DNA from: Thermoplasmata archaeon
GTDB lineage: Archaea > Thermoplasmatota > Thermoplasmata > Thermoplasmatales > GCA-001856825
Assembly: GCA_021816725.1 (NCBI GenBank)
Contig: JAKAXD010000003.1
Coordinates: forward strand, 1 to 64,000
Direction: 5' to 3'
Length of the DNA: 64,000 nt
The position numbers were made by a program, and so were the translations under genes. The notes under the pieces were generated by a model. The model had not been told where the DNA came from and ran no database searches. It saw nothing but the letters and a program-made list of their open reading frames with translations. Positions 1 to 64,000 of the stretch are shown here, piece after piece; positions within the stretch are counted from its first letter, which is position 1; every line of letters starts with the position of its first letter.

Positions 1-2
1 GA

Positions 3-101
3 AAAAATCCTGTGAAGTCCAGAGGACTGAAATCTGTTGAGTCGGATGTGAAGAAAGCTGGGGAAGCCTTGATAAATGCTGTAAGAAAACGCAAGAAATA
101 G
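3..101 (+). CDS. 3' end of an unidentified CDS (5' truncated by window edge)
   Basis: An open frame enters at the window edge and stops at TAG 99-101, leaving 32 residues. The visible tail is very basic and ends in AVRKRKK, with a predicted helix containing alternating Lys/Glu. Nothing in it identifies a family. It lies outside the left copy of the tRNA-Ser 3'-end repeat, so it should belong to the flanking chromosome or to another element further left rather than to the element described at 132-7837. A short inverted repeat follows ten bases after the stop. Confidence 0.4.
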   Translation, partial: KNPVKSRGLKSVESDVKKAGEALINAVRKRKK

Positions 102-110
102 GAAACTCTT

Positions 111-133
111 ATAATTTCTTACCAGGAAATTAT
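111..133. repeat. Perfect 8-bp inverted repeat, 7-nt loop
   Basis: ATAATTTC at 111-118 is mirrored by GAAATTAT at 126-133, separated by TTACCAG. It sits between the stop of the truncated gene and the left attachment repeat, overlapping the latter by two bases. It could be a transcription terminator hairpin for the upstream gene, though no T-run follows, or a recombinase/accessory-factor site next to the attachment core. Confidence 0.45.
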
Positions 134-151
134 GGAACGCGGGGAGGGGGA
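132..151. repeat. Left attachment-site copy (attL), 20-bp direct repeat of the tRNA-Ser 3' end
   Basis: The 20 bases ATGGAACGCGGGGAGGGGGA are identical, in the same orientation, to 7818-7837, which span the last 14 bases of the tRNA-Ser(GCT) gene and 6 bases beyond it. Identity stops at exactly these limits on both sides. A displaced tRNA 3' end facing an intact tRNA gene about 7.7 kb away is the classical footprint of site-specific integration by a tyrosine recombinase. Confidence 0.75.
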
Positions 152-198
152 TACGGACTGAAGGGTTCGAATCTCGCAGGAAAGCTAGGAGAAGTAGA

Positions 199-321
199 AT
201 GCTTCAGGCCGGACTGATCCCATTGGAAGCCCTAAAAGAGCTCATCCAGGAATGGGAGGAAAGGTTTCCCTTACGGGAAGTCCCGGAAAGTCTGGGAGAG
301 CTGTTGGAGGTACTTGAATGA
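199..321 (+). CDS. 40-codon acidic ORF, probably the 3' part of a gene split by integration
   Basis: ATG 199 to TGA 319-321 encodes 40 residues, rich in Glu and Leu and likely helical. The same frame is open back to 115, through the left attachment repeat. When the element ends are joined (7792-7836 followed by 151-321), the frame runs unbroken from ATG 7792 to this TGA and gives a 71-residue protein with a basic N-terminal half and an acidic helical C-terminal half. I infer that this ORF is the severed C-terminal part of that protein, not necessarily an independent gene. Function is unknown. Its place next to a recombinase gene in the circular form would suit an accessory or directionality factor, but no motif proves it. 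Confidence 0.4.
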   Translation: MLQAGLIPLEALKELIQEWEERFPLREVPESLGELLEVLE

Positions 322-452
322 AACAATCCCCCAGAGGATGGATATTGAGGGAGGCTCTATTTCTATGTTCCGATTGTCATCGCTAGTAGTGTAGCCATTT
401 CCGATGGTTATTGAGTCGTAACCATTGCTGGTGAGGCTAAGCAGGGATTGAG

Positions 453-2255
453 TTATGAGGTCACTTCTTCAAAAGGTATTCTAGCAACAAAGGAGGTCAT
501 TCCACTGTTCGAGCAGAAAAAAGTGCTCCCTCCGGTGTCGTAAAAAAAAACATCTATTGAAGACGTATTATTGGCCGAATTGATAATTTGATTTGTCAAT
601 CCCATTTCCTGCATTGGAATATTTGGATAGTCTAGCATAATAAATGAAGCGGCTAAGTTAACATCCGAGTCAGGGGCCCCCATTAATTCGGATATGTATT
701 GTATTGCAGCCAGAGTTGATGTTGCTACCCCACCTTGAAAGTCTGATGCACCCGCGACCATCACAGCAAAGATAAGTCCGGCTGGTGAAATGGTCACTGG
801 TGAGACGTTCGCATCAATGAATGTATTAAAAATCGAGCTCAGGTTTGAAGAGGACTGGATATCGAAGTTGTACACAGGAGGAGCCAGATGTCCTGCAGTT
901 ATTGACAAATTGTATGAATGTTGGTCGTGCTGATACGAGAAGGCATAACTAATTGCTCTTGCCCATTCTTCATCAAAAGTGATGTTTCCGTAAGTGGTAC
1001 CATTTGAAGCTTGAGCGGTACCATAGGGGAGGCCCTCTTTAAGCACTTGATTTGAACCAACATACTGCACCTTTAGGTCTGTCAGGTTAGTCATCACTAT
1101 CAGCTTTTGTCCTTGGCTTCCGTAAGGCACGTAAAAGTACTCTTTTCCGAACGCCCACGTCATAGTCGTATCAACTAAGGAAGTAAAATCGTAAAAACCA
1201 CTATTCCCAGCAAGCGCAGCAAAATCACCTGTAGTAAAATTTGTGGTAGTTAAATACCCATTGGCGCTGGTTAGAAAGTTTCCATTTATTGAAGTGATTC
1301 CGTCGAATTCGATCTTAGCCGAGGCGGATGTGGTTGTCCATGCTAAGGTTAATAATTCATTATTTGGCTCTTCTGTAGCGTTAATGAGGTTTACAGGATA
1401 GTAACCTGTGTAGGCCAAGGTTTTTGTCCAGACTACTCCGTAATCTTCGGGATGGCGCGTTCCAGTTAAGGTAGAGTTCAGGGGTAATGGTATAGTGGTA
1501 AATGGGTGCATCAAATTTAGGGTTAAGTTGACTGGGAACGATTGAGAACTCAGAGTCGGAGAGAGGGGATTAAATGAGATGTCTGTGTAGTATTCGAAAA
1601 TGTTCATATTGGTACCATTAACAGAAGTGTAAGTAACAATGAGGCTCATGGTAGATTCATCTTTTTCGTTGCCATTGAGGGATTTCCAAGCGTTCACAAC
1701 CTCTGTTAAGTTTGAACTTAAGGATATGTGCTGATTCCATTGAACTGAAGAAGTGTTGAGATTGATTGTTTTTTCGCTTCCATTGACATCCGGAACCCAC
1801 ACAGATATATCTGCAGTGAGATTGCTCATTATCGGAGAGATTGATGTACCATTATTGGCGTAAGCCGAAAGAACGACGTAAGGACCTAGCTGGGGTGAAT
1901 TGACAGTTACCGTCGAAGACGAAGATGCAGTTTTACCTTGGGAATCCGTAACATTTAAATAAATTTTCCAGGAGCCTACGGCATTGAAGGTGACATCGTT
2001 AGAAGTGCGATAATAGCCAAATGATGTTGAAGTTCCATTGAGCATGAGAGCATATGAGTATTTATACGGCAAAGTTCCACCAGTTGTGTTGTTCGTAAAA
2101 AAGACCGACTGCCATTTTTCTATGATTTCGGAAGAAGGGAATAGGTGTATCGACATGGATGATTTTTCCTCCTCCAAGATTCCAGAGTGATATGCGATAG
2201 CAAATGCTGTTCCGATAACCAGTACAACTATTGCCACAGAAACTGCTCGATTCAT
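453..2255 (-). CDS. Large N-anchored extracytoplasmic protein with PKD-like domain
   Basis: A 600-residue protein when started at the ATG at 2253-2255, which places a hydrophobic signal-anchor (AVSVAIVVLVIGTAFAIAY) directly at the N terminus, as in its paralogue at 3334-4920; an in-frame start 24 codons further up is also possible. Residues about 35-120 look like a PKD-type beta-sandwich (GGTLPYKYSY, then GSWKIYLNVTDSQGKTA), absent from the paralogue. The rest (about 125-600) aligns by eye with the paralogue: VVLSAY..GTS.SPIM.NL near the start, an FGKE.F..PYGS segment, IQSSSNL and a final YDTGG motif. Many N-x-S/T sequons suggest a glycosylated cell-surface protein. No function can be assigned. 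It lies within the element next to the thioredoxin-like gene. Confidence 0.7.
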   Translation of the reverse strand: MNRAVSVAIVVLVIGTAFAIAYHSGILEEEKSSMSIHLFPSSEIIEKWQSVFFTNNTTGGTLPYKYSYALMLNGTSTSFGYYRTSNDVTFNAVGSWKIYLNVTDSQGKTASSSSTVTVNSPQLGPYVVLSAYANNGTSISPIMSNLTADISVWVPDVNGSEKTINLNTSSVQWNQHISLSSNLTEVVNAWKSLNGNEKDESTMSLIVTYTSVNGTNMNIFEYYTDISFNPLSPTLSSQSFPVNLTLNLMHPFTTIPLPLNSTLTGTRHPEDYGVVWTKTLAYTGYYPVNLINATEEPNNELLTLAWTTTSASAKIEFDGITSINGNFLTSANGYLTTTNFTTGDFAALAGNSGFYDFTSLVDTTMTWAFGKEYFYVPYGSQGQKLIVMTNLTDLKVQYVGSNQVLKEGLPYGTAQASNGTTYGNITFDEEWARAISYAFSYQHDQHSYNLSITAGHLAPPVYNFDIQSSSNLSSIFNTFIDANVSPVTISPAGLIFAVMVAGASDFQGGVATSTLAAIQYISELMGAPDSDVNLAASFIMLDYPNIPMQEMGLTNQIINSANNTSSIDVFFYDTGGSTFFCSNSGMTSFVARIPFEEVTS

Positions 2256-2345
2256 CTTCAAGATTCTCCATCCACTTTTGCTATTTACTATATTCCACCT
2301 TTGCAATTCTATCAACGATTTTACCATGGTGCTATCGACCAGTGT

Positions 2346-3068
2346 TCATATTCTCTCTATCTGTTCTGGCATTTGCATAGGCAATTCTTGGTTTTGCCCT
2401 GCCATTGCACCCTTGTTTGGCACCTCAAACAATTCTTTATGGTCACTTACGTACTTTATTGCAGCGCTTATATTAGAAGCTTCAGCACTAATCTCAGCTC
2501 CGATTCTAGAGGTTGGAATTTGTTTTTCTATATCTGTCCAATTTGAGTTTACCAAAAGATTGGGGGAAAATCCAGATCCTAAGTGTAGATAGACTCCTCC
2601 TATTAACAAAAAGGGTATTGCACCTCGTGAATCGTATTTCTGAAATAATGATTTCCCTGTTGAATTGAAATCCTGAAGGTTTTGACTCGGCTCAGAGTTA
2701 CTCGTTTCATCTTCCCAGAAGGCAATCTTTGTACTATTCAAGGAGGCATTTGAAAACCCATAACCTGTAATATTTGGGAATTTTTCAGATGAATTTGATG
2801 TGATTTTTGTCAACCCTGTAAGTTTACCATACTGCTGTAGGGCCTCAACAATAGACCAACTTTCTGCCGTACAATAAGGACAAGCCTCGGCACCTATAAA
2901 TATAACTACAATTTTTCCACTTTGAGTAAGTAATGTATTCCCGACTAGAGTGAAATCTTGTATCCTCTTCTCAGGGAGTTTAGTATAGTTTAATGAGTGT
3001 ATTTGAACAACCGTAAAGAGCACTGCTGCGACTACTAAAGCTATTATCATTATCGTAATAACTGGCAT
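2346..3068 (-). CDS. DUF929 family membrane-anchored thioredoxin-like protein
   Basis: 240 residues. An N-terminal transmembrane helix (ITIMIIALVVAAVLFTVV) is followed by IVVIFIGAEACPYCTAESW, with the CPYC pair at residues 63-66; a redox-type CxxC after a G-A-E strand is the hallmark of the archaeal DUF929 family, thioredoxin-fold proteins of unknown substrate. Topology predicts an external thiol-oxidoreductase domain. The frame upstream of ATG 3068 stays open for about 30 codons and encodes a very basic stretch but holds no usable start, so 3068 is taken. It lies between the two paralogous surface proteins, none of which is obviously Cys-rich, so its target is unclear. Confidence 0.7.
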   Translation of the reverse strand: MPVITIMIIALVVAAVLFTVVQIHSLNYTKLPEKRIQDFTLVGNTLLTQSGKIVVIFIGAEACPYCTAESWSIVEALQQYGKLTGLTKITSNSSEKFPNITGYGFSNASLNSTKIAFWEDETSNSEPSQNLQDFNSTGKSLFQKYDSRGAIPFLLIGGVYLHLGSGFSPNLLVNSNWTDIEKQIPTSRIGAEISAEASNISAAIKYVSDHKELFEVPNKGAMAGQNQELPMQMPEQIERI

Positions 3069-3189
3069 CCAGTACCGTCTCCTCTGCTTTCGAGTTTGAA
3101 CGTTTTTGAACTTTCTTGTATTCGTGGAGTCACCTTCTTTATAACTCGAATGAGTCTAAAAATAATCTGTTAAGAATATAATTAAAAGG

Positions 3190-3259
3190 TTGAAAGTGAA
3201 CTAAACCTGTCTGATTTGTCTTGCCACTTTGATTTAGAGGCATATTAGTTCACTCTCAA
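3190..3259. repeat. 15-bp inverted repeat with one mismatch
   Basis: TTGAAAGTGAACTAA at 3190-3204 and TTAGTTCACTCTCAA at 3245-3259 are reverse complements except for one base, separated by 40 bases. They lie in the intergenic space between the stop of the paralogue at 3334-4920 and the DUF929 gene start, both on the minus strand. They could form a hairpin at the 3' end of the upstream transcript or act as a regulator site for the DUF929 gene. Confidence 0.4.
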
Positions 3260-3333
3260 TAGATTAAATAAAGAGTTGAATATAGCTAGTCTCATTTCTC
3301 TTCCTCATATATTTTCGGTTGTCGATCCATTTG

Positions 3334-4920
3334 TCATGCTGCAGTTACGTTTACATATGGGGTCCTTGCCAGATATGAAACACTGTTGTTGTTGAAGTAT
3401 GTATTCCCCCCAGTGTCATACATCGTGACCTTTACCGAAGACGTGGGATCAGCTCCATTGACAATCTGATTCCAGGCTGTCATTGTCTGCAAGCTTCCCT
3501 GAGTACTGACTACTAAGGTAAATGAAGAAGCTAAGTTTACAACTGAATCAATGAACCCTCCAATTGAAGCTATCGTTGCTATTTCTCCAAGATCAGCTGC
3601 TGTGGAGCCACCTGGAAAAGCAGATGCTGCGGCCGCCATGATAGCTAGAATCATCCCTGTGGCGGAAATTACCATAGCCTCTGCTCCCTCATCCTTTATT
3701 TGATTAAGAATGCTGTTTAGGTTTGAGGAAGACTGAATATCGAAGTCACTTACAGTTTGATAGGAACCTGCTGGAATAGTGAAATTATATGCTTCGTTTG
3801 TGTATTCGTTGGAAAACCCATATGCCACTGCCTCTGCCCAATACTCATCAAATATGGAGTTGCCATAAGTACTGCCGGAAGGAAGTGGACCTGTAGGAAG
3901 CGAGAAACCTTCAGCGGTAATGCTAGATGCTCCAGAATACTCGACCTTTAAAACTGAAATGGGTGTTGAGCCCAGATATTCACATTCATTGCTTCCGTAA
4001 GGTTGGAAGAATTCCTCCTTTCCGAACGACCACGTGACTGTCGTGTCTGTTAAATATAAGAGATCGTACAATTGACTGTTGCCAACAAGAGTGTCTTCTT
4101 GGGTATTGTACACTAAACCGGAGGTTGCGTATCCATTTGCGCTAGATAAGAAAACTCCGTTTGTCGAAGTTAACCCATCAAACTCAAACTGGGCTTGGAA
4201 AGATGTAGATGCCCAAGTAAGGCTCAGTTCTTCATTGCTTGGCTCTACTGTCGAGTTGATTATGTATAACGGGTACCACCCCGTTTCACTCATGTTATCA
4301 GTCCATACTGTCTGTTCATCACCTGGAGGGCAAGGGCCCGGACCTATCTCCCCCATAGGCGACGGTGAGTCACTTAGAGCTGTTAGTGGAGTGTTATTCG
4401 AAGATAAAGGAATTGTTGTTAACGGCTGAACCAAATTCATTGTGAAATTATTGATAAAGACCTGCGACACGAGGTTTGCTGAAAAAGGGTTGAAAGGTAT
4501 GTTCGTGTAGTATTCGAATATTTCAAGACTAGAACCAATTACTTTAGTATAGAAAACTAGGAGACTCATAGTAGGTTCGCTGTCCTTGTTATTCATAAAC
4601 GACTTCCAAGCATTGACAGCCTGTACGAAATTTGGACCAAGTGGTATAGTTTGATTCCAGTTAACTGCAGAGCTGTTTAGATTGACCGTTTTCCCTTCCC
4701 CATTCGGTGAAGGGACCCAGACAGATAAGTCAATACTGAGATTATTCATAATGGGAGAAACCGAAGTTCCGTCCTTACCATAAGCTGAAAGAACCACGGT
4801 CGGCCCAAGAAACTTTTGTGAGTTCTTGTCCTCAAAAGTTCCATTATAAAAAGCCGTAATAAAAGAAGCGAAAACAAACAATAATACTACGACTATGGCT
4901 ATTGCATATTTGATATTCAT
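3334..4920 (-). CDS. N-anchored extracytoplasmic protein, paralogue of the 453-2255 product
   Basis: 528 residues, starting at ATG 4918-4920 with a signal-anchor (AIAIVVVLLFVFASFITAF). It shares the whole downstream region of the larger paralogue: VVLSAYGKDGTS, SPIMNNLSIDLSVWVPS, NAWKSF, EIFEYYTNIPFNP, FGKEEFFQPYGS, FDIQSSSNL and a closing MYDTGGNTY. The PKD-like insert is missing, and a Pro/Gly-rich insert (PSPMGEIGPGPCPPGDEQ) is present instead. Alanine-rich hydrophobic stretches near residues 415-470 might be membrane-associated. Many N-x-S/T sites support an exported glycoprotein. Function unknown; two diverged copies flanking a thiol-oxidoreductase look like cargo of the integrated element. 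Confidence 0.7.
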   Translation of the reverse strand: MNIKYAIAIVVVLLFVFASFITAFYNGTFEDKNSQKFLGPTVVLSAYGKDGTSVSPIMNNLSIDLSVWVPSPNGEGKTVNLNSSAVNWNQTIPLGPNFVQAVNAWKSFMNNKDSEPTMSLLVFYTKVIGSSLEIFEYYTNIPFNPFSANLVSQVFINNFTMNLVQPLTTIPLSSNNTPLTALSDSPSPMGEIGPGPCPPGDEQTVWTDNMSETGWYPLYIINSTVEPSNEELSLTWASTSFQAQFEFDGLTSTNGVFLSSANGYATSGLVYNTQEDTLVGNSQLYDLLYLTDTTVTWSFGKEEFFQPYGSNECEYLGSTPISVLKVEYSGASSITAEGFSLPTGPLPSGSTYGNSIFDEYWAEAVAYGFSNEYTNEAYNFTIPAGSYQTVSDFDIQSSSNLNSILNQIKDEGAEAMVISATGMILAIMAAAASAFPGGSTAADLGEIATIASIGGFIDSVVNLASSFTLVVSTQGSLQTMTAWNQIVNGADPTSSVKVTMYDTGGNTYFNNNSVSYLARTPYVNVTAA

Positions 4921-5684
4921 CTTTTCACCTTAATTCCATCCATCAGGGCTCAGTATATGAGGGCAATTCCCCGGTTAGAAAGATTAGTAATATTAAAGGG
5001 TTCATGAGACAAGAAAGGTCCCGAAAAATTCGTAATACGAATCTATCCATCTTAGTAAGGGAATGATAGATGATTGGAAGAATAGACAGAAATGCTCATA
5101 AAGTCCTGGGATAGGATATTGCCAATTCTAGACTCACTTTTTTCCATATAACATAAAGTAGTGGAAAAATGTTTCTAATTAATCGGATTTCGAAGCTACA
5201 CGATGAACTACAAAGGGGAAAATAACACCCAATGATTGGATCAGGATTCTGAGATAATAGTTTTAACTAACCGAGTCGAATTTTCCTACGTCTAAGGGAT
5301 CATTAAGCCCGCCTAGGTCCTTGGCCTCTCTTGACTCAACCTTGATAATTGTTTGAAAATGGTACCGGAGTATCATTTTTTGGAGGTGATTCTATGTCCT
5401 TCATAATAGCACTTACCACAGCATTCATAATCATATTGAGTATCATAAAGTTCAATACCCTTCTTGACGGTAGCGGCTCTTTTGGAAATGGGTAGATACC
5501 CCTCAACTGTTTCATAAACTTAAATAATGGAAGCAAATGGTTAACTGCAATGGTCTTGCCTGTTCGGATCTGTCCTGTTTGGAACAAAGCTGGTACTATG
5601 GAGAGGGAGTGGGTGGAAAAGAAATCAGGGGAAAGGTACAACTATAGGGTATTCCGTCACAAGAGGTGAGTCCATAGGGTTAGA
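4921..5684. other. 760-base stretch without a convincing gene; possible decayed ORF on minus strand 5336-5641
   Basis: This A/T-rich stretch contains no RNA gene or repeat that I can recognise. A 101-codon minus-strand frame occupies 5336-5641; its C-terminal half has a hydrophobic run (RRVLNFMILNMIMNAVVSAI) followed by a charged tail. No family is recognisable and no promoter or ribosome-binding site stands out, so I do not call it a gene; it may be a remnant of something once carried by the element. The divergent winged-helix gene starts at GTG 5685, and the promoter for it should lie in the last 60 bases. Confidence 0.3.
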
Positions 5685-6509
5685 GTGGGTGCTAGTATTT
5701 CCAAAATCGTTGAGAAAGATAATTGGGAAAAGAAGCTAACTGACCTTCTAAATTCTGCCAATTTCAGAAGAGCGATCTTTACTACAAATGATATCGTAGC
5801 AGAGTTTGAGAGACGCGGGGCGACAACGAATTACAAAAGAGTTAGGAGGGATCTACTGAAACTTGTTGAATCCGGATTGGCTACAGTCGTGAGAAAAAAT
5901 AGAAAGGTCTACTTCATAAACAGTTCCAAACAGGAAAGATTAGACTACGTTATCAAGAAATTGGACATTACTCTTGAAGACACGGCGAACGATGGTACTT
6001 TCGAACGTCATTACTTGAGGTCAGTTGTTCTAAATGATAGCAGGTTTCCGTTGCGTTATATCCAGTTCAGGGCCACGGGGGATAACGTAAGAAACGGAAG
6101 CAAACTGTCGTTCAGTTCCTATGACATTACTAGAAAGGAGAAAGCTGTAATCTACTTTCTCGAAGATGCACCTCAAATGAAGAGAATATTGATAGAACCG
6201 CATGAACCAATACAATCCTATACGAAGAGAACTCTTTCCATTGATTATTTCTGGCCAGAAATCGGACCATCCTATACATTTACTTCGCCTACGCCTATGG
6301 ATTTCGTTGGATTCTCACTTGTGTCTAGATATGATTTTGACCTGAAGGTATCTAGAACTAACTCAGGCAGAACCGTTGTAGAAGACCTATCTTCGCGAGT
6401 GATCTCAACTATGGGGAAGGACAAACTACAAGTCAATAGGTTCGAGATTGAACGTCTACCTTCATTTGTGGTGCTAAAATCCATGTGGAAGCGACATGAA
6501 AAGACATAA
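5685..6509 (+). CDS. Winged-helix DNA-binding protein with C-terminal beta-rich domain
   Basis: 274 residues from GTG 5685 (no nearby ATG in frame). Residues about 12-85 look like a winged helix: IFTTNDIVAEFERRG, a recognition helix in TNYKRVRRDLLKLVESG and a wing in LATVVRKNRKVYFIN. Residues 100-270 are beta-rich and unidentified (RYIQFRATGD, FSSYDITRKEKAVIYF, then FVGFSLVSRYDFDLKVSR). It overlaps the next gene by 14 bases, so the two are co-transcribed and probably coupled. Such a pair inside an integrated element would fit element-borne transcription regulators, but the ligand or target is unknown. Confidence 0.6.
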   Translation: MGASISKIVEKDNWEKKLTDLLNSANFRRAIFTTNDIVAEFERRGATTNYKRVRRDLLKLVESGLATVVRKNRKVYFINSSKQERLDYVIKKLDITLEDTANDGTFERHYLRSVVLNDSRFPLRYIQFRATGDNVRNGSKLSFSSYDITRKEKAVIYFLEDAPQMKRILIEPHEPIQSYTKRTLSIDYFWPEIGPSYTFTSPTPMDFVGFSLVSRYDFDLKVSRTNSGRTVVEDLSSRVISTMGKDKLQVNRFEIERLPSFVVLKSMWKRHEKT

Positions 6510-7473
6510 GCAAGTTTCAACGTGTCCAGTGTGCGGCAAGAACGCCAATATATCGAGGAAGTTGGTTAAGACTAAGACTGGCAAAATTTACTATTATATA
6601 AGATTCTATCATTCTCCATTGAATATTCACTTTTCTCGTACAAACTCTTCATTTTCAAATCTTGTGATTGCCGAGAAAAAAGCCGAAAATTTATACTCAG
6701 CATTAATAGCGTATATTGATAAAGGTATTGGACAAAGAAAATTGACTTATTCGTCACTAAAGAAAGAAATTGAAAGATCTTTCGGTGGAGTTTTTTATAA
6801 TGAGGAGTTCAATAGGTCCGTTAGGAAAGCAATTACTGTCGGCCTCATTGAAAGGACGATGGAGAAAGACAAGCCCTTGTACTCAAAAACTCCAGAAGTT
6901 GCTTTGAGGGAAAAGCTGAGATTTGATCAGATTGCTATAACCTATTTTTTCTCCGGTGAAAATTTGACAGTTTCGACTTTCTTAGAGCCAATAAATACGG
7001 GCCATATTCCCATTCGGAAGATTCCATTTTTCATCCCATATGGGCCATTAGATTCCCTCGATTCTTTGAATTTTAGAACGCACGATGAGAGCGACGAGAT
7101 ATCGCACCAAGGCGTCATAATAGCTTTCTCAACTGCCTTAGAGACGGGACTTTCAATTTCACTAAACAGAGTTTTACGGAATGGCGAGAAAGATATCGTT
7201 TTTGCAAAGTACTCAATCCCAAATCAAGATAGTTCGACAAATTTTCTAGCTCAGGCTTCTGTCACCTCCTTACGGATTTCGGTGATAGCACAAAGGCAGT
7301 TTGAAGCAAGAATGTTAAGAACTTTAGCGAACGGAGCAAAAGAGACGGAAATACCCTTTCCACGTCACTGTTTCTACATGGAAGATCGTATCTGTTTTCA
7401 GGTCGAGCTAGACGGAATAATGAAAGGCGAGAACGTTTCTGTTAAACTGGTAGAAAGAAGGAAATCTTCTTAA
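6496..7473 (+). CDS. Zinc-ribbon plus winged-helix protein, partner of the preceding gene
   Basis: 325 residues from ATG 6496, overlapping the upstream stop. The N terminus carries CPVCGK near residue 10, half of a zinc knuckle (the second pair is not obvious). Residues about 55-130 can form a winged helix (YSSLKKEIERSFGG, FNRSVRKAITVGLIE, DKPLYSKT). The C-terminal 190 residues are beta-rich, with PIRKIPFFIPYG, which resembles PLRYIQF in the upstream protein. I infer the same architecture as its neighbour, perhaps from duplication, giving a heteromeric regulator pair. No enzyme motif is visible. Confidence 0.55.
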   Translation: MKRHKQVSTCPVCGKNANISRKLVKTKTGKIYYYIRFYHSPLNIHFSRTNSSFSNLVIAEKKAENLYSALIAYIDKGIGQRKLTYSSLKKEIERSFGGVFYNEEFNRSVRKAITVGLIERTMEKDKPLYSKTPEVALREKLRFDQIAITYFFSGENLTVSTFLEPINTGHIPIRKIPFFIPYGPLDSLDSLNFRTHDESDEISHQGVIIAFSTALETGLSISLNRVLRNGEKDIVFAKYSIPNQDSSTNFLAQASVTSLRISVIAQRQFEARMLRTLANGAKETEIPFPRHCFYMEDRICFQVELDGIMKGENVSVKLVERRKSS

Positions 7474-7520
7474 CACAAATATATCTCGTTACCTGATGAA
7501 CCTCAATAGCATCAGTCTAG

Positions 7521-7808
7521 CTGTTAGTTCAGATATTTCCTTCTTCCATAACAGATGACCTAAATAGAAAATTAATCGATAAGACGTTCAAAGTCCTATC
7601 TTGTCGATTCGTAGCCACTGAGCTTTTTCGGCGAGGTGCGAACCTCAGGAGGGTCCAATTTCACCTGAGACACTCCGATATTTCATCCGTTTTACCCTAC
7701 GTAAAGTTGAGCGAAGAAATCGAGGCGCGACGCAACGGGGAGATGCTCCGCCCGTTCTTCAAGAAGATTTCGAAAAGCAGGGTGAAACGATATGAAAACA
7801 AGAAATAA
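7521..7808 (+). pseudogene. Decayed C-terminal fragment of a tyrosine recombinase (integrase)
   Basis: The frame that ends at TAA 7806-7808 is open back to a TAG at 7518-7520 and has no ATG at its head. Its product carries the C-terminal hallmarks of Xer/phage-type integrases in order: RFVATELFRRGANLRRVQ, then LRHSDISS (normally LGHS.I..), then PYVKLSEE with the tyrosine in the position of the catalytic nucleophile. The H-x-x-R histidine is not visible (LSCRF), and the N-terminal and box I regions are missing upstream. I therefore read it as an inactive remnant. Its end lies 15 bases from the tRNA-Ser 3' end, where the integrase of a tRNA-targeting element is expected. Confidence 0.6.
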
Positions 7809-7839
7809 TCGAACCGAATGGAACGCGGGGAGGGGGAAT
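7792..7839 (+). other. 5' part of an ORF interrupted at the attachment site
   Basis: ATG 7792 is preceded by GGTGA at 7781-7785, a fair ribosome-binding site, and overlaps the 3' end of the recombinase remnant by 17 bases. Its frame enters the attachment repeat in the same phase as the frame leaving the left copy, so the circularised element would encode one 71-residue protein ending at 321. In the integrated state the frame runs into the antisense of tRNA-Ser and gives a meaningless extension to 8010. I report the element-side part only. Confidence 0.45.
7818..7837. repeat. Right attachment-site copy (attR) overlapping the tRNA-Ser 3' end
   Basis: This is the second copy of the 20-bp direct repeat also found at 132-151. 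It covers the discriminator base, the 3' acceptor strand and the start of the T stem of the minus-strand tRNA-Ser gene, plus six bases beyond. The intact tRNA is on this side, so integration regenerated the gene here, as in most tRNA-targeting elements. Confidence 0.75.
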
Positions 7840-7904
7840 CGAACCCCCGCTCCCATAGGGAAACGGCTTAGCAGGCCGTCGCCTTACCGCTCGGCTATCC
7901 CCGC
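7824..7904 (-). tRNA. tRNA-Ser (anticodon GCT)
   Basis: The minus strand folds as a class II tRNA: acceptor GCGGGGA/TCCCCGC with discriminator G (typical for Ser), D arm TAGCCGAGCGGTAAGGC, anticodon stem-loop ACGGCCTGCTAAGCCGT with anticodon GCT, a long variable arm (TTTCCCTATGGGAGC) and T arm GGGGGTTCGATTCCCCC. CCA is not encoded. It is 81 nt. The gene is the insertion target of the element on its 3' side, and its first ten bases overlap the stop end of the small CDS at 7895-8065. Confidence 0.95.
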
Positions 7905-8065
7905 TGTATCTTACCGTATTTATCAGACATCTCAGTGGCTAGTTGCTCTAGAATCTCTTCCAGATCTTCTCCCTCGAGCACAAGCTCATCTCCATTTGAA
8001 TAGGATATGACTACCCTGAATGTCTCCCCATCGTGATAAACATCGACTTCGCCTAGTTTTTGCAT
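7895..8065 (-). CDS. 56-residue conserved-looking acidic small protein
   Basis: ATG at 8063-8065 to TAG 7895-7897. The product starts MQKLGEVDVYHDGETFRV, continues with a beta-hairpin-like VVISYSNGDELVLEGED and ends in a helix (LEEILEQLATEMSDKYGK). The regular strand-strand-helix pattern and codon choice look genuine. A TATA-like element (TTAATATA on the minus strand, about 8090-8098) lies 25-33 bases upstream, the spacing for a leaderless transcript. The stop codon lies within the 5' end of tRNA-Ser, so a transcript could continue into the tRNA. No family assigned. Confidence 0.6.
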   Translation of the reverse strand: MQKLGEVDVYHDGETFRVVISYSNGDELVLEGEDLEEILEQLATEMSDKYGKIQRG

Positions 8066-8168
8066 CACAATCAAACGTGATAAATGCTCTATATTAACAT
8101 TTTCTGTTTGTAAATTAGCTCATCTCGCTGCATGAATCTTTATTTACAGATTATGGTTCCATAGTAAA

Positions 8169-8693
8169 ATGGAAGGAACTAGCGACGAGGAACGCAAGAT
8201 AGTCTACAGGGGAATTTCGAGCTCTGTCAAGGAGCCGTATGAGAATGAGTCCTTCAGTGGACTGCTGGGTGCCATAGAATCTGAAAGGAGGGACGGGCTA
8301 GTCAACGTTGTGATATCTGACAGGGAAGTTGGGACACTGAGGGTAGAGGGAGGGAAAGTCTACATAAATGAAATCGTAGACCAGACACCGCAAGAGCTCG
8401 AACTACTCAGGAAGTACCCTGTTTATGGCAGGATTGCCATGAGAGCATTGATGGAAAAGTACGTTGATTCAATAGCAAATGATGCGATAGAAGACGATGC
8501 GTTCCTAAAGAAAATAAAGGAAGATCCAGATAACAGGAAGGTTGATGGCCAGACTTTCATACTTCTCCTCTGGGACAGGTACTGGAACGTTTCCTCCCGA
8601 TTCAGGGGAGACTCGAAGGATGGCATCTACTTAATTTCAGAGAGGAATGTGTGGGACGAAGGAGACAAGAACACATTCAACACTTCCAGCTAG
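8169..8693 (+). CDS. Uncharacterised 174-residue protein, DUF4388-like N-terminal pattern
   Basis: ATG 8169 has a TATA-like CTTTATTTAC about 25-30 bases upstream, suiting a leaderless message. Residues about 28-80 (SFSGLLGAIESERRDGLVNV, then REVGTLRVEGGKVYINEI) have the rhythm of a DUF4388/PATAN-type domain: short helix, glycine-led strands and a G-K/R-V-Y/H turn. This is only a resemblance. The C-terminal part is charged and helical and ends without a membrane segment. It converges on HMG-CoA reductase with a 4-base overlap at the stops. Confidence 0.6.
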   Translation: MEGTSDEERKIVYRGISSSVKEPYENESFSGLLGAIESERRDGLVNVVISDREVGTLRVEGGKVYINEIVDQTPQELELLRKYPVYGRIAMRALMEKYVDSIANDAIEDDAFLKKIKEDPDNRKVDGQTFILLLWDRYWNVSSRFRGDSKDGIYLISERNVWDEGDKNTFNTSS

Positions 8694-9952
8694 TTCTTTT
8701 CCCTGACTTTCTTCAACATCTCTGCGGCTATATCTGACCTTATCTTCCTCTCCCTCACCATCATATCTGCAACTTTGTCCACCTCTTCCCCCTTTGCTCC
8801 GGCAGATATGGCGACATTCCTTGCGTGTAGTTCCATATGACCCTTCTGTATGCCTTCGACAGCTAGTGCCCTGACTGCGCCGAAATTCTGTGCAAGTCCA
8901 ACTGAGGCAAGAACGTTAGCAAACTCCTTCGCAGAGCTGATTCCAAGAATTTTTCTCATCAATCTGGCCTTGGGGTGACTAGCGGTTGCACCTCCCACAA
9001 TACCGACTGCTAGGGGGAGCTCGATATATCCAACCAAGTCCCCATCCTCATTTATCTCCCACCTAGAAAGGGATGTGTAATGGTTCATGGCGGCATATGA
9101 ATGTGCCCCTGCTTCAATAGCCCTCCAATCGTTGGCAGTTGCAATCAGCACAGAGTCTATTCCATTCATTATACCCTTGTTGTGAGTCGTTGCTCTGTAA
9201 GGATCTATTCTTGCGAATTTGTAAGCCTCCACTATCCCCTGTACAGCGTCGTCCCCACCGATCGTCTTCCTGTCGAAGACAGCATAAGAGCTAGTAATTC
9301 TGTAGGTTGCTAGATTGCTCAGTATCCTCAATCTTACATTTCCTCTTGATATTTTGGAGATATGCGGTGCAAGGTATTCAGCCATGGTGTTGACTGCGTT
9401 TGCCCCCATTGCATCCCTCACGTCTACGAGCAGATGCACAACTAGCATTGGTTCCTTCTCATCTATTACCCTAACCTCTAGGTCCTTTGCCCCTCCACCG
9501 ACCTTTACGAGCACCGGATCTTGTGAATTTGCGAGTTCCAGCAGTTCTTTCTTCCTTTCCATTATCCTGAATTTAGCACCGAACGGGTCTGAAACTCCAG
9601 TCAGTTCTATCTGGCCTATCATGATGGGTTCAGTCGAAACTGACTTGAACCCTCCCTTAACCCTAGCCATCCTTGCAGCGTTAGAGGCTGCAGCGACAAC
9701 GCTTGGCTCTTCTATTGCCATTGGAATGAGGTAGTCCTTATCGTTGACAAGAAAATTGACCGCTATCCCAATTGGCACCTCCATTACAGATACAACGTTC
9801 TCTATCATGTGGTCTGCAGTGGATTCCCCCAGGCTTCCCATGTTCCCAAGGAGTGACATTTCTTCATCGTTAAGATTACTGAATTTTTTAACGATCTCCC
9901 TTCTTTCCTCTACAGATAGCTTGTAGAATCCAGAAATGCTCGAGTTTTGCAT
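8690..9952 (-). CDS. hmgA: Hydroxymethylglutaryl-CoA reductase, class II
   Basis: This enzyme reduces HMG-CoA to mevalonate, the committed step of archaeal isoprenoid lipid synthesis. With the start at ATG 9950-9952 it has 420 residues, the size of class II enzymes. Motifs in order: ENVVSVMEVPIGIAVNF near residue 50, DVRDAMGANAVNTMAEY (DAMGxN, catalytic region), GIMNGIDSVLIATANDWRA (catalytic Asp), GGATASHPKA and the C-terminal GHMELHARNVAISAGA with the catalytic histidine. A further start 13 codons upstream (9991) would fall inside the A/T-rich TATA-like segment 9972-9985, which lies 20-33 bases from ATG 9952, so the shorter form is preferred. Class II HMGR is known from Thermoplasmatales. 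Confidence 0.95.
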   Translation of the reverse strand: MQNSSISGFYKLSVEERREIVKKFSNLNDEEMSLLGNMGSLGESTADHMIENVVSVMEVPIGIAVNFLVNDKDYLIPMAIEEPSVVAAASNAARMARVKGGFKSVSTEPIMIGQIELTGVSDPFGAKFRIMERKKELLELANSQDPVLVKVGGGAKDLEVRVIDEKEPMLVVHLLVDVRDAMGANAVNTMAEYLAPHISKISRGNVRLRILSNLATYRITSSYAVFDRKTIGGDDAVQGIVEAYKFARIDPYRATTHNKGIMNGIDSVLIATANDWRAIEAGAHSYAAMNHYTSLSRWEINEDGDLVGYIELPLAVGIVGGATASHPKARLMRKILGISSAKEFANVLASVGLAQNFGAVRALAVEGIQKGHMELHARNVAISAGAKGEEVDKVADMMVRERKIRSDIAAEMLKKVREKN

Positions 9953-10007
9953 ATTAGATGATGAACGCAGCAAATAAAGATTTATCTTCATTCACACTTC
10001 AAATCAG

Positions 10008-10493
10008 ATGGTAGGGGAAGTTCCGCTGATTCTATATAAGGGGGAGGACGACCCAAAGAAGTGTACTGCGCGGAAACTCAGGAGGTTCGGTCTTGCCATA
10101 TTCATCAGCAGGATCCCCGCAAGCAGTATCGTTCTATACCCTGATTCAGCAATGAGGCTCTCCCCTGAAGACTCGTCCTTCCAGCATCTCGTGGCCATTG
10201 ATGTATCCTGGGAGAATATAGAGAGCTACCACTTCCCATTGAAGTCGGCAAGGTCTCTCCCTTATATGCTGGCAGCAAATCCAGTGAATTACGGGAAACC
10301 ATACAAGCTGTCTACGGTGGAAGCTTTAGCAGCATCCTACTACATAATGGGAAGGAAGGATGTTGCACTCAGTCTTCTAGGAAAGTTCACCTGGGGGATA
10401 CAGTTCATAAATTTGAATGAAAACCCGCTGAACGACTATTCTAAGGCAAGAAACTCCTCAGAGATCAAGGAAATTGAGAAACTGTATGTCTAG
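10008..10493 (+). CDS. tsr3: rRNA aminocarboxypropyltransferase Tsr3 (DUF367)
   Basis: 161 residues. Tsr3 transfers the aminocarboxypropyl group of SAM to a pseudouridine of the small-subunit rRNA. Family signatures are DDPKKCTARKLRRFGLA near the N terminus, LSPEDSS, VAIDVSW, the strongly conserved LPYMLAANPVNYGKPYKLS and STVEALAASYYIMG, ending with LLGKFTWG..F. The start at ATG 10008 shares a short A/T-rich spacer with the divergent HMG-CoA reductase gene, and a TATA-like sequence lies 23-36 bases upstream. It overlaps the stop of the convergent PP-loop gene by 4 bases. Confidence 0.93.
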   Translation: MVGEVPLILYKGEDDPKKCTARKLRRFGLAIFISRIPASSIVLYPDSAMRLSPEDSSFQHLVAIDVSWENIESYHFPLKSARSLPYMLAANPVNYGKPYKLSTVEALAASYYIMGRKDVALSLLGKFTWGIQFINLNENPLNDYSKARNSSEIKEIEKLYV

Positions 10494-11878
10494 GTCCATT
10501 CTCCATTTTCCAGGTGGGTAAAACCCTTCGTGTATTCCTTCAGAATTCCCACTATCTTATCTCTCCACCTTTCGTCTATCAGCTGTAGGTTACTGAACTC
10601 GCTATCCTCATGAATCTTTTCCACATGTTCATTGAATTTACCGTATTCTCCCTTGGATATGAGGAATTTTGAATGGTCAAGCTCGTCCCTGTCAAGTCTG
10701 AATATTCTTTCATGATATGTTTTCAGGAAGTCAGCTATATCCTGCTCCTTGTAGTTTATTATCCTGGGATCTATTGAATTCGCATTAAGGAAGAGCAGAA
10801 TGCCATCGCACTTTGTGCACCTTCCGCATGGTATTATCTGACCGTTCTCCTCATGACAACTGTGACACGACCTTTGAAGCTTTGCAAGTTCTGGATATCT
10901 GTTGAATAGAATATTCTCCTCAACTAGACCCGTGATGCTCCTGAGTGCTGAATAGAATTTCAGTCCGTATCCTATACTCTCAAAATAACTGTTGAGAGCA
11001 AGATCAAAAGATTGAGTCTGATCGTAAATCCCGTAGTAATGATTGATACCGTATTCAGGTACGAAGGACCTGGGATCGTCGAATTCATCTCCCTTCATCA
11101 CTCCGGATATCCCATACTTCAAGAAGTAAGGAAGGGAAGAGAAAATGTATATTGGGAAGATGAATAGTCGTATAGGATAGGTATCGGACCACATTGTTAG
11201 TGCCTTATCGTTGAGTGCCTTGATCTTTGAGTCCATCTTCCTGTAGAATCTGTCGACCGTCGTCCAAATTCTTAGGGTGTTCTGGTGGTTGACCTGAAAG
11301 TAATCGTAAGCTACCCGTGCAGTTTTCCAGTGACCACCTGACTCGTTGACAAATATTGGGTATACGTTTGCACCAACTTCTTTCATTATACCGTATGTCA
11401 GAAGGCTGTCCTTTCCTCCGCTTGACATTATAGCGACTGAACCATTTCCATCGTTGACGTATGGACTTCTAGTGTTCTGTTCCAGGTCTATGTTGATCCT
11501 GGGGGAATAACTTGCCTCCTCATCGCTCGGTGTCTTCGGAATGTATTCTTCCCTGAAGAATTCCATCCTCTTAAGCAGCTTGTTCACGTAAATCTCCCTG
11601 CTGTTTATGACCATCATCTTCTTGATGAAGTCATAGTCCTGCTTCGTTATCGGGAAGTCAGCCTCTATCTCCTCAGTGAATAGGGAGTAGTTAACAAGAG
11701 GAATGAGGGAAAGCAGCCTCAGGTCCTGCCTGTCCATTGATATAGGGAAGTCGTAGCTATATGCCAGCTGAACCTCTTCCCCGTCTACCAGGTATTTCAT
11801 CGAGATAAGATCGCCCCTGATTTCAGGTTCCTTCGATCTTATTTTTTCAATCGATAATAATTTGCCTTTGGCTTGCAC
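10490..11878 (-). CDS. PP-loop (adenine nucleotide alpha hydrolase) ATPase, MurL-like
   Basis: 462 residues. The PP-loop motif SSGGKDSLLTYG (about residue 152) marks an enzyme that adenylates a carboxylate or RNA base. A zinc-knuckle-like RSCHSCHEENGQIIPCGRC lies near residue 340, followed by KCDGILLF. The length and layout (N-terminal beta domain, PP-loop core, Cys cluster) recall MurL, which epimerises the terminal L-Glu of a peptidoglycan precursor through an adenylate; this archaeon should have no murein, so a different glutamate or peptide substrate is likely. It overlaps the upstream DUF1611 gene by 32 bases, so they form an operon. Confidence is high for the PP-loop fold, low for MurL-like activity. 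Confidence 0.75.
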   Translation of the reverse strand: MQAKGKLLSIEKIRSKEPEIRGDLISMKYLVDGEEVQLAYSYDFPISMDRQDLRLLSLIPLVNYSLFTEEIEADFPITKQDYDFIKKMMVINSREIYVNKLLKRMEFFREEYIPKTPSDEEASYSPRINIDLEQNTRSPYVNDGNGSVAIMSSGGKDSLLTYGIMKEVGANVYPIFVNESGGHWKTARVAYDYFQVNHQNTLRIWTTVDRFYRKMDSKIKALNDKALTMWSDTYPIRLFIFPIYIFSSLPYFLKYGISGVMKGDEFDDPRSFVPEYGINHYYGIYDQTQSFDLALNSYFESIGYGLKFYSALRSITGLVEENILFNRYPELAKLQRSCHSCHEENGQIIPCGRCTKCDGILLFLNANSIDPRIINYKEQDIADFLKTYHERIFRLDRDELDHSKFLISKGEYGKFNEHVEKIHEDSEFSNLQLIDERWRDKIVGILKEYTKGFTHLENGEWT

Positions 11879-12911
11879 AATCAGCCACCAATTCTCCTAG
11901 TCTCTCAATGTCTAGCATCGGGATGATCGCAGGTATGTGATATTTCGACTCGTATTCCTGTGATGCATGTAGAGCTTCCTGAGCAGTCAGATTCTGCGTG
12001 TTTATTGTAATAGCGATCACCTTCTTGCCAGACAGCAATTCGAGTATCTTTATTACCTTTCCAGGATCTGGCATCGGATAATGCTCGAATCCGTCGAGGA
12101 ATTTTCTCCCAGGCGCATCCTGCAGAATGATGGCATCTGGCCTTCCGGCTGCAATGATCTCAAAACTGCCCGGATAAGCTGGATGGACTACTGAACCCTG
12201 CCCTTCTAGCAGTATGAAATCTGGGTTACTCTTTCTCCAAGCTTCCACTACCTCGTTCTCTATGGCCCCAGCCACGAAGTCATTCACTGTTGCGTCTATA
12301 ACTGCCGTATGTTCTATGCCCTGCATCCACGAAGTCTGGCCGGTTCCTATCATCTCTGCTGTATGTCCCCTCCTCTGCAACTCTTTCATGAGCATTATAG
12401 TGGTTGTCCTCTTCCCGATAGCACTATCAGTTCCGAGTACTGCAACCTTGAACGACTTAACCTTTTCAATCTCTCCGGTAAATGGAATCTTCCTGTCCCT
12501 GAATATCTTCCTTACATCTATGATCTCTACGTTGTTCTCCTGTGCCAGACCATAGAGCTCGGGATCATCTGAAATGAAATCATGGAGGCCGTTCACGATG
12601 CCCAGACCGCTCCCTATTGCTCTCTTTACGATCTCCCTGTACTCGGGAGGTAGCACTCCTCCGTCTGTGGCCGCCCCTATGATGAGATATTTCGGCTTGT
12701 ATTTTAGGGAATCTTCAAGTGATGCTACGATAGGTATTCCCTTGTTTCTTCCTTCCAGATATTCCCCTGCATCCATTCCAACCAGCTGTGAATCTATTAC
12801 AGCCACGATCTTGTACTTGGAAGAAAATCTCACCAATCCGTGTGCTGTCTTTCCATACGTAGAAGAGAATACCTTCTCTGCCAATATTACTGCCCTATCA
12901 ATTTCGCTCAT
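11847..12911 (-). CDS. DUF1611 family P-loop protein (DgcN-like)
   Basis: 354 residues with the two-part DUF1611 architecture: an N-terminal Rossmann-like domain (VRFSSKYKIVAVIDSQLVG, YLIIGAATDGGVLPPEY) and a C-terminal P-loop domain beginning KVAVLGTDSAIGKRTTT (about residue 175) with MIGTGQTSWMQG and LLEGQGSVVHPAYPG. Bacterial DgcN of this family N-acetylates D-glutamate together with the enolase-type racemase DgcA. No DgcA is beside it here; instead it is coupled to a PP-loop protein. Its ATG overlaps the TGA of the small gene upstream (ATGA), so three genes form one transcript. Confidence 0.8.
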   Translation of the reverse strand: MSEIDRAVILAEKVFSSTYGKTAHGLVRFSSKYKIVAVIDSQLVGMDAGEYLEGRNKGIPIVASLEDSLKYKPKYLIIGAATDGGVLPPEYREIVKRAIGSGLGIVNGLHDFISDDPELYGLAQENNVEIIDVRKIFRDRKIPFTGEIEKVKSFKVAVLGTDSAIGKRTTTIMLMKELQRRGHTAEMIGTGQTSWMQGIEHTAVIDATVNDFVAGAIENEVVEAWRKSNPDFILLEGQGSVVHPAYPGSFEIIAAGRPDAIILQDAPGRKFLDGFEHYPMPDPGKVIKILELLSGKKVIAITINTQNLTAQEALHASQEYESKYHIPAIIPMLDIERLGELVADCASQRQIIID

Positions 12912-13117
12912 AAAACCACTCCACCAGTTCCAACAGCAAAGGGGTCTATTCTCAGAATATTTTCTGGATTCGCTGCTTTCCTTTCAACGATGCTCAGTAT
13001 GTTCAGTCCATCCGATGCTTTCAAAACATTTCTGGGACCGAACATGTACTCTATACAAGTGACACGTAAAACGGACGTGCCGCCTGGGTCCGAATCTTCA
13101 CTTTCTCCTTCAGTCAA
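12908..13117 (-). CDS. 69-residue protein, first gene of the DUF1611/PP-loop operon
   Basis: The frame ends exactly in an ATGA overlap with the DUF1611 gene and reads well (FGPRNVLKASDGLNILSIVE, then NPENILRIDPFAVGTGGVVL). The only start that captures the whole frame is TTG 13115-13117, ten bases after a strong purine box GAGGAGGA on the minus strand (13128-13136); an internal ATG at 13043-13045 is the alternative. A TATA-like CTTATATAAC lies near 13160-13170. No domain is recognised. Translational coupling suggests that it works with the two downstream enzymes. Confidence 0.5.
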   Translation of the reverse strand: MTEGESEDSDPGGTSVLRVTCIEYMFGPRNVLKASDGLNILSIVERKAANPENILRIDPFAVGTGGVVL

Positions 13118-13270
13118 ATTTAACTAGTCCTCCTCAGAGGTCAAGTGTGAAAGAGAAACGAGTTATATAAGAATTATGTAATTTATGAGACCGGAATTGA
13201 CGAGTCTGGCTGATTGTGTATAAATTCGATCCCAAGAAAAAACTAAGAGTGTAAAGAAGATAGAGCTTCC

Positions 13271-13693
13271 ATGTTTGAGCTCCAGGTCAAACTCAAGAAT
13301 CCCTCAGTCAGCAACGATATAGATAGGCTATTGTCTGAATTTCTATTTGACATAGGCTACTTGGAAGAAAGGGGGGAATTTAATCTAGAAATTGTGAAGG
13401 AAAGCGTTCCGTTCAGACTGTTCAAGGAGGTGTTTTTGATGAGGGCTGATAAGACATGGCCTGTGAACGAGCTTATGACATATCTGGCCACAACAAAGCC
13501 TACATTGTACAGGCATCTTAACAGACTGAAGGGTTTGGATATCATCCAGGAAGTTCAGCTTGGAAAGGAAAAAGGCTATGTCATGCGTTACAATTCGTTT
13601 TCACTTGCCTGGAATTTCGTGGAATCGAATGTGAAGATGGCAATGGACAACTACAGGAAGAGAGTGGAAAGCATACAGGCAATGGTAGAGTGA
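13271..13693 (+). CDS. Winged-helix transcription regulator
   Basis: 140 residues. The core (residues about 50-110) is a clear winged helix: FKEVFLMRADKTWPVNELMT, TKPTLYRHLNRLKGLDIIQE (recognition helix) and the wing QLGKEKGYVMRY, followed by a C-terminal helix that could dimerise. A TATA-like TGTATAAA lies at about 13216-13223, some 50 bases upstream, so this gene has a short leader rather than a leaderless start. It is followed two bases after its stop by the next small gene. Confidence 0.7.
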   Translation: MFELQVKLKNPSVSNDIDRLLSEFLFDIGYLEERGEFNLEIVKESVPFRLFKEVFLMRADKTWPVNELMTYLATTKPTLYRHLNRLKGLDIIQEVQLGKEKGYVMRYNSFSLAWNFVESNVKMAMDNYRKRVESIQAMVE

Positions 13694-13694
13694 A

Positions 13695-13958
13695 ATGACA
13701 ATGATGACTCATCTTACAAAAGGATCGAAGTACAGAATAGCTTCGGCCAGCTCGACAGAAGAGAACATAATATCCGAAGGGATCCTCGAAGGCTTCCTGA
13801 CGATGGGAGAGGAATCAGCGATTCTCCTGAACATCGGAAACAATAAGACGGACAAGCTGAGAATCATCCCTGTCAGTACGATATTGTACATTGACGTCAT
13901 AGTACAGAACGAGGAAAAGGAGAATAACGACAAAGGGAACCTTAACTACATCAGCTGA
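13695..13958 (+). CDS. Small hypothetical protein, beta-rich, Sm-like rhythm
   Basis: 87 residues from ATG 13695, directly after the regulator stop, so the pair is almost surely co-transcribed. The N-terminal 70 residues alternate strands and turns (LTKGSKYRIASA, IISEGILEGFLTMGEESAILL, DKLRIIPVSTILYIDVI), a pattern seen in Sm-like and other small barrel domains; this is not enough to name it. The acidic/Asn-rich tail overlaps the convergent ThpR gene by 13 bases. Confidence 0.55.
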   Translation: MTMMTHLTKGSKYRIASASSTEENIISEGILEGFLTMGEESAILLNIGNNKTDKLRIIPVSTILYIDVIVQNEEKENNDKGNLNYIS

Positions 13959-14455
13959 TATCTCCGTATTTCCCTGTATATCGGGCCAGTTGGTGTGAGC
14001 TTCGACTCATACAGGCAGAAAGAAGAAACATCTTGCACCATGAAGACAGTTTGACCATATTTTTCAATCACACCGCTGAAATCCCTTCTTTCCTTTGCCC
14101 TCAGGAGTGTTATGTGGGGGGTGAAAGGATGATCCAAGGGTATACCTCTTGTTCTTGAATCTACTTTCGCCGCCAGTTCACCTAATTTGTCCTCCGGAAA
14201 GGCCATTACGAATAGGACCCTTCCATTTTGTTGAGAAGGAAATGCCCCAAGGCCTTTTAGCGTCAATGTAAATTTCTCAAACCTTATTTCATCAAGGGTA
14301 TCCGCTATCTTGTCCGCATCACTGATTTCCCCCAGAAACTTGAGCGTAAGATGCATATTCCTGCCTTCTACTGTTTTGCCAATATTCTTGTTTTCCGAAA
14401 TGACTCTAGTCAGGAGATCGTTTTGCGGAAGACTAATTGCGACGAAGCTTCTCAC
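13946..14455 (-). CDS. thpR: RNA 2',3'-cyclic phosphodiesterase (ThpR/LigT)
   Basis: 169 residues, a 2H phosphoesterase. Both signature tetrapeptides are present: HLTLKFLG (about residues 35-42) and HITLLR (about 114-119). The N-terminal MRSFVAISLP and the GAFPSQQNGRVLFV segment are standard for the family. The protein hydrolyses 2',3'-cyclic phosphate ends of RNA, perhaps generated by tRNA splicing. It is divergent from gcvH with about 55 bases between the starts. Confidence 0.92.
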   Translation of the reverse strand: MRSFVAISLPQNDLLTRVISENKNIGKTVEGRNMHLTLKFLGEISDADKIADTLDEIRFEKFTLTLKGLGAFPSQQNGRVLFVMAFPEDKLGELAAKVDSRTRGIPLDHPFTPHITLLRAKERRDFSGVIEKYGQTVFMVQDVSSFCLYESKLTPTGPIYREIRRYQLM

Positions 14456-14511
14456 TAACTTTCAACGAAAACATCCGCAAAACTTTTTGCCTTCTATTGC
14501 ATCCCAGAAGT

Positions 14512-14886
14512 ATGATCGTGAAGGACGGTCTATTCTATACAAAAACGCACGAGTGGCTGAAGGTTGACGGTGATGTAGCATCCATAGGCATAACTGACTT
14601 CGCCCAGAATCAAATGTCTGATATAGTTTATGTTGACCTACCGAAGATTGGGGCCAGCATAAAGGCTGGGGAGATAGTCGGAACGGTGGAAAGCGTAAAG
14701 TCGGCAGAGGACTTTTATTCACCCATCACGGGCAAGGTCATTGAAGTTAACAAGGCGCTCGAGAAAACACCGGAGGAAATAAACAAGAACCCATACGATG
14801 CCTGGATAGTCAAACTCAAGATGAGCAATCCATCAGAGGTAAGTCGCCTGATGAACAAGGATGCGTACGAGAAAATAACCAAGTAA
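14512..14886 (+). CDS. gcvH: Glycine cleavage system H protein
   Basis: The H protein carries the lipoyl-bound aminomethyl group between P, T and L proteins. The start at ATG 14512 (MIVKDGLFYTKTHEWLKV) gives 124 residues, the family norm; a longer open frame upstream lies over the ThpR start and is not plausible. Motifs: SIGITDFAQNQMSDIVYVDL and VESVKSAEDFYSP, whose lysine is the lipoylation site. The P and T genes are not in this window, but a serine hydroxymethyltransferase-type gene lies at 59.5 kb. RlmE follows after 7 bases. Confidence 0.95.
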   Translation: MIVKDGLFYTKTHEWLKVDGDVASIGITDFAQNQMSDIVYVDLPKIGASIKAGEIVGTVESVKSAEDFYSPITGKVIEVNKALEKTPEEINKNPYDAWIVKLKMSNPSEVSRLMNKDAYEKITK

Positions 14887-14893
14887 AGTTCAG

Positions 14894-15490
14894 ATGTCCT
14901 GGATTCAGAGGCGAAGATCCGAAGCATACTACAAGAGAGCAAAGGAGGAGGGATTCAGGAGCAGGGCCGTCTACAAGCTCAAGCAGATGGACGAGAAATT
15001 TTTCATAATAAAGAGCGGCATGAGGATACTGGACCTCGGGGCATCTCCTGGAGGGTGGAGCCAGTACTCATCCATAGTAAATGAGGAGGGACTGACCGTA
15101 GCCCTCGACATGATTCCCATGAGGAATATAGATAACGTTTACTTCATCAAGGGTGATATTTTCGAGAAGGACATATGGTCAAAAGTGCTTAAGCTGTCTC
15201 CTGATGGTTTTGACCTTGTGCTCTCTGACATACTGATGCACACAAGCGGAGACAGGTCAAGAGACCAGGCGAATTCTTATTTCATTGCAAAAAGGGTACT
15301 TGAAATATGCGAGCATGTCCTCGACAATGACGGTAAAGCCCTTGTCAAGTCGCTACAGGGGGATCTCACAGACGAGTTGAGGGCCGAGTTCAAGAAGCAT
15401 TTCAGAAGGGTCTTCTTGACAAAGCCGCCTTCTTCACTTCCTCGCTCTTCTGAAGTCTATATCCTTGGAGAGCATTACTCAGATCGTTGA
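14894..15490 (+). CDS. rlmE: RlmE-type 23S rRNA (uridine-2'-O)-methyltransferase
   Basis: 198 residues with the FtsJ/RlmE fold: N-terminal FRSRAVYKLKQMDEKF (first catalytic Lys), SAM motif ILDLGASPGGWSQY, LALDM-type acidic strand (VALDMIPM), LSDILMHTSG with the catalytic Asp, ALVKSLQGD (second Lys) and SSEVYILG (Glu), completing the K-D-K-E tetrad. The loop after the Asp reads ILMHTSG where APN/APK-x-(S/T)G is usual, a deviation that leaves the catalytic residues in place. Its last 89 bases overlap the convergent gene 15402-16076. Confidence 0.93.
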   Translation: MSWIQRRRSEAYYKRAKEEGFRSRAVYKLKQMDEKFFIIKSGMRILDLGASPGGWSQYSSIVNEEGLTVALDMIPMRNIDNVYFIKGDIFEKDIWSKVLKLSPDGFDLVLSDILMHTSGDRSRDQANSYFIAKRVLEICEHVLDNDGKALVKSLQGDLTDELRAEFKKHFRRVFLTKPPSSLPRSSEVYILGEHYSDR

Positions 15491-16076
15491 CTAGATCATC
15501 AAATCTTTCCGTTTCCACTATTACCAGGGTGTTTCCCTTCTTCTTGCTTGCTATCTCAGCAGCCATGTGCTTTGCCCTCTCCTTCTCCACCTTCATGTAG
15601 CCTCCCTTGTTGAGGTAGGAATCCCATTCGCACGCGAATGATTCCGGGTCTGATAGATTCCATCTCCTTTTCAGTAGCCTCCTTCTCCTGAGGCTCAGCA
15701 GTAACAGGTCTGAAAGCTGAACGTTGTCAACGAATATATCCTCGTACACGCCTGAAGGAATGTCTATCCCCACTACGTCCACCACTTTCTTGTCTGCCTC
15801 CTTTATTGCTGTTATGTAGGCTTCTGGTGGTATCGAAGTCTCACCGAATTTCTTCATGAAGTATTCGTATATTATCTCCAGGTCATCCATTTCAACTTCT
15901 ACCGGGTTCTTTATGTATTCCCTGAGACCCTGGACCTCCTCGTCTGTTATTGAAAGCATGACTGCGTCAAAGGTGCCTGAATTGATAACCTCTTCAACGA
16001 GCTTACCTGAATCCTTCAACGCCTTGTTTATTCCCAGCAGCAGAATTTGGTCTTGTCCATTGAATTCAGCTTTCAA
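15402..16076 (-). CDS. Uncharacterised 224-residue protein with weak TraB/PrgY-like pattern
   Basis: Starts at ATG 16074-16076 in a 4-base overlap with the HTH gene upstream, so it is the second gene of a pair. Features: an N-terminal strand-helix (ILLLGINKALKDSGKLVEEV, then FDAVMLSI), an arginine-rich stretch LSLRRRRLLKRRWNL and KERAKHMAAEIASKKKGNTLVIV near the C terminus. In TraB/PrgY proteins an E-R-D..M...I segment followed by a valine-rich strand is typical, so a distant relationship is possible but unproven. The C-terminal 30 codons lie antisense to rlmE. Confidence 0.55.
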   Translation of the reverse strand: MKAEFNGQDQILLLGINKALKDSGKLVEEVINSGTFDAVMLSITDEEVQGLREYIKNPVEVEMDDLEIIYEYFMKKFGETSIPPEAYITAIKEADKKVVDVVGIDIPSGVYEDIFVDNVQLSDLLLLSLRRRRLLKRRWNLSDPESFACEWDSYLNKGGYMKVEKERAKHMAAEIASKKKGNTLVIVETERFDDLVNDLSNALQGYRLQKSEEVKKAALSRRPF

Positions 16077-17020
16077 CTGTTCCTTCTCTCCTTGATAATT
16101 CCCTTCAGCTCGTCCTTGTCGTGGATATGTTCAAGTTCTGAATACGAAATTATCGGAATCTTGTATCTTTCAGGTTTTTCAACCTCTTTCTTGACTATCA
16201 GTATTCCATCCTTGTTGCTCATCTGCATGAGCTCGCTCAGATACTCGATCTTCCGCTCTACCCTGGACATTTCTTCCTCTATTCCTCCGAGGTAAGATGA
16301 TTCTGAATCCTCCATCAGGAAATTAACTATTGACCTTCTTATAGGGTATATGTCGAACCCCTTTCTCGTGATTTCCTGGTTCACCATTCTTTCGAATTCC
16401 CTCATCTTCTTGAATCCTGCCTTGAACTCCTCCCTCCGCACGTCCCAGAGGAATGACACGTACTCCATTATCTCCTCTCCCAGGAATTCTTCCATCTTCA
16501 ACGCTATATCAATAGAAGCTGACATTCCTGACTGGTACATGAGAACGGTTCTTCTCGTTGTGCCTATCGCACTTGCAATCTCTCCCAATGAAAGAGATCT
16601 CTGTTCCCTGATTCTTTTCAGTTTATCTGCATCTATTTCCACGTAGAAACCGCCTGGTCCAGCTTTTACAGTAGGTTCTTCACCTTCCTTGAGGTAAGAA
16701 ACTAATGTCTGAGGCGATATGATCGGAAGGGAGTACCTACTGTAAACCACGCCGTCCTCTATCCTTTCGTCCCTGTTGCTCACGCCTACTATCAGGGGAT
16801 GTCCCCCAAGGAATCTGGAGATTGCAATGACAGACCTAGAAGCCTCCTCTGTCAGCAGTCCAACGTTGTTCATGACTTTTATGACTATTATGTGGTCTTC
16901 GTTCCTGAGTATAAGGTCGAATGTATAGGACAGACTCTCGTCTGCACAGATAGTAGTATAACCTTCCCTTGACGCGAATCTCATGATTGAACCTATTATT
17001 TCCTGTCTTCTGTCAATCAC
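16073..17020 (-). CDS. Archaeal HTH-type (Xre-like) transcriptional regulator
   Basis: 315 residues from GTG 17018-17020; GAGG lies 5-6 bases upstream and a TATA-like AAATATTTAAAT at 17046-17057, so the leader is very short. It matches the conserved archaeal three-part regulator family: N-terminal nuclease-like/unknown domain (residues 1-125), an Xre-type helix-turn-helix at about 130-185 (LKRIREQRSLSLGEIASAIG, then TTRRTVLMYQSG) and a C-terminal domain (KKEVEKPERYKIPIISYSEL). The role of the family is unresolved. It is the first gene of a pair with 15402-16076. Confidence 0.85.
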   Translation of the reverse strand: MIDRRQEIIGSIMRFASREGYTTICADESLSYTFDLILRNEDHIIVIKVMNNVGLLTEEASRSVIAISRFLGGHPLIVGVSNRDERIEDGVVYSRYSLPIISPQTLVSYLKEGEEPTVKAGPGGFYVEIDADKLKRIREQRSLSLGEIASAIGTTRRTVLMYQSGMSASIDIALKMEEFLGEEIMEYVSFLWDVRREEFKAGFKKMREFERMVNQEITRKGFDIYPIRRSIVNFLMEDSESSYLGGIEEEMSRVERKIEYLSELMQMSNKDGILIVKKEVEKPERYKIPIISYSELEHIHDKDELKGIIKERRNS

Positions 17021-17063
17021 TTGTCCTCAAGGAATAAGAAAAACCAAATATTTAAATACTTAC

Positions 17064-17576
17064 TCAACGAAGCTTATCGATATCTACAAGGCTTATCAAT
17101 TCGACTCCTTCGTATTCCAGAGCTTCTCTCGCCCCTTCCTTTCTGTCAACCACTACTACAACCCTGTCAGTCCTGAGGTGCATCTCATTGAGTTTGGTGA
17201 CTGCCTTCAATATTGTTCCACCTGTTGTTGTCACGTCCTCTACGAACGTTATTGTTTCCCCCATCTCTACTTTTCCCTCAAAGAGTTTTTCAAGTCCGTG
17301 TTCCTTCTTCTCCTTCCTGATGATGATAAGTTCCTTGCCTGTCTCGAGCGAGACCCCTACCCCGAGGGGGACTGCGCCCAACTCAACGCACGCTATCCTT
17401 TCTCCTGTTATGAAAGGTGCCGCTCTCTTCGATATTTCCTTAAGGAAGAGAGGGTTCAGCAATGCGCTCTTTACATCTACGTAATAATCAGATTCCTTCC
17501 CGGATGCAAGCTTAAACTTGCCAAACTTTATGTTACCGTTATCTAGCAGAAATTTCTCAATGCTCATTCCCGTCAT
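17064..17576 (-). CDS. pyrE: Orotate phosphoribosyltransferase
   Basis: 170 residues. It converts orotate and PRPP to OMP in pyrimidine synthesis. Signatures: IKFGKFKLASGKESDYYVDV (orotate-binding N terminus), CVELGAVPLGVGVSLETGK, IIIRKEKKEHG and the PRPP motif ITFVEDVTTTGGTI. The start could be ATG 17576 or, four codons in, ATG 17567; both fit. A PRPP synthetase lies at the far end of the window. Confidence 0.95.
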   Translation of the reverse strand: MTGMSIEKFLLDNGNIKFGKFKLASGKESDYYVDVKSALLNPLFLKEISKRAAPFITGERIACVELGAVPLGVGVSLETGKELIIIRKEKKEHGLEKLFEGKVEMGETITFVEDVTTTGGTILKAVTKLNEMHLRTDRVVVVVDRKEGAREALEYEGVELISLVDIDKLR

Positions 17577-17694
17577 CTACTACTCCTCATTTTAGAATAG
17601 CCATTTTGCATGAATACTTTACTATGTTTTGGGCTTGCGAAGAACACAAAAGATTATCGGAAAATATTATTATCAGCGACTCATAAGCCTTTTA

Positions 17695-17767
17695 GCCGCT
17701 GTAGCTTAGTTGGTAGAGCACCCGGCTGTTAACCGGGAGGTCATCGGTTCGAGCCCGATCAGCGGCG
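17695..17767 (+). tRNA. tRNA-Asn (anticodon GTT)
   Basis: Acceptor GCCGCTG/CAGCGGC with discriminator G, D arm TAGCTTAGTTGGTAGAGC, anticodon arm CCCGGCTGTTAACCGGG (anticodon GTT) and T arm TCGGTTCGAGCCCGA. 73 nt, no encoded CCA. A TATA-like AAAATATTATTATC lies about 25-35 bases upstream, suiting an archaeal tRNA promoter. Confidence 0.96.
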
Positions 17768-17813
17768 TCCTCTGACTAAAGTAAACATTTAGATCATAGC
17801 AGGTTCTTAATGT

Positions 17814-18629
17814 GTGGACCTGGACCTGTCTCCGTATTTTTCTGAAGCCCTCAGAGATTACAAGAGCCCTTCTCAGATTGCAAGGAATGTCACCGAAAAA
17901 TGGGCGAAGGATAACCTATATTGCCCGAAGTGCGGGTCTCAATTGAAACAGCACAGGAACAATACGGAAGTTTATGATTTCTTTTGCGATCATTCTAACC
18001 AGGAGTTCCTCTTATTCCCTACACCATTGGAAGAATTTCAGCTCAAAAGCACAAAGTCATTCCCTTGCAATGGTTTCCCGACGAAGATATTAGGGTCAGG
18101 CTACGATGCTGCTCTAAGGAGACTTGATGGTGGAATGTTCCCGTCTCTAATTCTCCTGCACTATGAGCGAAAGGCGGAAGAGGTCAGAGACGGAATGCTA
18201 ATCCATAGGCTTTCTATTCCTCCAAGTAGCATCAGACCTAGGAAGCCTTTATCAAACAGCGCCCGGAGGGAGGGCTGGCGAGGTTACGAGATAATCATGC
18301 ACGGAATACCGTATGTGGGAAGAATCCCATTTATAGAGGAAGGGAAAGTCACCGAAAAGGAGACTGTTTTGGCCAAGTGGAAATATGTCGAGAACATAAT
18401 GGAGGGAACTCCTAATGACAGAAGCTGGAGGTCTGAAATCATGCTCATAGTGGACAAGCTTCCCCCTTCTTTCACTCTTCAAGATGTCTATTCACAGGAA
18501 TCTAATCTGAGGAATCTGTACCCGCGTAACTTCCACATCCGCGATAAGATCAGGCAGCAGCTGCAGGTCTTGAGGGATAAGGGGCACATCAAATTTGTCG
18601 GAAATGGCAGGTATCAAAAATCTGCTTGA
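17814..18629 (+). CDS. DpnI-like restriction endonuclease with altered active site and zinc site
   Basis: 271 residues from GTG 17814. It follows the DpnI layout: YCPKCGSQLKQH (residues 36-45), DFFCDH (55-60), a PD-(D/E)XK core, RKPLSNSARREGW and a C-terminal winged helix (FTLQDVYSQESNLRNLY, IRQQLQVLRDKGHIKF). DpnI cleaves adenine-methylated GATC. From memory of DpnI, three differences stand out: the fourth zinc cysteine is Ser61, about ten residues (LLFPTPLEEF) are inserted before the catalytic strand, and the catalytic E-L-K reads Q76-L-K78. The enzyme may be inactive, or it may be a Q-x-K variant with changed specificity. It is followed 89 bases later by a DNA methyltransferase on the same strand and flanked by tRNA genes. 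Confidence 0.85.
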   Translation: MDLDLSPYFSEALRDYKSPSQIARNVTEKWAKDNLYCPKCGSQLKQHRNNTEVYDFFCDHSNQEFLLFPTPLEEFQLKSTKSFPCNGFPTKILGSGYDAALRRLDGGMFPSLILLHYERKAEEVRDGMLIHRLSIPPSSIRPRKPLSNSARREGWRGYEIIMHGIPYVGRIPFIEEGKVTEKETVLAKWKYVENIMEGTPNDRSWRSEIMLIVDKLPPSFTLQDVYSQESNLRNLYPRNFHIRDKIRQQLQVLRDKGHIKFVGNGRYQKSA

Positions 18630-18718
18630 AATGCTATTCCGAAAGTGGTTGGAACCAAGAATTTTACAAAGAAGGAATTGACAAAGCAAAAATAGCAAAA
18701 TAAACTATGAAAATTTAG

Positions 18719-19822
18719 ATGCAACGCAGGCCCTCCTTTCCGGAAAAAAGCAGTTTTAAATATGGTCATGGGAATTCAAAGGGCAATTCAACGCGCTCCA
18801 TGACAATCCGTTTGCTGCAGGAAACACTCAAATCAAGAAGCAAGAGCCAAATGAATAAATTGATCGGCCAACTAATAAAGCAGAAGATTTGGGATGCCGG
18901 CACAGGCACAAATTCCAATGGGATGAATGATTATTCCTCGCTCAAGGAAGACCTCACACAGATAGTGGATTCCAAAACACTGGCCAGGGGAAAGTACTAT
19001 GTCAGGAGGTTGATGAAGGCCCTCACCGACGAAAGAACAAACGGCATCAACGACATCAACCTCTACCGCTGGAAGGAGTATAACGATATACTGACAGACA
19101 GCCTTTGGACATTTGACAGGAGGGATACTTCCGGGTCGCATCTGGGGTGGTACTGGGGGAATTTTGTACCACAGATTCCGCATCAGGTGATAATTAGATT
19201 TACTAGGAAGGGAGATTGGGTTCTGGACCCATTTGCAGGAAGCGGAACGACGTTGATCGAGAGCATAAGACTGGGACGAAATTCCATAGGCGTGGAACTT
19301 AACGGGAAAACCGCGAAGAAAGCGAGGTCAATCATAAGGAAGGAGCGGAAACCTCGTGGTATAAGGGCTGTCTTGGATATTGGTGATAGTACAAAAGTGG
19401 ATTTCTCAGGTCTTCTCGAAAAGGAAGGAATTCCCAAAGTGCAGCTATTGATAATGCACCCTCCGTACTATGACATAATCAAGTTCAGTGATAATAAGGC
19501 CGATCTGTCTAATTCCACGTCTCTGCAGAATTTCCTAAGTGACCTAGGGAAAGTGGTGAGTCGTACCTATCACGTGTTGCAGGATGGCAGGTACCTAGTC
19601 CTTGTAGCAGGGGACAAATACCAGGACGGTGAATGGATTCCACTTGGCTTCTACATGATGGAAGAGGTCTTGAAGCATGGTTATACTTTAACCGGGATCA
19701 TTGTAAAGAATTTTGAAGATACAAGAGCCAAAAGAGACCAGAAGGAGCTATGGCGATACAGGGCTCTTGCGGGCGGATTCTACGTATTCAAGCATGAATA
19801 CATCTTTGTCTTTAAAAAATGA
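18719..19822 (+). CDS. DNA methyltransferase, beta-class (N4-cytosine or N6-adenine)
   Basis: 367 residues. Motif I DWVLDPFAGSGTTLIES (about residue 165) followed by SIGVELN, and motif IV MHPPYYDII (about 245) in the D/N/S/H-PP-Y family, with a C-terminal order typical of type II amino-methyltransferases. The first 110 residues are basic and helical with no recognised domain and may form the target recognition part. A TATA-like CAAAATAAAC lies about 20-30 bases before ATG 18719. With the DpnI-like gene upstream it looks like a modification-linked restriction locus; the target sequence cannot be read from the sequence. Confidence 0.85.
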   Translation: MQRRPSFPEKSSFKYGHGNSKGNSTRSMTIRLLQETLKSRSKSQMNKLIGQLIKQKIWDAGTGTNSNGMNDYSSLKEDLTQIVDSKTLARGKYYVRRLMKALTDERTNGINDINLYRWKEYNDILTDSLWTFDRRDTSGSHLGWYWGNFVPQIPHQVIIRFTRKGDWVLDPFAGSGTTLIESIRLGRNSIGVELNGKTAKKARSIIRKERKPRGIRAVLDIGDSTKVDFSGLLEKEGIPKVQLLIMHPPYYDIIKFSDNKADLSNSTSLQNFLSDLGKVVSRTYHVLQDGRYLVLVAGDKYQDGEWIPLGFYMMEEVLKHGYTLTGIIVKNFEDTRAKRDQKELWRYRALAGGFYVFKHEYIFVFKK

Positions 19823-19835
19823 GGGAGAAGGATAG

Positions 19836-19909
19836 TGGGGCCGATCGGGTTTGAACCGACGACCACCTGGTTATGAGCCAGGCGCTCTACCGGGCTAAGC
19901 TACGGCCCC
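19836..19909 (-). tRNA. tRNA with anticodon CAT (Ile2 or elongator Met)
   Basis: On the minus strand: acceptor GGGGCCG/CGGCCCC with discriminator A, D arm TAGCTTAGCCCGGTAGAGC, anticodon arm GCCTGGCTCATAACCAGGT (anticodon CAT) and T arm GTCGGTTCAAACCCGAT. 74 nt. The G1-C72 acceptor differs from archaeal elongator tRNA-Met, as I recall it (GCC...), and leans towards tRNA-Ile2, whose C34 is modified to agmatidine by TiaS. The identity cannot be settled from this gene alone. Confidence 0.93.
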
Positions 19910-19964
19910 CTTCTTTCTCCATGCTCCGGAGGATTAAAAATTTGCGATTTCTGGCTTGCCCCAG

Positions 19965-20624
19965 TTAGTTACCCTGCTTCTTGTAAGCTTCGAGAACATA
20001 GTCGACGAAGTTCTCGTCAGGGTAAGCTCCCACGAACTGTACGTCCCCGTTTATCACTATGTGCGGAACGGAAGATACCCCCCATTCGTCTGCCCACGCA
20101 GGAAATTCAGTAGCTTCTACCATCTCTCCTGTGATGTTCTTGTTGGCGAGCGCGAATTTGTGGGCTGTGCCGACTGCCTTTGGACAGTACGGGCAGGTAG
20201 GAGTGACAAAGACCCTGATCGTCACAGGCTTATCTATCTCCTCAAGCTTCTTCTGGACATCTGGCTCAATCTCTGGATCGTTCCTAGAAATTCTCCTTAT
20301 GTCCTCCACTAGAGAGGAAAACTCATATCCCATCGGGATACCTATGTACTTTATCCTTGCGTGTTCGCTCCCGCTGTTGCTTGTGACGACAGTGGTTGGT
20401 GCCTTATCTATTCCCCACTTCTTTGCCTTCTCAGAGTCAAGTCCGAGTACTTCCACATCGATCTTATCTGATGTCTCCTGCAACTCGTGGGCAATCTCTA
20501 CTGTTTGATCGCAATACTGGCAATCTTCCTCGGAGGTAAACACGTATAATTTTACCTCGTTCTTGAGGTTCTTCTTGAACTCGTCCCTCAGGTATGTCTT
20601 ATCCTTATCTTTAAGCAGTGCCAT
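19965..20624 (-). CDS. pdo: Protein disulfide oxidoreductase (two thioredoxin-fold units)
   Basis: 219 residues with the archaeal PDO arrangement: unit 1 has YVFTSEEDCQYCDQTVEIA (CxxC about residue 35) and the cis-Pro segment DKAPTTVV; unit 2 has RVFVTPTCPYCPKAVGTA (CPYC about residue 145) and SSVPHIVINGD. It makes and isomerises disulfides in the cytoplasm of thermophiles. AAGGTG lies about 6 bases before the ATG. A perfect inverted repeat overlapping the TATA-like region (20641-20667) suggests regulation by a repressor or redox-responsive factor. Confidence 0.93.
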   Translation of the reverse strand: MALLKDKDKTYLRDEFKKNLKNEVKLYVFTSEEDCQYCDQTVEIAHELQETSDKIDVEVLGLDSEKAKKWGIDKAPTTVVTSNSGSEHARIKYIGIPMGYEFSSLVEDIRRISRNDPEIEPDVQKKLEEIDKPVTIRVFVTPTCPYCPKAVGTAHKFALANKNITGEMVEATEFPAWADEWGVSSVPHIVINGDVQFVGAYPDENFVDYVLEAYKKQGN

Positions 20625-20640
20625 CTGTTTACACCTTTTC

Positions 20641-20667
20641 AGGTTATTATAGTAAAGTTAATAACCT
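20641..20667. promoter_or_regulatory. 9-bp perfect inverted repeat in the PDO promoter
   Basis: AGGTTATTA (20641-20649) and TAATAACCT (20659-20667) are exact reverse complements with a 9-base spacer that contains the TATA-like ACTATAATA on the minus strand. The symmetry, about 17 bases upstream of the PDO start codon, is that of an operator for a dimeric regulator. The divergent HAD gene starts at 20724 and has its own TATA-like box. Confidence 0.5.
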
Positions 20668-20723
20668 TTCCGTACAATCGCATGATACAAGTATGCATAT
20701 AAGATAGGAAATAATGGCGTATA

Positions 20724-21356
20724 ATGGGACTCCTGCTGATATTTGACATGGATGGCACGTTGATAGATTCAGAGCAATCCATAGTCAGATGCTTCCGTGA
20801 ATCTGCAGGGAGACTCGGTTACAACATCGAGAATGCTTCCAGGTACATAGGTGTTCTGAAACTGACCCAGATACTGAGCAAGAATGGGGTTCCAGACAGG
20901 GACCTGCCTGAGATAATGAAGTTGTACGTGCAGTGCTACCTAAACACATTTATGGAAGATACCTGGCCGATACAGAATTCCCAGATTGTCCTGGAGAAGC
21001 TCCAGGAATACCATCAGCTAGGCATTCTCACCCTGAAGAACCTCAATCTGACCCTAGAAATCGCAAAACAGTTCTTTCCACGGGTGAAATTCAGGTACGT
21101 AGTATGCGGAGACAGGCCGATAGAAAACAAGGTTGAGGGGCTGAAAATCATAATCAATGAATCCGGGATGGACCCTGGAAGCATCTACTACATAGGGGAC
21201 AGAGCAAGCGATGTAAAGAGCGCGGATGAAGCAGGTATAAAATCAGTTTGGGTCAGCTTTGGCCTTGGAAAGAAAAGCGATTTCGACTTCCGGAGCCATT
21301 ATAGAACGGCAAACAGCTACGACGAACTGCTTGAAATGTTCACTTCACGAACTTGA
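20724..21356 (+). CDS. HAD-superfamily phosphatase (Gph/phosphoglycolate phosphatase-like)
   Basis: 210 residues. Motif I IFDMDGTLIDS with the nucleophilic Asp, a helical cap (about 17-85), motif II as GILTLKN, a Lys in ENKVEGLK, and motif IV YYIGDRASDVKSADEAG. Substrate unknown; phosphoglycolate phosphatases and nucleotidases look like this. ATG 20724 has GCATATAAGA about 21-30 bases upstream, consistent with a leaderless start. Its stop overlaps the convergent small gene by 17 bases. Confidence 0.85.
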   Translation: MGLLLIFDMDGTLIDSEQSIVRCFRESAGRLGYNIENASRYIGVLKLTQILSKNGVPDRDLPEIMKLYVQCYLNTFMEDTWPIQNSQIVLEKLQEYHQLGILTLKNLNLTLEIAKQFFPRVKFRYVVCGDRPIENKVEGLKIIINESGMDPGSIYYIGDRASDVKSADEAGIKSVWVSFGLGKKSDFDFRSHYRTANSYDELLEMFTSRT

Positions 21357-21654
21357 AGCCGTGTCTTTCAGCAATCTCCCTTAAACCGTCTAATATGCCA
21401 CCCGTTCCCTCTTCCTTGAGACTGACCTCTACATTCTTCTCGGGTGCAGAAAGCAGAACATATCCCACAGTGACATCATCCTTTGTAACTGTCTCCTTCC
21501 TTGCGTACCTGGAAATGAGGTCTTCAACTGTCCATCTGTCTGATGGGTCCACGTTTATGAATTCCTCCAGCGCTGGCTTTATGTTTTCCTCAAGGACGCA
21601 TATCGTAGACCTGTCTGTTACGGAGAAGCTGATCATGAAAAGGTAGCATCTCAT
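21340..21654 (-). CDS. Small uncharacterised protein downstream of TusA-like gene
   Basis: 104 residues, beginning 2 bases after the TusA-like stop, so the two are in one transcript. Alternative start: ATG 21634-21636 (MISFSVTD). The sequence is mixed alpha/beta (STICVLEENIKPALEEFINV, DDVTVGYVLLSAPEKNVEVS) without Cys or a recognised motif. Linkage to a sulfur-carrier-like protein is the only functional hint. Confidence 0.55.
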   Translation of the reverse strand: MRCYLFMISFSVTDRSTICVLEENIKPALEEFINVDPSDRWTVEDLISRYARKETVTKDDVTVGYVLLSAPEKNVEVSLKEEGTGGILDGLREIAERHGFKFVK

Positions 21655-21656
21655 AT

Positions 21657-21914
21657 CTACAGCTTCCTAAGTTTATGCACTACGTTCAGGTCATACTTGC
21701 TGTCCACAATTTCGAACCTGCTGGATTCCAGTATAGCGTTGAATGTCTCGTCCTGAAGCACCCATTTATCCTTAGGTACTATCAGCATCAGCGTCTGACC
21801 AGGCTTAAGCTCCCTCGAAGCGAGCCTTATTGCTCCTTTAATGTAAATGTAAGGTTCCCCACAATTAAGGGTTCGAAGGTCCTCAACCCTGTCAGCCTGA
21901 CCGTATGCCTCCAT
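21657..21914 (-). CDS. TusA/SirA-like sulfur-carrier fold protein
   Basis: 85 residues. The TusA pattern is visible: DLRTLNCGEPYIYIKGAIRL, with the conserved cysteine followed by GEP rather than the usual P-x-P, then LKPGQTLMLIV and a C-terminal strand pair. TusA family members carry persulfide sulfur for tRNA thiolation or other pathways. The partner genes of bacterial TusA are not here; it is followed by a small unknown protein. Fold assignment is fair, function is open. Confidence 0.7.
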   Translation of the reverse strand: MEAYGQADRVEDLRTLNCGEPYIYIKGAIRLASRELKPGQTLMLIVPKDKWVLQDETFNAILESSRFEIVDSKYDLNVVHKLRKL

Positions 21915-21945
21915 GCTCTCTAATATCCAACCTTTGACTTATAAC

Positions 21946-22836
21946 TTACGTCTCAATCTTTTTCAATATCTCCCTTGCCATTGCACCGAACTTCTTCCTG
22001 GATTCTGGATCAATGTCCTTCAGCGGGAATGGGCTCTCTGTCTCCTTGTGATAGACCATATCTATGAAGCCGGCCATCGGCCCCTGCGGAAATTCGAGCG
22101 AGTTGGTAAGTTTCTTCAATTCTGACAGGACAGCCTGGAGCTTTCTTGCTTTATCAAAATTGGAGGAGGCAAACTCGTTGTACACCCTCACGGGAAGGTC
22201 GCAGAAATTTGAGGTTCCGTTTATGCCACCTGCCGCTCCCATAAGTAGGGACGGTAGAAGCAGATCGTCCTGCCCCTGTAATACCTTGATCTCCTTACCC
22301 ACAACATCAATCAATGTGGAAAAGTTTGAGAAGTTGCCGCTGCTGTCCTTTATGCCTGCTACCTGACTGAACTGTTTCTTCAGTTTCAAAACTGTCTGTG
22401 GCTCTATGTTGTTGTTTGTATTCTGAGGTATGTTGTATATCAAAACCGGGATGTCTATCTGTGATAGTATTTTCTCATAGTACCTGTAGATTGATTCCTG
22501 TGACATTCTCAGGTAATACGGAGTTACAACTGACACGCCGTCAACACCTAGTTCCTTTGCGTAAAGCCCCATAGTCACAGTTTCGTCCACTGAATTTCTT
22601 CCTATTCCGCCAAGAAAATACATGTTAGGCTTCTTCTTGTCTATGAAGTATTCCAGAACTTTCACGTGCTGCTCGACAGATATAATCGGGAACGCTCCTG
22701 ATGATCCCATGGGAAAAACCCCTTGAACCCCTATACTTCCAAGGAAGTCCATGAGAGCATCTATTCCATCATAGTCAATGCTGTCCCCCTTCCATGGAGT
22801 AACAGCAGGTGTTATTATCCCCTTTAATTCTGGCAT
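21946..22836 (-). CDS. DHDPS/KDG-aldolase family class I lyase
   Basis: 296 residues. The TIM-barrel family is shown by GSSGAFPIIS (GxxGE-like loop near residue 44), VLIYNIPQNT (catalytic Tyr) and VAGIKDSSGN with the Schiff-base lysine near residue 160. In Thermoplasmatales, which use a non-phosphorylative Entner-Doudoroff route, proteins of this kind act as 2-keto-3-deoxygluconate aldolases; the SSGAF loop instead of TTGE argues against true dihydrodipicolinate synthase. A TATA-like run lies about 25-35 bases before the ATG. Confidence 0.85.
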   Translation of the reverse strand: MPELKGIITPAVTPWKGDSIDYDGIDALMDFLGSIGVQGVFPMGSSGAFPIISVEQHVKVLEYFIDKKKPNMYFLGGIGRNSVDETVTMGLYAKELGVDGVSVVTPYYLRMSQESIYRYYEKILSQIDIPVLIYNIPQNTNNNIEPQTVLKLKKQFSQVAGIKDSSGNFSNFSTLIDVVGKEIKVLQGQDDLLLPSLLMGAAGGINGTSNFCDLPVRVYNEFASSNFDKARKLQAVLSELKKLTNSLEFPQGPMAGFIDMVYHKETESPFPLKDIDPESRKKFGAMAREILKKIET

Positions 22837-22910
22837 AGGCCATAATCGATTCTTTTACTTTTATCTTTACGTAGCCTTCAATAAAAATTTCCCTGCATGA
22901 AGACTAAGAG

Positions 22911-25172
22911 CTAGAAATTCTCCTTCATGAACTTCAGTCCCTCCTTGTTATCCTTCCTCATGAATCTAGACAGAGTCTCTATTTCTTCATAGTCAAACAC
23001 TATCCACGTATTGTTGCTTACCTCATACACGTACGCATCCGGCTTGAATACAGATTGAGGCTTGTAAACAACTGTGGCAGTGACAATATTTGCGGAAGTC
23101 CTCCTTACTAGCTCTTCTTTTGCAGCTTTAAGCGTCTTGCCTGTATCGGCTATATCATCCACCAGCAGGATGTACCCTTGGTTCTTGGAGATTGAAAATT
23201 CAAAGTCAGATATGCGAACGTGTGTCATCGGAATTCCATCGTCTGTATAATAGCTGGCCCTCAACGGGTAGACCCTTCTGACTGACAGAAAGTCGCTCAG
23301 AAGCCGGCCTATAACCATGCCCCCTCTCTCGATGTAAACGATGCTTTCTGGCCTTCCAAACTTTCTGAGTATGTCAGCTGCCAGTTCCCTTGCGTACCTC
23401 TTAAGGTCCACAAACTTGAGCGCCTCGAAATTCTTCTTTTCGCTCTCGAACCTGAACAGTTCAAGCCATTCCTTGGCATTAAGGAGTATGTCCTGGAGTA
23501 TCCCCGAGTCTTTCAGCTTCCTCGATATTCTAACGAGCTGGGGTGGCATTAGGGATGACTCCTCCATCAGCTTGTCGTTCTGGAATAGCTCCTCCGGCGT
23601 TCCGTCAAATATCGATTTCCCTTCCTTCAATACTATAGCCCTTCTGGTGTACTCTGCGACTAGCCTCATGTCATGTGTTATGATGATGACAGTAACTCCA
23701 CTGTTATTTATCTCAGAGAGCAGATCCATTATCTCAGTTGATCCCTTGTAATCCTGTCCAGTAGCTGGCTCGTCCACTATGAGCATTCTTGGGCCAGTAG
23801 AAATAACACTTGCAATGGCCAATCTCCTCTTTTCCCCCCTGCTCAAGGCATTTATGTCTTCGTTCACCTTGTCCCATAGGTTGACCCTCTTGAGCGCTTC
23901 CTCGGCCAGAGCCTCAAATTTAGATTTCTCCATATTTGCCTTCCTGAGACCGGAGTAAATTTCATCCCTGACCGTACCTTGGAGCACCTGCTGGTCTGGA
24001 TTCTGGAAAACGTATCCCACGTATCTTCTCACTATTTCCTTCCCATCCTTCTTGGATATGCCTTTCCCCTCGAACGTTATGTTCCCGCTCCATCCTGACA
24101 GATTTCCAGAAATTATTTTCGATATCGTGCTCTTTCCTGAGCCGTTCGATCCTACAAGAGAAAGAAATTCCCCCTCATGTACCAAAAGATTCAGCCCGTC
24201 CAGAGCCTTTGTTCCGTCCTCGTAATAGTATTCCACGTCCTTTACCTGAAGCTGCACCTTTCCCTTCTCTTTCTCTTTCCTGCTGACCCTGAACCCCTTT
24301 ACCCTTTCAGGTGCAAGCTTTTCCCCTATCTCCCCTGTCGGCCCTATAAGGTCCATCAGCTCAGGCACTTCAATGAAACGCTTTATGTCGTTCCTTGAGT
24401 ATATGTTCTCTGGCATGTCGATTGCAACAATTTCTCCTTTGTTCATAACTGCCACTCTATCAGATAGCCTCGTCAGGGTCTCCGGGTCCTGTTCAACCAG
24501 TATAATGGTGATACCGCTGTCCTTCTTCATAGCGAGGATTGAGTCGATTACATCACTCTTTCCGACAGGATCGAGATCAGAAGTAGGTTCGTCTAGGATC
24601 AGTATGTCCGGTTTCAATGCGAGGAAACTTGCAATTACAAGTCTCTGTTGCTCTCCCACAGAAAGCTCATGTGGTTTCAGCTTGGATGCAACTTTGAAGA
24701 TACTCTTCATCTTTACAACTTCGAGGGCATCCAAAATTCTCTTGTCCCTCTCCTTTTTGGAGAGATTGAGCTTGTTCAGGTTGAATGACAACTCTTCCAT
24801 TACTGTACCGTGGGAGAGATAGTTCTGGGGGTCCTGCTTTACAAATCCTATCCTTCCCTCCTTCATTTCCATTATTGCGAATGAGTTGCCTTTCTTTGAT
24901 CTTATGGACTTTACCACATTCTCTCCAAGTACCTTGACACTGCCGCTCAAGTGTTCATTCAGTTGATCTGGCGGCACCTTCAGCTGCTGCGGAATGAGCC
25001 CGGCGATTACGTAGCATAAGGTGGACTTGCCGGATCCCGTCGATCCCGTGATACCGAATACTTCCCCTTCCCTAATTTTCAGGTTGACATTTTTAAGGGA
25101 GTATTCCTTTTTGATTCCGGTGAATGTAGGAAACTTCCAGTAAAAATTGGATATTTCAACAGCATATCTCAT
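22911..25172 (-). CDS. Fusion of two ABC ATPase domains (EcfA type) with a phosphoribosyltransferase
   Basis: 753 residues in one uninterrupted frame. Domain 1 (residues 1-280): Walker A GSTGSGKS 43-50, signature LSVGEQQ 170-176, Walker B ILILDEP. Domain 2 (about 305-550): Walker A GSNGSGKS 341-348, signature LSRGEKR 443-449, Walker B MLIVDEP. Tandem ABCs of this kind drive energy-coupling-factor vitamin/metal/base importers. Domain 3 (about 590-735) is a type I phosphoribosyltransferase: IERGGMV (pyrophosphate loop) and the PRPP motif ILLVDDIADTGKTLK at 668-682, most like hypoxanthine/xanthine PRTases. I infer import coupled to phosphoribosylation of a nucleobase. No T or S subunit gene is adjacent. 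AATTTTATTTAGG lies about 25-35 bases before the ATG. Confidence 0.9.
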   Translation of the reverse strand: MRYAVEISNFYWKFPTFTGIKKEYSLKNVNLKIREGEVFGITGSTGSGKSTLCYVIAGLIPQQLKVPPDQLNEHLSGSVKVLGENVVKSIRSKKGNSFAIMEMKEGRIGFVKQDPQNYLSHGTVMEELSFNLNKLNLSKKERDKRILDALEVVKMKSIFKVASKLKPHELSVGEQQRLVIASFLALKPDILILDEPTSDLDPVGKSDVIDSILAMKKDSGITIILVEQDPETLTRLSDRVAVMNKGEIVAIDMPENIYSRNDIKRFIEVPELMDLIGPTGEIGEKLAPERVKGFRVSRKEKEKGKVQLQVKDVEYYYEDGTKALDGLNLLVHEGEFLSLVGSNGSGKSTISKIISGNLSGWSGNITFEGKGISKKDGKEIVRRYVGYVFQNPDQQVLQGTVRDEIYSGLRKANMEKSKFEALAEEALKRVNLWDKVNEDINALSRGEKRRLAIASVISTGPRMLIVDEPATGQDYKGSTEIMDLLSEINNSGVTVIIITHDMRLVAEYTRRAIVLKEGKSIFDGTPEELFQNDKLMEESSLMPPQLVRISRKLKDSGILQDILLNAKEWLELFRFESEKKNFEALKFVDLKRYARELAADILRKFGRPESIVYIERGGMVIGRLLSDFLSVRRVYPLRASYYTDDGIPMTHVRISDFEFSISKNQGYILLVDDIADTGKTLKAAKEELVRRTSANIVTATVVYKPQSVFKPDAYVYEVSNNTWIVFDYEEIETLSRFMRKDNKEGLKFMKENF

Positions 25173-25376
25173 TTGCTTTAGGATAGCGTCTACCTAAATA
25201 AAATTGTGCGATTGTTACGCTCCATGCGCCGTTTGCGCTAATATATGAAATTGGTGAATATTTGATGTTGTATAATATTTGTCACCCATAGGTCATTTAG
25301 GTAGTAAAATATATGTCAAAATTCTTAATATGTTTTACAAGAAAACGTATTTATAACAACAGTGATACATCGTACG

Positions 25377-26762
25377 ATGGTTCAACAAAATAGCTATGAC
25401 AATTCAAATCCCGCTAAGGAACCATTGACTTCTGTTGGCAGTAATTCTGGTGAAATAAGTGGGATGAAGTACCCTTGGGCAGTTTTTGTAGCCCTGGCGA
25501 TGGGGATGCTAGTTTATGGCGTTGCTGAAAGCTATGGGCCCGTATTTGCGATCGGGGGTATCATACCTGCCAAATACGCTTTCCTTGGGCTGAGTCTTCC
25601 CTATATAGCTGGTGGAGTCGGAGCGCTAGTGTCTGGCGGATTGGCTGATAGGATAGGAAGAAAGGGGTCTTTCATGATAACGTCCGGCATGATAGTGGTT
25701 GGCATTGCAATATACATTTTGGGTCAACTCTTTCCAGAGACTTCAGGAGCCTATCTTCTTACGCTGATAATATCATTCATATTAATCGGAATGGCTGCGA
25801 TAGGCCTGGAGACTCCCGTACTTTCAATGATGGCTGAGGCCGTTCCCGCGAAATCAAGAGGGAAATCGCTTGTAATTGTCCAGAATTTTGGAAACATTGG
25901 AGTTGCAATTACATTCATTCCACTTCTTCTGGGGTTCTCAGCAGCTTCCAATGAGATAGCTCTTGTTCTTCTCTTCTTCGCGCCCCTGATAGCTCTGGCG
26001 ATTGCCTGGAGACTGATGTCAGAATCGGCTCCATGGGCAGCGATTAGAAGAAATCATGAAATAGATGTTGAAGACGCGTGGCAGGAGCAAGACGGTAAAA
26101 CTGAAAAGGTGCATGTTTCTGTAGGACTGCCGATGAGATTCCTCATCCTCATCTTAATTGGCGTTGCACAGGATGTTGCCTTTGTTTATTTCTCATACGG
26201 GGTTGGATACGATTATTTCAGCATAGGAATAGCGACCATGATTCCAGTTATAGGAGGTTTAACGATGGCAGTTGTAGGCGTCGTGGCTGGTCTCCTGTTC
26301 GTAGACAGAGTAAGCAGGAAATCATTCACGATATTTTCATACGGAATCCTTGTAGGATTGTGGGCGCTGCTGTGGGTATATGAAGCTATATCGGGAGCTA
26401 CCACTGGCCTGCTTCTACTGATAGTGATGACCCTGCTCTTCCTGCCTGGGGAAATTACCTGGGCTTCCAGAGGAATGCTTGAGCCTGAACTTTTCCCGAC
26501 GCTCAAGAGGGGAACTTACGTTTCTCTAGTGAGGTTCACCGTCTGGGTCAGTGCTGGAGTGATAACTGGTGTACTGACTTTGCTTGCTGAAAGAGGCTTC
26601 TCGTTCAACGGATCTGCTGCGATTGTGATGATTGTCTTCGTTGTATCGCTGGCAATGACGGTACTGTGGCAGAGGAAAGGGTTTGAGACTAAATCACTCA
26701 GCCTATCTGGTCTTGATAAAAAGCTTCCAGTTACAACTAAGGCGGCCGAAGTGAAGAAATAG
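25377..26762 (+). CDS. MFS transporter (sugar porter/ACS-like)
   Basis: 461 residues from ATG 25377; TTTATAACA about 20-28 bases upstream fits a leaderless start, better than GTG 25362. Twelve hydrophobic segments, the loop 2-3 motif GGLADRIGRKGS and a charged cytoplasmic loop between helices 6 and 7 (NHEIDVEDAWQEQDGKTEKV) show a typical MFS carrier. Substrate unknown. It is divergent from the ABC-PRTase gene with about 200 A/T-rich bases between, which could hold shared control signals. Confidence 0.85.
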   Translation: MVQQNSYDNSNPAKEPLTSVGSNSGEISGMKYPWAVFVALAMGMLVYGVAESYGPVFAIGGIIPAKYAFLGLSLPYIAGGVGALVSGGLADRIGRKGSFMITSGMIVVGIAIYILGQLFPETSGAYLLTLIISFILIGMAAIGLETPVLSMMAEAVPAKSRGKSLVIVQNFGNIGVAITFIPLLLGFSAASNEIALVLLFFAPLIALAIAWRLMSESAPWAAIRRNHEIDVEDAWQEQDGKTEKVHVSVGLPMRFLILILIGVAQDVAFVYFSYGVGYDYFSIGIATMIPVIGGLTMAVVGVVAGLLFVDRVSRKSFTIFSYGILVGLWALLWVYEAISGATTGLLLLIVMTLLFLPGEITWASRGMLEPELFPTLKRGTYVSLVRFTVWVSAGVITGVLTLLAERGFSFNGSAAIVMIVFVVSLAMTVLWQRKGFETKSLSLSGLDKKLPVTTKAAEVKK

Positions 26763-26860
26763 ACCTTCAATTTCTTTTTTTCCTCTTTATTTCCTAGATT
26801 TACCACTCTTTGCAACGTTGCCAATATTTTTATCTCGACAGTAATCAGAGACTTTACTGC

Positions 26861-28102
26861 ATGAAGCTACCGATATCAAGGGATGTAGTTCAAAACAGGA
26901 TTGTTCAGACCGTATCGATAGCTGAATTGCTGAGACTCATGGGGAGGTCCGGAGTCTGGGTATTCATTCCCATTTATCTTCTCAAAGTCAGGACAACCCC
27001 CTACATAGACATAGGGATACTCTTTGTGCTTTCTGGCATAGCTGCCGTTCCTGTAAGCATCTTTGGAGGGAATCTTATTGACAAGGTTGGGAGAAGGAAG
27101 ATCGCCCTGCTCCTGCCGCCTATGCTCTCAGTTCTATTCTTCGTGATGTTTATGGGGATATACCTCGACCTATCAGTTTTATACGTCTATTCCTCTTTCG
27201 TCCTGTTTGCAGCAGTAGCGACATTGCAGTCCGTGGCCGATATGGTTATAGTGACTGATTCCACAAAAGACATAGACCGGATAGACGCATTCAGTCTTAC
27301 TAGGATAGGGGCAAACGTTGGATTTGCCTTAGGGCCGGCAATCTCAGGGTTCGTTGTCTCCTATAACTATGCAATCCTTCCCCTCATTCCCCTCATTTCC
27401 GAGAGCCTTGGATTCTATCTTTACTACAGGTACATCAACTATAACGAAGGACCGCCACAATCTGAAAAGAGCCTCATTTCGTTTCCAAGGGGTGACAACA
27501 GGTTCCTACTGATTTCCCTGCTACTTTCACTTGCGATGTTTACCACTGGACCGTGGGCGTACATACTTAATCAATTCCTCTCCAGCGTTGATTCAATACC
27601 CAACATACTGATCGGCTTCCTTTTTGGATTGAATGGACTTGTAGTGGTAGTGATGCAGCTACCCGTAAACAGGTTGTTCTACAGGATGAATGACATGTCC
27701 AGGGTCGCTGTTGGTCTTTTGGTATATGCAGCAACATTCGTCATTATAGGTATAACCAGGAATATAGTCTTACTTTTCATAGACGTATTCTTCCTGACCA
27801 TCGGTGAGAACATAACATCTCCCCCGTTGAACTCCATCATAGGGAGGATTGCACCTGAGGGAAGGAGGGGCGAATACTATGGAGGATTCTCACTACTCAG
27901 TAATTTCGTTAGCCCATTTACGCCGATAGTATATGAGGCAATGCTTGCGTACTTCTATCACAGCCCGATACTCTTATGGGGATATATTGGCCTGATCTGT
28001 GTCGCGCTTGCATCCGCAATCCCGCTGACAAAAAGATACTGGAATTATCAGGGGGCAATACTTTCACGGACGGACCAAGAGCCGGGTGGCAAAACTGGGT
28101 AA
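26861..28102 (+). CDS. MFS transporter
   Basis: 413 residues from ATG 26861 (MKLPISRD). An upstream in-frame start at 26810 would lie across the A/T-rich ATATTTTTATC promoter, so the shorter form is chosen. Twelve hydrophobic segments; motif A appears as GGNLIDKVGRRKIAL. The C terminus is hydrophilic and its last 55 bases overlap the convergent RqcH gene. Substrate not predictable. Confidence 0.85.
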   Translation: MKLPISRDVVQNRIVQTVSIAELLRLMGRSGVWVFIPIYLLKVRTTPYIDIGILFVLSGIAAVPVSIFGGNLIDKVGRRKIALLLPPMLSVLFFVMFMGIYLDLSVLYVYSSFVLFAAVATLQSVADMVIVTDSTKDIDRIDAFSLTRIGANVGFALGPAISGFVVSYNYAILPLIPLISESLGFYLYYRYINYNEGPPQSEKSLISFPRGDNRFLLISLLLSLAMFTTGPWAYILNQFLSSVDSIPNILIGFLFGLNGLVVVVMQLPVNRLFYRMNDMSRVAVGLLVYAATFVIIGITRNIVLLFIDVFFLTIGENITSPPLNSIIGRIAPEGRRGEYYGGFSLLSNFVSPFTPIVYEAMLAYFYHSPILLWGYIGLICVALASAIPLTKRYWNYQGAILSRTDQEPGGKTG

Positions 28103-29745
28103 ACGGACTCCTTCTCCACTTTCAGGAGATCAGATATTTCATTTACCACTTCCTCCTTCCCATCCCCGGGTACGATTATTACCTTCATTCCTGATATAGC
28201 GGAGATGGGTGCCGCCACAACGTATTCCCTGTTCTCATATTTCTGGAACCCGACAGCCAACTCAAGGTTCAGGTGGGTGATGTAATTCTTCCTCCCTCTG
28301 ATGACCCACGCTCCCCTTGCAAGATATTCACCCGATTCGGGCGTCTTGCTGACCTGGCTCTTTGTGACGTAGAACACTGAACCATTCCCGATCCTGGTGT
28401 TCCATGCCTTTGACATGCACCAGGAGAATTGTGCAGCCTCCTCAATCCCTTTCTCCGTCGGTTCTTTTGTGACCTTCATTACAACAGACGGTGCACCGTG
28501 TATGTCTGCATGAAAATACAAGTCTTTTTCGCCCAGATACTTCTTGACTACTGAATCATTCGATTCCGCATCTCTCCCCCCAATAACGAGGTTGCCGTCG
28601 CTCGTTATGAACCATCTGTAATTCGTGAATACCCTCTTCACCTTCTTCAGCTCAACCTTCTCTTCCTCCCTCCTTGGTTCCATATCTACCCTGGCAAGTT
28701 TATCCTTGATCCTCTTGCTCATTGCGAAATAATTGTCTGCATTTTCACCTGCCGTCTCATTAATCCTCAACTCTATTTCCATTCCATCGTCAGCAAAACT
28801 GATTGTTTCCCTTTCGTAGTCCACCCTGTACTTTTCGGGATCCTTCTTCCAATCTCCCTTCAACAACCTGTCAACTTCTGCCAGATGACTCATTATGTAC
28901 TCGCCAATATTCCTCAACCTTCCCATCTCCTGAGTCATCTTCTCCACGTTTCTCCTCATGGCCTCCAGCCTGTTGTTCCCCTCCGACTTCCCAGTCCTGT
29001 AGACTTTGAGCAGTCCGTCCTCTATGTTCATTACCTCTGGTTCGTCCTTCCTGCAGTAGCTCTTCCATATGTAGAACTCGTCTCCATAGACGTACAGTTT
29101 ACCTTCTTCAGCGCAACTGTAAAGATGAAGGATCATGTCCTTTATCTTGAGAATGTTATCCAATAGCGAAGAGTTATCCTGTGATGCAAGCCCAAGGGCG
29201 CAGATTATCTCGTCAGCATATTTTGACAGCCCTAGCCTCACAGCCAATGTCCTGACAGGATCGCTCGTTGAATTTCCTATTGCTCCCGAGAAGTCGAATT
29301 CTGGTGATCTAAGGTCTATGTACTGGGGAAACTCGTATCTCTCCCCGACCTTCATTATATTACCCCTCCTCTTCCCCGGTTTCCTTGAATAGATGATCAA
29401 GCCTTCTTGCAGAACAAAAACGTTTCCTCCTCCCATCATTTCTATGACAACCGTCTTGGGCCCCTCAATTAACAGCACCCTGTCAGTGCCAAGTTGCCTT
29501 ATCCTGGTCACTGGCGAGTTTTCAACTGGAAGTGAGTTCTTCTTTCCTTCAATCTCGTTCTCCTGGGAAAGGAAGAGGAATTTTCCATCCACAAAGTGAA
29601 GATATACTGAGTCAATACCAGACTTCCTAAGCTTGAATGAAACTCCATTCTCCCCCTGGTAGTTCTTCTCTATGAAACCTCCTTCAAATTTCCCGATGCA
29701 TTTAGCAAGTGACATCACTTCTGCAAAAGATATAGTCCCCTTCAT
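28048..29745 (-). CDS. rqcH: RqcH/NFACT family ribosome quality-control protein
   Basis: 565 residues with the archaeal Rqc2/RqcH architecture: NFACT-N domain (about 1-190), helix-hairpin-helix and coiled-coil region (about 190-350; MRRNVEKMTQEMGRLRNIGE) and NFACT-R (DUF814, about 365-480) with NYRWFITSDGNLVIGGRDA and DLYFHADIHGAPSVVMKV. Rqc2/RqcH binds split 60S/50S subunits with stalled peptidyl-tRNA and recruits tRNA for C-terminal tailing. It begins one base after the stop of the metallo-beta-lactamase-fold gene, so they are co-transcribed. Confidence 0.92.
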   Translation of the reverse strand: MKGTISFAEVMSLAKCIGKFEGGFIEKNYQGENGVSFKLRKSGIDSVYLHFVDGKFLFLSQENEIEGKKNSLPVENSPVTRIRQLGTDRVLLIEGPKTVVIEMMGGGNVFVLQEGLIIYSRKPGKRRGNIMKVGERYEFPQYIDLRSPEFDFSGAIGNSTSDPVRTLAVRLGLSKYADEIICALGLASQDNSSLLDNILKIKDMILHLYSCAEEGKLYVYGDEFYIWKSYCRKDEPEVMNIEDGLLKVYRTGKSEGNNRLEAMRRNVEKMTQEMGRLRNIGEYIMSHLAEVDRLLKGDWKKDPEKYRVDYERETISFADDGMEIELRINETAGENADNYFAMSKRIKDKLARVDMEPRREEEKVELKKVKRVFTNYRWFITSDGNLVIGGRDAESNDSVVKKYLGEKDLYFHADIHGAPSVVMKVTKEPTEKGIEEAAQFSWCMSKAWNTRIGNGSVFYVTKSQVSKTPESGEYLARGAWVIRGRKNYITHLNLELAVGFQKYENREYVVAAPISAISGMKVIIVPGDGKEEVVNEISDLLKVEKESVYPVLPPGSWSVRESIAP

Positions 29746-30540
29746 TCAGAGTCTGATCTCCGCCCCATCGTTGTAAGGTGCCAATGCACGAATTTTTTCT
29801 GTCTTCAGTCCGCTCTCTCTTAGTGCCCCGTGGACGGCCTGAATAGCAAGCTGTGGTGTATTGTTCACCTTTGATAGGTGGGCTAGAAGAACAGGCGTAT
29901 CTTCATTCACAGTTTTCCTGAGTATCCTTGCTGCCTGCTGGTTTGACAAGTGCCCCCTGGTTCCACTTATCCTCCTTTTGAGCATGTCTGGATATGGACC
30001 CTTCTCGAGCATTAACGGATCGTGATTCGCCTCTATCAGAATTGCATTGCATTCTCCCACTCTCTTTTCCAGCAACGGATTGGACTCCCCCAGATCTGTA
30101 ATCACGGACACTTTCCTGTTTCCGTTGTGTATGAAATAGGCCACAGGGTGCCTTGCATCATGTGCAATTCTCACTGCTTCTACTGTAAGGTCCCCTATCT
30201 GCGTGTCTTCCCCTTCCTTTACAAAATTGTCCAGCTCCACGCCCATCTCCTGATATCCTCCATATCCGCCTCTCCTCTCAACATATATGTCGGAAGTCTC
30301 GTACGTGCCGTAAACAGGAACCTGGAATGCTCTCCTGAAACTGTGCACTCCAGACGCGTGATCTGAATGGCCGTGAGTTATGAACAGTGCAGCAATCTTC
30401 TTTGGGTCTAAACCCTTGCTTAGCAGGGCTGAATTGGTCTTCCTGACTGAAATACCCATATCGACCAGGATGCATGTGGTGTCACTGCATACAAGGGTGG
30501 AATTTCCAGAGCTGCCGCTTGCCAAGGAAGTTATCATCAT
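29746..30540 (-). CDS. Metallo-beta-lactamase-fold hydrolase (YycJ/WalJ-like)
   Basis: 264 residues. MITSLASGSSGNST at the N terminus, the metal motif ITHGHSDHASGVHSF near residue 55, AHDARHPVAYFI, SVITDLGE and RRISGTRGHLSNQQAA are the conserved blocks of the YycJ branch, putative nucleases/phosphodiesterases. Immediate adjacency to rqcH suggests a shared function in RNA or translation quality control, but this is inference from context only. The promoter lies in 30541-30600. Confidence 0.88.
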   Translation of the reverse strand: MMITSLASGSSGNSTLVCSDTTCILVDMGISVRKTNSALLSKGLDPKKIAALFITHGHSDHASGVHSFRRAFQVPVYGTYETSDIYVERRGGYGGYQEMGVELDNFVKEGEDTQIGDLTVEAVRIAHDARHPVAYFIHNGNRKVSVITDLGESNPLLEKRVGECNAILIEANHDPLMLEKGPYPDMLKRRISGTRGHLSNQQAARILRKTVNEDTPVLLAHLSKVNNTPQLAIQAVHGALRESGLKTEKIRALAPYNDGAEIRL

Positions 30541-30908
30541 GTTATTTTACTGAAATCTAAATACAAACTCATTTAAATTGATTAGCTTGTCATCGCTTCA
30601 CTCAATTGACCTGGGGCTCTTGAAAGTTGAATTTCTACTCTCCATTGCTCCTGAACGCTTCTATCAAAATACAGGATATCTTTTCAAAGAGATTGGTCTC
30701 TTTTCTCATTTTACCTTTTTCCTTTGATCGTTTCGTCTTCATTTCATAATATTGTGAAACCTTCTTTGAACCTGTCATTGATAGTAGAATGGAAGTTGAT
30801 ATTTGTATATTGTCGTAATTATATTTAATTAGCACGCTGAAAAATGGCCATGATTCACATAATCTTTAATTTTTACCTATTTTGGAAAGTGTTTTCAATC
30901 TATATCGA
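30541..30908. other. Divergent intergenic region, 370 bases, no confident gene
   Basis: A/T-rich spacer between the YycJ-like gene (minus) and an MFS gene (plus). A 66-codon minus-strand frame at 30635-30835 reads as a low-complexity Lys/Glu/Ser-rich peptide and begins in the A/T-rich part; I do not accept it as a gene. TTTAATTTTTACC near 30865-30877 probably belongs to the MFS promoter. Confidence 0.4.
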
Positions 30909-32411
30909 ATGAGGAATGTTATGAGCAGGCCACCTTCACAGACGAGCAGTCTTAGTATGGAAGAGAGAAGAAATCGCGCTGCTACTATAGCGATTGTAAT
31001 GGCAGGCCTTACAATGAGCGCAATAGATACTACTGCTGTTGTCCTGGGACTTCCAACCATGAAGACCGACTTGCATTCAGACTACATAACCATGATATGG
31101 GTTATCATGGCTTATCTACTGATAATGACGGTTGCAACAACTCAGGTCGGTAGACTGGGTGACATGTTCGGAAGGGTGAGAATGTATAATCTAGGATTCG
31201 CACTCTTCACAGTATTTTCTCTTCTTAGTGGTTTTTCGCAGACAGATATAGAGCTCATACTTTTCAGGACCCTTCAGGGCTTGGGAGGAGCTTTCATTTT
31301 TGCAAACAGCGGTGCAATTCTGGCCGATACCTTCCCACCCAACGAAAGGGGAAGGGCGTTTGGCTATACTGGCATAGGATTTTCCATGGGCGCGATCTTT
31401 GGTGTTCTAGTAGGAGGAGCGTTCGTCACATTCCTTTCATGGCGATACATATTCTTCATAAACGTCCCTATAGGAACGGCTGCAACCATACTGGGATATT
31501 ACCTGCTGAAGGACAAGTCGCCCAGACTAAGGGAGAAAATGGATTACCCGGGTGTCGTACTTTTGGGGTTTGGTCTATTTGCTGCTCTATATGGCATTAC
31601 TAACATAACGGGATCTGGATGGAAGGAGCTGTATGGCCTGGAAATTCTCTCTGGTCTCCTGCTGATAGCAGGATTCCTTTTCCTGGAGAGCAAGGCCAAA
31701 TCTCCCCTCCTCGACCTATCGCTACTGAAGAACAGGGTTTTATCTGCTTCGATATTTGCTGCATTTTTCCAATCTCTTGCAACATATGCCGTCTTGTTCC
31801 TGGTCATTATGTATCTGCAGGGACCCAGAGCCCTCACCCCATGGAGCTCCTCCATACTGCTCATCCCAGGCTACATTCTTGGGGGGGCAGTAGCACCATT
31901 ATCCGGAAGGCTGTCAGATAGGATCGGGGCAAGGGTTGTTGCGACTATAGGTCTGTCAGTGCAAATTTTGGGTATACTGGTGTATTTAACATATTCCCTT
32001 TCCACTTCTCTGTACGTGGTCATTCTAGGTGCAGTTATCTATGGTTCTGGCAACAGTGCCTTCTTTGCGCCAAACAACAGCGCGGTCATGGCTAGTGCCC
32101 CACCAAGATCTTATGGTGTTACAAATGGGCTGCTGAGAACACTATCCAACATGGGGATGGTGAGCAGCTTCGCTATTGCGTTACTCCTCGCTTCCGTGTC
32201 CATCCCAAGGGCTTTTGCATTCCAGATATTCCTTGGCGTTGGAAAAATAAGTGGCCAATTAGCTACAGCCTACATAACGGGAATGCACACAGCTCTTGAG
32301 GCAACGATCATTCTTCTTATTGTCGCAATTATACTATCTCTGCTAAGAGGGAAGGAGGCTAGGACGATGAGACGTCCCACAAATAAGGAAAATACGTCTA
32401 AAACAGGTTGA
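30909..32411 (+). CDS. MFS drug exporter, DHA2 (EmrB/QacA) type, 14 helices
   Basis: About 500 residues. Characteristic DHA2 motifs: SAIDTTAVVLGLPTM (motif D1, residues about 40-55), QVGRLGDMFGRVRMY (motif A), RTLQGLGGAFIFANSGAI (motif B) and GYTGIGFSMGAIFGVLVGG (motif C of drug antiporters). Fourteen hydrophobic segments can be counted. Start choice: ATG 30909, or ATG 30921 which has GAGG six bases before it. It presumably exports amphiphilic drugs or metabolites using the proton gradient. Confidence 0.88.
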   Translation: MRNVMSRPPSQTSSLSMEERRNRAATIAIVMAGLTMSAIDTTAVVLGLPTMKTDLHSDYITMIWVIMAYLLIMTVATTQVGRLGDMFGRVRMYNLGFALFTVFSLLSGFSQTDIELILFRTLQGLGGAFIFANSGAILADTFPPNERGRAFGYTGIGFSMGAIFGVLVGGAFVTFLSWRYIFFINVPIGTAATILGYYLLKDKSPRLREKMDYPGVVLLGFGLFAALYGITNITGSGWKELYGLEILSGLLLIAGFLFLESKAKSPLLDLSLLKNRVLSASIFAAFFQSLATYAVLFLVIMYLQGPRALTPWSSSILLIPGYILGGAVAPLSGRLSDRIGARVVATIGLSVQILGILVYLTYSLSTSLYVVILGAVIYGSGNSAFFAPNNSAVMASAPPRSYGVTNGLLRTLSNMGMVSSFAIALLLASVSIPRAFAFQIFLGVGKISGQLATAYITGMHTALEATIILLIVAIILSLLRGKEARTMRRPTNKENTSKTG

Positions 32412-32481
32412 CCAACGATACAAGGTAATCACTCGGTTGATTCCATTCTGTGATTTCTATTCCTGATTATGTTGCACCACC

Positions 32482-32961
32482 TCAATTTAACTGTTTTTCA
32501 TGTGAGGCCACATCATTTTTACGCGTTGAAATGATTCCAACGATAAAAGTAATAACAAACAAGGCGAACAACAGGTCGTATAGACCAGGGATATAGGATA
32601 GCGACCCTGGATATTTTGAAATGCCGAACAGGTAGGTAGCGAACTGGGATGCCGTTTTGAACCCAACCTGGGAATAGAGTTCTATATCACCAATCAGGAA
32701 TAGTGCGATGAGTATCGCACCAACGCTGCCAACTAGCCCCAGCTTCCTGCTCCTGGATACAAGAAGTATTCCTCCTCCAATGAGCGAAACCACAGCTATT
32801 ACGAGCATTCCGTACCAGTGAATGAAATACGGAGATTGGATACCAAAGTCTGTCTGCAAATTCTTGTCTGTAAACAGGATTGTTAGTGCAACTATGAATG
32901 CTAGAATGAACAATACCCCTTCGGCCTTTAAGTTGTATGAGCTCTTTTGCGGTTCTGACAC
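32482..32961 (-). CDS. Small polytopic membrane protein
   Basis: 159 residues with four to five hydrophobic helices (GVLFILAFIVALTILF, WYGMLVIAVVSLIGGGILLV, GLVGSVGAILIALFLIG, GLYDLLFALFVITFIVGII). No conserved charged residues inside the helices and no recognised family. CTATAAATA lies about 25 bases before the ATG, consistent with a leaderless transcript. Confidence 0.65.
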   Translation of the reverse strand: MSEPQKSSYNLKAEGVLFILAFIVALTILFTDKNLQTDFGIQSPYFIHWYGMLVIAVVSLIGGGILLVSRSRKLGLVGSVGAILIALFLIGDIELYSQVGFKTASQFATYLFGISKYPGSLSYIPGLYDLLFALFVITFIVGIISTRKNDVASHEKQLN

Positions 32962-33123
32962 ATGTTCTCATTATAATGTTGATATTTATAGTTTCTTAAC
33001 ATTTTTAATTTAACTTAATTAAAATTTTATCTGAAATGAACATAACTATAAACTCGCGGCGATCTTAATAACGAACTATTTAGAAAGAGCCGACAGATAT
33101 ACTCGTTATCAGCAAGGTCCCAT

Positions 33124-34077
33124 TCAAATTTTTGGAATCATCCAATCCGGAGTTTTCTTACTTGTTATTAGTCCATCTATTAACCCCGAAATTTCCTTTT
33201 TTATAAGAGTGACCCTCATTTTCCTTCCACTTAACAGATATGCAATAGAATTTGGTATAATAAATGAAGAAGACTTTAGGATTGCACGAAGAGCGAATAG
33301 GCGCTCATTTGCATGAACAATCCTCATGAATGTTATCCAGTCTTTTATCTCTATTCTAACTCTTTCCGCATCCGGTATCTCGTGTTCTGCCCAGTAGCCA
33401 AATCGGGATGGCAATTCTACATCGTGAAATATGAATGAGCCAGTATGAGCGACCACCTTCCACTTATTCTCTTTTAGAGAAAGAGCCAAGTAAGCGCTGT
33501 TATAAATAGGAAGATTTTCATTAAATCCTCCTACCTGCAATAGCGCCTTTTTCCTTGCTACGAAGGCATTTGGGAGTGCGTCTATATCTATCAACCTGTT
33601 CTCAAAATGTGGACTTCTGGGCTGGTTCCTTCCTAGGAGTTCGTGCCCCCACCTATCTTTTCTGAACGGAGTGGCATAAACCCAAACCATTCTCTTATCT
33701 TTGCAGTATAATACAGATGGAAAAACCGCCCCTACATTACCGTTTTCTTTCAAAATCTTGATTGGAAAGTAAAATGTTGATTCATCGACTTGGTTATCAT
33801 CATCAATAAAGAAGATTATCTCACAATTAGCTTCGGAAATCCCAATATTCTTTGCCTTACTTATGAATATTCGTTCGTCAATTTGTATTGTTCTAATGTC
33901 AAGCGAGTTTGACAAAGATGAAACGTTTTCCTTCACCTCTGAGTCATCTACAACTATTATCTCTGCCAAGTTACTTGGTCTCGATTTCTCGATAGAAAAA
34001 ATGAGATTCCTCAGTTTGTCGTATCTGTTATGAGTTGGGATGACTATGCTGAACTTAGGCAGATTTCCGCTATCCAC
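33124..34077 (-). CDS. GT2 family glycosyltransferase
   Basis: 317 residues. GT-A fold signatures: FSIVIPTHNRYDKLRNLI at the N terminus, EIIVVDDSEV, IFFIDDDNQVDESTF (DxD equivalent) and a Trp-rich acceptor region (VWVYATPFRKDRWGHELLG). A C-terminal basic segment may contact the membrane. Likely transfers a sugar to a surface glycan or lipid. It opens the glycosylation cluster that runs to 40.5 kb. Confidence 0.85.
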   Translation of the reverse strand: MDSGNLPKFSIVIPTHNRYDKLRNLIFSIEKSRPSNLAEIIVVDDSEVKENVSSLSNSLDIRTIQIDERIFISKAKNIGISEANCEIIFFIDDDNQVDESTFYFPIKILKENGNVGAVFPSVLYCKDKRMVWVYATPFRKDRWGHELLGRNQPRSPHFENRLIDIDALPNAFVARKKALLQVGGFNENLPIYNSAYLALSLKENKWKVVAHTGSFIFHDVELPSRFGYWAEHEIPDAERVRIEIKDWITFMRIVHANERLFALRAILKSSSFIIPNSIAYLLSGRKMRVTLIKKEISGLIDGLITSKKTPDWMIPKI

Positions 34078-34213
34078 CCTAGTTCACACTAATATTACTT
34101 TTAAGTTTTTGTTTAAGCGACCAGACCACGATACTTGTTTCTCGAGATCGTACTTCATTTATCTTGTAATCCTCGACTAAATTGTAAGGTGAGATGACTT
34201 AGCAGTTAAACCA

Positions 34214-35164
34214 TCAGTCGGAACCTCGACTGGGATTTCTCATATCCAGTATTCTGCCTTTAAGTGCATATTTCTTTCCGCATCTTTCACAGACAAATGT
34301 ATTATCCTCTCTCCTCAATGTGCTTCCACAAACTACACACCTTACAATCTCTAGAGGGCTCTCAACAGGTTGAGCTTTACCTTCTGCTTCGTTATTTAAT
34401 AACAGGAAAACGTCAGGATATAGGCTTGCAATCTTGATTACTTTTGCTAGGAGGAGTTCAAATGAGGTCAATCTTTCGATATTTAGGTAATCTGAAAGAG
34501 ATTCTATCGTACTATTGTGGAACAGACCTGTGCCAATTGCCCTCTCGACTCGGCAGGTCCTCGGTACTGATTCTAGCAAATTTCTATACTTTATGAAATA
34601 CACATCTCTATTGGACCTTGAGTCGCTAATGCCTTGTGGGCGTGTATTGAAATAGTTCAGCCCAACTTTACGGTTCCTCGCTAGATTTTTCATCATATGA
34701 AGAGCAAATATGGGTGAACTAATATTGTTAACGTTGAACAAGAAAGAGCCCCCTTCAGCCAGTTTGCTAACTATAAACCCTAAAAAATCTAGCTCTGGAT
34801 AATGATGCATAACTCTTATTGACATAATGAAGTCTACAGATCCTTCCATTAACGGAGGATTTCTAACATCCGCCAGAATGAAGAGTATCCTATCACTATC
34901 GATGTTCTTAGCAGCTCTTTCTATATTGCGTTCTGAAAAGTCCATGAGTATGACATACTTGAATCGGCGGAGCAGCAAATCTGTCAATCTTCCGTATCCT
35001 CCACCCAAGTCCACTGCTATCCGTCCATCCTTTATGTTCGTGGATATCAGCTTCCGCTCTAGCAGGTCTTCGTGTTTTTCACTTATTGTGAACTTTACAG
35101 ATTCGTAATCTGGGATCAGTTTCTCGTCCACATAAACATCAACTAGACTTTGGTTAAAAAGCAT
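34214..35164 (-). CDS. SAM-dependent methyltransferase with C-terminal zinc ribbon
   Basis: 316 residues. Class I methyltransferase core: AVDLGGGYGRLTDLLL (motif I), VILMDFSERNIERA, LADVRNPP and FIMSIRVMHHYPEL. The C terminus has RCVVCGSTLRREDNTFVCERCGKKY, a four-cysteine zinc ribbon similar to Trm112/UPF0434 domains. This fusion resembles small enzymes in polysaccharide clusters. Its start faces the methyltransferase at 35208 across about 40 bases. Confidence 0.8.
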   Translation of the reverse strand: MLFNQSLVDVYVDEKLIPDYESVKFTISEKHEDLLERKLISTNIKDGRIAVDLGGGYGRLTDLLLRRFKYVILMDFSERNIERAAKNIDSDRILFILADVRNPPLMEGSVDFIMSIRVMHHYPELDFLGFIVSKLAEGGSFLFNVNNISSPIFALHMMKNLARNRKVGLNYFNTRPQGISDSRSNRDVYFIKYRNLLESVPRTCRVERAIGTGLFHNSTIESLSDYLNIERLTSFELLLAKVIKIASLYPDVFLLLNNEAEGKAQPVESPLEIVRCVVCGSTLRREDNTFVCERCGKKYALKGRILDMRNPSRGSD

Positions 35165-35207
35165 TACATTACCTAACGTTTATTAGGACCTTTTGTTTCG
35201 AATTACT

Positions 35208-36014
35208 GTGGACCTGGATCCAGATGAATATTACGAAAACCTCGATAGAATCTTTTCAGAGGCTGCTCCTATTTATGATGAAAGGATCCAAGCCAATTTC
35301 ATAAATGTAGGCATCAGGGAGAAGGAGATAGAATCTGTCCTAAAGCGGTACAAGCAGGGATGGAAGGTGTTAGAGATAGGCTGTGGTACTGGGGAAGAGG
35401 CTAAAAAGATCATTAAGGCGACTGGGTGTGACCTCACCTGTATCGATGTTTCTAAAGGAATGATAGACTTCGCATCTTCAAAGATGAGTAAGTCGGGTTT
35501 AGCAGACAAATTTGTAGGCATAAGACTCCCTGCATCATCATTAAACTCAATAAGAAAGAGATTTGAAATTGTTTATTCCTTCAACGGAGCTCTTAACAAC
35601 GAGCCTTTGCTGGAGGAATTCTTCCAGGCCTTAGAGGGCATAGTGGAAACTGGGGGATATTTCATAGTAAGCATCCGGAACAGACTCTCTTTAGGAGAGA
35701 TAATGGTCGATATAATTCGCCTAAAATTTAGAATAATCTTTGAACGAGTTGAGGGTGAGATGCTGGTAGAAGTCGTTGGGAGAGGGGTTAAGTCTCACTA
35801 CTTCTTTAACTCAGAATTTCTGAGAGCAGTGCCTTCCTGCTTTGAACTTCAAGAGATACGTGGATTGGGCATTTTTGCTATTCCTTCTTTCCATCAAAAG
35901 ATTAAAGCAGATGGTGTCAAATCTCTTTTGAGGAGGCTTGAAGCTGCTTTTGCTGACCTTCCTCCGTTTAATAGACTAGGAGATGAAACTCTATTTGTCT
36001 TTCAGAAAAAATAG
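35208..36014 (+). CDS. SAM-dependent methyltransferase
   Basis: 268 residues from GTG 35208, which has TTTATTAGG about 20-28 bases upstream; TTG 35193 is the longer alternative. Core motifs: VLEIGCGTGEEAKKII (motif I), LTCIDVSKGMIDFA, FEIVYSFNGALNNEP and GGYFIVSIRNR. Substrate unknown. The C-terminal 10 codons overlap the following methyltransferase by 32 bases, so the two are co-translated. Confidence 0.82.
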   Translation: MDLDPDEYYENLDRIFSEAAPIYDERIQANFINVGIREKEIESVLKRYKQGWKVLEIGCGTGEEAKKIIKATGCDLTCIDVSKGMIDFASSKMSKSGLADKFVGIRLPASSLNSIRKRFEIVYSFNGALNNEPLLEEFFQALEGIVETGGYFIVSIRNRLSLGEIMVDIIRLKFRIIFERVEGEMLVEVVGRGVKSHYFFNSEFLRAVPSCFELQEIRGLGIFAIPSFHQKIKADGVKSLLRRLEAAFADLPPFNRLGDETLFVFQKK

Positions 36015-37086
36015 AGATTTCGCGGCCGACTTAGTGATTTTAGGACCATTTCAAAGGGTCCTGAAAGTAAACTTCGTTGTAAAGGACCAAAAGACCGTTT
36101 TAATAACAACTGGCAAGTGGATAAAGGACCTAGAAATTTATCCCTATTGCTCCCTGGATGGAGTCAAAATGAAAGTATCATTCGAGGCGGCTGACAATTA
36201 CATAGATCTTTTCAAAAGTAAGTATGGAAGTGAACATTTCAATAGATTCTTTAAGGATGCATCACGAGTCGTGGTATTGGAACCTTTCGAGGATGATCCC
36301 AGTTACGACCGCCGAATACTTGGTTTGATATTTGATCAGGTAGTTGAGCAGTACTATGAAGAAATAAACTCAAACTGGATTCAAAGATACATGAGGGAAA
36401 GAACTTCAGAAATCTTGGAAAAGTACGCGAAAGATGGTGACAAAATTCTAGACCTTGGATGTGGGCCTGCCTCTGAAGTACTAGAGATCGGGAAACGCGT
36501 CGTGGCGACCGAGGCAGACGTCTCAGAAGCTGCACTTAAAAAGTCACGTGAGATGCATAAGGGGAATAATGATAACACAGAATGGGTTTTAATAAGGGGA
36601 AACAGGGAAATTTCAGGTAATTTTGATATAATATTCTCTAGCTATGGATATCTGAATTTAGAGGACCCGAATAGAGTTGCTGATCTTTTGGACAAGAATC
36701 TTAAAGAAGGAGGATACTTCATTGGAACTTTCATGAACAGATATGGATTTCTAGACCTGTTACTCAGCTTAATTCAGAAGAGGAAAAAGTATATCAGAGA
36801 AAGACTGAGTGGGAGATTGACCGTTAACGACAGCAGATACAACATCCTCTCGTTTCCCAGGTCGCCAACAATTTTCGAACGGTTCCGTGGCATGAAGAAA
36901 AGACAATTAAGGGGAGTATGCGCCGTTATACCTCCTTACAACTATGAGCACTTTGTAAATTTTGGTAATAAGGTTAGGTTCTGGCCTTCTATAGACCGGA
37001 TTATCGGAAGAATTCCTATTTTATGGGCTGGTTCTGATTATATATTGTTCGTATACCAGAAGGTAGGACGGGTGAGATCTGTTTAA
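35983..37086 (+). CDS. Methyltransferase with about 140-residue N-terminal extension
   Basis: 367 residues. The catalytic part lies at about 150-270: KILDLGCGPASEVLEIG (motif I), VVATEADVSEAALKKS, FDIIFSSYGYLNLEDP and GGYFIGTFMNRYG. The first 140 residues, beginning KLYLSFRKNRDFAADLVILG, are not homologous by eye to the preceding gene. The first 15 codons lie in the overlap, so a start further in (such as the next in-frame Met) cannot be excluded. The C-terminal half shares spacing with its neighbour, suggesting an old duplication of the catalytic domain. Confidence 0.75.
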   Translation: MKLYLSFRKNRDFAADLVILGPFQRVLKVNFVVKDQKTVLITTGKWIKDLEIYPYCSLDGVKMKVSFEAADNYIDLFKSKYGSEHFNRFFKDASRVVVLEPFEDDPSYDRRILGLIFDQVVEQYYEEINSNWIQRYMRERTSEILEKYAKDGDKILDLGCGPASEVLEIGKRVVATEADVSEAALKKSREMHKGNNDNTEWVLIRGNREISGNFDIIFSSYGYLNLEDPNRVADLLDKNLKEGGYFIGTFMNRYGFLDLLLSLIQKRKKYIRERLSGRLTVNDSRYNILSFPRSPTIFERFRGMKKRQLRGVCAVIPPYNYEHFVNFGNKVRFWPSIDRIIGRIPILWAGSDYILFVYQKVGRVRSV

Positions 37087-37138
37087 TGTGATTTGGCCTC
37101 GATAAAGATTATTAACTCTCATTACGTCGTATTTCAGT

Positions 37139-37297
37139 ATGATTGCCACCGTAAGAGATAAGGAAGAATGTTGGAGATTCGAGGCATTTGAAAGTGAAAA
37201 GGATATACTATTCCTTCCTTCTAGTAAACCAGTTGCTTATGGCATATTACATCTTCTTAAACTGTATCCTCCCTCCGCAAGAATCGAAAAATGCTGA
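37139..37297 (+). CDS. Possible 52-residue protein upstream of the membrane glycosyltransferase
   Basis: ATG 37139 to TGA 37295-37297. The stop overlaps the start of the next gene in ATGCTGA, and GATTATTAAC lies 23-32 bases upstream of the ATG, the spacing for a leaderless transcript. The product is compact and non-repetitive (DKEECWRFEAFESEKDILF, then YGILHLLKLYPPSARIE). Either it is a real small protein translationally coupled to the glycosyltransferase or a leader ORF. No family assigned. Confidence 0.45.
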   Translation: MIATVRDKEECWRFEAFESEKDILFLPSSKPVAYGILHLLKLYPPSARIEKC

Positions 37298-39072
37298 AAG
37301 TAAAGTCAACTTCTGGAAATCGCAGGAGTCTCTTCTACTTAGGTATAGTTGTAGCAATTTTACTCTTTAGCTTATCTTATACACTTTCAATGAACGAGCT
37401 CCCACAGGAAGTGAGCCATTATTCTTTCAGCGGCGGTTCCTTGGGTGTAAGTCCATCCGTCCTTTATTCCCACGATTTTCTGTCTTACAGTCCATCCATA
37501 CTTGTTTCAGTGTCCTTGGACCGAAGCGCTGCAGTCGTTCAGACCTATGCATATCAGGATCCCCCTTCTAACCACATACTTTTCAATGAGACGTTTCATA
37601 ACGTATCATTCTTCTCTTTTTACGTACCCCTTAGCATTTCGGGGAGTCACCAGATAGAGAATTTCAGATTATCGATAAATGGACAGATCGTTAATGCTTC
37701 TGTTAGAGTTGAGAGCAGTCCATACCCATTGATTGGGGAGCTCAGTCTTCTTTCCTCATTTGTACTATTCATGCTAGGGCTATATTTTGCTCCGTTCAAA
37801 TCCAAATTATGGATAGTGCCGATTTCCATTTCTTACCTTGCATTTGCAGCGCTCCTTGGTCAACGGTACGACATGTTTTTCATGATATCTGGAGGTCTCC
37901 ATCTACTCTCAGGAGTGAACCCATTCATAAAATCTGCAAATTTGCCGGGGACGTTAAAGTGGACTTATCCGCCATACTACCTTATCTGGTCTGCGGTATC
38001 AGATTTCCTGTCTGGAACGCTGACCCATACCCCTATCCCAAATCCTTCGTCGCTTATCTTTCCAGAGGTGAGATTAGGAAACTACTATGATGCTTGGCTG
38101 GGTTTTGTTCCAGGCTCCCTTCCTGTCTATTACCTTCTTGCCAAGATTCCTATGATCTTGTCCGTATTAGGAGTCTACTACCTTCTAGTAATGAAGTTCA
38201 AACTACAGTATAACCTGACAAAACTGTGGCTCCTCAATCCGTTTGTGATACTGATAGGTGTTGTATGGGGGCAACTTGACGTAATCGCAGCCTTCTTCAT
38301 GGTGCTGTCAGTATACTACATGGTGAAGGGGAGAAGTGGTCTGGCCATGCTTGCATCCACCCTAGGTTTCTGGGTAAAGATATTCCCCGTTTTCATAATC
38401 CCTTTCATATTGATAGAGAGCAAACATAGGCTCAGAGACCTGGGAATAGCAGTGATTTCTTCGTTACCTGCATTGTTGATTTATTTCTTTTCGGGTAACT
38501 TTGTACAGGAAATGGAAGTAATGATCTACAGCAGGTCCGTCCCAACTTTCAATGGAATTTTCAATGCACAGGGATTGTCATGGCAGGTCATTGTTTCAAG
38601 ACTTGGTGTTGAACATTTCCCTCCGCTATTCCTCTACCTCTTCCTCCCTTTTCTGGTTGTAATCTGTGTTGTATACTATTACAAGAGGGGGAGTGTTGTC
38701 AATTATGTAATCCTGGAGTTCCTGTTCTTCTTCCTTACATACAATTATGCCGATCCACAATATCTCATTGTCCTAATCCCGCTGTTCCTGATCAACAAGG
38801 ACCTCTGGAATTATATGGTATTCTCCGTATATCCTTTCATTTTCGTGATTCTTACATATTCATTTGCATATTTTGTTGTCCCGAGCCTTTCGTTCAACTA
38901 TTTCTCTTCTCCACTAGGTCAACAGGAATCCATTAGGACGTGGATAACATCCTCAAATCTCTTCATCTTCCCCCTGGTAGGCGCTTTTGCAGTAAGCGTA
39001 ATAGTAACGATGATCCTGATCATCAAGGGCAGGCAGTTAGATTTTCTTAAGAATACTATATTTTCAAGATGA
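37291..39072 (+). CDS. Polytopic membrane glycosyltransferase, GT87/GT-C like
   Basis: 593 residues. One N-terminal helix, an exposed beta domain of about 110 residues (YSFSGGSLGVSPSVLYS onwards), then about ten transmembrane helices. The segment GVNPFIKSANLPGTLKWTYPPYYLIW matches the N-P-[FY]...[FY]-x-Y-P-P pattern of GT87 and related lipid-phosphate-sugar mannosyltransferases; LLNPFVILIGVVWGQLD and WVKIFPVFIIP fit the same group. It would use a lipid-linked sugar from the DPM1-like enzyme at 39.8 kb to glycosylate surface lipid or protein. Confidence 0.75.
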   Translation: MLKVKSTSGNRRSLFYLGIVVAILLFSLSYTLSMNELPQEVSHYSFSGGSLGVSPSVLYSHDFLSYSPSILVSVSLDRSAAVVQTYAYQDPPSNHILFNETFHNVSFFSFYVPLSISGSHQIENFRLSINGQIVNASVRVESSPYPLIGELSLLSSFVLFMLGLYFAPFKSKLWIVPISISYLAFAALLGQRYDMFFMISGGLHLLSGVNPFIKSANLPGTLKWTYPPYYLIWSAVSDFLSGTLTHTPIPNPSSLIFPEVRLGNYYDAWLGFVPGSLPVYYLLAKIPMILSVLGVYYLLVMKFKLQYNLTKLWLLNPFVILIGVVWGQLDVIAAFFMVLSVYYMVKGRSGLAMLASTLGFWVKIFPVFIIPFILIESKHRLRDLGIAVISSLPALLIYFFSGNFVQEMEVMIYSRSVPTFNGIFNAQGLSWQVIVSRLGVEHFPPLFLYLFLPFLVVICVVYYYKRGSVVNYVILEFLFFFLTYNYADPQYLIVLIPLFLINKDLWNYMVFSVYPFIFVILTYSFAYFVVPSLSFNYFSSPLGQQESIRTWITSSNLFIFPLVGAFAVSVIVTMILIIKGRQLDFLKNTIFSR

Positions 39073-39149
39073 AGTTACTGAATTGGGGGAACTCTCTTAT
39101 CAATAGATTTTGTAATTTTGCAGAATTAGGGATCGCTTGAGCAGTTGCA

Positions 39150-39779
39150 TCATTCTGTATACGCTTCGCTCTTCAGGTATCTTTCGTTTAGGACTTTGTA
39201 TTTCTCTGTATCGAAATAACATGAATGAAGGGAGAATATCGTGTTGAACATTCCCTCTCCCCTCTTCGGATTGAACTTGCTTACCACAATGGCTCTTATG
39301 TTTATCCAGGTTGCCACAAAAACAAAAGAAAGGAGTTCAACTGGGCTGAACAGTGGATTCTTCATTGACCTGTTCTCCGCCGCCTTTTGCTCCTTTTCAT
39401 TCAATCTTTTCAATATAAGACTTGACCTTCTTATGAGGGTGTTGAAATATGGCTCACCTGAGATCGGTATGACCTTAGTGGAATCCCTTACGGCTAACCC
39501 GTCCTTTAGATTGGTGAAGTAAGGGACGGCATAAGCATCGTCCATGCATAGGGATAAACATAGATCGTTGAAACGGTAAATCCTCCTGAACAGCAGGATC
39601 TCGAGTATGGAAGTCCACAACCTGTTCGTCTTTGCTATAAGGAAAATGTCTATGTCGTCATCCTCCCTTGGCTCGTAGGAAACTGAACCGCTTATTCCGA
39701 TGAAGAGGGAGTTCCTTGTGTTGATCCTGGAAAAGAACTCCCTCGCCTCCCTTATCTTTCTATCCCTTGCTGTTTCCAT
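39150..39779 (-). CDS. Nucleotidyltransferase-fold protein
   Basis: 209 residues. ISGSVSYEPREDDDIDIFLI near residue 30 is the DNA-polymerase-beta-type nucleotidyltransferase signature GS....D.D. A third carboxylate and the helical C-terminal part (LLSFVFVATWINIRAIV) suggest membrane proximity. It starts one base after the stop of the GT2 gene, so it is in the same operon and may activate or modify a substituent of the glycan. Exact activity unknown. Confidence 0.7.
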   Translation of the reverse strand: METARDRKIREAREFFSRINTRNSLFIGISGSVSYEPREDDDIDIFLIAKTNRLWTSILEILLFRRIYRFNDLCLSLCMDDAYAVPYFTNLKDGLAVRDSTKVIPISGEPYFNTLIRRSSLILKRLNEKEQKAAENRSMKNPLFSPVELLSFVFVATWINIRAIVVSKFNPKRGEGMFNTIFSLHSCYFDTEKYKVLNERYLKSEAYTE

Positions 39780-40520
39780 TCAGATTGCATTCTCCTTGAA
39801 CAGGCTACGATACTGACTGAGTTCAGTGATGTATCTAGGTATCAGGAGGTTTTCCCTGCCAATCTTTGATTCCCCCCAGTGCCTAGAATCGAAATAATAT
39901 GGCATCTCAACAAACTGCTTGTCTACATTGTTTGCAATTATTGGAATAAGGATCTTGTAACCCCTGCGATTTCCCAAGCTGGTGAAAAGCCTCTCGTATG
40001 GAACCACAACTTTATTGCTAATAGCGAAGAAGCCTGATATTGGGTCCCTGAAATTTCTTGTTTGCGGGACGATTAAGTGGCATAGGGATATTGCCATAGA
40101 TGTAGCAGAAGTCCTGTAGGGGTTCCTCTTGTTGGTAGTGCTCCCATCTACAAATCTGCTCATGACAACAGCATCAATTCCTTCTCTGATCCTGTTTATC
40201 ATGTTCGGGATAAGCTCGGGAGGATGCTGAAGGTCGGCATCCATAACCAACTTTATTTGCCCACTAGATTCCTTCAATCCTTTCAAATTAGAGCTCAGTA
40301 GGCCATTTCTGTGTGAATTGATTATCACCTTGAGCGAGCTGTCTCTTCCAGAAATCTTCTCGAGGAGTTCTGAAGTTCCATCACTGCTGTTGTCGTCAAC
40401 GACCACTATCTCATATGGGACCTTGGGAAGCACATTGTGGACTCTCTCTATTAGTTGTGATATATTCCCCCTTTCATTTAATGTTGCAGTAACTATACTT
40501 AGAGAAATACCGGAGTCCAC
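39780..40520 (-). CDS. GT2 glycosyltransferase, dolichol-phosphate mannosyltransferase-like
   Basis: 246 residues. LSIVTATLNERGNISQLIER, IVVVDDNSSDGTSELL, LVMDADLQHPPELIP (DxD and the QHPPE motif of DPM1 proteins), VMSRFVDGS and RDPISGFFAI are the DPM1/polyprenol-phosphate glycosyltransferase hallmarks. Without the C-terminal membrane part of longer members it should act on the inner membrane face. It would supply lipid-phosphate sugar for the GT-C enzyme at 37291-39072. Confidence 0.88.
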   Translation of the reverse strand: MDSGISLSIVTATLNERGNISQLIERVHNVLPKVPYEIVVVDDNSSDGTSELLEKISGRDSSLKVIINSHRNGLLSSNLKGLKESSGQIKLVMDADLQHPPELIPNMINRIREGIDAVVMSRFVDGSTTNKRNPYRTSATSMAISLCHLIVPQTRNFRDPISGFFAISNKVVVPYERLFTSLGNRRGYKILIPIIANNVDKQFVEMPYYFDSRHWGESKIGRENLLIPRYITELSQYRSLFKENAI

Positions 40521-40636
40521 ATATAATAACTTAAAGCCAACTTAATAACTTTTTCCTTGCTAAAAGCCCATACCGTTCACAGATGTCTGTAACCCAACCA
40601 AGAAAATTTTTTATCTGTATGCATCTACATTCTGTT

Positions 40637-41002
40637 ATGATAAGTGTTTCCAGGGTCTATGGTCAGTCGACTGAAGAAAAAGGGTACAGGATCCTTGTTG
40701 ACAGATTGTGGCCAAGGGGGATATCAAAGGAGAAGATCCGGCTGGATGCGTGGATGAAAGACATCGCCCCCTCCGATGAGCTTAGAAAGTGGTATTCTCA
40801 CGATCCGAAAAAATGGAATGATTTCAAGATTAGATACTTCAAGGAGCTTGATAAGAATCCCCTGACAAAGGAACTTCTCGAAATTTGCAGAAATGGAGAT
40901 GTGGTTTTCCTTTATTCGACAAAGACAGAGGAAATCAACAATGCGGTAGCACTAAAACTGTACGTTGAAGATAAACTGAAGGCCGAGGGGAAGAAGAAAT
41001 AA
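40637..41002 (+). CDS. DUF488 family protein
   Basis: 121 residues from ATG 40637; TTTTTTATC at about 40608-40616 lies 21-29 bases upstream, so a leaderless start is likely and the longer frame from 40583 is rejected. Family blocks: ISVSRVYG, YRILVDRLWPRGISKEK, LRKWYSHDPKKWNDFKIRYF and GDVVFLYSTKTEEINNAVAL. DUF488 proteins are widespread but of unknown function, sometimes linked to DNA or redox processes. Confidence 0.88.
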   Translation: MISVSRVYGQSTEEKGYRILVDRLWPRGISKEKIRLDAWMKDIAPSDELRKWYSHDPKKWNDFKIRYFKELDKNPLTKELLEICRNGDVVFLYSTKTEEINNAVALKLYVEDKLKAEGKKK

Positions 41003-41422
41003 CTACCCTTGTGAAAAATGACGACATTGCTGTGATGAAAAATGGATGTGTCACTTAGAAAATGCTGTCCTGTGAATATCACTCCCGCAAATGTCAGGTC
41101 AGTTCTCAGGTATGTAGAACTAATGAATGCACGCTAGCGCCGTAAAATTTTACTCATTGACTTCTACTACGGCCTTGTTATGTGCCCGGAAATCTTCAAT
41201 CGTTGAACACTTTCCTGAAGCTATGGATTTATAGCGACGTATTTGGAGTTTAAGGGGAAAATGTCATCGAGTATTGAGGACAGTTCATTTGCACTTATCT
41301 TGATCCGAAATTCAGCTTTACGTATCAGACATTCGGAACGTTTTATCCGGGGACATTTGTAGGTCTATCCTGTAATTCAGTGGTCTAATTCAACTTTAAA
41401 GCGATACTAATTCAATGAAAGA
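41003..41422. other. 420-base spacer, no confident gene
   Basis: Between DUF488 and tRNA-Leu. A 31-codon frame at 41042-41137 begins MDVSLRKCCPVNITPANV and loosely recalls transposase N termini, but it stops at once and nothing following supports it. The rest has stops in all frames and I see no repeats or hairpins. It may hold debris of a former gene. Confidence 0.35.
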
Positions 41423-41507
41423 TGCGGGGGGAGGGATTTGAACCCTCGAACTCCTACGAGACTAGACCCTGAATCTAGTGCCTTTGACCAAGCTCGACAA
41501 CCCCCGC
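41423..41507 (-). tRNA. tRNA-Leu (anticodon CAG)
   Basis: Class II tRNA on the minus strand: acceptor GCGGGGG/CCCCCGC, discriminator A (required for Leu), D arm TTGTCGAGCTTGGTCAAAGGC, anticodon arm ACTAGATTCAGGGTCTAGT (anticodon CAG), variable arm CTCGTAGGAGTTC and T arm GAGGGTTCAAATCCCTC. 85 nt, CCA not encoded, no intron visible. Confidence 0.95.
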
Positions 41508-41647
41508 TGTGTTTCGTTATTATCAATATAATATTAACCTATTTGCAGGATCAACTCTGCTATCAACCATACCGACTCTATCTCGCTAGCATTTGTCAGT
41601 TTCTTTTAAACCTTAAAGAATATGAATAACCTCAACCTAACTCAATC

Positions 41648-42676
41648 ATGAAATACAAGAGCTTTGGGAAGACTGGAATCAAAGTCTCTGAACTGATTTT
41701 TGGAACCTGGTACCTCCCAAATCATATGGCTAATGGAAGAAGACAGGTGAACAAACAGGCATCCATAAAGCTGATTCAGAGAGCATACGACTTAGGAATA
41801 AACTTCTTTGATACCGCAGATGTCTACCGAGGTGTTTACGAAAGGGAGGCTAATCCGCCAGACTATGAAAGAGTTGGAACTTCAGAAAAAATCCTAGGCG
41901 AGGCATTGAAAGGGTACGACAGGGAAAGTTATGTAGTCTCTACTAAAGTTATGGGCAGGACTGGCCCTCTTTTAAACAATTCTGGGGCAAACAGGAAACA
42001 CATAAAGAAGTCCATCCAGATGAGCCTAGAAAGGCTAAAGATGGACTATGTAGACTTCTACATAATCCATGGGCCTGACGAAGACACTAGCATAGAACAG
42101 ACTGCTAGGACGATGAATCTGCTAGAAGAGGAAGGCTTGATACTGCATTACGGGATTTCAAACCATTCTGCACTGGACATAGTCAGATTCCTTAATCTGA
42201 AATATTTCTCTGCACTTGAGCCACCAACCTTCATTCAGGACAAATACAACCTGTTGGAAAGGGAACTTGAGGAGAACAACATAAAGATTGCAGAGGACAA
42301 TTCACTTTCTTCCATGATATACAGCCCTCTTGCACAGGGTGTTCTTGCCGGAAGATATCTAAGGGGAGACAAGAAGGATTCTAGACTTGAATACGAAAAG
42401 TGGTTTTCCAGGAAGAAATCAGATGGTGGCAACTACAAAGGGTACTGGCTGCATGAGAACAACAAGGAGGCCCTGAAAAAATTCGAGGAGATTGCCGCAT
42501 CCAAGGGGATAACAATGTCCCAGCTGGCTCTTGCATGGCTAATAAACAGGGGTAGATATCTATTCCCGATACTAGGGGCCACGAGAATTGAACAACTTGA
42601 GGAGAATGTTGAAAGTGTGGAAGTATCTCTATCTACAGAGGAGGTAGGTAGAATGGGCCAAATGTTCAAAACATGA
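41648..42676 (+). CDS. Aldo-keto reductase
   Basis: 342 residues, (beta/alpha)8 NADP-dependent reductase. Catalytic tetrad: Asp and Tyr in INFFDTADVYRG, Lys in YVVSTKVMG, His in VDFYIIHGPD. NADP-binding segment near the end: FPILGATRIEQLEENV. The sequence is closest in style to the potassium-channel-beta/YghZ branch. Substrate unknown. A TATA-like sequence at about 41607-41620 precedes the start. Confidence 0.9.
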   Translation: MKYKSFGKTGIKVSELIFGTWYLPNHMANGRRQVNKQASIKLIQRAYDLGINFFDTADVYRGVYEREANPPDYERVGTSEKILGEALKGYDRESYVVSTKVMGRTGPLLNNSGANRKHIKKSIQMSLERLKMDYVDFYIIHGPDEDTSIEQTARTMNLLEEEGLILHYGISNHSALDIVRFLNLKYFSALEPPTFIQDKYNLLERELEENNIKIAEDNSLSSMIYSPLAQGVLAGRYLRGDKKDSRLEYEKWFSRKKSDGGNYKGYWLHENNKEALKKFEEIAASKGITMSQLALAWLINRGRYLFPILGATRIEQLEENVESVEVSLSTEEVGRMGQMFKT

Positions 42677-42698
42677 ACGTTAAGTTCCAGCTTACGAC

Positions 42699-43007
42699 TT
42701 AAATAAGTAGAAAGGTTGTATTATTCTCCCAAACAGCATATAATGAAGGAACAGTAGAATTTTTAAGTAGTCCATTTAAAAAAGCAACGATAATCTGGAC
42801 CGCTCCTTTGCTACCGAATAACTCTATGCTAATCTCTACGATACAAATGAAATATGCCACCCTACCTTTCTTATTGTAACATATCTTTTCTGAAAGAATC
42901 AGATTTGGAATATCGACGGGAAAATCACCAATTGAATTTCCTAAAACCTGAACATTGAAATTACGCATCAAATTTCCATAACAAAAAAAGTGCTCATATA
43001 TCAGCAA
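42699..43007 (-). CDS. Doubtful ORF downstream of the 23S rRNA gene
   Basis: 102 codons (or 89 from the internal ATG at 42966-42968). The segment KKGRVAYFICIVEISIELFG is hydrophobic and the composition is A/T-rich. It starts just beyond the mature 23S 3' end on the same strand, so it would be read from rRNA read-through. There is no convincing ribosome-binding site or homology that I recognise; it may be a degraded gene. Confidence 0.25.
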   Translation of the reverse strand: MLIYEHFFCYGNLMRNFNVQVLGNSIGDFPVDIPNLILSEKICYNKKGRVAYFICIVEISIELFGSKGAVQIIVAFLNGLLKNSTVPSLYAVWENNTTFLLI

Positions 43008-43035
43008 GGGCTAGATTGACGGATTATACAGGTTT

Positions 43036-45950
<2,915 letters not shown>

Positions 45951-46004
45951 CTCTTTCTAACCCTTTGCTGACCTTCATTAATCCAAAATGGATTTCAGTC
46001 CTTC

Positions 46005-46027
46005 CCCTGTGACTCTATTTCACAGGG
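46005..46027 (-). other. Hairpin in the 23S leader
   Basis: CCCTGTGA (46005-46012) pairs with TCACAGGG (46020-46027) around a 7-nt loop, about 60 bases upstream of the mature 23S 5' end in the precursor. Its position suggests a processing or boxA-like element of the leader. I do not see an obvious partner downstream of the 3' end. Confidence 0.45.
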
Positions 46028-46057
46028 TGCATAATGAGCAAAAGAACCATAACAACA

Positions 46058-46071
46058 CTCCGTATATATAG
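46058..46071 (-). promoter_or_regulatory. TATA box of the 23S rRNA gene
   Basis: On the minus strand CTATATATACGG is a near-ideal archaeal TATA box. Transcription would start about 25 bases downstream, near 46040, giving a leader of roughly 90 bases before the mature 23S. No other promoter-like sequence lies between it and the GINS gene, whose transcript runs on the same strand and ends at 46215. Confidence 0.65.
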
Positions 46072-46214
46072 ATTTCTTATTGTCTATTCTTAGCCATTTT
46101 CCTGATTCTCCAGAACTTGTTGATTTTTAAGATTGAAATTGTAGAGGGAAATAAGGCTTGTCTTTAAACTTCCATTTGCTCCATGGCGCAATGTCACCCT
46201 ACGAGGGGTGGAGT

Positions 46215-46862
46215 TCAGACCTCCTTTCCCTCTAGTATCTTCCCCATGCCCTGCTTGACTATAATGCTGGCATACTTCATAGGAAGAGTCACGATATCTT
46301 CTTTTCTCAGATTGACTGGTTTCCCCATTATTGAAATGCCCTTGATATCCTCGAGGATATATATTACCACATTTTTTTCTTCATCCTCTTCCTGTGCGTC
46401 CTTTTCTTCCGCTTCTTCCTTTGTCTCTTCCGATTCCTTACTGGGGATTATGACTTCCCCCTGTTCCAGCTGAGCAGAGAATTCACTTACTGATTTCGCT
46501 ATGTTCTCGAAAAATATTTGTTCTTCGGGGGTCAGCCTGCCCTCCAGTTCCTCCCTCTCGTTGTTTGCCTTTGCCTTGAGTATCTTTGATATTCTGAGCT
46601 CTATAATCTTCTTTAGGAACTTTTCCGATGATTCCAATTCGTTTGTGAGTTTTCCTATCTGCCTTGAGTTCTTCTTGACTGTCTCTGTCTCTATTCTCTC
46701 CTTCAATCTCTCCAGATAATCCCTTGCCTCCTTGTAAAATTGCACCGATACTGGTTCAAGCGAATAGTCGTTCTTTACCTCTAACCGAAGTAACGCATTG
46801 AGGTAACCCTCATTGACCTCTCCCTTCATCCGTTGTCCAATAACTTTATGGATAAATATCAT
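46215..46862 (-). CDS. gins51: GINS complex subunit Gins51 (Gins15)
   Basis: 215 residues. The protein is part of the archaeal CMG-like helicase (Cdc45/GDAN-MCM-GINS). The A domain is helical (VSVQFYKEARDYLERLKERI, then LESSEKFLKKIIELRISKIL and LTPEEQIFFENIAKSV), followed by an acidic linker and the C-terminal B domain (VVIYILEDIKGISIMGKPVN, LRKEDIVTLPMKYASIIVKQG), the order A-B typical of Gins51. ATG 46862 overlaps the stop of the VirD4-like gene (ATGA); ATG 46829 is an alternative. It is the last gene of the DNA-transfer-like operon. Confidence 0.85.
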   Translation of the reverse strand: MIFIHKVIGQRMKGEVNEGYLNALLRLEVKNDYSLEPVSVQFYKEARDYLERLKERIETETVKKNSRQIGKLTNELESSEKFLKKIIELRISKILKAKANNEREELEGRLTPEEQIFFENIAKSVSEFSAQLEQGEVIIPSKESEETKEEAEEKDAQEEDEEKNVVIYILEDIKGISIMGKPVNLRKEDIVTLPMKYASIIVKQGMGKILEGKEV

Positions 46863-48892
46863 TTCTTTTCCAATATCTTAGAAATCAAGTCGCTCGTGAT
46901 CTTGAAATCCTTTCTCATGGTTGAATCTGCAAGCTTCCTTCCACGTACCTGAAAACATTCGTGCCTTCCCCTAAATATTCCGGAATCAATAGTGATCCTA
47001 CCTACGAAATGAATATCATTGTCCCTTGCAATTTTCTCCTTCAGCGTGGATATGACTTCCGACCTGTCGTACTCCTTCAGGATTTGACAGAACTCTTCAA
47101 GTATGAAGTACGTTGAATCGTTATTCTTCATCTCCATGACCATTTCTTCTATCTCAGAGGACAGCCCTTTCCTCTTCCTTTCTGTTATGAAATCGAAATC
47201 CCTTGTCCTGAATTCCCTGCTTTCATTAGAGAACTGCATGGGCTCCACCATCCCTTTCTCCTGTCCTGACGAGGACAGAAGCAGAAATTCGAACGAATCC
47301 TTTGGTGGGTCAAGATCAAGGCCGGTAAATTCCTTTATCTTTATCCTGTCTGGCTCCGTAAGCCTCATGAAAATGTAATTGGAAGCGTTTGAAAACAAGA
47401 GGGTTCCGATATTATCCGATATAGATCTCAACGAAGTCGTGAGGAAGAATATCCTTAGTCCGAATTTTCGACCTGAACTTAGCATATCCCCTATCAGGGT
47501 GCTCTGGTAGTCCTGCCCTTCCTCGAGGAATAGGAAGTAATCACCTTTCCTTATCGTCGATATGGTTATCCACATATACAAAGTAAGGATATTTGACAGC
47601 AGCCTTGAATCTTCATAGCCTATGCTGCTCCTCTCAAGATCAAATATTATTAGATCCGCCTGAGTGATTGCTCTCATTAAGGCACCTTCGTCATCAGGAT
47701 CACAGATGAGTGTACGAACGACTGGGTCGTTCACAAGTCTGCCTATTGCCCTTTCTGTGCTTGCCTTCTCATCGCTAGATATTTTGCCAAGTTCATCGAG
47801 GAATTTCTTAAGCTGCCCATTTTGGTCTTTGCTCGTCAGTTCTTCCCTGACCCCTGGATCCTTCAAAATATTGTAGAAATCCACCAGTGTCATCCCCTTG
47901 ACTCCGGCGAGCAACGAGATTCCCCTTGTTATCAGGTCCTCCATCCTTGGTCCTACAAGCGGGTCTGCGTACTGTACCTCTCTTGAGGACCTAAGTATTG
48001 AAACAAAGTCTTCTGCCACCCTGTAAGCCATCCCTTTTTCATTCCAGTTGCCTATCAGATTGAATGAGTTCTGAGAGTCGGGAGAGATGATATATTTCTT
48101 GTAATCATACTCCTCCATTTTCTTTGCTGTATCCCCGTGTGGATCTATCAGTATTACCTTTCCAGACTTGTTGCTGAGTATGTGATTCATCATACTGACT
48201 ATCATCGAGCTTTTCCCAGCTCCAGATGAGCCTACGATCAATGTGTGAGGATTCTTTCTTGAGTCTATGAAAACATCTCCCCTGTTTATTGTTGCACCAA
48301 CCTTTACATCTCCTTTGTCGTTGGAATGCGTTTTTGTAGGAATGAATTGGTGGATCTCCCACCATGCAATTACGGGGTTCCTGAGCCCGAACCTTCCCTT
48401 CCTTGCGCTTACCTTGGGAGAAGAGAAAATGTGGGAGAGATAATCACCCAAGTTTACGTTATCGAATTCAAGGACGACCTTCCATCCCTTGACTTCATTG
48501 ATCTTTTTATCCATGACCCTTTCCCTTAATGCCTCCTTCCTGACCGACTGAAAGTAGTGAGATTCTATTGACATCATCAGAAAACCTGACTTCTCCTCGT
48601 TCAATAGTTCTAGGATCTTATCAGCATAGTTTTCCGTTCCAAACTTCAGAAAATGAGAATCGCCCTTCACGAATATCCGTCTACCCTTTCCTTCGAAACT
48701 CCTCGATTCTGAAAACTTCCACCCTACCTTCCTGAGGAATTCATCGTTCCCCATGCACGAATAAATCTTTGCGTGTTCTCCTTCTCTCTTCAGAAACAGG
48801 AACTCTATGGTCCTGCCGCTCCTTATCCAGGAGAGTAGAAAGGGATCATTCTCCCTTAAAGGGGTGATCGTTTCAACTTTCAGGAATTCCAT
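46859..48892 (-). CDS. VirD4/TraG-like (HerA superfamily) ATPase
   Basis: 677 residues. After a 200-residue N-terminal domain comes VFIDSRKNPHTLIVGSSGAG with Walker A GSSGAGKS at 221-228, then VILIDPHGDTAKKM (FtsK/HerA-type strand), an all-helical insert of about 120 residues as in coupling proteins, DLIIFDLE, Walker B YFLFLEEGQD (452-461) and the sensor segment FFLTTSLRSISDN. IDPHGD and the position of the all-alpha region match TraG/TraD-type and archaeal DUF87-like pumps. No N-terminal membrane helices are evident, so it may need the membrane partners in the operon. The gene overlaps the VirB4-like gene by 20 bases and gins51 by 4. Confidence 0.85.
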   Translation of the reverse strand: MEFLKVETITPLRENDPFLLSWIRSGRTIEFLFLKREGEHAKIYSCMGNDEFLRKVGWKFSESRSFEGKGRRIFVKGDSHFLKFGTENYADKILELLNEEKSGFLMMSIESHYFQSVRKEALRERVMDKKINEVKGWKVVLEFDNVNLGDYLSHIFSSPKVSARKGRFGLRNPVIAWWEIHQFIPTKTHSNDKGDVKVGATINRGDVFIDSRKNPHTLIVGSSGAGKSSMIVSMMNHILSNKSGKVILIDPHGDTAKKMEEYDYKKYIISPDSQNSFNLIGNWNEKGMAYRVAEDFVSILRSSREVQYADPLVGPRMEDLITRGISLLAGVKGMTLVDFYNILKDPGVREELTSKDQNGQLKKFLDELGKISSDEKASTERAIGRLVNDPVVRTLICDPDDEGALMRAITQADLIIFDLERSSIGYEDSRLLSNILTLYMWITISTIRKGDYFLFLEEGQDYQSTLIGDMLSSGRKFGLRIFFLTTSLRSISDNIGTLLFSNASNYIFMRLTEPDRIKIKEFTGLDLDPPKDSFEFLLLSSSGQEKGMVEPMQFSNESREFRTRDFDFITERKRKGLSSEIEEMVMEMKNNDSTYFILEEFCQILKEYDRSEVISTLKEKIARDNDIHFVGRITIDSGIFRGRHECFQVRGRKLADSTMRKDFKITSDLISKILEKK

Positions 48893-50456
48893 CTATGTTC
48901 TCCATCTCCTTCCTGCTGGACTGGAAACGTAGGATAGTGGTGAAACCTGGGCAGTAGAAAAGTGCTGTAGAATACTTACCATTGAACCCTGCTCCCGATT
49001 TCAGGAAATTTGCAAGACTTTCGTCGAGATTATAGAATTTCACCATATCGTCTGATACTACCTGGTGCCTGAACAGGATGTGAATAGAACAGTTCTCCAT
49101 TATCGTTACAGAGGGCCCGTATTTCAGGAAGTCGTTAGCCGATTGAGAGATGAATATGAGGGAAACCCTGCTGTGTCTTGCGTGTCTTATGTAACGCTCC
49201 ACTGAAGTGATCACCCTTTCCTGGAGTAGATAATGCGCTTCGTCTATCACTAAATTCACGGGGCTTTCTTCCTCGCTTCTCATGAAAAGGTCAAGGGATA
49301 GAAGCATGTAGAATGGCAAAAGCTTCTTAGGAACATTCTTCAAGTCTATCCTGACATCACCTGTTAAGTTTGGGTTCTTCCCAGAACAGAACTTCTTGAG
49401 TGATCCCTCAAATATCGGGGAAATCTTGTTGTATGTTTCTGCTCCCCTAGATTTCACGTAGTTCTTCAAGAAGTCCAGATTTTCGTTCTGCTCGTACATT
49501 TTAGTCAGCCCCGTATCAAGTATCCCGCTGTCCTCGTTGTTCAGGTCAAAGAGAGTAAGCAGTAGTGCCAGCGTTCTATCCACATTCTCCTTGATTGCGA
49601 GAAATTGGACTCTGGCGAACATGTTCATTTCCTGATTGATGAGGTCAATCGTCTGCATCCCGACCGACTTAGCAACGTTCCCATATTCACCGAGAGGGTC
49701 TATGATCTTCAGGCTGACATTTCTAGTGACCTTCTCTCTCAACATTGTCGCCTTCACAAAAAAAGACTTTCCGAATCCAGTCATTCCAAGTACGAGCTGG
49801 TGTGATGAAGGGAATCCGGACCTATCCATGAAAACAGGTGCGCCAGTTATCTCGCAGGTTCCATAGAAAGTCCCATTTTCCTGAAACAAGTATCCATGAT
49901 TGATAGGTATCATGTTTGAAACAGAATTTAGGTCCAGGTAAACGCCATCAAGCTGACCCCCGATGATCTTGTTCCTGACCCTTACGTCAGAAAATCTCTT
50001 GTTCTCAGCCTTGACACCTATTTTCTTAAGGTCCTCAAGCAATTCCTTCTTCGTCCTGAGTACCTTGTCCGCTTCCCCTGTTACAAAATAGGCACTGGAA
50101 AATTTCAAAAGCTTGGATTTACCGGATGCAACCCCTTCCTTCAGGCTGACTATGTTCTGCACCGTCAGCTTGTTTGATTCTACGTTTCTGTCATTCATTC
50201 TTTCGTGGTCGATTAACCTCAGGCTCCTCCTTCCAAACTCCCTTGTTATGATATTCCATGCCGAATTCTCCTCTACAGGATGTATCCTGACAATTTCCCC
50301 TACGTTATCCCGCTCTGCCGAGATCTTGAGCTTGAATTTTTGATCAATTTCGAAGGGGAAGTCCCTAGTGAAGAGGAATGAGTGGGCGGATCCGTGATTA
50401 ATGTAGTACCATTCCTTTTGGATGACAGAGGTGAGTTTCTTGTCATATGATGTCAT
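48873..50456 (-). CDS. VirB4/CedB-like ATPase of a DNA-transfer or secretion machine
   Basis: 527 residues. Walker A GMTGFGKS at 224-231 is preceded by HQLVLGM, followed by LKIIDPLGEYGNVAK (the D-x-x-G-E-Y/F motif of VirB4/TraE/HerA proteins), Walker B NLVIDEAHYLL at 401-411, the arginine-rich RYIRHARHSRVSLIFISQS segment and IFRHQ-like LFRHQ. The first 200 residues form the partner-binding domain. VirB4 ATPases energise pilus assembly and substrate transfer; in Sulfolobus CedB, a relative, is needed for DNA import. It overlaps the preceding membrane-protein gene by 14 bases. Confidence 0.85.
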   Translation of the reverse strand: MTSYDKKLTSVIQKEWYYINHGSAHSFLFTRDFPFEIDQKFKLKISAERDNVGEIVRIHPVEENSAWNIITREFGRRSLRLIDHERMNDRNVESNKLTVQNIVSLKEGVASGKSKLLKFSSAYFVTGEADKVLRTKKELLEDLKKIGVKAENKRFSDVRVRNKIIGGQLDGVYLDLNSVSNMIPINHGYLFQENGTFYGTCEITGAPVFMDRSGFPSSHQLVLGMTGFGKSFFVKATMLREKVTRNVSLKIIDPLGEYGNVAKSVGMQTIDLINQEMNMFARVQFLAIKENVDRTLALLLTLFDLNNEDSGILDTGLTKMYEQNENLDFLKNYVKSRGAETYNKISPIFEGSLKKFCSGKNPNLTGDVRIDLKNVPKKLLPFYMLLSLDLFMRSEEESPVNLVIDEAHYLLQERVITSVERYIRHARHSRVSLIFISQSANDFLKYGPSVTIMENCSIHILFRHQVVSDDMVKFYNLDESLANFLKSGAGFNGKYSTALFYCPGFTTILRFQSSRKEMENIDGIPES

Positions 50457-51027
50457 TTAGAGCACTTGCCTCATTTTCCGCCAACTTCGAAAAGGGTATA
50501 CCGTAATTTCTAAGCGTTCTTTCAAAGTCGTCAGACCTCTCTTTAAGGATCGTTATGAAATAAGCATCGGCGAAACAGTTTAGACCTGAGAAAAGAGAAT
50601 CGTATTCCTCATTCCCCCTAATGAATCTTTGAAGTGGAACTCTATAAGGATGCTTTATGATTGTCATATCTTCTGAAAACGTATCTATGATTGAAGTCCA
50701 CGCATCTATTATGACCCTGTCCTGCTGTTCAGATAGGCCGTAGTTTGTTCCGAAGATTTCATATGCGGCCTTCCTTTCTGTGATCAGAGGAAAGAGAGTC
50801 GAAACTGTTATTCCCCTTAATTTTTTCAATATGTATTCGTCCACATAATCGTGCTGAACCCTTATGGAGAACATAGGAACCAGTATGAGCGAAAGGAAGC
50901 CGTATGAACCAAGATAGAATATCGATATGAGTACTGCAAGGGTGACGAGGGTTATCCTGTAGAGGGCGGAGCCTTCAAGCGGGCCTATTCTGATTGAAGA
51001 AGTCTGGAATTTTACCAGCCTAACCAT
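50443..51027 (-). CDS. Membrane protein resembling VirB3/PrgI joined to the N-terminal part of VirB4
   Basis: 194 residues. A hydrophobic hairpin (ITLVTLAVLISIFYLGSYGF, LSLILVPMFSI) lies at about 25-60, followed by a soluble domain of about 130 residues with NYGLSEQQDRVIIDAWTSII, a pattern recalling the small N-terminal domain of VirB4 proteins where helices alternate with strands. By position (between VirB6-like and VirB4-like genes) and topology it would be the VirB3 equivalent. Assignment is by context and weak pattern only. Confidence 0.6.
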   Translation of the reverse strand: MVRLVKFQTSSIRIGPLEGSALYRITLVTLAVLISIFYLGSYGFLSLILVPMFSIRVQHDYVDEYILKKLRGITVSTLFPLITERKAAYEIFGTNYGLSEQQDRVIIDAWTSIIDTFSEDMTIIKHPYRVPLQRFIRGNEEYDSLFSGLNCFADAYFITILKERSDDFERTLRNYGIPFSKLAENEASALNDII

Positions 51028-52062
51028 TTACTCTTTCACCTTGAAAAAGAGGGAGGAACTTGTGCCATTCCCTGAGTTAAGTGGACTGAACTGTCTTATA
51101 GAACCTGTTTCAGGCGATACGTTTGCAGCCCCAGTTTCACCGGGAGCTGGGATGGATTTAACTATCATCTCTGCTCCCTTTACATTCTTAGTTATGTATC
51201 CCATTGAAGAGTTTACTCCCCTTCCCACTGATCTTCCGAGGAAGTTTGTTGCTGACCTAGAGGACTGGCTCATGGCGAGCATCGTAGGGGCTGCATCGGC
51301 TAATGCAAGGAATCCTAGGACAAGTACGCTATTGTTCCTGACGTAAGTTGAAAGTATCAGGGGAATGGACATTATTATTGGCGCAAAAAGTGAGTCCAGG
51401 AATAGAAACCAAACCCTCTCTCCTATTTCCTTTGTCCTAGGTATCAGGATGAGCAAAGTGAAGATCGGAGCGAGTAGTGGGAAAGTGTAAAGGATAGCTG
51501 CTCTCATGGAAAGAAAAAGTAAAAGGTAAAGCATGAGGAAGACAAAGATGACAAGTATTAGGAGGCTTACAATGGAGCCAGATCCACCGCCAATTTGCAG
51601 GCCTATAAGTAAATTTGAGCCAGAAGAGAAGTTGTGATAAGGAACCCCATAATTCCAAAGCTGCGTGTAGAGCAATGAACCCACATAGAGGAGATCCTGG
51701 AAGAGGAAGAAGGATATGTTAGACAGGACAAGAAGAAGCAATATCTTGATCCATATGTTCTTAAAATCCATCCCAAGTTGGATGCTGCTATTAAGCAGAA
51801 TGAGCAAACCCAGTGCTATGAGTATAATGGTGAGTAATGGGTCATAGATGCTGAACATGATGAAGTAGTAGAGCGACCTCACTCCCTCACCGACACTACC
51901 GCTGACTATGTTTGGAAATGCATACTGTGGAGCGAGAAGATATTTAGATATGAAGTTGCTGTAAAGAGATACCAGGACTGGTTTGCCTACGTACACAATG
52001 GCTGATACAATGTAGCTTATCGCCTTCAGGATTGCATCTACTATTATTGAAACGAAGTTCAT
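51028..52062 (-). CDS. VirB6/CedA-like polytopic membrane protein
   Basis: 344 residues with six to seven long hydrophobic helices (AISYIVSAIVYVGKPVLVSL, PLLTIILIALGLLILL, IWIKILLLLVLSNISFFLF, SLLILVIFVFLMLYLLLFLS, LLAPIFTLLILIP, APIIMSIPLILSTYV) and a soluble Ser/Gly/Pro-rich tail of about 90 residues. VirB6/TrbL proteins and archaeal CedA share this plan and form the inner-membrane channel. The gene directly abuts the next (stop and start adjacent), so they are co-translated. Confidence 0.7.
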   Translation of the reverse strand: MNFVSIIVDAILKAISYIVSAIVYVGKPVLVSLYSNFISKYLLAPQYAFPNIVSGSVGEGVRSLYYFIMFSIYDPLLTIILIALGLLILLNSSIQLGMDFKNIWIKILLLLVLSNISFFLFQDLLYVGSLLYTQLWNYGVPYHNFSSGSNLLIGLQIGGGSGSIVSLLILVIFVFLMLYLLLFLSMRAAILYTFPLLAPIFTLLILIPRTKEIGERVWFLFLDSLFAPIIMSIPLILSTYVRNNSVLVLGFLALADAAPTMLAMSQSSRSATNFLGRSVGRGVNSSMGYITKNVKGAEMIVKSIPAPGETGAANVSPETGSIRQFSPLNSGNGTSSSLFFKVKE

Positions 52063-52076
52063 ACGATCATTTCATT

Positions 52077-52421
52077 CTATCCTGCGACGATATAGTGTAC
52101 CACTGCGTAGAGAACTCCGCTCACTGCCATCACGAATATGACCGTACCTATCAGCGCGTCTTTTGTTCTCTCCTTCGCGTCCGCTTTCCTGTCCATGTCC
52201 TTCGAAAAATAGCCTATCGCTATCGGTACCCAGAGTATGGCTATAATCAGCCCAGATACTCCTGCAATGATACCAAAAGCCCTCTGGACCATACCATTAA
52301 TAGTTGAAGCGTTGTCCGATGCAGATGGTACAGGATATTGGTTTGTAACCGTTCCGTGGACAAATGCTACCGGAACCACGGAGATAATAACTAGGGCCAA
52401 TGCCAGTGCTAATAATCTCAT
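52077..52421 (-). CDS. VirB2/TrbC/CedA1-like pilin candidate
   Basis: 114 residues: signal peptide (LLALALALVIISVVPVAFVHG, cleavage near residue 23), a short polar segment, helix 1 (GIIAGVSGLIIAILWVPIAI), a strongly charged loop (SKDMDRKADAKERTKDAL) and helix 2 (GTVIFVMAVSGVLYAVVHYI). The signal peptide plus two helices joined by a basic loop is the plan of VirB2 and of the archaeal CedA1/TedC pilins. It is first in the operon and has the strongest ribosome-binding site, as expected for the most abundant subunit. Confidence 0.75.
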   Translation of the reverse strand: MRLLALALALVIISVVPVAFVHGTVTNQYPVPSASDNASTINGMVQRAFGIIAGVSGLIIAILWVPIAIGYFSKDMDRKADAKERTKDALIGTVIFVMAVSGVLYAVVHYIVAG

Positions 52422-52425
52422 TTAA

Positions 52426-52462
52426 CCCCTCCCAATATTGCAATCCTTACTTTTATAAAACT
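52426..52462 (-). promoter_or_regulatory. Promoter and Shine-Dalgarno of the DNA-transfer-like operon
   Basis: On the minus strand TTTTATAAAA (52451-52460) is a good TATA box, and GGGAGGGG (52426-52433) is a very strong Shine-Dalgarno ending 5 bases before ATG 52421. With the usual 26-base spacing, transcription would begin at about 52430, inside the purine box. Either the true start lies a few bases further up or the box acts in the internal genes' transcript. The unusual proximity is worth mapping. Confidence 0.5.
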
Positions 52463-52529
52463 TTTTTTGAACATAAACCAAATTAATCGTTGCAAAGCAT
52501 AAAATAGAATACAGCTGTAGCCATCTTGT

Positions 52530-53639
52530 TTGAGAACCACGGTAGACTTTGAGAATGAAATTAAATCGAGAATTAAACTGCTCCAACGGTGGGTATCGGA
52601 CGAAAACATAGGTGGGATTTACCTTACTCCAGGAGACAACTTCTACTACTCATCCGGCTTCAACGCTGATTCAATGGAACGTCTCCTTGCAGTAATTATA
52701 ACTGCAGAGAGGTCAGTAATGGTAAGCCCAATGATACTTGAGGATCAGATAAGAGGTACGCCATGGCCGGGAGAAATTGTTGCTTGGAAGGATGGAGAGA
52801 ACCCCTACAAATGTGTCTCAGAAGTGTTCACAAAAGGTCATATTGAAACACTTGCTGTGGAAAACAAAATTGGCTATTCCGATGTCCTTAGATTTAAAAA
52901 GATGGGAGTCAAGAAATTCAAATTTTCTGATAGCCTGCTCAATTCTTTGAGGATCATAAAGACCAAAAGTGAGATTGAATTCATTTCTATGGCAATAAAG
53001 TCATCTGAGTTTTCCTACGAGAAAGCACTGGAAGAAGTCCATAGAGGAATGACAGAAATGGAGCTTGCAGGTATCCTCGAATATCAATTCAAACTTCACT
53101 CCCTTCAATCTGTGGCCTTCGAAAGTATAGTCGCATTTGGCGAGAATGCTGCAATACCTCACCACGTTCCATCAGGCAGGAAACTGAGATCGGGAGACAT
53201 TGTGCTGATTGACTTTGGAGGAAAATATATGGGGTATTCCTCGGACACCACCAGAACCTGTGCATACGACAAAATCCAACCAGGAATGAAGACAATATAC
53301 GAAGTTGTTAAAGATGCACAGGAAAGCGCTCTGCATGGAATCAAAAGAGATTCCACGTATGCATCCATCGACAAAACTGCCCGTGACATTATAACTAAAA
53401 GTGGATATGGCAAACACTTCACTCACAGGGTAGGTCACGGACTAGGAATTGCAGTCCATGAAGAGCCCTACTTAAATCCTCTCAACAAACAGGTTATCCA
53501 GAAGAACGCTGTCTTCACCATCGAGCCAGGTATTTACCTCAAGGGAAGGGGAGGGGTAAGAATAGAGGATACCGTCTCATTTAACGGCCAAAGGGCAATC
53601 CCGTTCAACAAACTATCCAGGGAACTTGAAGTAATCTAG
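52530..53639 (+). CDS. pepQ: Xaa-Pro dipeptidase / aminopeptidase P (M24 family)
   Basis: 369 residues from TTG 52530, the only start that includes the creatinase-like N-terminal domain (residues 1-130: GGIYLTPGDNFYYSSGFNAD). The pita-bread domain has VLIDFGGKYMGYSSDTTRT (two Asp metal ligands), HRVGHGLGIAVHEEPYL (His), VFTIEPGIYL (Glu) and GVRIEDTV (Glu). It splits dipeptides or N-terminal residues before proline, suited to a peptide-using organism. CATAAAATAG about 22-32 bases upstream could be its TATA box. Confidence 0.9.
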   Translation: MRTTVDFENEIKSRIKLLQRWVSDENIGGIYLTPGDNFYYSSGFNADSMERLLAVIITAERSVMVSPMILEDQIRGTPWPGEIVAWKDGENPYKCVSEVFTKGHIETLAVENKIGYSDVLRFKKMGVKKFKFSDSLLNSLRIIKTKSEIEFISMAIKSSEFSYEKALEEVHRGMTEMELAGILEYQFKLHSLQSVAFESIVAFGENAAIPHHVPSGRKLRSGDIVLIDFGGKYMGYSSDTTRTCAYDKIQPGMKTIYEVVKDAQESALHGIKRDSTYASIDKTARDIITKSGYGKHFTHRVGHGLGIAVHEEPYLNPLNKQVIQKNAVFTIEPGIYLKGRGGVRIEDTVSFNGQRAIPFNKLSRELEVI

Positions 53640-53763
53640 ACCCTGGCATAACTTATCATCTGTTCTCCTTTCATTAAACTTAACTTTTCTACCAACAAAA
53701 GAAGCCTTCAGTGGTCCACAACACAATCAACAAAGATAATAATTTGTGTATATTTCTATAAGC

Positions 53764-53952
53764 ATGGAAGAGCAGTGCGATGTTGCAGGTTGTTCTAACC
53801 CGAAAGCAAGGACTATAGGCAGGAAATCCGTTGAGAAGATATTCACTCTGAATTCCAAAGGAACAAAGGCCCATCTGTGCAAGGAACACTACAAACAATA
53901 CAAGAAGGCGACAAAGAAGGACAGGGAAATTGACAGGCTGAACTGGGTTTGA
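53764..53952 (+). CDS. 62-residue zinc-finger-like protein
   Basis: ATG 53764 (MEEQCDVAGCSNPKART); a longer frame from 53746 adds six unlikely residues. Cys5, Cys10 and the later LCKEHYKQYKK give a C-x4-C...C-x2-H pattern that may bind zinc. The rest is basic, so nucleic-acid binding is plausible. It ends nine bases before the start of the regulator gene and is the first gene of the topoisomerase VI transcript. Confidence 0.65.
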   Translation: MEEQCDVAGCSNPKARTIGRKSVEKIFTLNSKGTKAHLCKEHYKQYKKATKKDREIDRLNWV

Positions 53953-53960
53953 AGCCTGTT

Positions 53961-54746
53961 ATGAGGAGCGATCATATGCAGGACTTATATGAGTTCAGGG
54001 AAAAGGGAAATCTGACATCTGCACTGATCATAATCGAGCTGCTGAGGGGCAAGAGGAAGCTGAGGGAGATATCAACAGACCTCAAAATAACGCCACAGGG
54101 AGCATCGGTATATCTGAAGAATCTTCAAAAGAACAATTTCGTTGACTCCGGCAACACACCAACACCAAAGGGGGTAGCATTCCTCCAGCAGATACTCTCC
54201 ACGATTTCCCAATTCGTAGAGAATGCTTACGAAGACACTGGAATTATCTCATCCTGCGAAGCCATTGCCTGGGATGACCTGAAAAGAGGTGATAGGGTCA
54301 GCCTCTCCATGAAGAAGGGGATCCTCTACGCAAGCAAGAAAAGCAGGTCAGGTTCAAGCGGTATCGCAGATTTTAATGCCAGAAAGGGGGAGCCGGTTAG
54401 GGTTTCAAACATTGAGGGAATAATCAATCATAAGGTAGGCGAGTTCTACGTAATGTCTGTAGACTTCGATGACCTAAGTGCTAAAGGGCTAAGGAAGCTG
54501 AAGAGTGTTATAGACGAGAAGAAGGTGGAATATGTGGGAGCCTACGGGATCCTCGCTTATGAAATGTGCAACCGTGCTGGTATAAAGACAAGCATATATG
54601 CACCGGTAGAAGGATGCATCGAAGCGGGAGCGAAGGGATTGACAAGCCTGCTGGTATATTCCCCGGAGATGGCCAGGTTCTTCTTCCAGAAACTCTCTGC
54701 AAACATACATAAGTACAGAATAAATCCCAAATTCGTAGAGATATGA
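53961..54746 (+). CDS. Winged-helix regulator-like protein upstream of topoisomerase VI
   Basis: About 260 residues. ATG 53961 is used; ATG 53976, with GAGGAG seven bases before it, is equally possible. Residues about 10-75 form a winged helix (LRGKRKLREISTDLKITPQG, VYLKNLQKNNFVDSG); the C-terminal part is a Rossmann-like domain (FYVMSVDFDDLSAKGLRKLK, KVEYVGAYGILAYEMC, GAKGLTSLLVYSPE). It may sense a small molecule. ATGA overlap with top6B shows that it is in the same operon and might control it. Confidence 0.7.
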   Translation: MRSDHMQDLYEFREKGNLTSALIIIELLRGKRKLREISTDLKITPQGASVYLKNLQKNNFVDSGNTPTPKGVAFLQQILSTISQFVENAYEDTGIISSCEAIAWDDLKRGDRVSLSMKKGILYASKKSRSGSSGIADFNARKGEPVRVSNIEGIINHKVGEFYVMSVDFDDLSAKGLRKLKSVIDEKKVEYVGAYGILAYEMCNRAGIKTSIYAPVEGCIEAGAKGLTSLLVYSPEMARFFFQKLSANIHKYRINPKFVEI

Positions 54747-56512
54747 CTGAGTTGGATACAGATAGAAAGGAAGTCAGCATTTCTGAGTTCTTCGACAAAA
54801 ACAAGCAGATGCTTGGTTTTGATTCTCCGCAGAAGGCACTCTTCATGACTGTAAAGGAGGCTGTTGACAATTCGCTGGATGCTTGTGCGGACAGTGGAAT
54901 TCTTCCTGAAATAACAGTCAAGATTGAGGAGCTTGGAAAGGAGAAGTACAGGGTTGAGGTCACGGACAACGGTCCCGGGATAGAGAGGTCTGAGGTTGCG
55001 AATTCATTCGGGAAAATGCTGTACGGTTCAAGATTCTTCAAGGAGAGGCAGACAAGGGGACAGCAGGGACTCGGCATATCAGCCGCCATCCTCTATGCCC
55101 AGAAGACAACCGGCTTTCCCACTGAGATAGTCACCAAAGTTGAAAGGGAAATGACTGCATTTCATTTCGTGCTAGACATAGACATCAAGAAGAATTCTCC
55201 CCATAAGATCTCAGAGATTCCGGAGATCTGGGATACCAAGAGTGGATTGAAAATCACCATCGTTCTCAAAGGGAAATATGTAAGCGGGAAGCAGTCTGTG
55301 GAGGAATATGTCAGGGAGAGTGCTATTGCAAACCCTCACACTACATTTCACCTCATCCTGCCGGACAAGACAGTTGACATAGAGAGAAGCGTTGATGAAG
55401 CACCCCAGGTTCCTATAGCTGTCAAGCCGCACCCTCACGGTGTAGAACTAGGGGAACTCGTATCCATTTTCAAGGAGTATGAAAACCAGACGATAGAGGA
55501 GGTCCTTGAGGATAAATTTTCACGCGTGACCAAGCAAACTGCAAAGTCAATAGTTGAGAAAAGCAAGCTGAAGGACAAGAAAATTTCTAAGCTTACGAGG
55601 GACGATTTTGAAGAATTAATGAAGGCTATAAAGGAAACTGACTTCATGGAACCCCGTAAAGATTGCCTTTCGCCTATAGGTGCTGAGCCACTCTTCAAGA
55701 GTGCTATAAACTCATTCAAGGAGTACCATCCGGCATACTTTTCACAGGCAGTTGTAAGGGGGCCTTTCGTCTTTTCAGGACATCCCTTCCTTGTCGAAGC
55801 AATCGCCATCTATGGCGGGGACCTTCCAAAGGAGGACCCCATAAGGGTGCTGAGATTTGCCAACAGGGTGCCACTTCTGTATCAGTCTGGCAGCTGTGCG
55901 ATAACAAGGTCAGTATCTTCCCTTGCTTGGAACCAGTACGGTTTTTCCCAACCAGTCAAAGACCAGCTTCCAATAGGCCCACTGGTTATTGCAGTTCACG
56001 TAGCGAGCACCAAGATCCCTTTCACCTCCGAGGCGAAGGAAGCAATAGCAACTGTACCTGAGATAATGGACTCCCTTGATTTGCTTCTAAGGGGGGTGGC
56101 AAGGCAAATAAAGACAATGAGGAAGAAGGAAGCCCACAAAAGCCAAGTCGCCGAAAAATTTGCGTTGATAGAGCAGATACTGCCGCAAATAGCTGCAAAA
56201 AGCTCGAAGATACTCAACCTCGAACCTCCAGACATCACTCCAATCATTTCGAAGGTCATGGGCGTGGTTGCATTCAGGGAAATTGACGGTGAGCTATTTG
56301 CGGAGAATTACACGGAGAAGTCCCACAGCTTTAAGGTGGTGTTGAAGGGGGAGGGGACTTTCACTGATAGCGTTAAAAATCTCAAGCCGTTCCAGAAGGT
56401 GAAACTCAACTTTTCCAGGGAGATAGTGAGCTCTTCGGAGATCTATGTAGATCTCCCGGAACCCATTCTTCTTGGGGCATACACATTGCCGAAGGTGTTT
56501 AAAGATGAATGA
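54743..56512 (+). CDS. top6B: DNA topoisomerase VI subunit B
   Basis: 589 residues. GHKL ATPase: AVDNSLDACADSGILPEITV (N box), VTDNGPGIERSEVANSFGKM (G1) and GQQGLGISAAILYAQ (G2/ATP lid), an H2TH-like region (VTKQTAKSIVEKSKLKDKK) and a transducer domain with the switch lysine region (SLAWNQYGFSQPVKDQLPIG). Together with subunit A it passes one duplex through another and relaxes positive supercoils. The start overlaps the upstream stop in ATGA, the end overlaps top6A. Confidence 0.96.
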   Translation: MTELDTDRKEVSISEFFDKNKQMLGFDSPQKALFMTVKEAVDNSLDACADSGILPEITVKIEELGKEKYRVEVTDNGPGIERSEVANSFGKMLYGSRFFKERQTRGQQGLGISAAILYAQKTTGFPTEIVTKVEREMTAFHFVLDIDIKKNSPHKISEIPEIWDTKSGLKITIVLKGKYVSGKQSVEEYVRESAIANPHTTFHLILPDKTVDIERSVDEAPQVPIAVKPHPHGVELGELVSIFKEYENQTIEEVLEDKFSRVTKQTAKSIVEKSKLKDKKISKLTRDDFEELMKAIKETDFMEPRKDCLSPIGAEPLFKSAINSFKEYHPAYFSQAVVRGPFVFSGHPFLVEAIAIYGGDLPKEDPIRVLRFANRVPLLYQSGSCAITRSVSSLAWNQYGFSQPVKDQLPIGPLVIAVHVASTKIPFTSEAKEAIATVPEIMDSLDLLLRGVARQIKTMRKKEAHKSQVAEKFALIEQILPQIAAKSSKILNLEPPDITPIISKVMGVVAFREIDGELFAENYTEKSHSFKVVLKGEGTFTDSVKNLKPFQKVKLNFSREIVSSSEIYVDLPEPILLGAYTLPKVFKDE

Positions 56513-57575
56513 GAAATTGGAGAACATTGTTAAAAGGATATACCAGGAGATGAGCGCTGGGCAAATCCCGAAGGTGGAGCTGAAATCAAGAAACAAGGAA
56601 AACATTCTCTTCGACCCTAGGTCTTCCGTCTGGAAGTATGGGGACAGTACAGTCAAGAGATACGCATCTAAGGCAAATTCCGCGAAGGGGATACTCAAGA
56701 TGCTCTATATCATCGATTTCGTTGATGAGATGACAGCCGGGCTCAAGACTTCTACTCTAAGAGAGATGTACTACATTTCAGAGGGGTGGAACCTCGGGAA
56801 ATTCGAGAGCCAGGACGAATCTGACATGATGGTTGAGGACCTCGAGGTAATGACGAATTACCTGAGAGAGGAGATGAGACTGAGGCCTGAGGAAAGTGGG
56901 GCATCTGTCATCGGGAATCTCACCCTAACTGAATTGAACAGGAAGGGGGAAAAGAAGAAAATCAACTGCAGAGACGATGTGGGAGACGGGGGCTACACGA
57001 TACCCTACAACGTGGAGAAGGAGAAAGTGGACCTAGTTTCTGCAGATGTTGATTTCGTTCTTGCGATTGAGACAGGTGGTATGTTTGACAGGCTCGTTGA
57101 AAACAGGTTCGACGAAAAGATGAGGTCACTGCTCGTTCACATGAAGGGACAGCCATCAAGGTCAACGAAGAGACTTTTGAACAGGCTGAACAAAGAGCTG
57201 GGTCTTCCCATAGTTGTTTTCACGGATGGTGACCCTTGGAGCTTCAGGATTTTTGCTTCAGTTGCCTACGGCGCTATAAAGACAGCTCACATTTCTGACA
57301 TACTCGCCACCCCAACTTCCGAATTTATCGGGATCACGGCAAGCGACATATTGAGGTACGACCTCCCTACGGACAAGCTGACTGACAAGGACATCCAGGC
57401 GCTTCAGTCTGAGCTTGAGGATCCAAGATTCAACATACCATTCTGGAAGGGGGAGATTGAGACGATGCTGAAACTTGGAAAGAAGGCCGAGCAACAGGCC
57501 CTCGCCAAGTATGGCCTTGATTTCGTCACTGATACTTACCTCCCAGAGAAACTCAAAGAAAATGGAATAGTATGA
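56505..57575 (+). CDS. top6A: DNA topoisomerase VI subunit A (Spo11-like)
   Basis: 356 residues from ATG 56505 (MNEKLENIVKRIYQEM), eight bases before the top6B stop. Winged-helix/CAP domain with the catalytic tyrosine in STLREMYYISEGW (about residue 95-100), then the Toprim domain: VLAIETGGMFDRL (Glu) and PIVVFTDGDPWSFRI (D-x-D). The sequence continues in an ATGA overlap with the MFS gene. Confidence 0.96.
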   Translation: MNEKLENIVKRIYQEMSAGQIPKVELKSRNKENILFDPRSSVWKYGDSTVKRYASKANSAKGILKMLYIIDFVDEMTAGLKTSTLREMYYISEGWNLGKFESQDESDMMVEDLEVMTNYLREEMRLRPEESGASVIGNLTLTELNRKGEKKKINCRDDVGDGGYTIPYNVEKEKVDLVSADVDFVLAIETGGMFDRLVENRFDEKMRSLLVHMKGQPSRSTKRLLNRLNKELGLPIVVFTDGDPWSFRIFASVAYGAIKTAHISDILATPTSEFIGITASDILRYDLPTDKLTDKDIQALQSELEDPRFNIPFWKGEIETMLKLGKKAEQQALAKYGLDFVTDTYLPEKLKENGIV

Positions 57576-58726
57576 ATGGAAAGGTCACGGCCATAGTATT
57601 TGCCTCCCTCGCTGGGTTCCTCGCATTAGGGGACAGATATGTGATGTCAACCCTGTACAACCAGCTCATGGCAAATTACCTGCTCACTTCGACAGTAATT
57701 TTTTCTTTCCTATTCTCTTCCTTCTACGTAGGTTACACTATATTCCAGATACCCGGCGGAAGGATAGCAAGGCGCTTCGGCCCATCAAAGGTAATAGGGA
57801 TTTCTCTCATCGCGTGGTCGATCCTGTTTCTCATCCTGCCGATTACAAAATCATTTGTCGCTGCAATAGTAATAGCCTTTTTCATGGGACTTGCACAGGG
57901 TCCTATATTCCCATCCGTAATTTTCCTAACTAGGCTATTCTTCAAGGACAGCCAGTATGCAAGGGCATCTGGCATAGTAACTGCTGTGGGAGACCTCTCC
58001 CCCGCGTTAATCCCCTTTGTTACACTCGGCCTCTACTACATGAGAGTTGACGTAGCTCTCCCCTTCCTGTTCTTCGGCTTTGTCGGGATTGCTGCAGGGA
58101 TCATACTGCTACTGCTTAGGATGAGTTACACAAGCTCCCAAGAAAAGGTCAGGTGGTCTGCTCTACTTGGAAAGAGGTACATGATGTTCGGAATCTCCTT
58201 CCTGGTTTATGATTACTTCTTCTACATGATCTTCACGTGGTACCCTTATTTTCTCAAAGAAAGGTTCGCCATCGAATCTAACAACCTTCTATATGGACCG
58301 CTCCCCTGGGTACTGATGGCAGTCGGTTCACTAGTCTTTGGCCTCTTCATGGACAAAATAAACAGGGACGTACTATTGTCAGAGATTGCGTACGGAATTA
58401 TAGCCATCACTTTGGTTGGAATGGCCGTGTCCAGAAGCTCATTGATGTTCCTGGCGTTCGTAATTGTCTCCCTCTTCTTCCTAGATCCAATATTGCTTGC
58501 CTCCTGGCGCCTATCAACGAGGCTGGGAGGGGAAAACAGCTCTTCCTTTGTAGGTGGTTGGATGAACTTCTGGGGGAACATAGGCGGCATAATTGCACCA
58601 TTTTTTGTTGCTTCTCTCATCGACATCTACGGCATCTCCAGGACATTCCTCATATCCGTAGCAGTACCGATTATCGGTCTTGTGACTTGGATATACATGG
58701 CCAGGTGGGAACCGGATGAGAAATGA
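57572..58726 (+). CDS. MFS transporter co-transcribed with topoisomerase VI
   Basis: 384 residues, twelve helices. ATG 57572 overlaps the top6A stop (ATGA). Motif A-like QIPGGRIARRFGPSKVIG and the sequence FLMGLAQGPIFPSVIF-type region (FFMGLAQGPIFPSVIFL) place it near the anion:cation symporter branch. It overlaps Taw2 by 11 bases. Its link to DNA topology genes is probably positional only. Confidence 0.85.
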   Translation: MNGKVTAIVFASLAGFLALGDRYVMSTLYNQLMANYLLTSTVIFSFLFSSFYVGYTIFQIPGGRIARRFGPSKVIGISLIAWSILFLILPITKSFVAAIVIAFFMGLAQGPIFPSVIFLTRLFFKDSQYARASGIVTAVGDLSPALIPFVTLGLYYMRVDVALPFLFFGFVGIAAGIILLLLRMSYTSSQEKVRWSALLGKRYMMFGISFLVYDYFFYMIFTWYPYFLKERFAIESNNLLYGPLPWVLMAVGSLVFGLFMDKINRDVLLSEIAYGIIAITLVGMAVSRSSLMFLAFVIVSLFFLDPILLASWRLSTRLGGENSSSFVGGWMNFWGNIGGIIAPFFVASLIDIYGISRTFLISVAVPIIGLVTWIYMARWEPDEK

Positions 58727-59507
58727 CGCAGTAAGTGTTGTCAGCAGACAACTTGGGATTTCAAAGGCTGAATTTCACCAAAATTACGAGTCTATCGGCA
58801 AGGCGATGATCATAAGGCGGGATGACATGTTCGTTAAGGAGGAAGGATACTTTGGTAGGCTTATGCTCTCCTCATTCAAGCTCTGGGCAGTTTACGGTTA
58901 CGCTGGAATAAGGGACTACAAAAGGATCCCTGATATCAAACTGATATCAGGAATACACACTGAAGTCGTCCAGAAGGAGGATGGAATACTTTACAAGATG
59001 GACCCGGAAAAGGTGATGTTCTCAAAGGGAAACAAAAGGGAGAGGCACATACTTACTGAAATTGTTCACAGGGACGAAACGGTCCTTGACATGTTTGCCG
59101 GTATTGGTTATTTTTCCATCCCCATTTCATTCAAGGTCAAAAGAATATATTCATGCGAGATAAATCCCGATTCGTTCCATTACCTGCTGATTAACAAGAG
59201 GATGAATGGAGCAAGAAATTTAGTAGCTATGCTCGGAGATTCTTCCTCCATCCCCATGAGAGGCTTCTCTGACAGGATCATAATGGGTCACTTTGACTCC
59301 CACAAATATCTGGAGAAAGCCCTTCTTTACCTGAAAAAGGAGGGTAAAATCCACCTTCATTCCTTGGCCACTAGGGGAGATTATTCCTCCCTCTATGAGA
59401 AATATGGACAGTATGAATATGTTGAGGACGTTGAAGTAAGGAAGGTGAAGAGTTACTCACCCTCCCATGACCATGTTGTTGTTGACATGGACGTAAAAAA
59501 ACACTAA
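58716..59507 (+). CDS. taw2: tRNA wybutosine-pathway transferase Taw2 (Trm5/TYW2 family)
   Basis: 263 residues. Family signatures: IHTEVVQKEDGILYKMDPEK followed by VMFSKGNKRERH, then the SAM core DMFAGIGYFSIPISFK, YSCEINPDSFHYL and IIMGHFDSHKYL. Trm5 methyltransferases have NLP at the last site; MGH/MGY is typical of TYW2-like aminocarboxypropyltransferases that act on imG-14 at position 37 of tRNA-Phe. The activity is inferred from that motif. Confidence 0.8.
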   Translation: MRNDAVSVVSRQLGISKAEFHQNYESIGKAMIIRRDDMFVKEEGYFGRLMLSSFKLWAVYGYAGIRDYKRIPDIKLISGIHTEVVQKEDGILYKMDPEKVMFSKGNKRERHILTEIVHRDETVLDMFAGIGYFSIPISFKVKRIYSCEINPDSFHYLLINKRMNGARNLVAMLGDSSSIPMRGFSDRIIMGHFDSHKYLEKALLYLKKEGKIHLHSLATRGDYSSLYEKYGQYEYVEDVEVRKVKSYSPSHDHVVVDMDVKKH

Positions 59508-59528
59508 TATCCGTAATCATTACAAATC

Positions 59529-60671
59529 ATGGCAGGGGTTTCTGACCTAATTTTGAAACAGGAAAGATACAGGAGAAATGTACTTGCCCTTCAACCTTCT
59601 GAAAACACAATTCCAAGAAAAGCACTCAAGGCCTTGTCCTCAGATTTTGAACAGAGATATTCGCTTGTACTTGACTCAAATTACAGGGAACAGACTCTGC
59701 ATAATGCGTATGCTGGAACTAAACACTCGGAGGCCCTCGTAGAAGAAGTTGAGAATCTGGCAAGAAAGGCTTTCAGGAGCGGATTTGCAGATGTGAGACC
59801 TATTGCTGGTCACCTGGCTGCCATGCAGGTGCTGGGAAGCCTTCTCAAGAAAGGTGAGAAGTTCCTTTACATTCCATTGGAAAAGGGAGGGTATGATGGT
59901 TACACCCCTCCTTTTCTTCCAACACTTCTGGGACTTGAAGGGAGGGAGATTCCGATGAAAGGATGGAAAATAGACTATGGAAAGCTCTCCAGGATACGCG
60001 GGAATTTCAAGGCCGTAATTCTTGGTGCCAGTATATTCCTTCATTCCTATGATATGAAGATAATAAGAGAAATGTTCCCAGAGTCTGTCATTCTATACGA
60101 TGCCTCGCATGTCCTTGGCCTATTGGCCAATGGTACATTCCAGAAAGATTTCAATGATGCAGACGTAGTCTACGGAAGCACCCACAAGAATTTTCCTGGA
60201 CCACAGGGTGGACTCATCATTGGAAAGAAGGAGTTTGAGGAGAAGGTCAAGAGCAGCCCAATATGGAATTACTATGATAATTTCCATCTCTCAAGGATAG
60301 CTGCCCTTGGCATTTCCCTGGAATACCTGCTTAAAAGAAATTATGGGAAAATGTGCCTTGAGAACAGAAAGAGCCTTGTAAACTCCCTCAAGGAAAGGGG
60401 CGTTAGACTTGCAAACCTGCCTGAGGTTTCAGAGAGCGCCATGTTCCTTCTTGATTACGATAATGCCCCTCAAATATCAAGGGAACTCGAGAGCGCCAAC
60501 ATACTTGTAGACAGTGTAGGAAGGGTAGGCGTGAATGAAGTCACAATGAGAGGACTTGCCCCCAAGAACATGGATACCGTTGGTGAAGCACTGGAGGAAG
60601 GACTGAAATTCAAAAGGAAATCCGCGACAAGAATTGTTAGGGAGCTCCTGGAACAGATGACCTGGCCTTAG
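59529..60671 (+). CDS. glyA: Serine hydroxymethyltransferase-type PLP enzyme
   Basis: 380 residues, shorter than the usual 410-430. Hallmarks: LQPSENTIPRKALKALSSDF, YAGTKHSEALVEEVENLARK, FADVRPIAGHLAAMQVLG and VVYGSTHKNFPGPQGGLIIG, with the PLP lysine in STHK. It would convert serine to glycine with a folate or methanopterin-type C1 carrier; with gcvH at 14.5 kb it indicates a glycine-linked C1 pathway. The shortened C-terminal domain is unusual. Confidence 0.88.
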   Translation: MAGVSDLILKQERYRRNVLALQPSENTIPRKALKALSSDFEQRYSLVLDSNYREQTLHNAYAGTKHSEALVEEVENLARKAFRSGFADVRPIAGHLAAMQVLGSLLKKGEKFLYIPLEKGGYDGYTPPFLPTLLGLEGREIPMKGWKIDYGKLSRIRGNFKAVILGASIFLHSYDMKIIREMFPESVILYDASHVLGLLANGTFQKDFNDADVVYGSTHKNFPGPQGGLIIGKKEFEEKVKSSPIWNYYDNFHLSRIAALGISLEYLLKRNYGKMCLENRKSLVNSLKERGVRLANLPEVSESAMFLLDYDNAPQISRELESANILVDSVGRVGVNEVTMRGLAPKNMDTVGEALEEGLKFKRKSATRIVRELLEQMTWP

Positions 60672-60746
60672 CATTTCGTCAGGCATCTGCAACAGGTGCA
60701 TCAAGACAAGAGAATATTTTATATGTTTACCAATTCTTGAGTCGCT

Positions 60747-62012
60747 GTGAAAGAGTTTGATGTGGTAGTCATTGGAGCGGGCATCACTGGACTCGCTTCT
60801 GCTTTCTATATTAAGAGGAGCAACCCCAAACTTAGGATAGCAGTTCTTGACAGGAACCCGACTTTCTGTCAGGGGAATACCGCAAAAAGCTCAGCTGCAT
60901 TCAGGAATCTGTTCACTTCAGACGTCAACAGAAAGATAACTCAATCCACAATAGAATTCTACAGGTACGTCCAGACCGTAAAGGGATTTGACCTTGGCAT
61001 GCGCTTCAACGGATACCTGTTCCTTGGGGACAGAAAATTCCTGGATAATCCTGCTTTCAGGGGTTTCACTGAAAGGGGAATGGCAAGGTACGTCAGCGAA
61101 CATTCACTCATAGAAGCAGGTTTTAGGACTAAGTTAAATGAACATGAGGTCTCTGTTATGAATCTATCAAACGTGGATGGAGGCCTTCTGGGACTAGAGT
61201 GCGGTATTCTTGCTCCAGAGAATATATGCTCGTACTACGCAAATGAGCTCAGTCGGATGGAAGTAGATTTCCTATTTGGAACAAACGTGAAATCCCCATT
61301 GCTTCAACCGATAGACCCATTGAATTATCCAGGAGAACCATTCGTCTGGCAGAAGACTCTGTTGAAGACGATAGATACAAATAGAGGGGAATTCCGTGCA
61401 AAAGAGTTCATATTCTGCACAGACGTATGGACGGACCAGCTGCTTGACAGGACAGGCATAGACGGACACACAAGAGGGAAAAAGAGACAGGTCTTCAAGA
61501 TTACTGGCAAAGGAGTGGAGAAATTGCTGAAGAAAAACTTCATAAATGGACAGACTGTTATGCCGTTGACAATTCTCCCCTCACATGAAATCGTTCTTAG
61601 GCCAGATCCAGATAGTAAATCAATTTGGGTGACGATAGCAGACGAGTACAACAGGGATTATTCTATTTCAGTTGACCCCGCGCCAGAACTGGAATTTTAT
61701 GAAAGGAGCCTGTTCCCGGTAATTATATCCTACCTCCCTCAGCTTGATGGATCTAAGATAAGCTCAATGTGGGCAGGATATTATGCCAATAATACAATTG
61801 ACAAAACTCACTACGTTTTTAAGGACAAGAACATCATAGTTGCAACTGGTTCCAGCGGGAGTGGCATAATGAAGGCAGATGCAATAGGCCGGGTTGTAGC
61901 TGCCCTTCAATCTGGAATGGAAAAGACAGTTTTATTTGATAAAGCGGTTATTAATACATCAGACCTTGGCGTTCATAAGAGAAGAATAGAGGAGGAAGAA
62001 ATTGTCATCTAG
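60747..62012 (+). CDS. FAD-dependent oxidoreductase (DAO family)
   Basis: 421 residues from GTG 60747; ATATTTTATATG at 60713-60724 sits at leaderless spacing. FDVVVIGAGITGLASAFYIK (FAD dinucleotide fold), NTAKSSAAFRNLF (substrate/FAD region of DAO proteins), FIFCTDVWTDQLL and VATGSSGSGIMKADAIGRVV at the C terminus. Candidates are sarcosine/amino acid/glycerol-3-phosphate-type oxidases; a glycine/sarcosine link with the adjacent glyA-type gene is possible. Confidence 0.82.
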   Translation: MKEFDVVVIGAGITGLASAFYIKRSNPKLRIAVLDRNPTFCQGNTAKSSAAFRNLFTSDVNRKITQSTIEFYRYVQTVKGFDLGMRFNGYLFLGDRKFLDNPAFRGFTERGMARYVSEHSLIEAGFRTKLNEHEVSVMNLSNVDGGLLGLECGILAPENICSYYANELSRMEVDFLFGTNVKSPLLQPIDPLNYPGEPFVWQKTLLKTIDTNRGEFRAKEFIFCTDVWTDQLLDRTGIDGHTRGKKRQVFKITGKGVEKLLKKNFINGQTVMPLTILPSHEIVLRPDPDSKSIWVTIADEYNRDYSISVDPAPELEFYERSLFPVIISYLPQLDGSKISSMWAGYYANNTIDKTHYVFKDKNIIVATGSSGSGIMKADAIGRVVAALQSGMEKTVLFDKAVINTSDLGVHKRRIEEEEIVI

Positions 62013-62111
62013 TGGGTCATTTCTTATGGCCTGTACCTGGAAATTATTATAAAATTTGCATGGCCCTTAGACATTTCAAAACCTTTTTACCTTTCGAACC
62101 GATTCTTGTCT

Positions 62112-63308
62112 ATGTCGGTTAATACACCAATCAGGAGACAGTTTTCTACTTTAGCTAATTCGATGAAACCTTCTGCAATAAGACTGCTACTTAAAGTTGC
62201 CAACCAACCTGATATAATTTCATTCGGAGGGGGCCTCCCAAATCCTGAATCTTTCCCTATAGAGGACATAAGGAAGATTTTCGACGAACAATTATCAAAA
62301 AATGGGAAGAAGATGCTGCAATACGGGGCTACTGAAGGACTGGATTCACTTAATGTCGCGCTTTCAAAGATGCTCCTGGAGAAAGAGGGCATAAAATCCG
62401 AACCCACTGACATTATCCAGACCACCGGGTCCCAGGAAGCGCTATACATGTTAGGGAAGATATTCGCCAACCCTGGGGAGTATGTGATAACTGAAGCTCC
62501 TACGTACGTTGGAACAATATCTGCCCTTCATGGATCTGGGATCAAAATTGTTGGGGTCGAGATGGACCATTACGGAATGAGGATGGACTTACTCAGGGAA
62601 ACTCTGAAGAAATATCCAAACCCCAAATTCATCTATGTAATTCCAAATTTCCAGAATCCAACAGGAATTACCATGAGCCTGGAGAGGAGGAAAGAACTGC
62701 TAGAGATAGCTAGTGAGAGGGGAATCACAATAATTGAGGATAATCCTTATGGCTCCCTGAGGTTTGCAGGAGCCCATGTTCCGACCCTAAGGTCAATGGA
62801 TAGGGATGTGGTATATCTTGGCACCTTTTCCAAGGTTCTATCGCCTGGCATGAGACTTGGCTATGTAGTTGCACCCTCGGATGTGAAGGAAAAACTGAAC
62901 ATTGCGAAACAGGCCCTTGATCTCGCATCAAGCACCCTTTCAGAGTATATCGCAGAAGCATACGTTTCAGGAGGCTACATGGACAAGCAGGTTCCTAAGA
63001 TAATCGAACTTTACAAGCAGAAGAGAGACCTCATGATAGAATCGTTCGAGAACTATTTCCCAAAGGATGTAGAGTTCACAAGACCAAACGGTGGAATGTT
63101 CCTCTGGGTTACCAGGAAGGGCGCAAATACAGACAAAATGTTCGATGAGGCAGTAAGACAGAAGGTGCTATACGTAGTCGGGTCTGCATTCTACCCTGAT
63201 GAGGACAACCATGAATCCATGAGACTCAACTTCACATACAGCACAAACGAAAACATCGTGGAAGGAGTCAAGAGACTGGGCAAACTCTTTGAACTGACAT
63301 CAAAATAA
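62112..63308 (+). CDS. Class I aminotransferase (2-aminoadipate/aromatic type, LysN/ARO8-like)
   Basis: 398 residues from ATG 62112. PLP fold: ISFGGGLPNPESFPIEDI, QYGATEGLDSLNVAL, TTGSQEALYMLGKI, VIPNFQNPTGITMSLERRKE, IIEDNPYGSLRFAG, LGTFSKVLSPGMRLGYVVAP (PLP lysine in FSK) and a C-terminal RLNFTY. Family members transaminate 2-aminoadipate, aromatic or branched-chain amino acids with 2-oxoglutarate. Exact substrate open. Confidence 0.9.
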   Translation: MSVNTPIRRQFSTLANSMKPSAIRLLLKVANQPDIISFGGGLPNPESFPIEDIRKIFDEQLSKNGKKMLQYGATEGLDSLNVALSKMLLEKEGIKSEPTDIIQTTGSQEALYMLGKIFANPGEYVITEAPTYVGTISALHGSGIKIVGVEMDHYGMRMDLLRETLKKYPNPKFIYVIPNFQNPTGITMSLERRKELLEIASERGITIIEDNPYGSLRFAGAHVPTLRSMDRDVVYLGTFSKVLSPGMRLGYVVAPSDVKEKLNIAKQALDLASSTLSEYIAEAYVSGGYMDKQVPKIIELYKQKRDLMIESFENYFPKDVEFTRPNGGMFLWVTRKGANTDKMFDEAVRQKVLYVVGSAFYPDEDNHESMRLNFTYSTNENIVEGVKRLGKLFELTSK

Positions 63309-63367
63309 ATTCCTTAGAGGCATCCATCCTGGAGCTTCCTTGGAATTAAACCTCTGGAGGCTCAGGG

Positions 63368-64000
63368 TCATATATACTTTCTGAGACTTGAAGCTGCTAT
63401 TTCGGAAACGGTCATTTTCGAAAATGGCCCCTCGACGGTATCGGTGGTCGATATGCTGTCCACAAACCCTGCATACTTAGAGGTACCTGATACAAAGAGA
63501 CCATGCACGCAGTAAACATTTATCGCCTTGGCACCATTTTGTTTCAGAACTTTGGAAGATTCGAGAATTGTCCCGCCAGTTGAGATCATGTCATCAGTTA
63601 GTGCAACTACCTTGTCCCTTACACTTATTCCCTCAGGTATGGTGATTTCTACTTTCGTATCAGAAACCCTCTTCTTGTTCAGGTAGATGGAATCCAGCCC
63701 CGCAACTTTTGATATGTTCTCACCTTCCTCCTTGAACCCGTCGTCCGGCGAAATTACCAGGTCATTCCCATCCTCCTTCACCTTCTTGCCAATCACGGGT
63801 TCGGCCCTAATCTCCTCCCCTTTCTTCCCGAGAAAGGCCATGCCTTCCGGCGAGTGCATGTTTATGACGAAAATCTTCTCGAACTTCTCTTTGAAAAGAT
63901 TCGAGAGAACTCGCGCACTCACCGCTTCGTACGGCTGGAACATCGCGTCTTGCCTTGCATAACCAAAGTAGGGGATCAGAAGGATGGGTTTCTTCACTCC
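63368..64000 (-). CDS. prs: Ribose-phosphate pyrophosphokinase, 5' end cut by the window edge
   Basis: The frame continues past base 64000; 211 residues are visible. Motifs: IPYFGYARQDAMF (ATP-binding loop of PRPP synthetases), VINMHSPEG, VISPDDGF, LNKKRV and the PRPP motif VVALTDDMISTGGTI. It makes PRPP, the substrate of PyrE and of the ABC-fused phosphoribosyltransferase in this window. The Val-Lys-Lys at 63997 is internal, not a start. Confidence 0.93.
   Translation of the reverse strand, partial: GVKKPILLIPYFGYARQDAMFQPYEAVSARVLSNLFKEKFEKIFVINMHSPEGMAFLGKKGEEIRAEPVIGKKVKEDGNDLVISPDDGFKEEGENISKVAGLDSIYLNKKRVSDTKVEITIPEGISVRDKVVALTDDMISTGGTILESSKVLKQNGAKAINVYCVHGLFVSGTSKYAGFVDSISTTDTVEGPFSKMTVSEIAASSLRKYI

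Follow-up and report, generated by a model that had tools for sequence, protein, structure and literature searches.

Insertion at the 3′ End of tRNA-Ser(GCT)

The left end of the window (the whole stretch of DNA analysed, 64,000 nucleotides long) raises the question of what has been inserted on the 3′ side of tRNA-Ser(GCT), how it came to be there, and whether it can still leave. A preliminary description had proposed an integrative element bounded by an exact 20-bp direct repeat at 132–151 and 7818–7837, with the right copy covering the 3′ end of an intact tRNA-Ser. Both boundaries hold. The repeat (ATGGAACGCGGGGAGGGGGA) is the sole exact direct 20-mer repeat when the whole 64-kb window is compared, and the target gene, an intact tRNA-Ser(GCT), is called on the minus strand at 7824–7904, so that the right repeat consists of the last 14 nt of the tRNA and 6 nt downstream. 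A direct repeat of the tRNA 3′ end is thereby found at the far boundary, as in tRNA-targeted integrative elements. The left flank measures only 131 bp because the contig (C23) ends there, the window start being the contig end. GC content is 0.409 in the insert and 0.447 in the remaining window; composition is not decisive, since other 7666-bp stretches of the window (97 placements) range from 0.407 to 0.469 and so span the value of the insert.

The preliminary description had also suggested a search of close relatives for an empty tRNA-Ser site, and such a site is present in G006, a genome of the same genus, in which the flanks are joined through one copy of the repeat. The right flank is 95% identical to G006 over 2183 bp, and the 131-bp left flank together with the core is 99% identical; both window repeats are delimited by this alignment. 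As the two flanks meet at a single core in G006, the difference reflects either a gain in the window lineage or a precise loss in G006.

Occupancy of the Site in Related Genomes

The genomes compared are mostly drafts. Eleven genomes of the genus were examined, and the tRNA locus was found in nine of them and not in the other two. Right-end footprints occur in six of the nine (G000, G001, G002, G004, G007, and G009, the call for the last resting on only about 40 bases at a contig end) and are absent in G006, G008, and G010. A conserved gene of 169 aa lies past the site in 6 of 10 tRNA-flank loci of relatives (G001, G002, G004, G006, G008, and G010) and was not found in the remaining four (L033–L036), which belong to other genera. 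Its distance from the tRNA rises from about 0.4 kb (G008, G010) through 1.1 kb (G006) and 3.9 kb (G002, G004) to 5.8 kb (G001), and this varying spacing identifies the tRNA-Ser site as a hot spot. The same spot holds a penicillin acylase-like gene in G001 and G004 and a transposase-like fragment in G002 (judged by eye), all unrelated genes, and G001 has two right-end footprints about 1.85 kb apart.

Related Elements with Full-Length Integrases

The ends of the insert are homologous to those of an element of roughly 56 kb in G007, with 89% identity at the left end (132–363) and 85% at the right end (7605–7853). The homology stops sharply at 363 and 7605, and the interior (364–7604) has no DNA match to that element. 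At the same tRNA-Ser, the G007 element carries a full-length integrase (315 aa in a frame of 321 aa; PF00589, 3e-19) and, in addition, an intact endonuclease VII gene (PF02945, 3e-11). Contig C68 of G007 starts inside the tRNA end and continues into the integrase, while the matching left end is situated about 56.0 kb away. At that point, a second integrase stub and core open a further element, about 11.6 kb long and extending to about 67.6 kb; this succession indicates two elements in tandem.

Relatives of the integrase were searched for in 81 genomes, 32 of which have any match, mostly weak and away from the tRNA-Ser site. Those adjoining tRNA-Ser are found in G007 (89% identity over 61 aa to the window remnant described below), G077 (65%), G065 (59%, frame of 442 aa), G001, and G002; G065 and G077 belong to other genera. 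Together, the empty site and the cousins with a complete-looking integrase define this locus of Thermoplasmatales as a hot spot of mobile-element integration. Such elements seem to be little described in the Thermoplasmatales literature searched, including PMC2718499.

Two relatives with full-length integrases, those in G007 and G065, carry proteins matching defence families. Selected proteins of the G007 element (C68:1–56000; L087–L089) were scanned, and they include matches to DpdJ (1e-40), DpdA (6e-12), a type IIG restriction enzyme (4e-54), an AIPR abortive infection protein (8e-35), and RmuC (4e-84), alongside very long surface proteins. The element in G065 (C22:77–31592; L116, L090), 31.5 kb long and likewise at tRNA-Ser, encodes a CARF-kinase-AAA protein (3e-222) and HerA, methyltransferase, and Vsr homologues; its left flank resembles the right end of another element, and hence it too may be in tandem. 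In G071, a stretch of 3.2 kb beside tRNA-Ser (C1:127–3330; L126) has the same kind of left end; the 81-genome search reported no integrase relative for this genome, and the stretch is possibly another stripped island. Two contigs of the G007 bin (L037, C17:1–130; and L087:1–32) share the same tRNA-Ser end and have differing flanks, and the end of a further integrase may be visible on C17, a hint that strains or occupants are mixed.

Searches of IMG/VR viral contigs with the G007 integrase and with the window protein termed regulator B below yielded no relatives, so that by these queries the elements are absent from IMG/VR. In a search for provirus genes (capsid, portal, or terminase), five window proteins gave no convincing match to structural proteins in PHROGs or Pfam, the one ‘head and packaging’ match having an E-value of 0.1.

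Origin and Mobility of the Window Copy

The tyrosine-recombinase remnant that had been noted beside the right repeat is real but short. It is a C-terminal stub (7605–7808, plus strand), recognized by its homology to the G007 integrase and by matches to positions 135–170 of the 172 of PF00589 (E 0.0015, below the curated cut-off) and to phrog_216 (E 0.0073). Both H and R of the HxxR box, a mark of the tyrosine recombinase family, are missing from the stub, as is everything N-terminal. At the opposite end, the endonuclease VII gene is likewise a stub (318–363, plus strand, one base shifted), cut after about 15 codons where the homology to G007 ends. Open frames are kept by the two surface proteins, the DUF929 protein, and regulator B. 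The window copy, in which the intact integrase of a self-mobile element is absent, is decayed and cannot move by an integrase of its own; by itself, the element is probably immobile.

We therefore regard the insert as a decayed member of a family of integrative elements whose target in Thermoplasmatales is the 3′ end of tRNA-Ser(GCT), a reading to which we give a probability of about 0.9 and which is supported by the empty site in G006 and by ends homologous to those of the integrase-bearing G007 element. The earlier proposal of an integrative element is supported; it is refined by the decay and by the interior that lacks a match to the G007 element, and it had missed the apparently split small gene described in the next section. 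Recombination between the attP of an ancestor with a full tyrosine recombinase and the 3′ end of the tRNA would have restored the tRNA through the 20-bp core and left a second copy at 132; of these steps, the insertion is shown by the empty site. Later, the integrase may have been cut to its C-terminal stub and the endonuclease VII gene to its 5′ stub, and the middle may have been replaced by a divergent cargo (two surface proteins and a DUF929 protein) and by a peptide-regulator cassette, although the order of these changes is conjectural. Arrival of the ends and the cargo in a single step was considered and is not supported, since at the DNA level 364–7604 matches nothing in the G007 element. 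Most likely, the insert has become a permanent chromosomal source of surface-protein genes, unless the integrase of a relative acts on its two att sites.

This last proviso corresponds to an island that lacks a working integrase, has kept both att sites, and is moved in trans by the recombinase of a related element. The exactness of both 20-bp cores would suit such a mode of transfer, as would the full-length integrase available within the genus, with two such elements in tandem in G007, and a review of archaeal tyrosine recombinases (PMC8371274) describes split-integrase elements that were excised with the help of an exogenous related integrase. We nevertheless consider it unlikely, as the assembly of the source genome contains no second copy, circle, or attP contig, and no second copy of the window cargo was seen, given that homologues of surface protein 2 in the 81 genomes searched are confined to G011 (55%) and, weakly, five others. 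Much less probable is an ordinary variable region shaped by homologous recombination and transposons, with the repeat as a chance tRNA fragment. The unrelated genes at the same spot in G001, G004, and G002 and the recurrence of the regulator cassette at other places would agree with it, but the empty site is precise at the core, the ends share homology with an element that bears an integrase, and the remnant of a matching enzyme lies where expected, so that as far as the ends go this explanation is refuted. Barely credible, finally, is an assembly artefact joining unrelated metagenome-bin contigs at the tRNA-end repeat: the 64-kb window stands at the very start of a contig from a draft genome (78.8% complete), and this contig begins 131 bp from the repeat, but an overlap of 20 bp is generally shorter than the usual assembly words, and the sequence past the left repeat also follows the repeat at two places in G007.

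A Small Gene Apparently Divided by the Attachment Site

As a decayed integrative element, the island is ordinary in kind; its novelty is a small gene apparently parted by the att site. The 3′ part of this gene lies at the left end (145–321, plus strand) and is recognized by its conservation and dN/dS. The 5′ part lies at the right end (7792–7837, plus strand), where it overlaps the 3′ end of the integrase, begins with an ATG 6 nt after GGTGA, and runs into the att repeat; from the ATG at 7792, the core is read in the frame that matches the left-end part. In the integrated state, an in-frame TAA at 112 precedes the left frame, and none of ATG, GTG, or TTG occurs before its conserved part; in the window and both G007 copies, the element side of the core has no ATG ahead of that part. 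Joining the two window ends produces a frame of 71 aa, and a joined 71-aa frame occurs naturally at the B/A tandem junction in G007. The stop codon of the small gene overlaps the start of the endonuclease gene. The same right-end arrangement is found at the G007 elements and, with GTG as the start, in G077; the right-end ATG is also present in G001, G002, and G009 and is replaced by ACG in G004 (all frames read by eye).

The left frame differs between the window and G007A by 10.5 synonymous and 9.5 non-synonymous changes over 56 codons, i.e., with dN/dS of 0.23. The ratio is 0.32 between the window and G007B and 0.47 between G007A and G007B (55 codons each); with G065, it is 0.15 for the window and 0.21 for G007A (38 codons each). 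The two other frames give 1.5 and 3.2 for the window and G007A. A chance frame at the left end was therefore rejected, and the low dN/dS of the left frame in comparison with the two others makes it look like a gene. The frame is kept in both G007 elements and, more weakly, in G065, G010, G007:C18, and G071; a search with the left frame gave matches in 5 of 81 genomes, and the joined frame gave any match in 8 of 117, in some to the right-end part only. Two degraded copies (G010:C10 and G007:C18) are not near any tRNA-Ser.

Judged from the reading frames, integration would part the small gene and excision would restore it. We tentatively propose, at somewhat under even odds, that a small gene distinct from int and maintained by selection is divided over both ends of the element upon integration, and that its protein could be produced only from joined ends, in a circle or a tandem, with the endonuclease VII gene directly after it. 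Its att-encoded product would sense the excised state, and it might be an archaeal recombination directionality factor or early-stage factor controlled by integration itself. Two genomes speak against a gene spanning the core: in G065, the small gene has an ATG of its own beyond the core, in a frame other than the one that crosses it, and in part the same holds for G071, in which an ATG stands just after the core. According to PMC8371274, the archaeal integrases characterised all act without help from a directionality factor. A literature search for an att-spanning open frame found no precedent and gave only unrelated bacterial phage work. If real, an att-spanning gene would supply a simple rule, open to test, by which an archaeal element recognises its own excision.

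Comparison with Known Integrative Systems

Bacterial decayed islands and cis-mobilisable elements (CIMEs) have two att sites on either side of cargo that lacks a working recombinase. The window element resembles CIMEs in both features and differs in that it is archaeal and its mobilisation is only hypothetical.

With class II archaeal elements (pNOB8-like, ‘classical’), the tRNA-Ser elements share a recombinase gene beside the att core at a tRNA 3′ end; the integrase frame of the G007 relative ends ahead of the core and int is whole on integration, and in the window int is present as a remnant. Differences are that the core of the tRNA-Ser elements is 16–20 bp long, compared with 40–50 bp for pNOB8 integrases in PMC8371274, and that a small, separate, non-int gene appears to be split by integration. 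In class I (SSV-like, ‘suicidal’), as outlined in the same review, a gene crossing attP is partitioned on integration, and int fragments mark captured elements. Partition of an attP-crossing gene would be a shared feature, but attP does not lie inside int, as the int stop codon precedes the core in both the window and G007. An exception nearer to class I is G065, where the int frame runs through the core. For the element ICEKp1, PMC13023037 describes state-dependent switching of an int promoter. There, as would be the case here, joining of the ends on excision changes expression at the ends; a promoter is switched in that case, whereas a protein-coding frame would be completed here.

Surface Proteins and the Regulator Cassette

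The preliminary description had recorded surface proteins and regulators between the repeats, and this content is confirmed as two paralogous surface proteins, a DUF929 protein, and two helix-turn-helix proteins. Surface protein 1 (624 aa; 453–2327), the DUF929 thioredoxin-like protein (240 aa; 2346–3068; E 4e-23), which has an N-terminal hydrophobic stretch, and surface protein 2 (528 aa; 3334–4920) form one group on the minus strand. The two surface proteins are about 49% identical; a structure prediction for the second was unusable (pLDDT 35).

Divergent from this group is a cassette of three plus-strand genes. The first (5394–5495), recognized by comparison of cassettes, encodes a hydrophobic peptide of 33 aa ending in GSFGNG. 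Regulator A (5550–6509) would contain a zinc ribbon and a winged helix by similarity to other copies; it is interrupted by a TGA at 5667, with an open frame from a GTG at 5685, and has tryptophan in place of a zinc-ribbon cysteine. Its relatives occur at 26 places in 11 of 81 genomes. Regulator B (325 aa; 6496–7473) is modelled with pLDDT 77 as a zinc ribbon, a winged helix, and a beta domain. The modelled beta domain resembles Ost1/ribophorin I (6ezn_A; Z 15.5, 168 aligned, rmsd 3.4) and the N-terminal domains of M1 aminopeptidases (1sqm; Z 14.3, 164 aligned, rmsd 3.0), a predicted likeness of fold that does not indicate function. From its position, regulator B may have a role in the control of the neighbouring surface genes.

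The surroundings of seven cassettes were compared, namely those of the window, L092, L093, and L095–L098, of which L095 and L096 may represent the same ancestral place. All seven have a small peptide ending in S(F/L)GN or SFGNG, and a tRNA gene lies within about 3.5 kb of six, while none occurs in 18 kb of L098. Across loci, the peptides are hydrophobic and 30–40 aa long, and the cassettes often adjoin genes for secreted proteins. The source genome has two further copies of the cassette next to archaeal pilin-type genes (PF07790), one with a comparable peptide that lacks this ending and the other with no visible peptide.

DUF929 proteins are listed among the secreted proteins of Picrophilus torridus in PMC8345856. 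A longer DUF929 protein of 411 aa, encoded in G003 (C1; L098:12691–13926), seems by eye to have a winged-helix domain at its end, an arrangement that would couple a membrane thiol sensor with a DNA-binding part; the 240-aa protein of the window is without that domain.

Follow-up and report, generated by a model that had tools for sequence, protein, structure and literature searches.

An ECF-type tandem ATPase fused to a phosphoribosyltransferase in Thermoplasmatales, probably derived from a purine-base importer

The window, a 64,000-nucleotide stretch of contig JAKAXD010000003.1 from an acid-loving archaeon, encodes a protein in which a tandem ABC ATPase of the energy-coupling factor (ECF) type is joined to a phosphoribosyltransferase (PRT). 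The protein probably descends from the ATPase-PRT of a purine-base ECF importer; in the window's family, the S and T components seem to have been lost, the first ATPase domain (NBD1) has decayed, and the protein has probably been kept mainly as a purine PRT. The best reading of the window protein, judged from sequence, is that of a derived orphan of an ECF transporter variant. Its features and its downstream neighbor are as follows.

22911..25172, minus strand: fused ABC-ABC-PRT protein, 753 aa (P0001), from the ORF and domain searches
24387..25163, minus strand: NBD1, residues 4-262, ECF-type ABC ATPase with Walker A TGSTGSGKST, signature LSVGE, Walker B DEP, and Gln228 at the switch-His position
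24489..24491, minus strand: Gln228 codon, where His is expected (EHD/EHN in 17/17 relatives with S and T)
23547..24251, minus strand: NBD2, residues 308-542, ECF-type ABC ATPase with Walker A, signature LSRGE, Walker B, and His500 intact
23451..23546, minus strand: linker, residues 543-574, with 91-100% identity among members of the genus
22914..23450, minus strand: PRT domain, residues 575-753, HGXPRT/GpT-2-like by Pfam, profile, model, and structure match
23133..23162, minus strand: PRPP loop VDDIADTGKT, residues 671-680
23061..23063, minus strand: Lys704 codon, matching the KP lysine of Sulfolobus GpT-2 in the alignment and invariant in 31/31 fused proteins
21946..22836, minus strand: DHDPS/aldolase-family gene downstream of the fusion (gap 74 bp), a neighbor conserved in the family with no known functional link

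The joining of ABC, ABC, and PRT domains in one protein, proposed in a first-pass annotation, stands. The minus-strand frame starts with ATG, has 0 internal stops, and contains both Pfam families (ABC_tran twice, 2.2e-58; Pribosyltran at residues 593-726, 1.5e-18). The ATPase pair is of ECF type, scoring above the cut-offs of two NCBIfam models named "energy-coupling factor transporter ATPase" (TIGR04521, 382.8 bits against 330; TIGR04520, 369.3 against 315). A frame artefact near residue 570, or a chimeric assembly merging two genes, is practically excluded because the fusion recurs as one open frame in 31 aligned proteins from two phyla, two closed genomes among them; the linker is conserved as listed, and no tool result favored an artefact. 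The ATPase-PRT fusion is real.

The same domain order was found in 20 further Thermoplasmatales genomes and 11 Micrarchaeota, as the first-pass annotation had suggested checking. In an order-level sample of 117 genomes, where f1 denotes the window's family and f2 and f6 are other Thermoplasmatales, the full-length fusion is present in 14 of 15 f1 genomes, 4 of 5 f2 genomes, and 3 f6 genomes. The window protein is 98% identical to that of Thermoplasmatales archaeon I-plasma. Among 295 Micrarchaeota genomes, 11 carry the fusion; ten copies are full-length (765-861 aa), and the remaining one runs off its contig. No further fusion was seen beyond these holders in 389 genomes across the phylum, where PRT matches outside the holders reached at most about 100 bits versus 227-312 within them, a gap that exists partly by construction because the holders are rows of the PRT profile. 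None of the plasmid records covers 80% of the fused protein, and the fusion was not described in the literature searched. The f6 proteins nest within the Micrarchaeota proteins in the NBD tree, and in unrooted T and S trees f6 adjoins the 850-aa Micrarchaeota group; these placements suggest horizontal transfer between the f6 and Micrarchaeota lineages.

In these relatives, the fusion gene belongs to an operon. Wherever the contig extends far enough (6 Thermoplasmatales and 10 Micrarchaeota), S, T, and the fusion are contiguous and in that order; the G044 contig starts inside T and the G671 contig inside NBD2. S, T, and paired ATPase are encoded together in f2, f6, and Micrarchaeota. Immediately preceding the fusion is a gene for an EcfT (PF02361, 4e-24; solved EcfT chains, 2.6e-11), and an EARGF motif is invariant in the aligned T proteins of f2 and f6. 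The gene before T encodes a candidate S component of 215-237 aa with 4-6 predicted transmembrane segments, assigned from operon position and hydropathy only. Pfam returned weak, below cut-off similarity to MASE1 (best 0.0052), and a search of the S profile against the PDB gave nothing meaningful. The S proteins are 63-97% identical across phyla. They occur in 7 of the 117 order genomes, every one with the fusion and T (the remaining matches are fragmentary, at E >= 2e-4), and as 10 strong matches among the 295 Micrarchaeota genomes, all adjoining the fusion. The operon is present in both closed genomes taken to be Ca. Scheffleriplasma hospitalis and its symbiont Ca. Micrarchaeum harzensis, a published host-symbiont co-culture (PMC8975820). 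In Ca. Micrarchaeum harzensis (L141:9563-10114) and several relatives, the operon faces a convergent thymidine kinase gene.

Distant relatives of S (40-47% identical) were found in five Micrarchaeota. In three of these (G467, G496, and G739), the gene has a purine-nucleoside-phosphorylase-like gene and a deaminase-type amidohydrolase no more than a few genes away, and Transp_cyt_pur permeases (NCS1-type nucleobase) were confirmed in all three clusters. RpiB was confirmed nearby in G496 and recognized by eye in G467. On a different contig, each of these three genomes also encodes a stand-alone PRT that belongs to the same type as the fused one.

The S and T components that the first-pass annotation proposed to look for in the genome did not turn up in the window organism. 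No S of the operon type occurs in any of the 15 window-family genomes. For T, the window genome and 12 of its 14 family relatives gave no PF02361 match below E 0.01 and none below E 0.1 with profile A2, which was built from the operon T proteins and agrees with PF02361 on T distribution in the family. The only real PF02361 matches in the family, in G031 and G033, belong to a second ECF locus, complete and equipped with a tandem ATPase of its own. The window protein is therefore encoded in a genome with neither a detected EcfT nor an S component of the operon kind. The metagenome-assembled genomes are incomplete, yet completeness reaches 92-93% in three genomes of the family and the fusion itself is present in 14, so the missing genes are not accounted for by gaps in the assemblies. 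The window organism's lineage seems to have lost the S and T membrane parts and kept the fused protein alone.

Stand-ins for the membrane partners were considered and rejected. A T candidate in the window genome (C26:53098, E 0.05) is a 333-aa ORF that, by eye, is un-EcfT-like and resembles a flippase, beside a glycosyltransferase-like ORF. As to neighboring MFS genes, the one for a 466-aa protein is absent in genus g2, and in most members the MFS genes point away from the fusion; nothing speaks for them as partners. The unfused ECF locus of G031 and G033 (L117 and L118) comprises a membrane protein, a 532-aa tandem ATPase, and T beside transposase-like ORFs; it is near-identical in both genomes and was not found in other family members. 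Downstream of the fusion, window positions 21340-21654 and 21657-21914 hold two small conserved genes, one matching Thermoplasma TA0956 (PF11513) and one without a family; in the family members examined, their arrangement relative to the fusion is unchanged.

Both ABC domains had been described as motif-complete in the first-pass annotation, which is correct for NBD2 but not for NBD1. Of the elements looked for at both sites of a functional ABC pair (Walker A and B, signature, Q-loop, and switch His), NBD1 has Gln228 in place of the switch His (VEQD versus the expected VEHD/VEHN) and LSVGE in place of LSGGQ. VEH, LSGGQ, and DEP are present in 17/17 NBD1 domains linked to S and T; at least one of the NBD1 motifs (switch His, signature, or catalytic Glu) is missing in 14/14 window-family members. 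By genus, the switch-His position holds Gln in g1 and g4 and Lys in g3, and in g2 the NBD1 signature, Q-loop, and catalytic Glu are all gone. Because NBD2 and both Walker A motifs are intact throughout the family, some ATP-dependent role probably persists; the conserved motifs say that ATP binding would still matter for the protein.

Domain distances were compared between fusions with and without S and T. The NBD1/PRT distance ratio is 2.18 [1.65-2.95] within g1 and 2.60 [1.96-3.51] between family genera, all lacking S and T, and 0.99 [0.78-1.30] in f2, 0.30 in f6, and 0.52 and 0.44 in Micrarchaeota, which have them; the bracketed values are site-bootstrap intervals and are rough because the sequences are non-independent. 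Relative to NBD2, NBD1 is no faster in g1 (0.34/0.26) than in f2 (0.41/0.30), so the within-genus shift is owed to a slower PRT at least as much as to a faster NBD1. Between family genera, NBD1 is also fast. Synonymous sites were saturated for dN/dS. Within the window's family, the PRT is the best-kept domain of the fused protein.

The PRPP loop is intact at residues 671-680, as the first-pass annotation had stated, and D672, D676, K679, T680, and K704 are invariant in 31/31 fused proteins. K704 aligns with the KP lysine of GpT-2, a residue that reads the purine O6 in HGPRT/XGPRT. By profile, the nearest sequence to the fused PRT is Sulfolobus GpT-2 (1.8e-21). In a whole-protein AlphaFold model, the C-terminal PRT part had a pLDDT of 25-40 and was unusable; a model of the PRT domain, built with 16 sequences, reached a mean pLDDT of 83, and its best PDB matches were Sulfolobus solfataricus HGXPRT (E 9.5e-15). 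The window protein has both the PRPP loop and the PRT fold of a type I purine PRT. Given that a separate PRT in the window genome matches GpT-1 (2e-39), a structure titled adenine PRT, the fused PRT may be the 6-oxopurine enzyme of the organism. Elsewhere in Micrarchaeota, this PRT subfamily is associated with a transporter for a second time, in a cluster (L016:6591-10936, L017:1268-5562, and L019:6594-10927; also L146, L147, and partly L144) with genes for a calcineurin-like phosphoesterase, an APC-type permease (PF13520), and a ~575-aa protein. The N-terminal part of that protein is nucleotidyltransferase-like by eye, and the protein contains two PRT domains, of which the second is degenerate.

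By origin, the protein would be the paired ATPase (A-A') belonging to a dedicated ECF importer, with a C-terminal fusion to a 6-oxopurine PRT of the HGXPRT/GpT-2 type. For relatives with the full operon, we infer a substrate, a direction of transport, and a trapping step: a purine base (or nucleoside) would be bound by S and brought into the cell by EcfT and the paired ATPase domains, and the attached PRT would use PRPP to turn the base into a nucleotide at the cytoplasmic face. Alternatively, the PRT would sense PRPP or nucleotide to gate uptake. For the window's family, we infer a residual function: with the S and T genes lost and the first ATPase site decayed, the protein would be kept mainly as a purine PRT with a residual ATP-binding scaffold. 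The functional link between transporter and purine PRT drawn by the first-pass annotation is upheld in part. It gains support in the relatives, from S-T-AA-PRT operons in two phyla, S kin in purine-salvage clusters, and an HGXPRT-like PRT, and loses it in the window organism, where S and T are missing and NBD1 is eroded. Uptake-coupled phosphoribosylation is possible for the relatives and unsupported for the window organism. Tentatively, the operon in full-operon relatives could constitute ATP-driven uptake directly coupled to purine-base phosphoribosylation, an ABC/ECF form of group translocation common to episymbiotic Micrarchaeota and Thermoplasmatales, including the cultured host, with the window's family as its decoupled derivative.

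Other explanations differ in which organism, which step, or which substrate they concern. The window organism, too, might run an active vectorial importer with unrecognized or borrowed T and S proteins, the base being phosphoribosylated on entry. Intact Walker A motifs, NBD2, and PRT, together with retention of the fusion in 14/15 family genomes, would fit such an importer; it is nevertheless quite improbable, given that neither PF02361 nor the dedicated profile finds a T at relaxed E-values, that S is missing despite being 63-97% conserved elsewhere, and that every family member has lost the NBD1 switch His, signature, or catalytic Glu. A loss of the membrane parts with retention of the PRT remains our preferred explanation for the window's family.

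For complete operons, the PRT could act as a PRPP or nucleotide sensor that gates the transporter rather than as a trapping enzyme. Two features favor sensing in f6 and most Micrarchaeota, namely a PRPP loop with VDE/IDE rather than VDD and, after the PRT, a degenerate second PRT-like domain; the PRT also evolves faster than the ATPase in f6 and Micrarchaeota, and in G602, G699, and G529, of one Micrarchaeota group, the fusion is immediately followed by an independent, intact PRT gene. Against a sensor, f2 retains the full VDDI(A/S)DTGKT loop and the five invariant residues named above extend to all fused proteins, and as an account of complete operons in general we consider sensing rather unlikely. 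(Loci in one Micrarchaeota group with an intact PRT gene directly behind a 765-aa fusion are L133:8318-11211, L134:9099-12004, L135:8788-11684, and L136:60-1897.) Import of something other than a purine base, such as a pyrimidine, a nucleoside, or another PRPP acceptor, is unlikely as well. The convergent thymidine kinase gene in several Micrarchaeota and the lack of a Pfam family for the candidate S would allow it, but the PRT is nearest to HGXPRT/XGPRT with the KP lysine conserved, and genes for a purine-nucleoside phosphorylase, an amidohydrolase of the deaminase type, and a nucleobase permease lie near the distant S relatives.

Compared with known ECF transporters (EcfA-EcfA'-EcfT plus S; CbiMQO and vitamin ECFs), the ATPase domains match ECF_ATPase models above cut-off, the relatives' T matches CbiQ/EcfT and solved EcfT chains, and the S-T-A operon is dedicated. 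The differences are an enzyme fused to the ATPase, an S outside every Pfam family, and, in the window's family, a degenerate NBD1 without S and T. The PRT shares the type I fold, PRPP loop, KP lysine, and W(I/V)xF motif with S. solfataricus HGXPRT (GpT-2; PDB 4z1o, 5bqo) and E. coli XGPRT but is joined here to a tandem ABC ATPase and is about 21% identical over the structural alignment. Purine "group translocation" was proposed for E. coli and Salmonella PRTs in the 1970s and later disputed. That proposal and PTS-type systems share with the present case the idea of uptake joined to substrate modification; here, in contrast, the enzyme is covalently part of an ATP-driven importer motor, and the coupling is a proposed one. 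An HGPRT/adenylate kinase fusion in Zobellia galactanivorans likewise joins a purine PRT to another ATP-linked domain, but it comprises two soluble enzymes and no transporter (PMC7326950). In the literature searched, neither an ECF importer for purine bases nor an ECF motor carrying a metabolic enzyme as a fusion was reported.

The operon supplies a candidate S component for purines that belongs to no Pfam family and allows a direct test of an old question, namely, whether purine uptake and phosphoribosylation occur as one event. Present in both partners, it is a candidate nutrient route in the Micrarchaeota-host pair, and uptake-coupled phosphoribosylation in the relatives would be testable in a cultured archaeon. 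The window's family, whose protein would be a motor without membrane parts, may serve as a natural decoupled control.

Follow-up and report, generated by a model that had tools for sequence, protein, structure and literature searches.

Bacteria use pilus-bearing machines to pass DNA from cell to cell, and domesticated conjugation machines are known from archaea of the Thermoproteota, where they have been named Ced and Ted. The window analyzed here, a stretch of 64,000 nucleotides from an archaeon related to "I-plasma" of acid mine drainage, contains an operon that was originally predicted to encode a DNA-transfer machine related to these two systems. This raises the question of whether the operon encodes a type IV secretion system (T4SS), from what origin, and whether DNA is what the machine would carry.

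Organization of the operon

The five-gene locus is confirmed: a compact operon on the minus strand, at 46859-52421, in which all five genes are full-length open reading frames arranged in the order pilin, VirB6-like, VirB3/PrgI-like, VirB4 and VirD4-like (Table 1). The original prediction had placed five overlapping genes at 46215-52421. The five reading frames stand, but that range also takes in a sixth gene, which encodes a GINS subunit, and not all of the genes overlap. From the pilin to the VirD4-like gene, the spacing is +14, 0, −14 and −20 nt, followed by −4 nt where the GINS gene overlaps the VirD4-like stop; three of these junctions overlap and two abut.

The GINS gene matches Pfam Sld5 (E=2.6e-4) and NCBIfam Gins23 (4e-14), in both cases under the cut-off, and adjoins the operon in 10 of the 10 family loci examined. 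It is probably a housekeeping neighbor, co-transcribed judging by its position, and not a part of the machine. At the other end lies an intergenic region shared with a divergent peptidase-like gene. When 11 family loci are aligned, this region displays an A/T-rich, TATA-like stretch, and the motif GGGAGG(G/A)G is kept immediately 5' of the pilin start. Within the operon there is no gene for VirB8, NurA, an effector or a toxin, nor, the GINS neighbor aside, any for a peptidoglycan hydrolase, replication or integration.

Table 1. Features of the operon and its borders, with position in the window, strand and basis of assignment
VirB2-type pilin (predicted), 114 aa	52077..52421	-	Pfam PF18895 in relatives, hydropathy, alignment
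VirB6/TrbL-like polytopic membrane protein, 344 aa	51028..52062	-	AlphaFold/Foldseek, profile matches
VirB3/PrgI-like hairpin plus VirB4 N-terminal-domain segment, 194 aa	50443..51027	-	hhalign, fusions, position
VirB4 ATPase, 527 aa	48873..50456	-	NCBIfam match, Walker A, tree, AU test
VirD4/T4CP-like ATPase without transmembrane segment, 677 aa	46859..48892	-	Pfam cut-offs passed, tree
GINS replication-factor subunit	46215..46862	-	Pfam Sld5 and NCBIfam Gins23, both sub-cut-off
Putative operon promoter and ribosome-binding site	52422..52529	-	alignment of 11 family loci

The pilin and the membrane components

As illustrated by its hydropathy profile, the first protein begins with a signal-peptide-like segment, continues into a two-helix hairpin with a short charged loop and ends in a C-terminal glycine, in agreement with the two-helix pilin that had been proposed. 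Its match to the Pfam family T4SS_pilin (PF18895) lies below the curated cut-off (E=1.6e-4). The same family is matched by 23 of 27 pilin relatives, with a best value of 6.8e-7, and two of the 27 also match TrbC/VirB2. A paralogue in the presumed A. boonei genome, where the pilins form tandem arrays, clears the PF18895 cut-off (34.9 versus 26.6 bits). When the pilin profile was searched against PDB sequences, nothing relevant was returned, and TedC and CedA1 were not matched. On these grounds, the operon is predicted to encode a VirB2-type pilin. In some relatives, giant Ig/PKD surface proteins are encoded directly upstream of the pilins.

The second protein has about 6-7 hydrophobic segments, as had been noted from its sequence, and no direct match in Pfam or NCBIfam. 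Its profile matches a protein from Saccharibacteria (E=1.7e-15; hhalign 95%), which itself weakly matches TrbL/VirB6 (PF04610). Furthermore, a Foldseek search with the AlphaFold model (pLDDT 69) placed TrwI/VirB6 of plasmid R388 at ranks 1, 2, 4 and 5, these matches (7o3v, 8rtd, 8rt9) being weak, with E values of 0.3-0.8 and probabilities of 0.38-0.77. The evidence is indirect but consistent, and suggests that the predicted VirB6-like channel is indeed a polytopic membrane protein of the VirB6/TrbL type.

For the third protein, a VirB3-like hairpin had been proposed. The hairpin is present at the N-terminus, but a hairpin-only protein it is not: a soluble domain of about 130 residues follows, akin to part of the N-terminal region of VirB4. 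By hhalign, this domain matches a VirB4-adjacent protein from Pontibacillus (95%) and one from Saccharibacteria (97%), and the profile of the VirB3 region is found, at up to 3e-18, inside VirB4 proteins of 634-698 residues, which represent fusions in several Thermoplasmata. There is no direct Pfam or NCBIfam match for the protein itself, and PrgI (PF12666) is weakly matched by 5 of its 27 relatives. The AlphaFold model combines the hairpin with a ferredoxin-like domain, and a structure search with it recovered ferredoxin-like folds (PII, CutA) and other unrelated proteins, but neither VirB3 nor VirB4. A VirB3/PrgI identity thus fits the position of the gene (between virB6 and virB4, with a 14 nt overlap with the latter), the hairpin and the VirB3-VirB4 fusions, whereas the PrgI match is weak and a structural match to VirB3 is absent. 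Homologues of VirB3 and VirB8 have been described as absent in archaea (PMC11868833); the operon would offer a VirB3-like part previously thought to be missing.

Two ATPases of separate clades

The VirB4 protein contains the Walker A motif GMTGFGKS and matches the NCBIfam model for the CD1110 family of VirB4 with E=1.8e-22, below the equivalog cut-off. In an ATPase tree from which Ted proteins were left out, it groups with VirB4 proteins from Firmicutes, Patescibacteria and haloarchaea (100/96), apart from CedB, and a clade joining it to CedB is rejected by the AU test (p=6e-7). Phylogenetically, this protein belongs with the VirB4s of monoderm bacteria, not with CedB.

The second ATPase clears the Pfam cut-offs of TrwB_AAD_bind (PF10412; 22.3 versus 20.5 bits), AAA_10 and DUF87. 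The tree places it with other VirD4-like proteins from Thermoplasmata (99/95 and 97/87), with VirB4 and CedB on the far side of a 98/95 split; the position of the protein relative to HerA and CedD is only moderately resolved owing to long branches. Two Lachnospiraceae-type proteins considered as VirD4 references were dropped, since they lack the Walker A motif. Among the NCBIfam models, CedB is the best match (4.7e-10), yet this match covers residues 198-279 only and scores 38.7 against a cut-off of 700 bits; the CedD model gives 29.1 bits against 600, and the CedB family cut-off is not reached in the archaeon's own genome. An identification as CedB was therefore abandoned after the tree and the AU test, which rejected the corresponding clade (p=0.01). 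A defense role was likewise set aside, as the only PADLOC matches were to generic ATPase models, HerA (weakly) and mad8.

The expectation of one VirB4-like and one VirD4-like ATPase is thereby upheld, but the novelty assigned to the second was overstated. Ced also uses two ATPases, CedB and CedD (PMC11868833), and the notion that VirD4 is unique to the present locus was dropped because many relatives in the order encode a VirD4-like ATPase elsewhere in the genome.

Conservation and chromosomal setting

In 11 of 15 family genomes, with protein identities of 29-98%, the genes keep their order and their neighbors, GINS and topoisomerase VI, and for genes 2-5 dN/dS relative to I-plasma is about 0.04-0.09; the arrangement is therefore not due to chance. 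The locus was not found in G002, G005 and G013, which need not be a true loss, since its TF265 flank was not recovered there either, and in G004 the contig breaks within the VirD4-like gene. A search for one relaxase family, Pfam PF03432, gave no match in the archaeon's own genome or in any family genome, and there is no integrase among the adjacent genes. Taken together, strong purifying selection and the absence of a relaxase hit in the family point to a domesticated chromosomal T4SS and not a mobile element, as the original prediction of a relaxase-free machine in housekeeping surroundings had it. I-plasma carries another VirB4 and a 1679-residue D4-domain protein at a contig end, which look like a separate element.

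The arrangement pilin-VirB6-(VirB3)-VirB4 recurs across the order. The channel is present in 21 of 21 f6 genomes in the set of relatives, two more of the class's families have VirB6, and the machine is also found in hydrothermal DHVE2 archaea. It is a stable feature of the chromosome throughout a major lineage of euryarchaea, with VirB4 pointing to a separate origin of the monoderm conjugation type. The lineage includes cultured species, presumably T. acidophilum, T. volcanium, Cuniculiplasma and A. boonei.

Proposed function and alternative explanations

The operon probably encodes a minimal, domesticated T4SS of the monoderm (MPF-FATA-like) kind, whose most likely task is to let related cells exchange chromosomal DNA; it would be a built-in DNA exchange device. 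The pilin would be inserted by Sec, cleaved and assembled into a thin VirB2-type filament, with the VirB6-like protein as the membrane base that bears it. The VirB3/PrgI-like hairpin would anchor VirB4, which may drive assembly, transport or both, and the VirD4-like ATPase would feed DNA into the machine. A relaxase being absent, general repair enzymes could supply single-stranded chromosomal DNA (a gene for a HerA-like ATPase is present in the genome), and this DNA would then pass between related cells after the manner of Ced and Ted. There is precedent for this, as a pilin/VirB6/VirB4 set moves chromosomal DNA in archaea without a relaxase (PMC9905601, PMC11868833). Furthermore, since a coupling-type ATPase is present, the machine may be able to act in the donor and not just in the recipient. 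Other points weigh against this reading: substrate and direction are not readable from sequence, the structural match of the channel to VirB6 is weak (E 0.3), the VirD4-like protein has no membrane anchor, and GINS apart the operon contains no DNA-processing gene. Relaxase-free T4SSs are known to move proteins as well (PMC3158045). Pili linking acid-mine-drainage plasma cells have been imaged, without assignment to operon genes (PMC3750248, PMC4110969).

A machine serving cell-cell contact, or protein or nutrient exchange with other organisms such as the Micrarchaeota/ARMAN that associate with Thermoplasmatales, would have no part in DNA exchange. This is rather unlikely, though it is the alternative with the most in its favor. 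Patescibacteria keep a very similar and mostly relaxase-free set, with VirB2 arrays, VirB6, PrgI, VirB4 and T4CP (PMC12102498), that is thought to serve epibiotic life, and Saccharibacteria are among the bacterial relatives of the channel and the VirB3-region protein. Thermoplasmatales pili and tubes extend to ARMAN cells (PMC4110969), and the surface proteins encoded upstream of some pilins would suit such contacts. However, the operon lacks an effector or toxin gene, the VirD4-like protein belongs to the superfamily of DNA translocases, the nearest functional precedents in archaea move DNA, and the machine extends to the DHVE2 archaea. Descent from an archaeal ancestor in common with the Sulfolobales and Thermoproteales systems, which would make this a strict Ced/Ted system, is improbable. 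The types of part (pilin, 6-7-helix channel, VirB4-like and second ATPase), the chromosomal, relaxase-free setting and the best NCBIfam match of the second ATPase agree with it, but that match is short and far below its cut-off, both ATPases are separated from CedB by the AU test, and the channel profile recovered no CedA or TedA from 151 Thermoproteota genomes.

That the operon is an integrated conjugative element (ICE) able to transfer itself, or what is left of one in decay, is strongly disfavored. All parts are of the conjugation type, including a VirD4-type coupling ATPase above the PF10412 cut-off, an ICE has been reported in Aciduliprofundum boonei (PMC3158045), and I-plasma has its separate-looking element; yet the gene order, fixed in 11 family genomes at 29-98% identity with GINS on one side and topoisomerase VI on the other, the purifying selection, and the absence of a family relaxase hit and of an adjacent integrase all speak against mobility. 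Least credible is the idea that the ATPases are HerA-type DNA-repair helicases beside unrelated small membrane proteins. Both do match DUF87, the central domain of HerA, as well as, weakly, the PADLOC HerA models. Nevertheless, VirB4 lies within the VirB4 clade, the AU test rejects a clade made up solely of the operonic VirD4-like proteins and the HerA of the genome (p=0.004), NurA is missing from the operon, and the neighboring genes give pilin, VirB6 and VirB3-region matches. In these sequence comparisons, neither a HerA grouping nor a non-pilin character of the 114-residue protein, the outcomes named beforehand as contrary to the prediction, was observed.

The preferred reading of a domesticated DNA-exchange machine has a stronger form, offered here tentatively: that Thermoplasmata inherited a nearly complete monoderm conjugation machine (VirB2-VirB6-VirB3-VirB4, to which the present family adds VirD4 within the operon), kept it on the chromosome, lost its relaxase, and swap chromosomal DNA with it in both donor and recipient roles. 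If so, Ced and Ted would be joined by a third domesticated system for DNA exchange in archaea, one with an origin of its own, which would also cause inter-species recombination in acidic biofilms. Should DNA be moved, conjugation would have been domesticated more than once, and archaeal recombination could be tested in cultured acidophiles.

Comparison with known systems

Monoderm MPF-FATA systems (PrgH-PrgI-PrgJ type) share with the operon the order of a small pilin-like protein, a VirB6-like protein, PrgI and VirB4, as well as a VirD4 in the same cluster, and their VirB4s group together in the tree. The relaxase-bearing conjugative plasmid pAO44 of Lacticaseibacillus paracasei, for example, encodes a small Maff2-like protein, a polytopic protein, PrgI and VirB4. 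Unlike these, the operon is chromosomal, in a fixed neighborhood, and has no relaxase, VirB8, peptidoglycan hydrolase, or replication or integration gene. The T4SS of Patescibacteria (PMC12102498) is likewise chromosomal and mostly relaxase-free, with VirB2, VirB6, PrgI, VirB4 and a T4CP; its tandem pilin arrays recall the presumed A. boonei genome, and its channel and VirB3-region protein are homologues detectable by profile. It differs in that the host here is an archaeon and that the hairpin and VirB4 N-terminal segment are joined in a single chain; Thermoplasmata also have VirB3-VirB4 fusions, whereas none were found in Patescibacteria (PMC12102498).

The description of the system as new has to be qualified, since a 2016 study had already counted CSP5_1185-1189 and the VirD4 CSP5_0791 of Cuniculiplasma among type IV secretion components, in one sentence that assigned no pilin, VirB6, VirB3 or DNA exchange (PMC5155288). 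CSP5_1185-1189 is probably the orthologous pilin-VirB6-VirB4 cluster (L065 here, with a separate VirD4-like L074). In contrast to the present operon, its VirD4-like gene lies elsewhere, and VirB3 and VirB4 seem to form one chain.

The Ced system of Sulfolobales comprises CedA, CedA1, CedA2, CedB, CedD and CedE. It resembles the operon in its chromosomal archaeal pilin and channel, its two ATPases of the HerA/VirB4 superfamily and its lack of a relaxase. Yet the operon's ATPases are of other clades (as tested against CedB), and its genes stand together, whereas CedB and CedD are encoded at different loci. The Ted system of Thermoproteales (TedA, TedB, TedC), compared by description, similarly has a pilin with a cleavable signal peptide, a channel gene following it and a VirB4-type ATPase (PMC9905601); a VirD4-like ATPase and a VirB3-like protein have not been described there. 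Among 151 Thermoproteota genomes, seven of them with CedB, the channel profile found no credible match and no CedA or TedA, and CedA and TedA share no BLASTP similarity even with each other (PMC9905601). The specific kinship with Ced that had been proposed is not sustained, VirB4 being firmly separated from CedB, and the likeness to Ced and Ted is, as judged from these comparisons, one of type and not of descent.

Organization and conservation of the operon

The original prediction placed five consecutive genes resembling type IV secretion system (T4SS) components at 46215-52421. All five are full-length open reading frames on the minus strand; that range, however, also takes in the gene for a GINS replication subunit. 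From pilin to VirD4-like gene the spacings are +14, 0, -14 and -20 nt, followed by -4 nt before GINS. The opposite flank, divergent to the operon, begins with a peptidase-like gene and a pair of small genes, beyond which lie the genes for topoisomerase VI B and A; the peptidase and topoisomerase names come from reading the translations rather than from a family search.

Coordinates of the operon, its neighbors and related loci
Feature	Position	Strand	Remark
Pilin, 114 aa	52077-52421	-	full-length ORF
VirB6-like channel, 344 aa	51028-52062	-	full-length ORF
VirB3-region protein, 194 aa	50443-51027	-	full-length ORF
VirB4, 527 aa	48873-50456	-	full-length ORF
VirD4-like ATPase, 677 aa	46859-48892	-	full-length ORF
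GINS replication subunit	46215-46862		sub-threshold Sld5/Gins23 matches
Archaeal 23S rRNA	43023-45945		beyond GINS gene
Second VirD4-like ATPase loci	L072:4510-6697		equivalents L073, L077, L078, L079, L090
Giant upstream proteins	L221:4225-11106, L214:10063-15351, L215:11015-16573, L219:10486-15963

The window genome is a 1.31-Mb bin, 79% complete. The order of the five operon genes, from pilin to VirD4-like gene, is shared by 11 of 15 family genomes (the window plus ten loci), whose encoded proteins are between 98% and 29% identical; in these same genomes GINS always follows the VirD4-like gene and an ORF68/TF265/topoisomerase VI block lies divergently ahead of the operon, the peptidase-like gene being present in only some. 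Of the other four family genomes, G004 retains VirD4-like gene remnants at a contig end. The operon was not found in G002, G005 and G013, and since TF265 is likewise missing from all three, gene loss and assembly incompleteness are indistinguishable there. Against I-plasma, of the same genus (VirB4 95% identical), dN/dS is 0.04-0.09 for operon genes 2-5, similar to neighboring genes and indicating purifying selection; the pilin was compared with G008 rather than I-plasma (0.022/0.647). The I-plasma pilin gene (L032:6302-6647) carries one extra G within a G run, which puts it out of frame with its window counterpart and may be a sequencing error. G008 (L038) matches window 52225-55113 at 92% identity over a 2.9-kb tract, against about 70% for both flanks on the same contig; the tract's boundaries fall inside the pilin and topoisomerase VI B genes. 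This mosaic suggests inter-species recombination, with or without the involvement of this machine, and bin chimerism is a possible alternative source.

Order-wide iterative profiles recovered the pilin, the channel and VirB4 in families f3, f4 and f6, sometimes accompanied by a separate VirB3 region. Across the class sample the channel is present in 87 of 250 genomes and was not found in many other families; it occurs in 21/21 f6 genomes of the relatives set, in part of f4, and in f14 and f15. We take f6 to include T. acidophilum, T. volcanium and Cuniculiplasma divulgatum, and f4 the presumed A. boonei genome plus DHVE2 records.

Two distinct ATPases

In a careful tree of 53 ATPase domains, inferred under a mixture model, the 527-aa protein is separate from CedB and joins the VirB4 proteins of Firmicutes, Patescibacteria and haloarchaea (100/96), and the 677-aa protein groups with other VirD4-like Thermoplasmata proteins (99/95, 97/87). 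The latter also exceeds the TrwB PF10412 cut-off; it has no transmembrane segment. A 98/95 split divides it from VirB4 and CedB and places HerA, CedD and one bacterial VirD4 on its side of the tree, where branching is poorly resolved and branches are long. AU tests rejected clades of VirB4 with CedB (6e-7), VirD4-like with HerA (0.004) and VirD4-like with CedB (0.01).

Many relatives encode similar VirD4-like proteins away from the operon, that of the presumed T. acidophilum genome matching PF10412 more strongly (5.9e-12); at the threshold applied, f4 gave none. Several families of the order have a second VirD4-like ATPase (542-651 aa at the tabulated loci) that follows a gene of ~185-218 aa, away from the pilin operon. 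I-plasma has another, truncated VirB4 next to a protein of 1679 aa that carries a D4-type domain (L058:1-6126, contig end G006:C3), probably a separate mobile element. A DHVE2-like VirB6-VirB3-VirB4 set on a contig filed as candidate division WOR-3 bacterium (L102, JALVYB010000079.1) falls with DHVE2 in the tree and probably reflects misbinning or recent transfer. VirB4-like ATPases of Micrarchaeota (L105, L109, L129, L136 and similar) lay near CedB in a first tree and have no detectable pilin or channel neighbors.

Pilin, channel and VirB3 region

As predicted, the pilin combines a hairpin with a signal-peptide-like start, the latter seen in alignment rows of f1 (the family of the window genome) and f3 and absent from most f6 rows. 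T4SS_pilin (PF18895) matches 23/27 relatives, and the window protein at E=1.6e-4, under the curated cut-off. In the presumed A. boonei genome, a tandem array of five genes encodes proteins with such a pilin-like hairpin (L049:12826-17685), four of them carrying large extra domains (320-405 aa). Giant proteins (1762-2293 aa) lie directly upstream of pilin or channel genes at some f4 and f15 loci; all three scanned contain Ig-like/PKD repeats, making them possible adhesins of the machine.

The channel has no family match of its own. Its VirB6-like character is supported by a profile match (E=1.7e-15; hhalign 95%) to a Saccharibacteria protein itself bearing pilin-like and TrbL/VirB6 matches; R388 VirB6 is the first PDB match to its AlphaFold model (pLDDT 69), at weak significance (E 0.3-0.8). 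The 194-aa protein, proposed to be VirB3-like, does have a hairpin, with weak PrgI similarity, but a fold search with its model gave no VirB3 match, and it adds a domain related to proteins found next to VirB4 in Pontibacillus (95%) and Saccharibacteria (97%). This region and VirB4 form one chain in several relatives. We infer a VirB3/PrgI hairpin joined to a split-off VirB4 N-terminal piece.

Possible function and relation to known systems

A thin VirB2-type pilus would stand on the VirB6-like base, with VirB4, anchored by the VirB3-like hairpin, driving the machine and the VirD4-like ATPase supplying DNA. Single-stranded DNA may come from repair enzymes, by analogy with the proposal for Ced/Ted (PMC9905601). 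Judged from sequence, a role in DNA exchange is reasonably probable. The main rival is a role in cell contact or in the transfer of proteins, both of which have been considered for Patescibacteria (PMC12102498). A relaxase-bearing conjugative plasmid has the same order (small Maff2-like protein, polytopic protein, PrgI, VirB4) and carries VirD4 immediately upstream, which supports descent from conjugation. The predicted lack of a relaxase held, a PF03432 search of the family genomes giving no match. Above cut-off, PF03432 occurs only in two f4 genomes (G027:C60, G038:C40; L223, L224), with four weaker f4 matches, probably mobile elements.

Earlier papers had already reported chromosomal VirB4 homologues of archaea together with an ICE in A. 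boonei (PMC3158045), T4SS components of Cuniculiplasma (PMC5155288) and, for E-plasma, a VirB4 component (PMC10354927). A literature search excluding preprints and most subscription papers found no paper on a Thermoplasmata DNA-exchange system, and searching a 2025 T4SS review turned up no reference to Thermoplasma. Of the proposed relation to Ced/Ted, likeness in kind survives, the machine appearing from sequence to work alike, but Ced membership failed wherever testable, as in the rejected VirB4-CedB grouping. The closest systems are instead the T4SS of monoderm bacteria and Patescibacteria.
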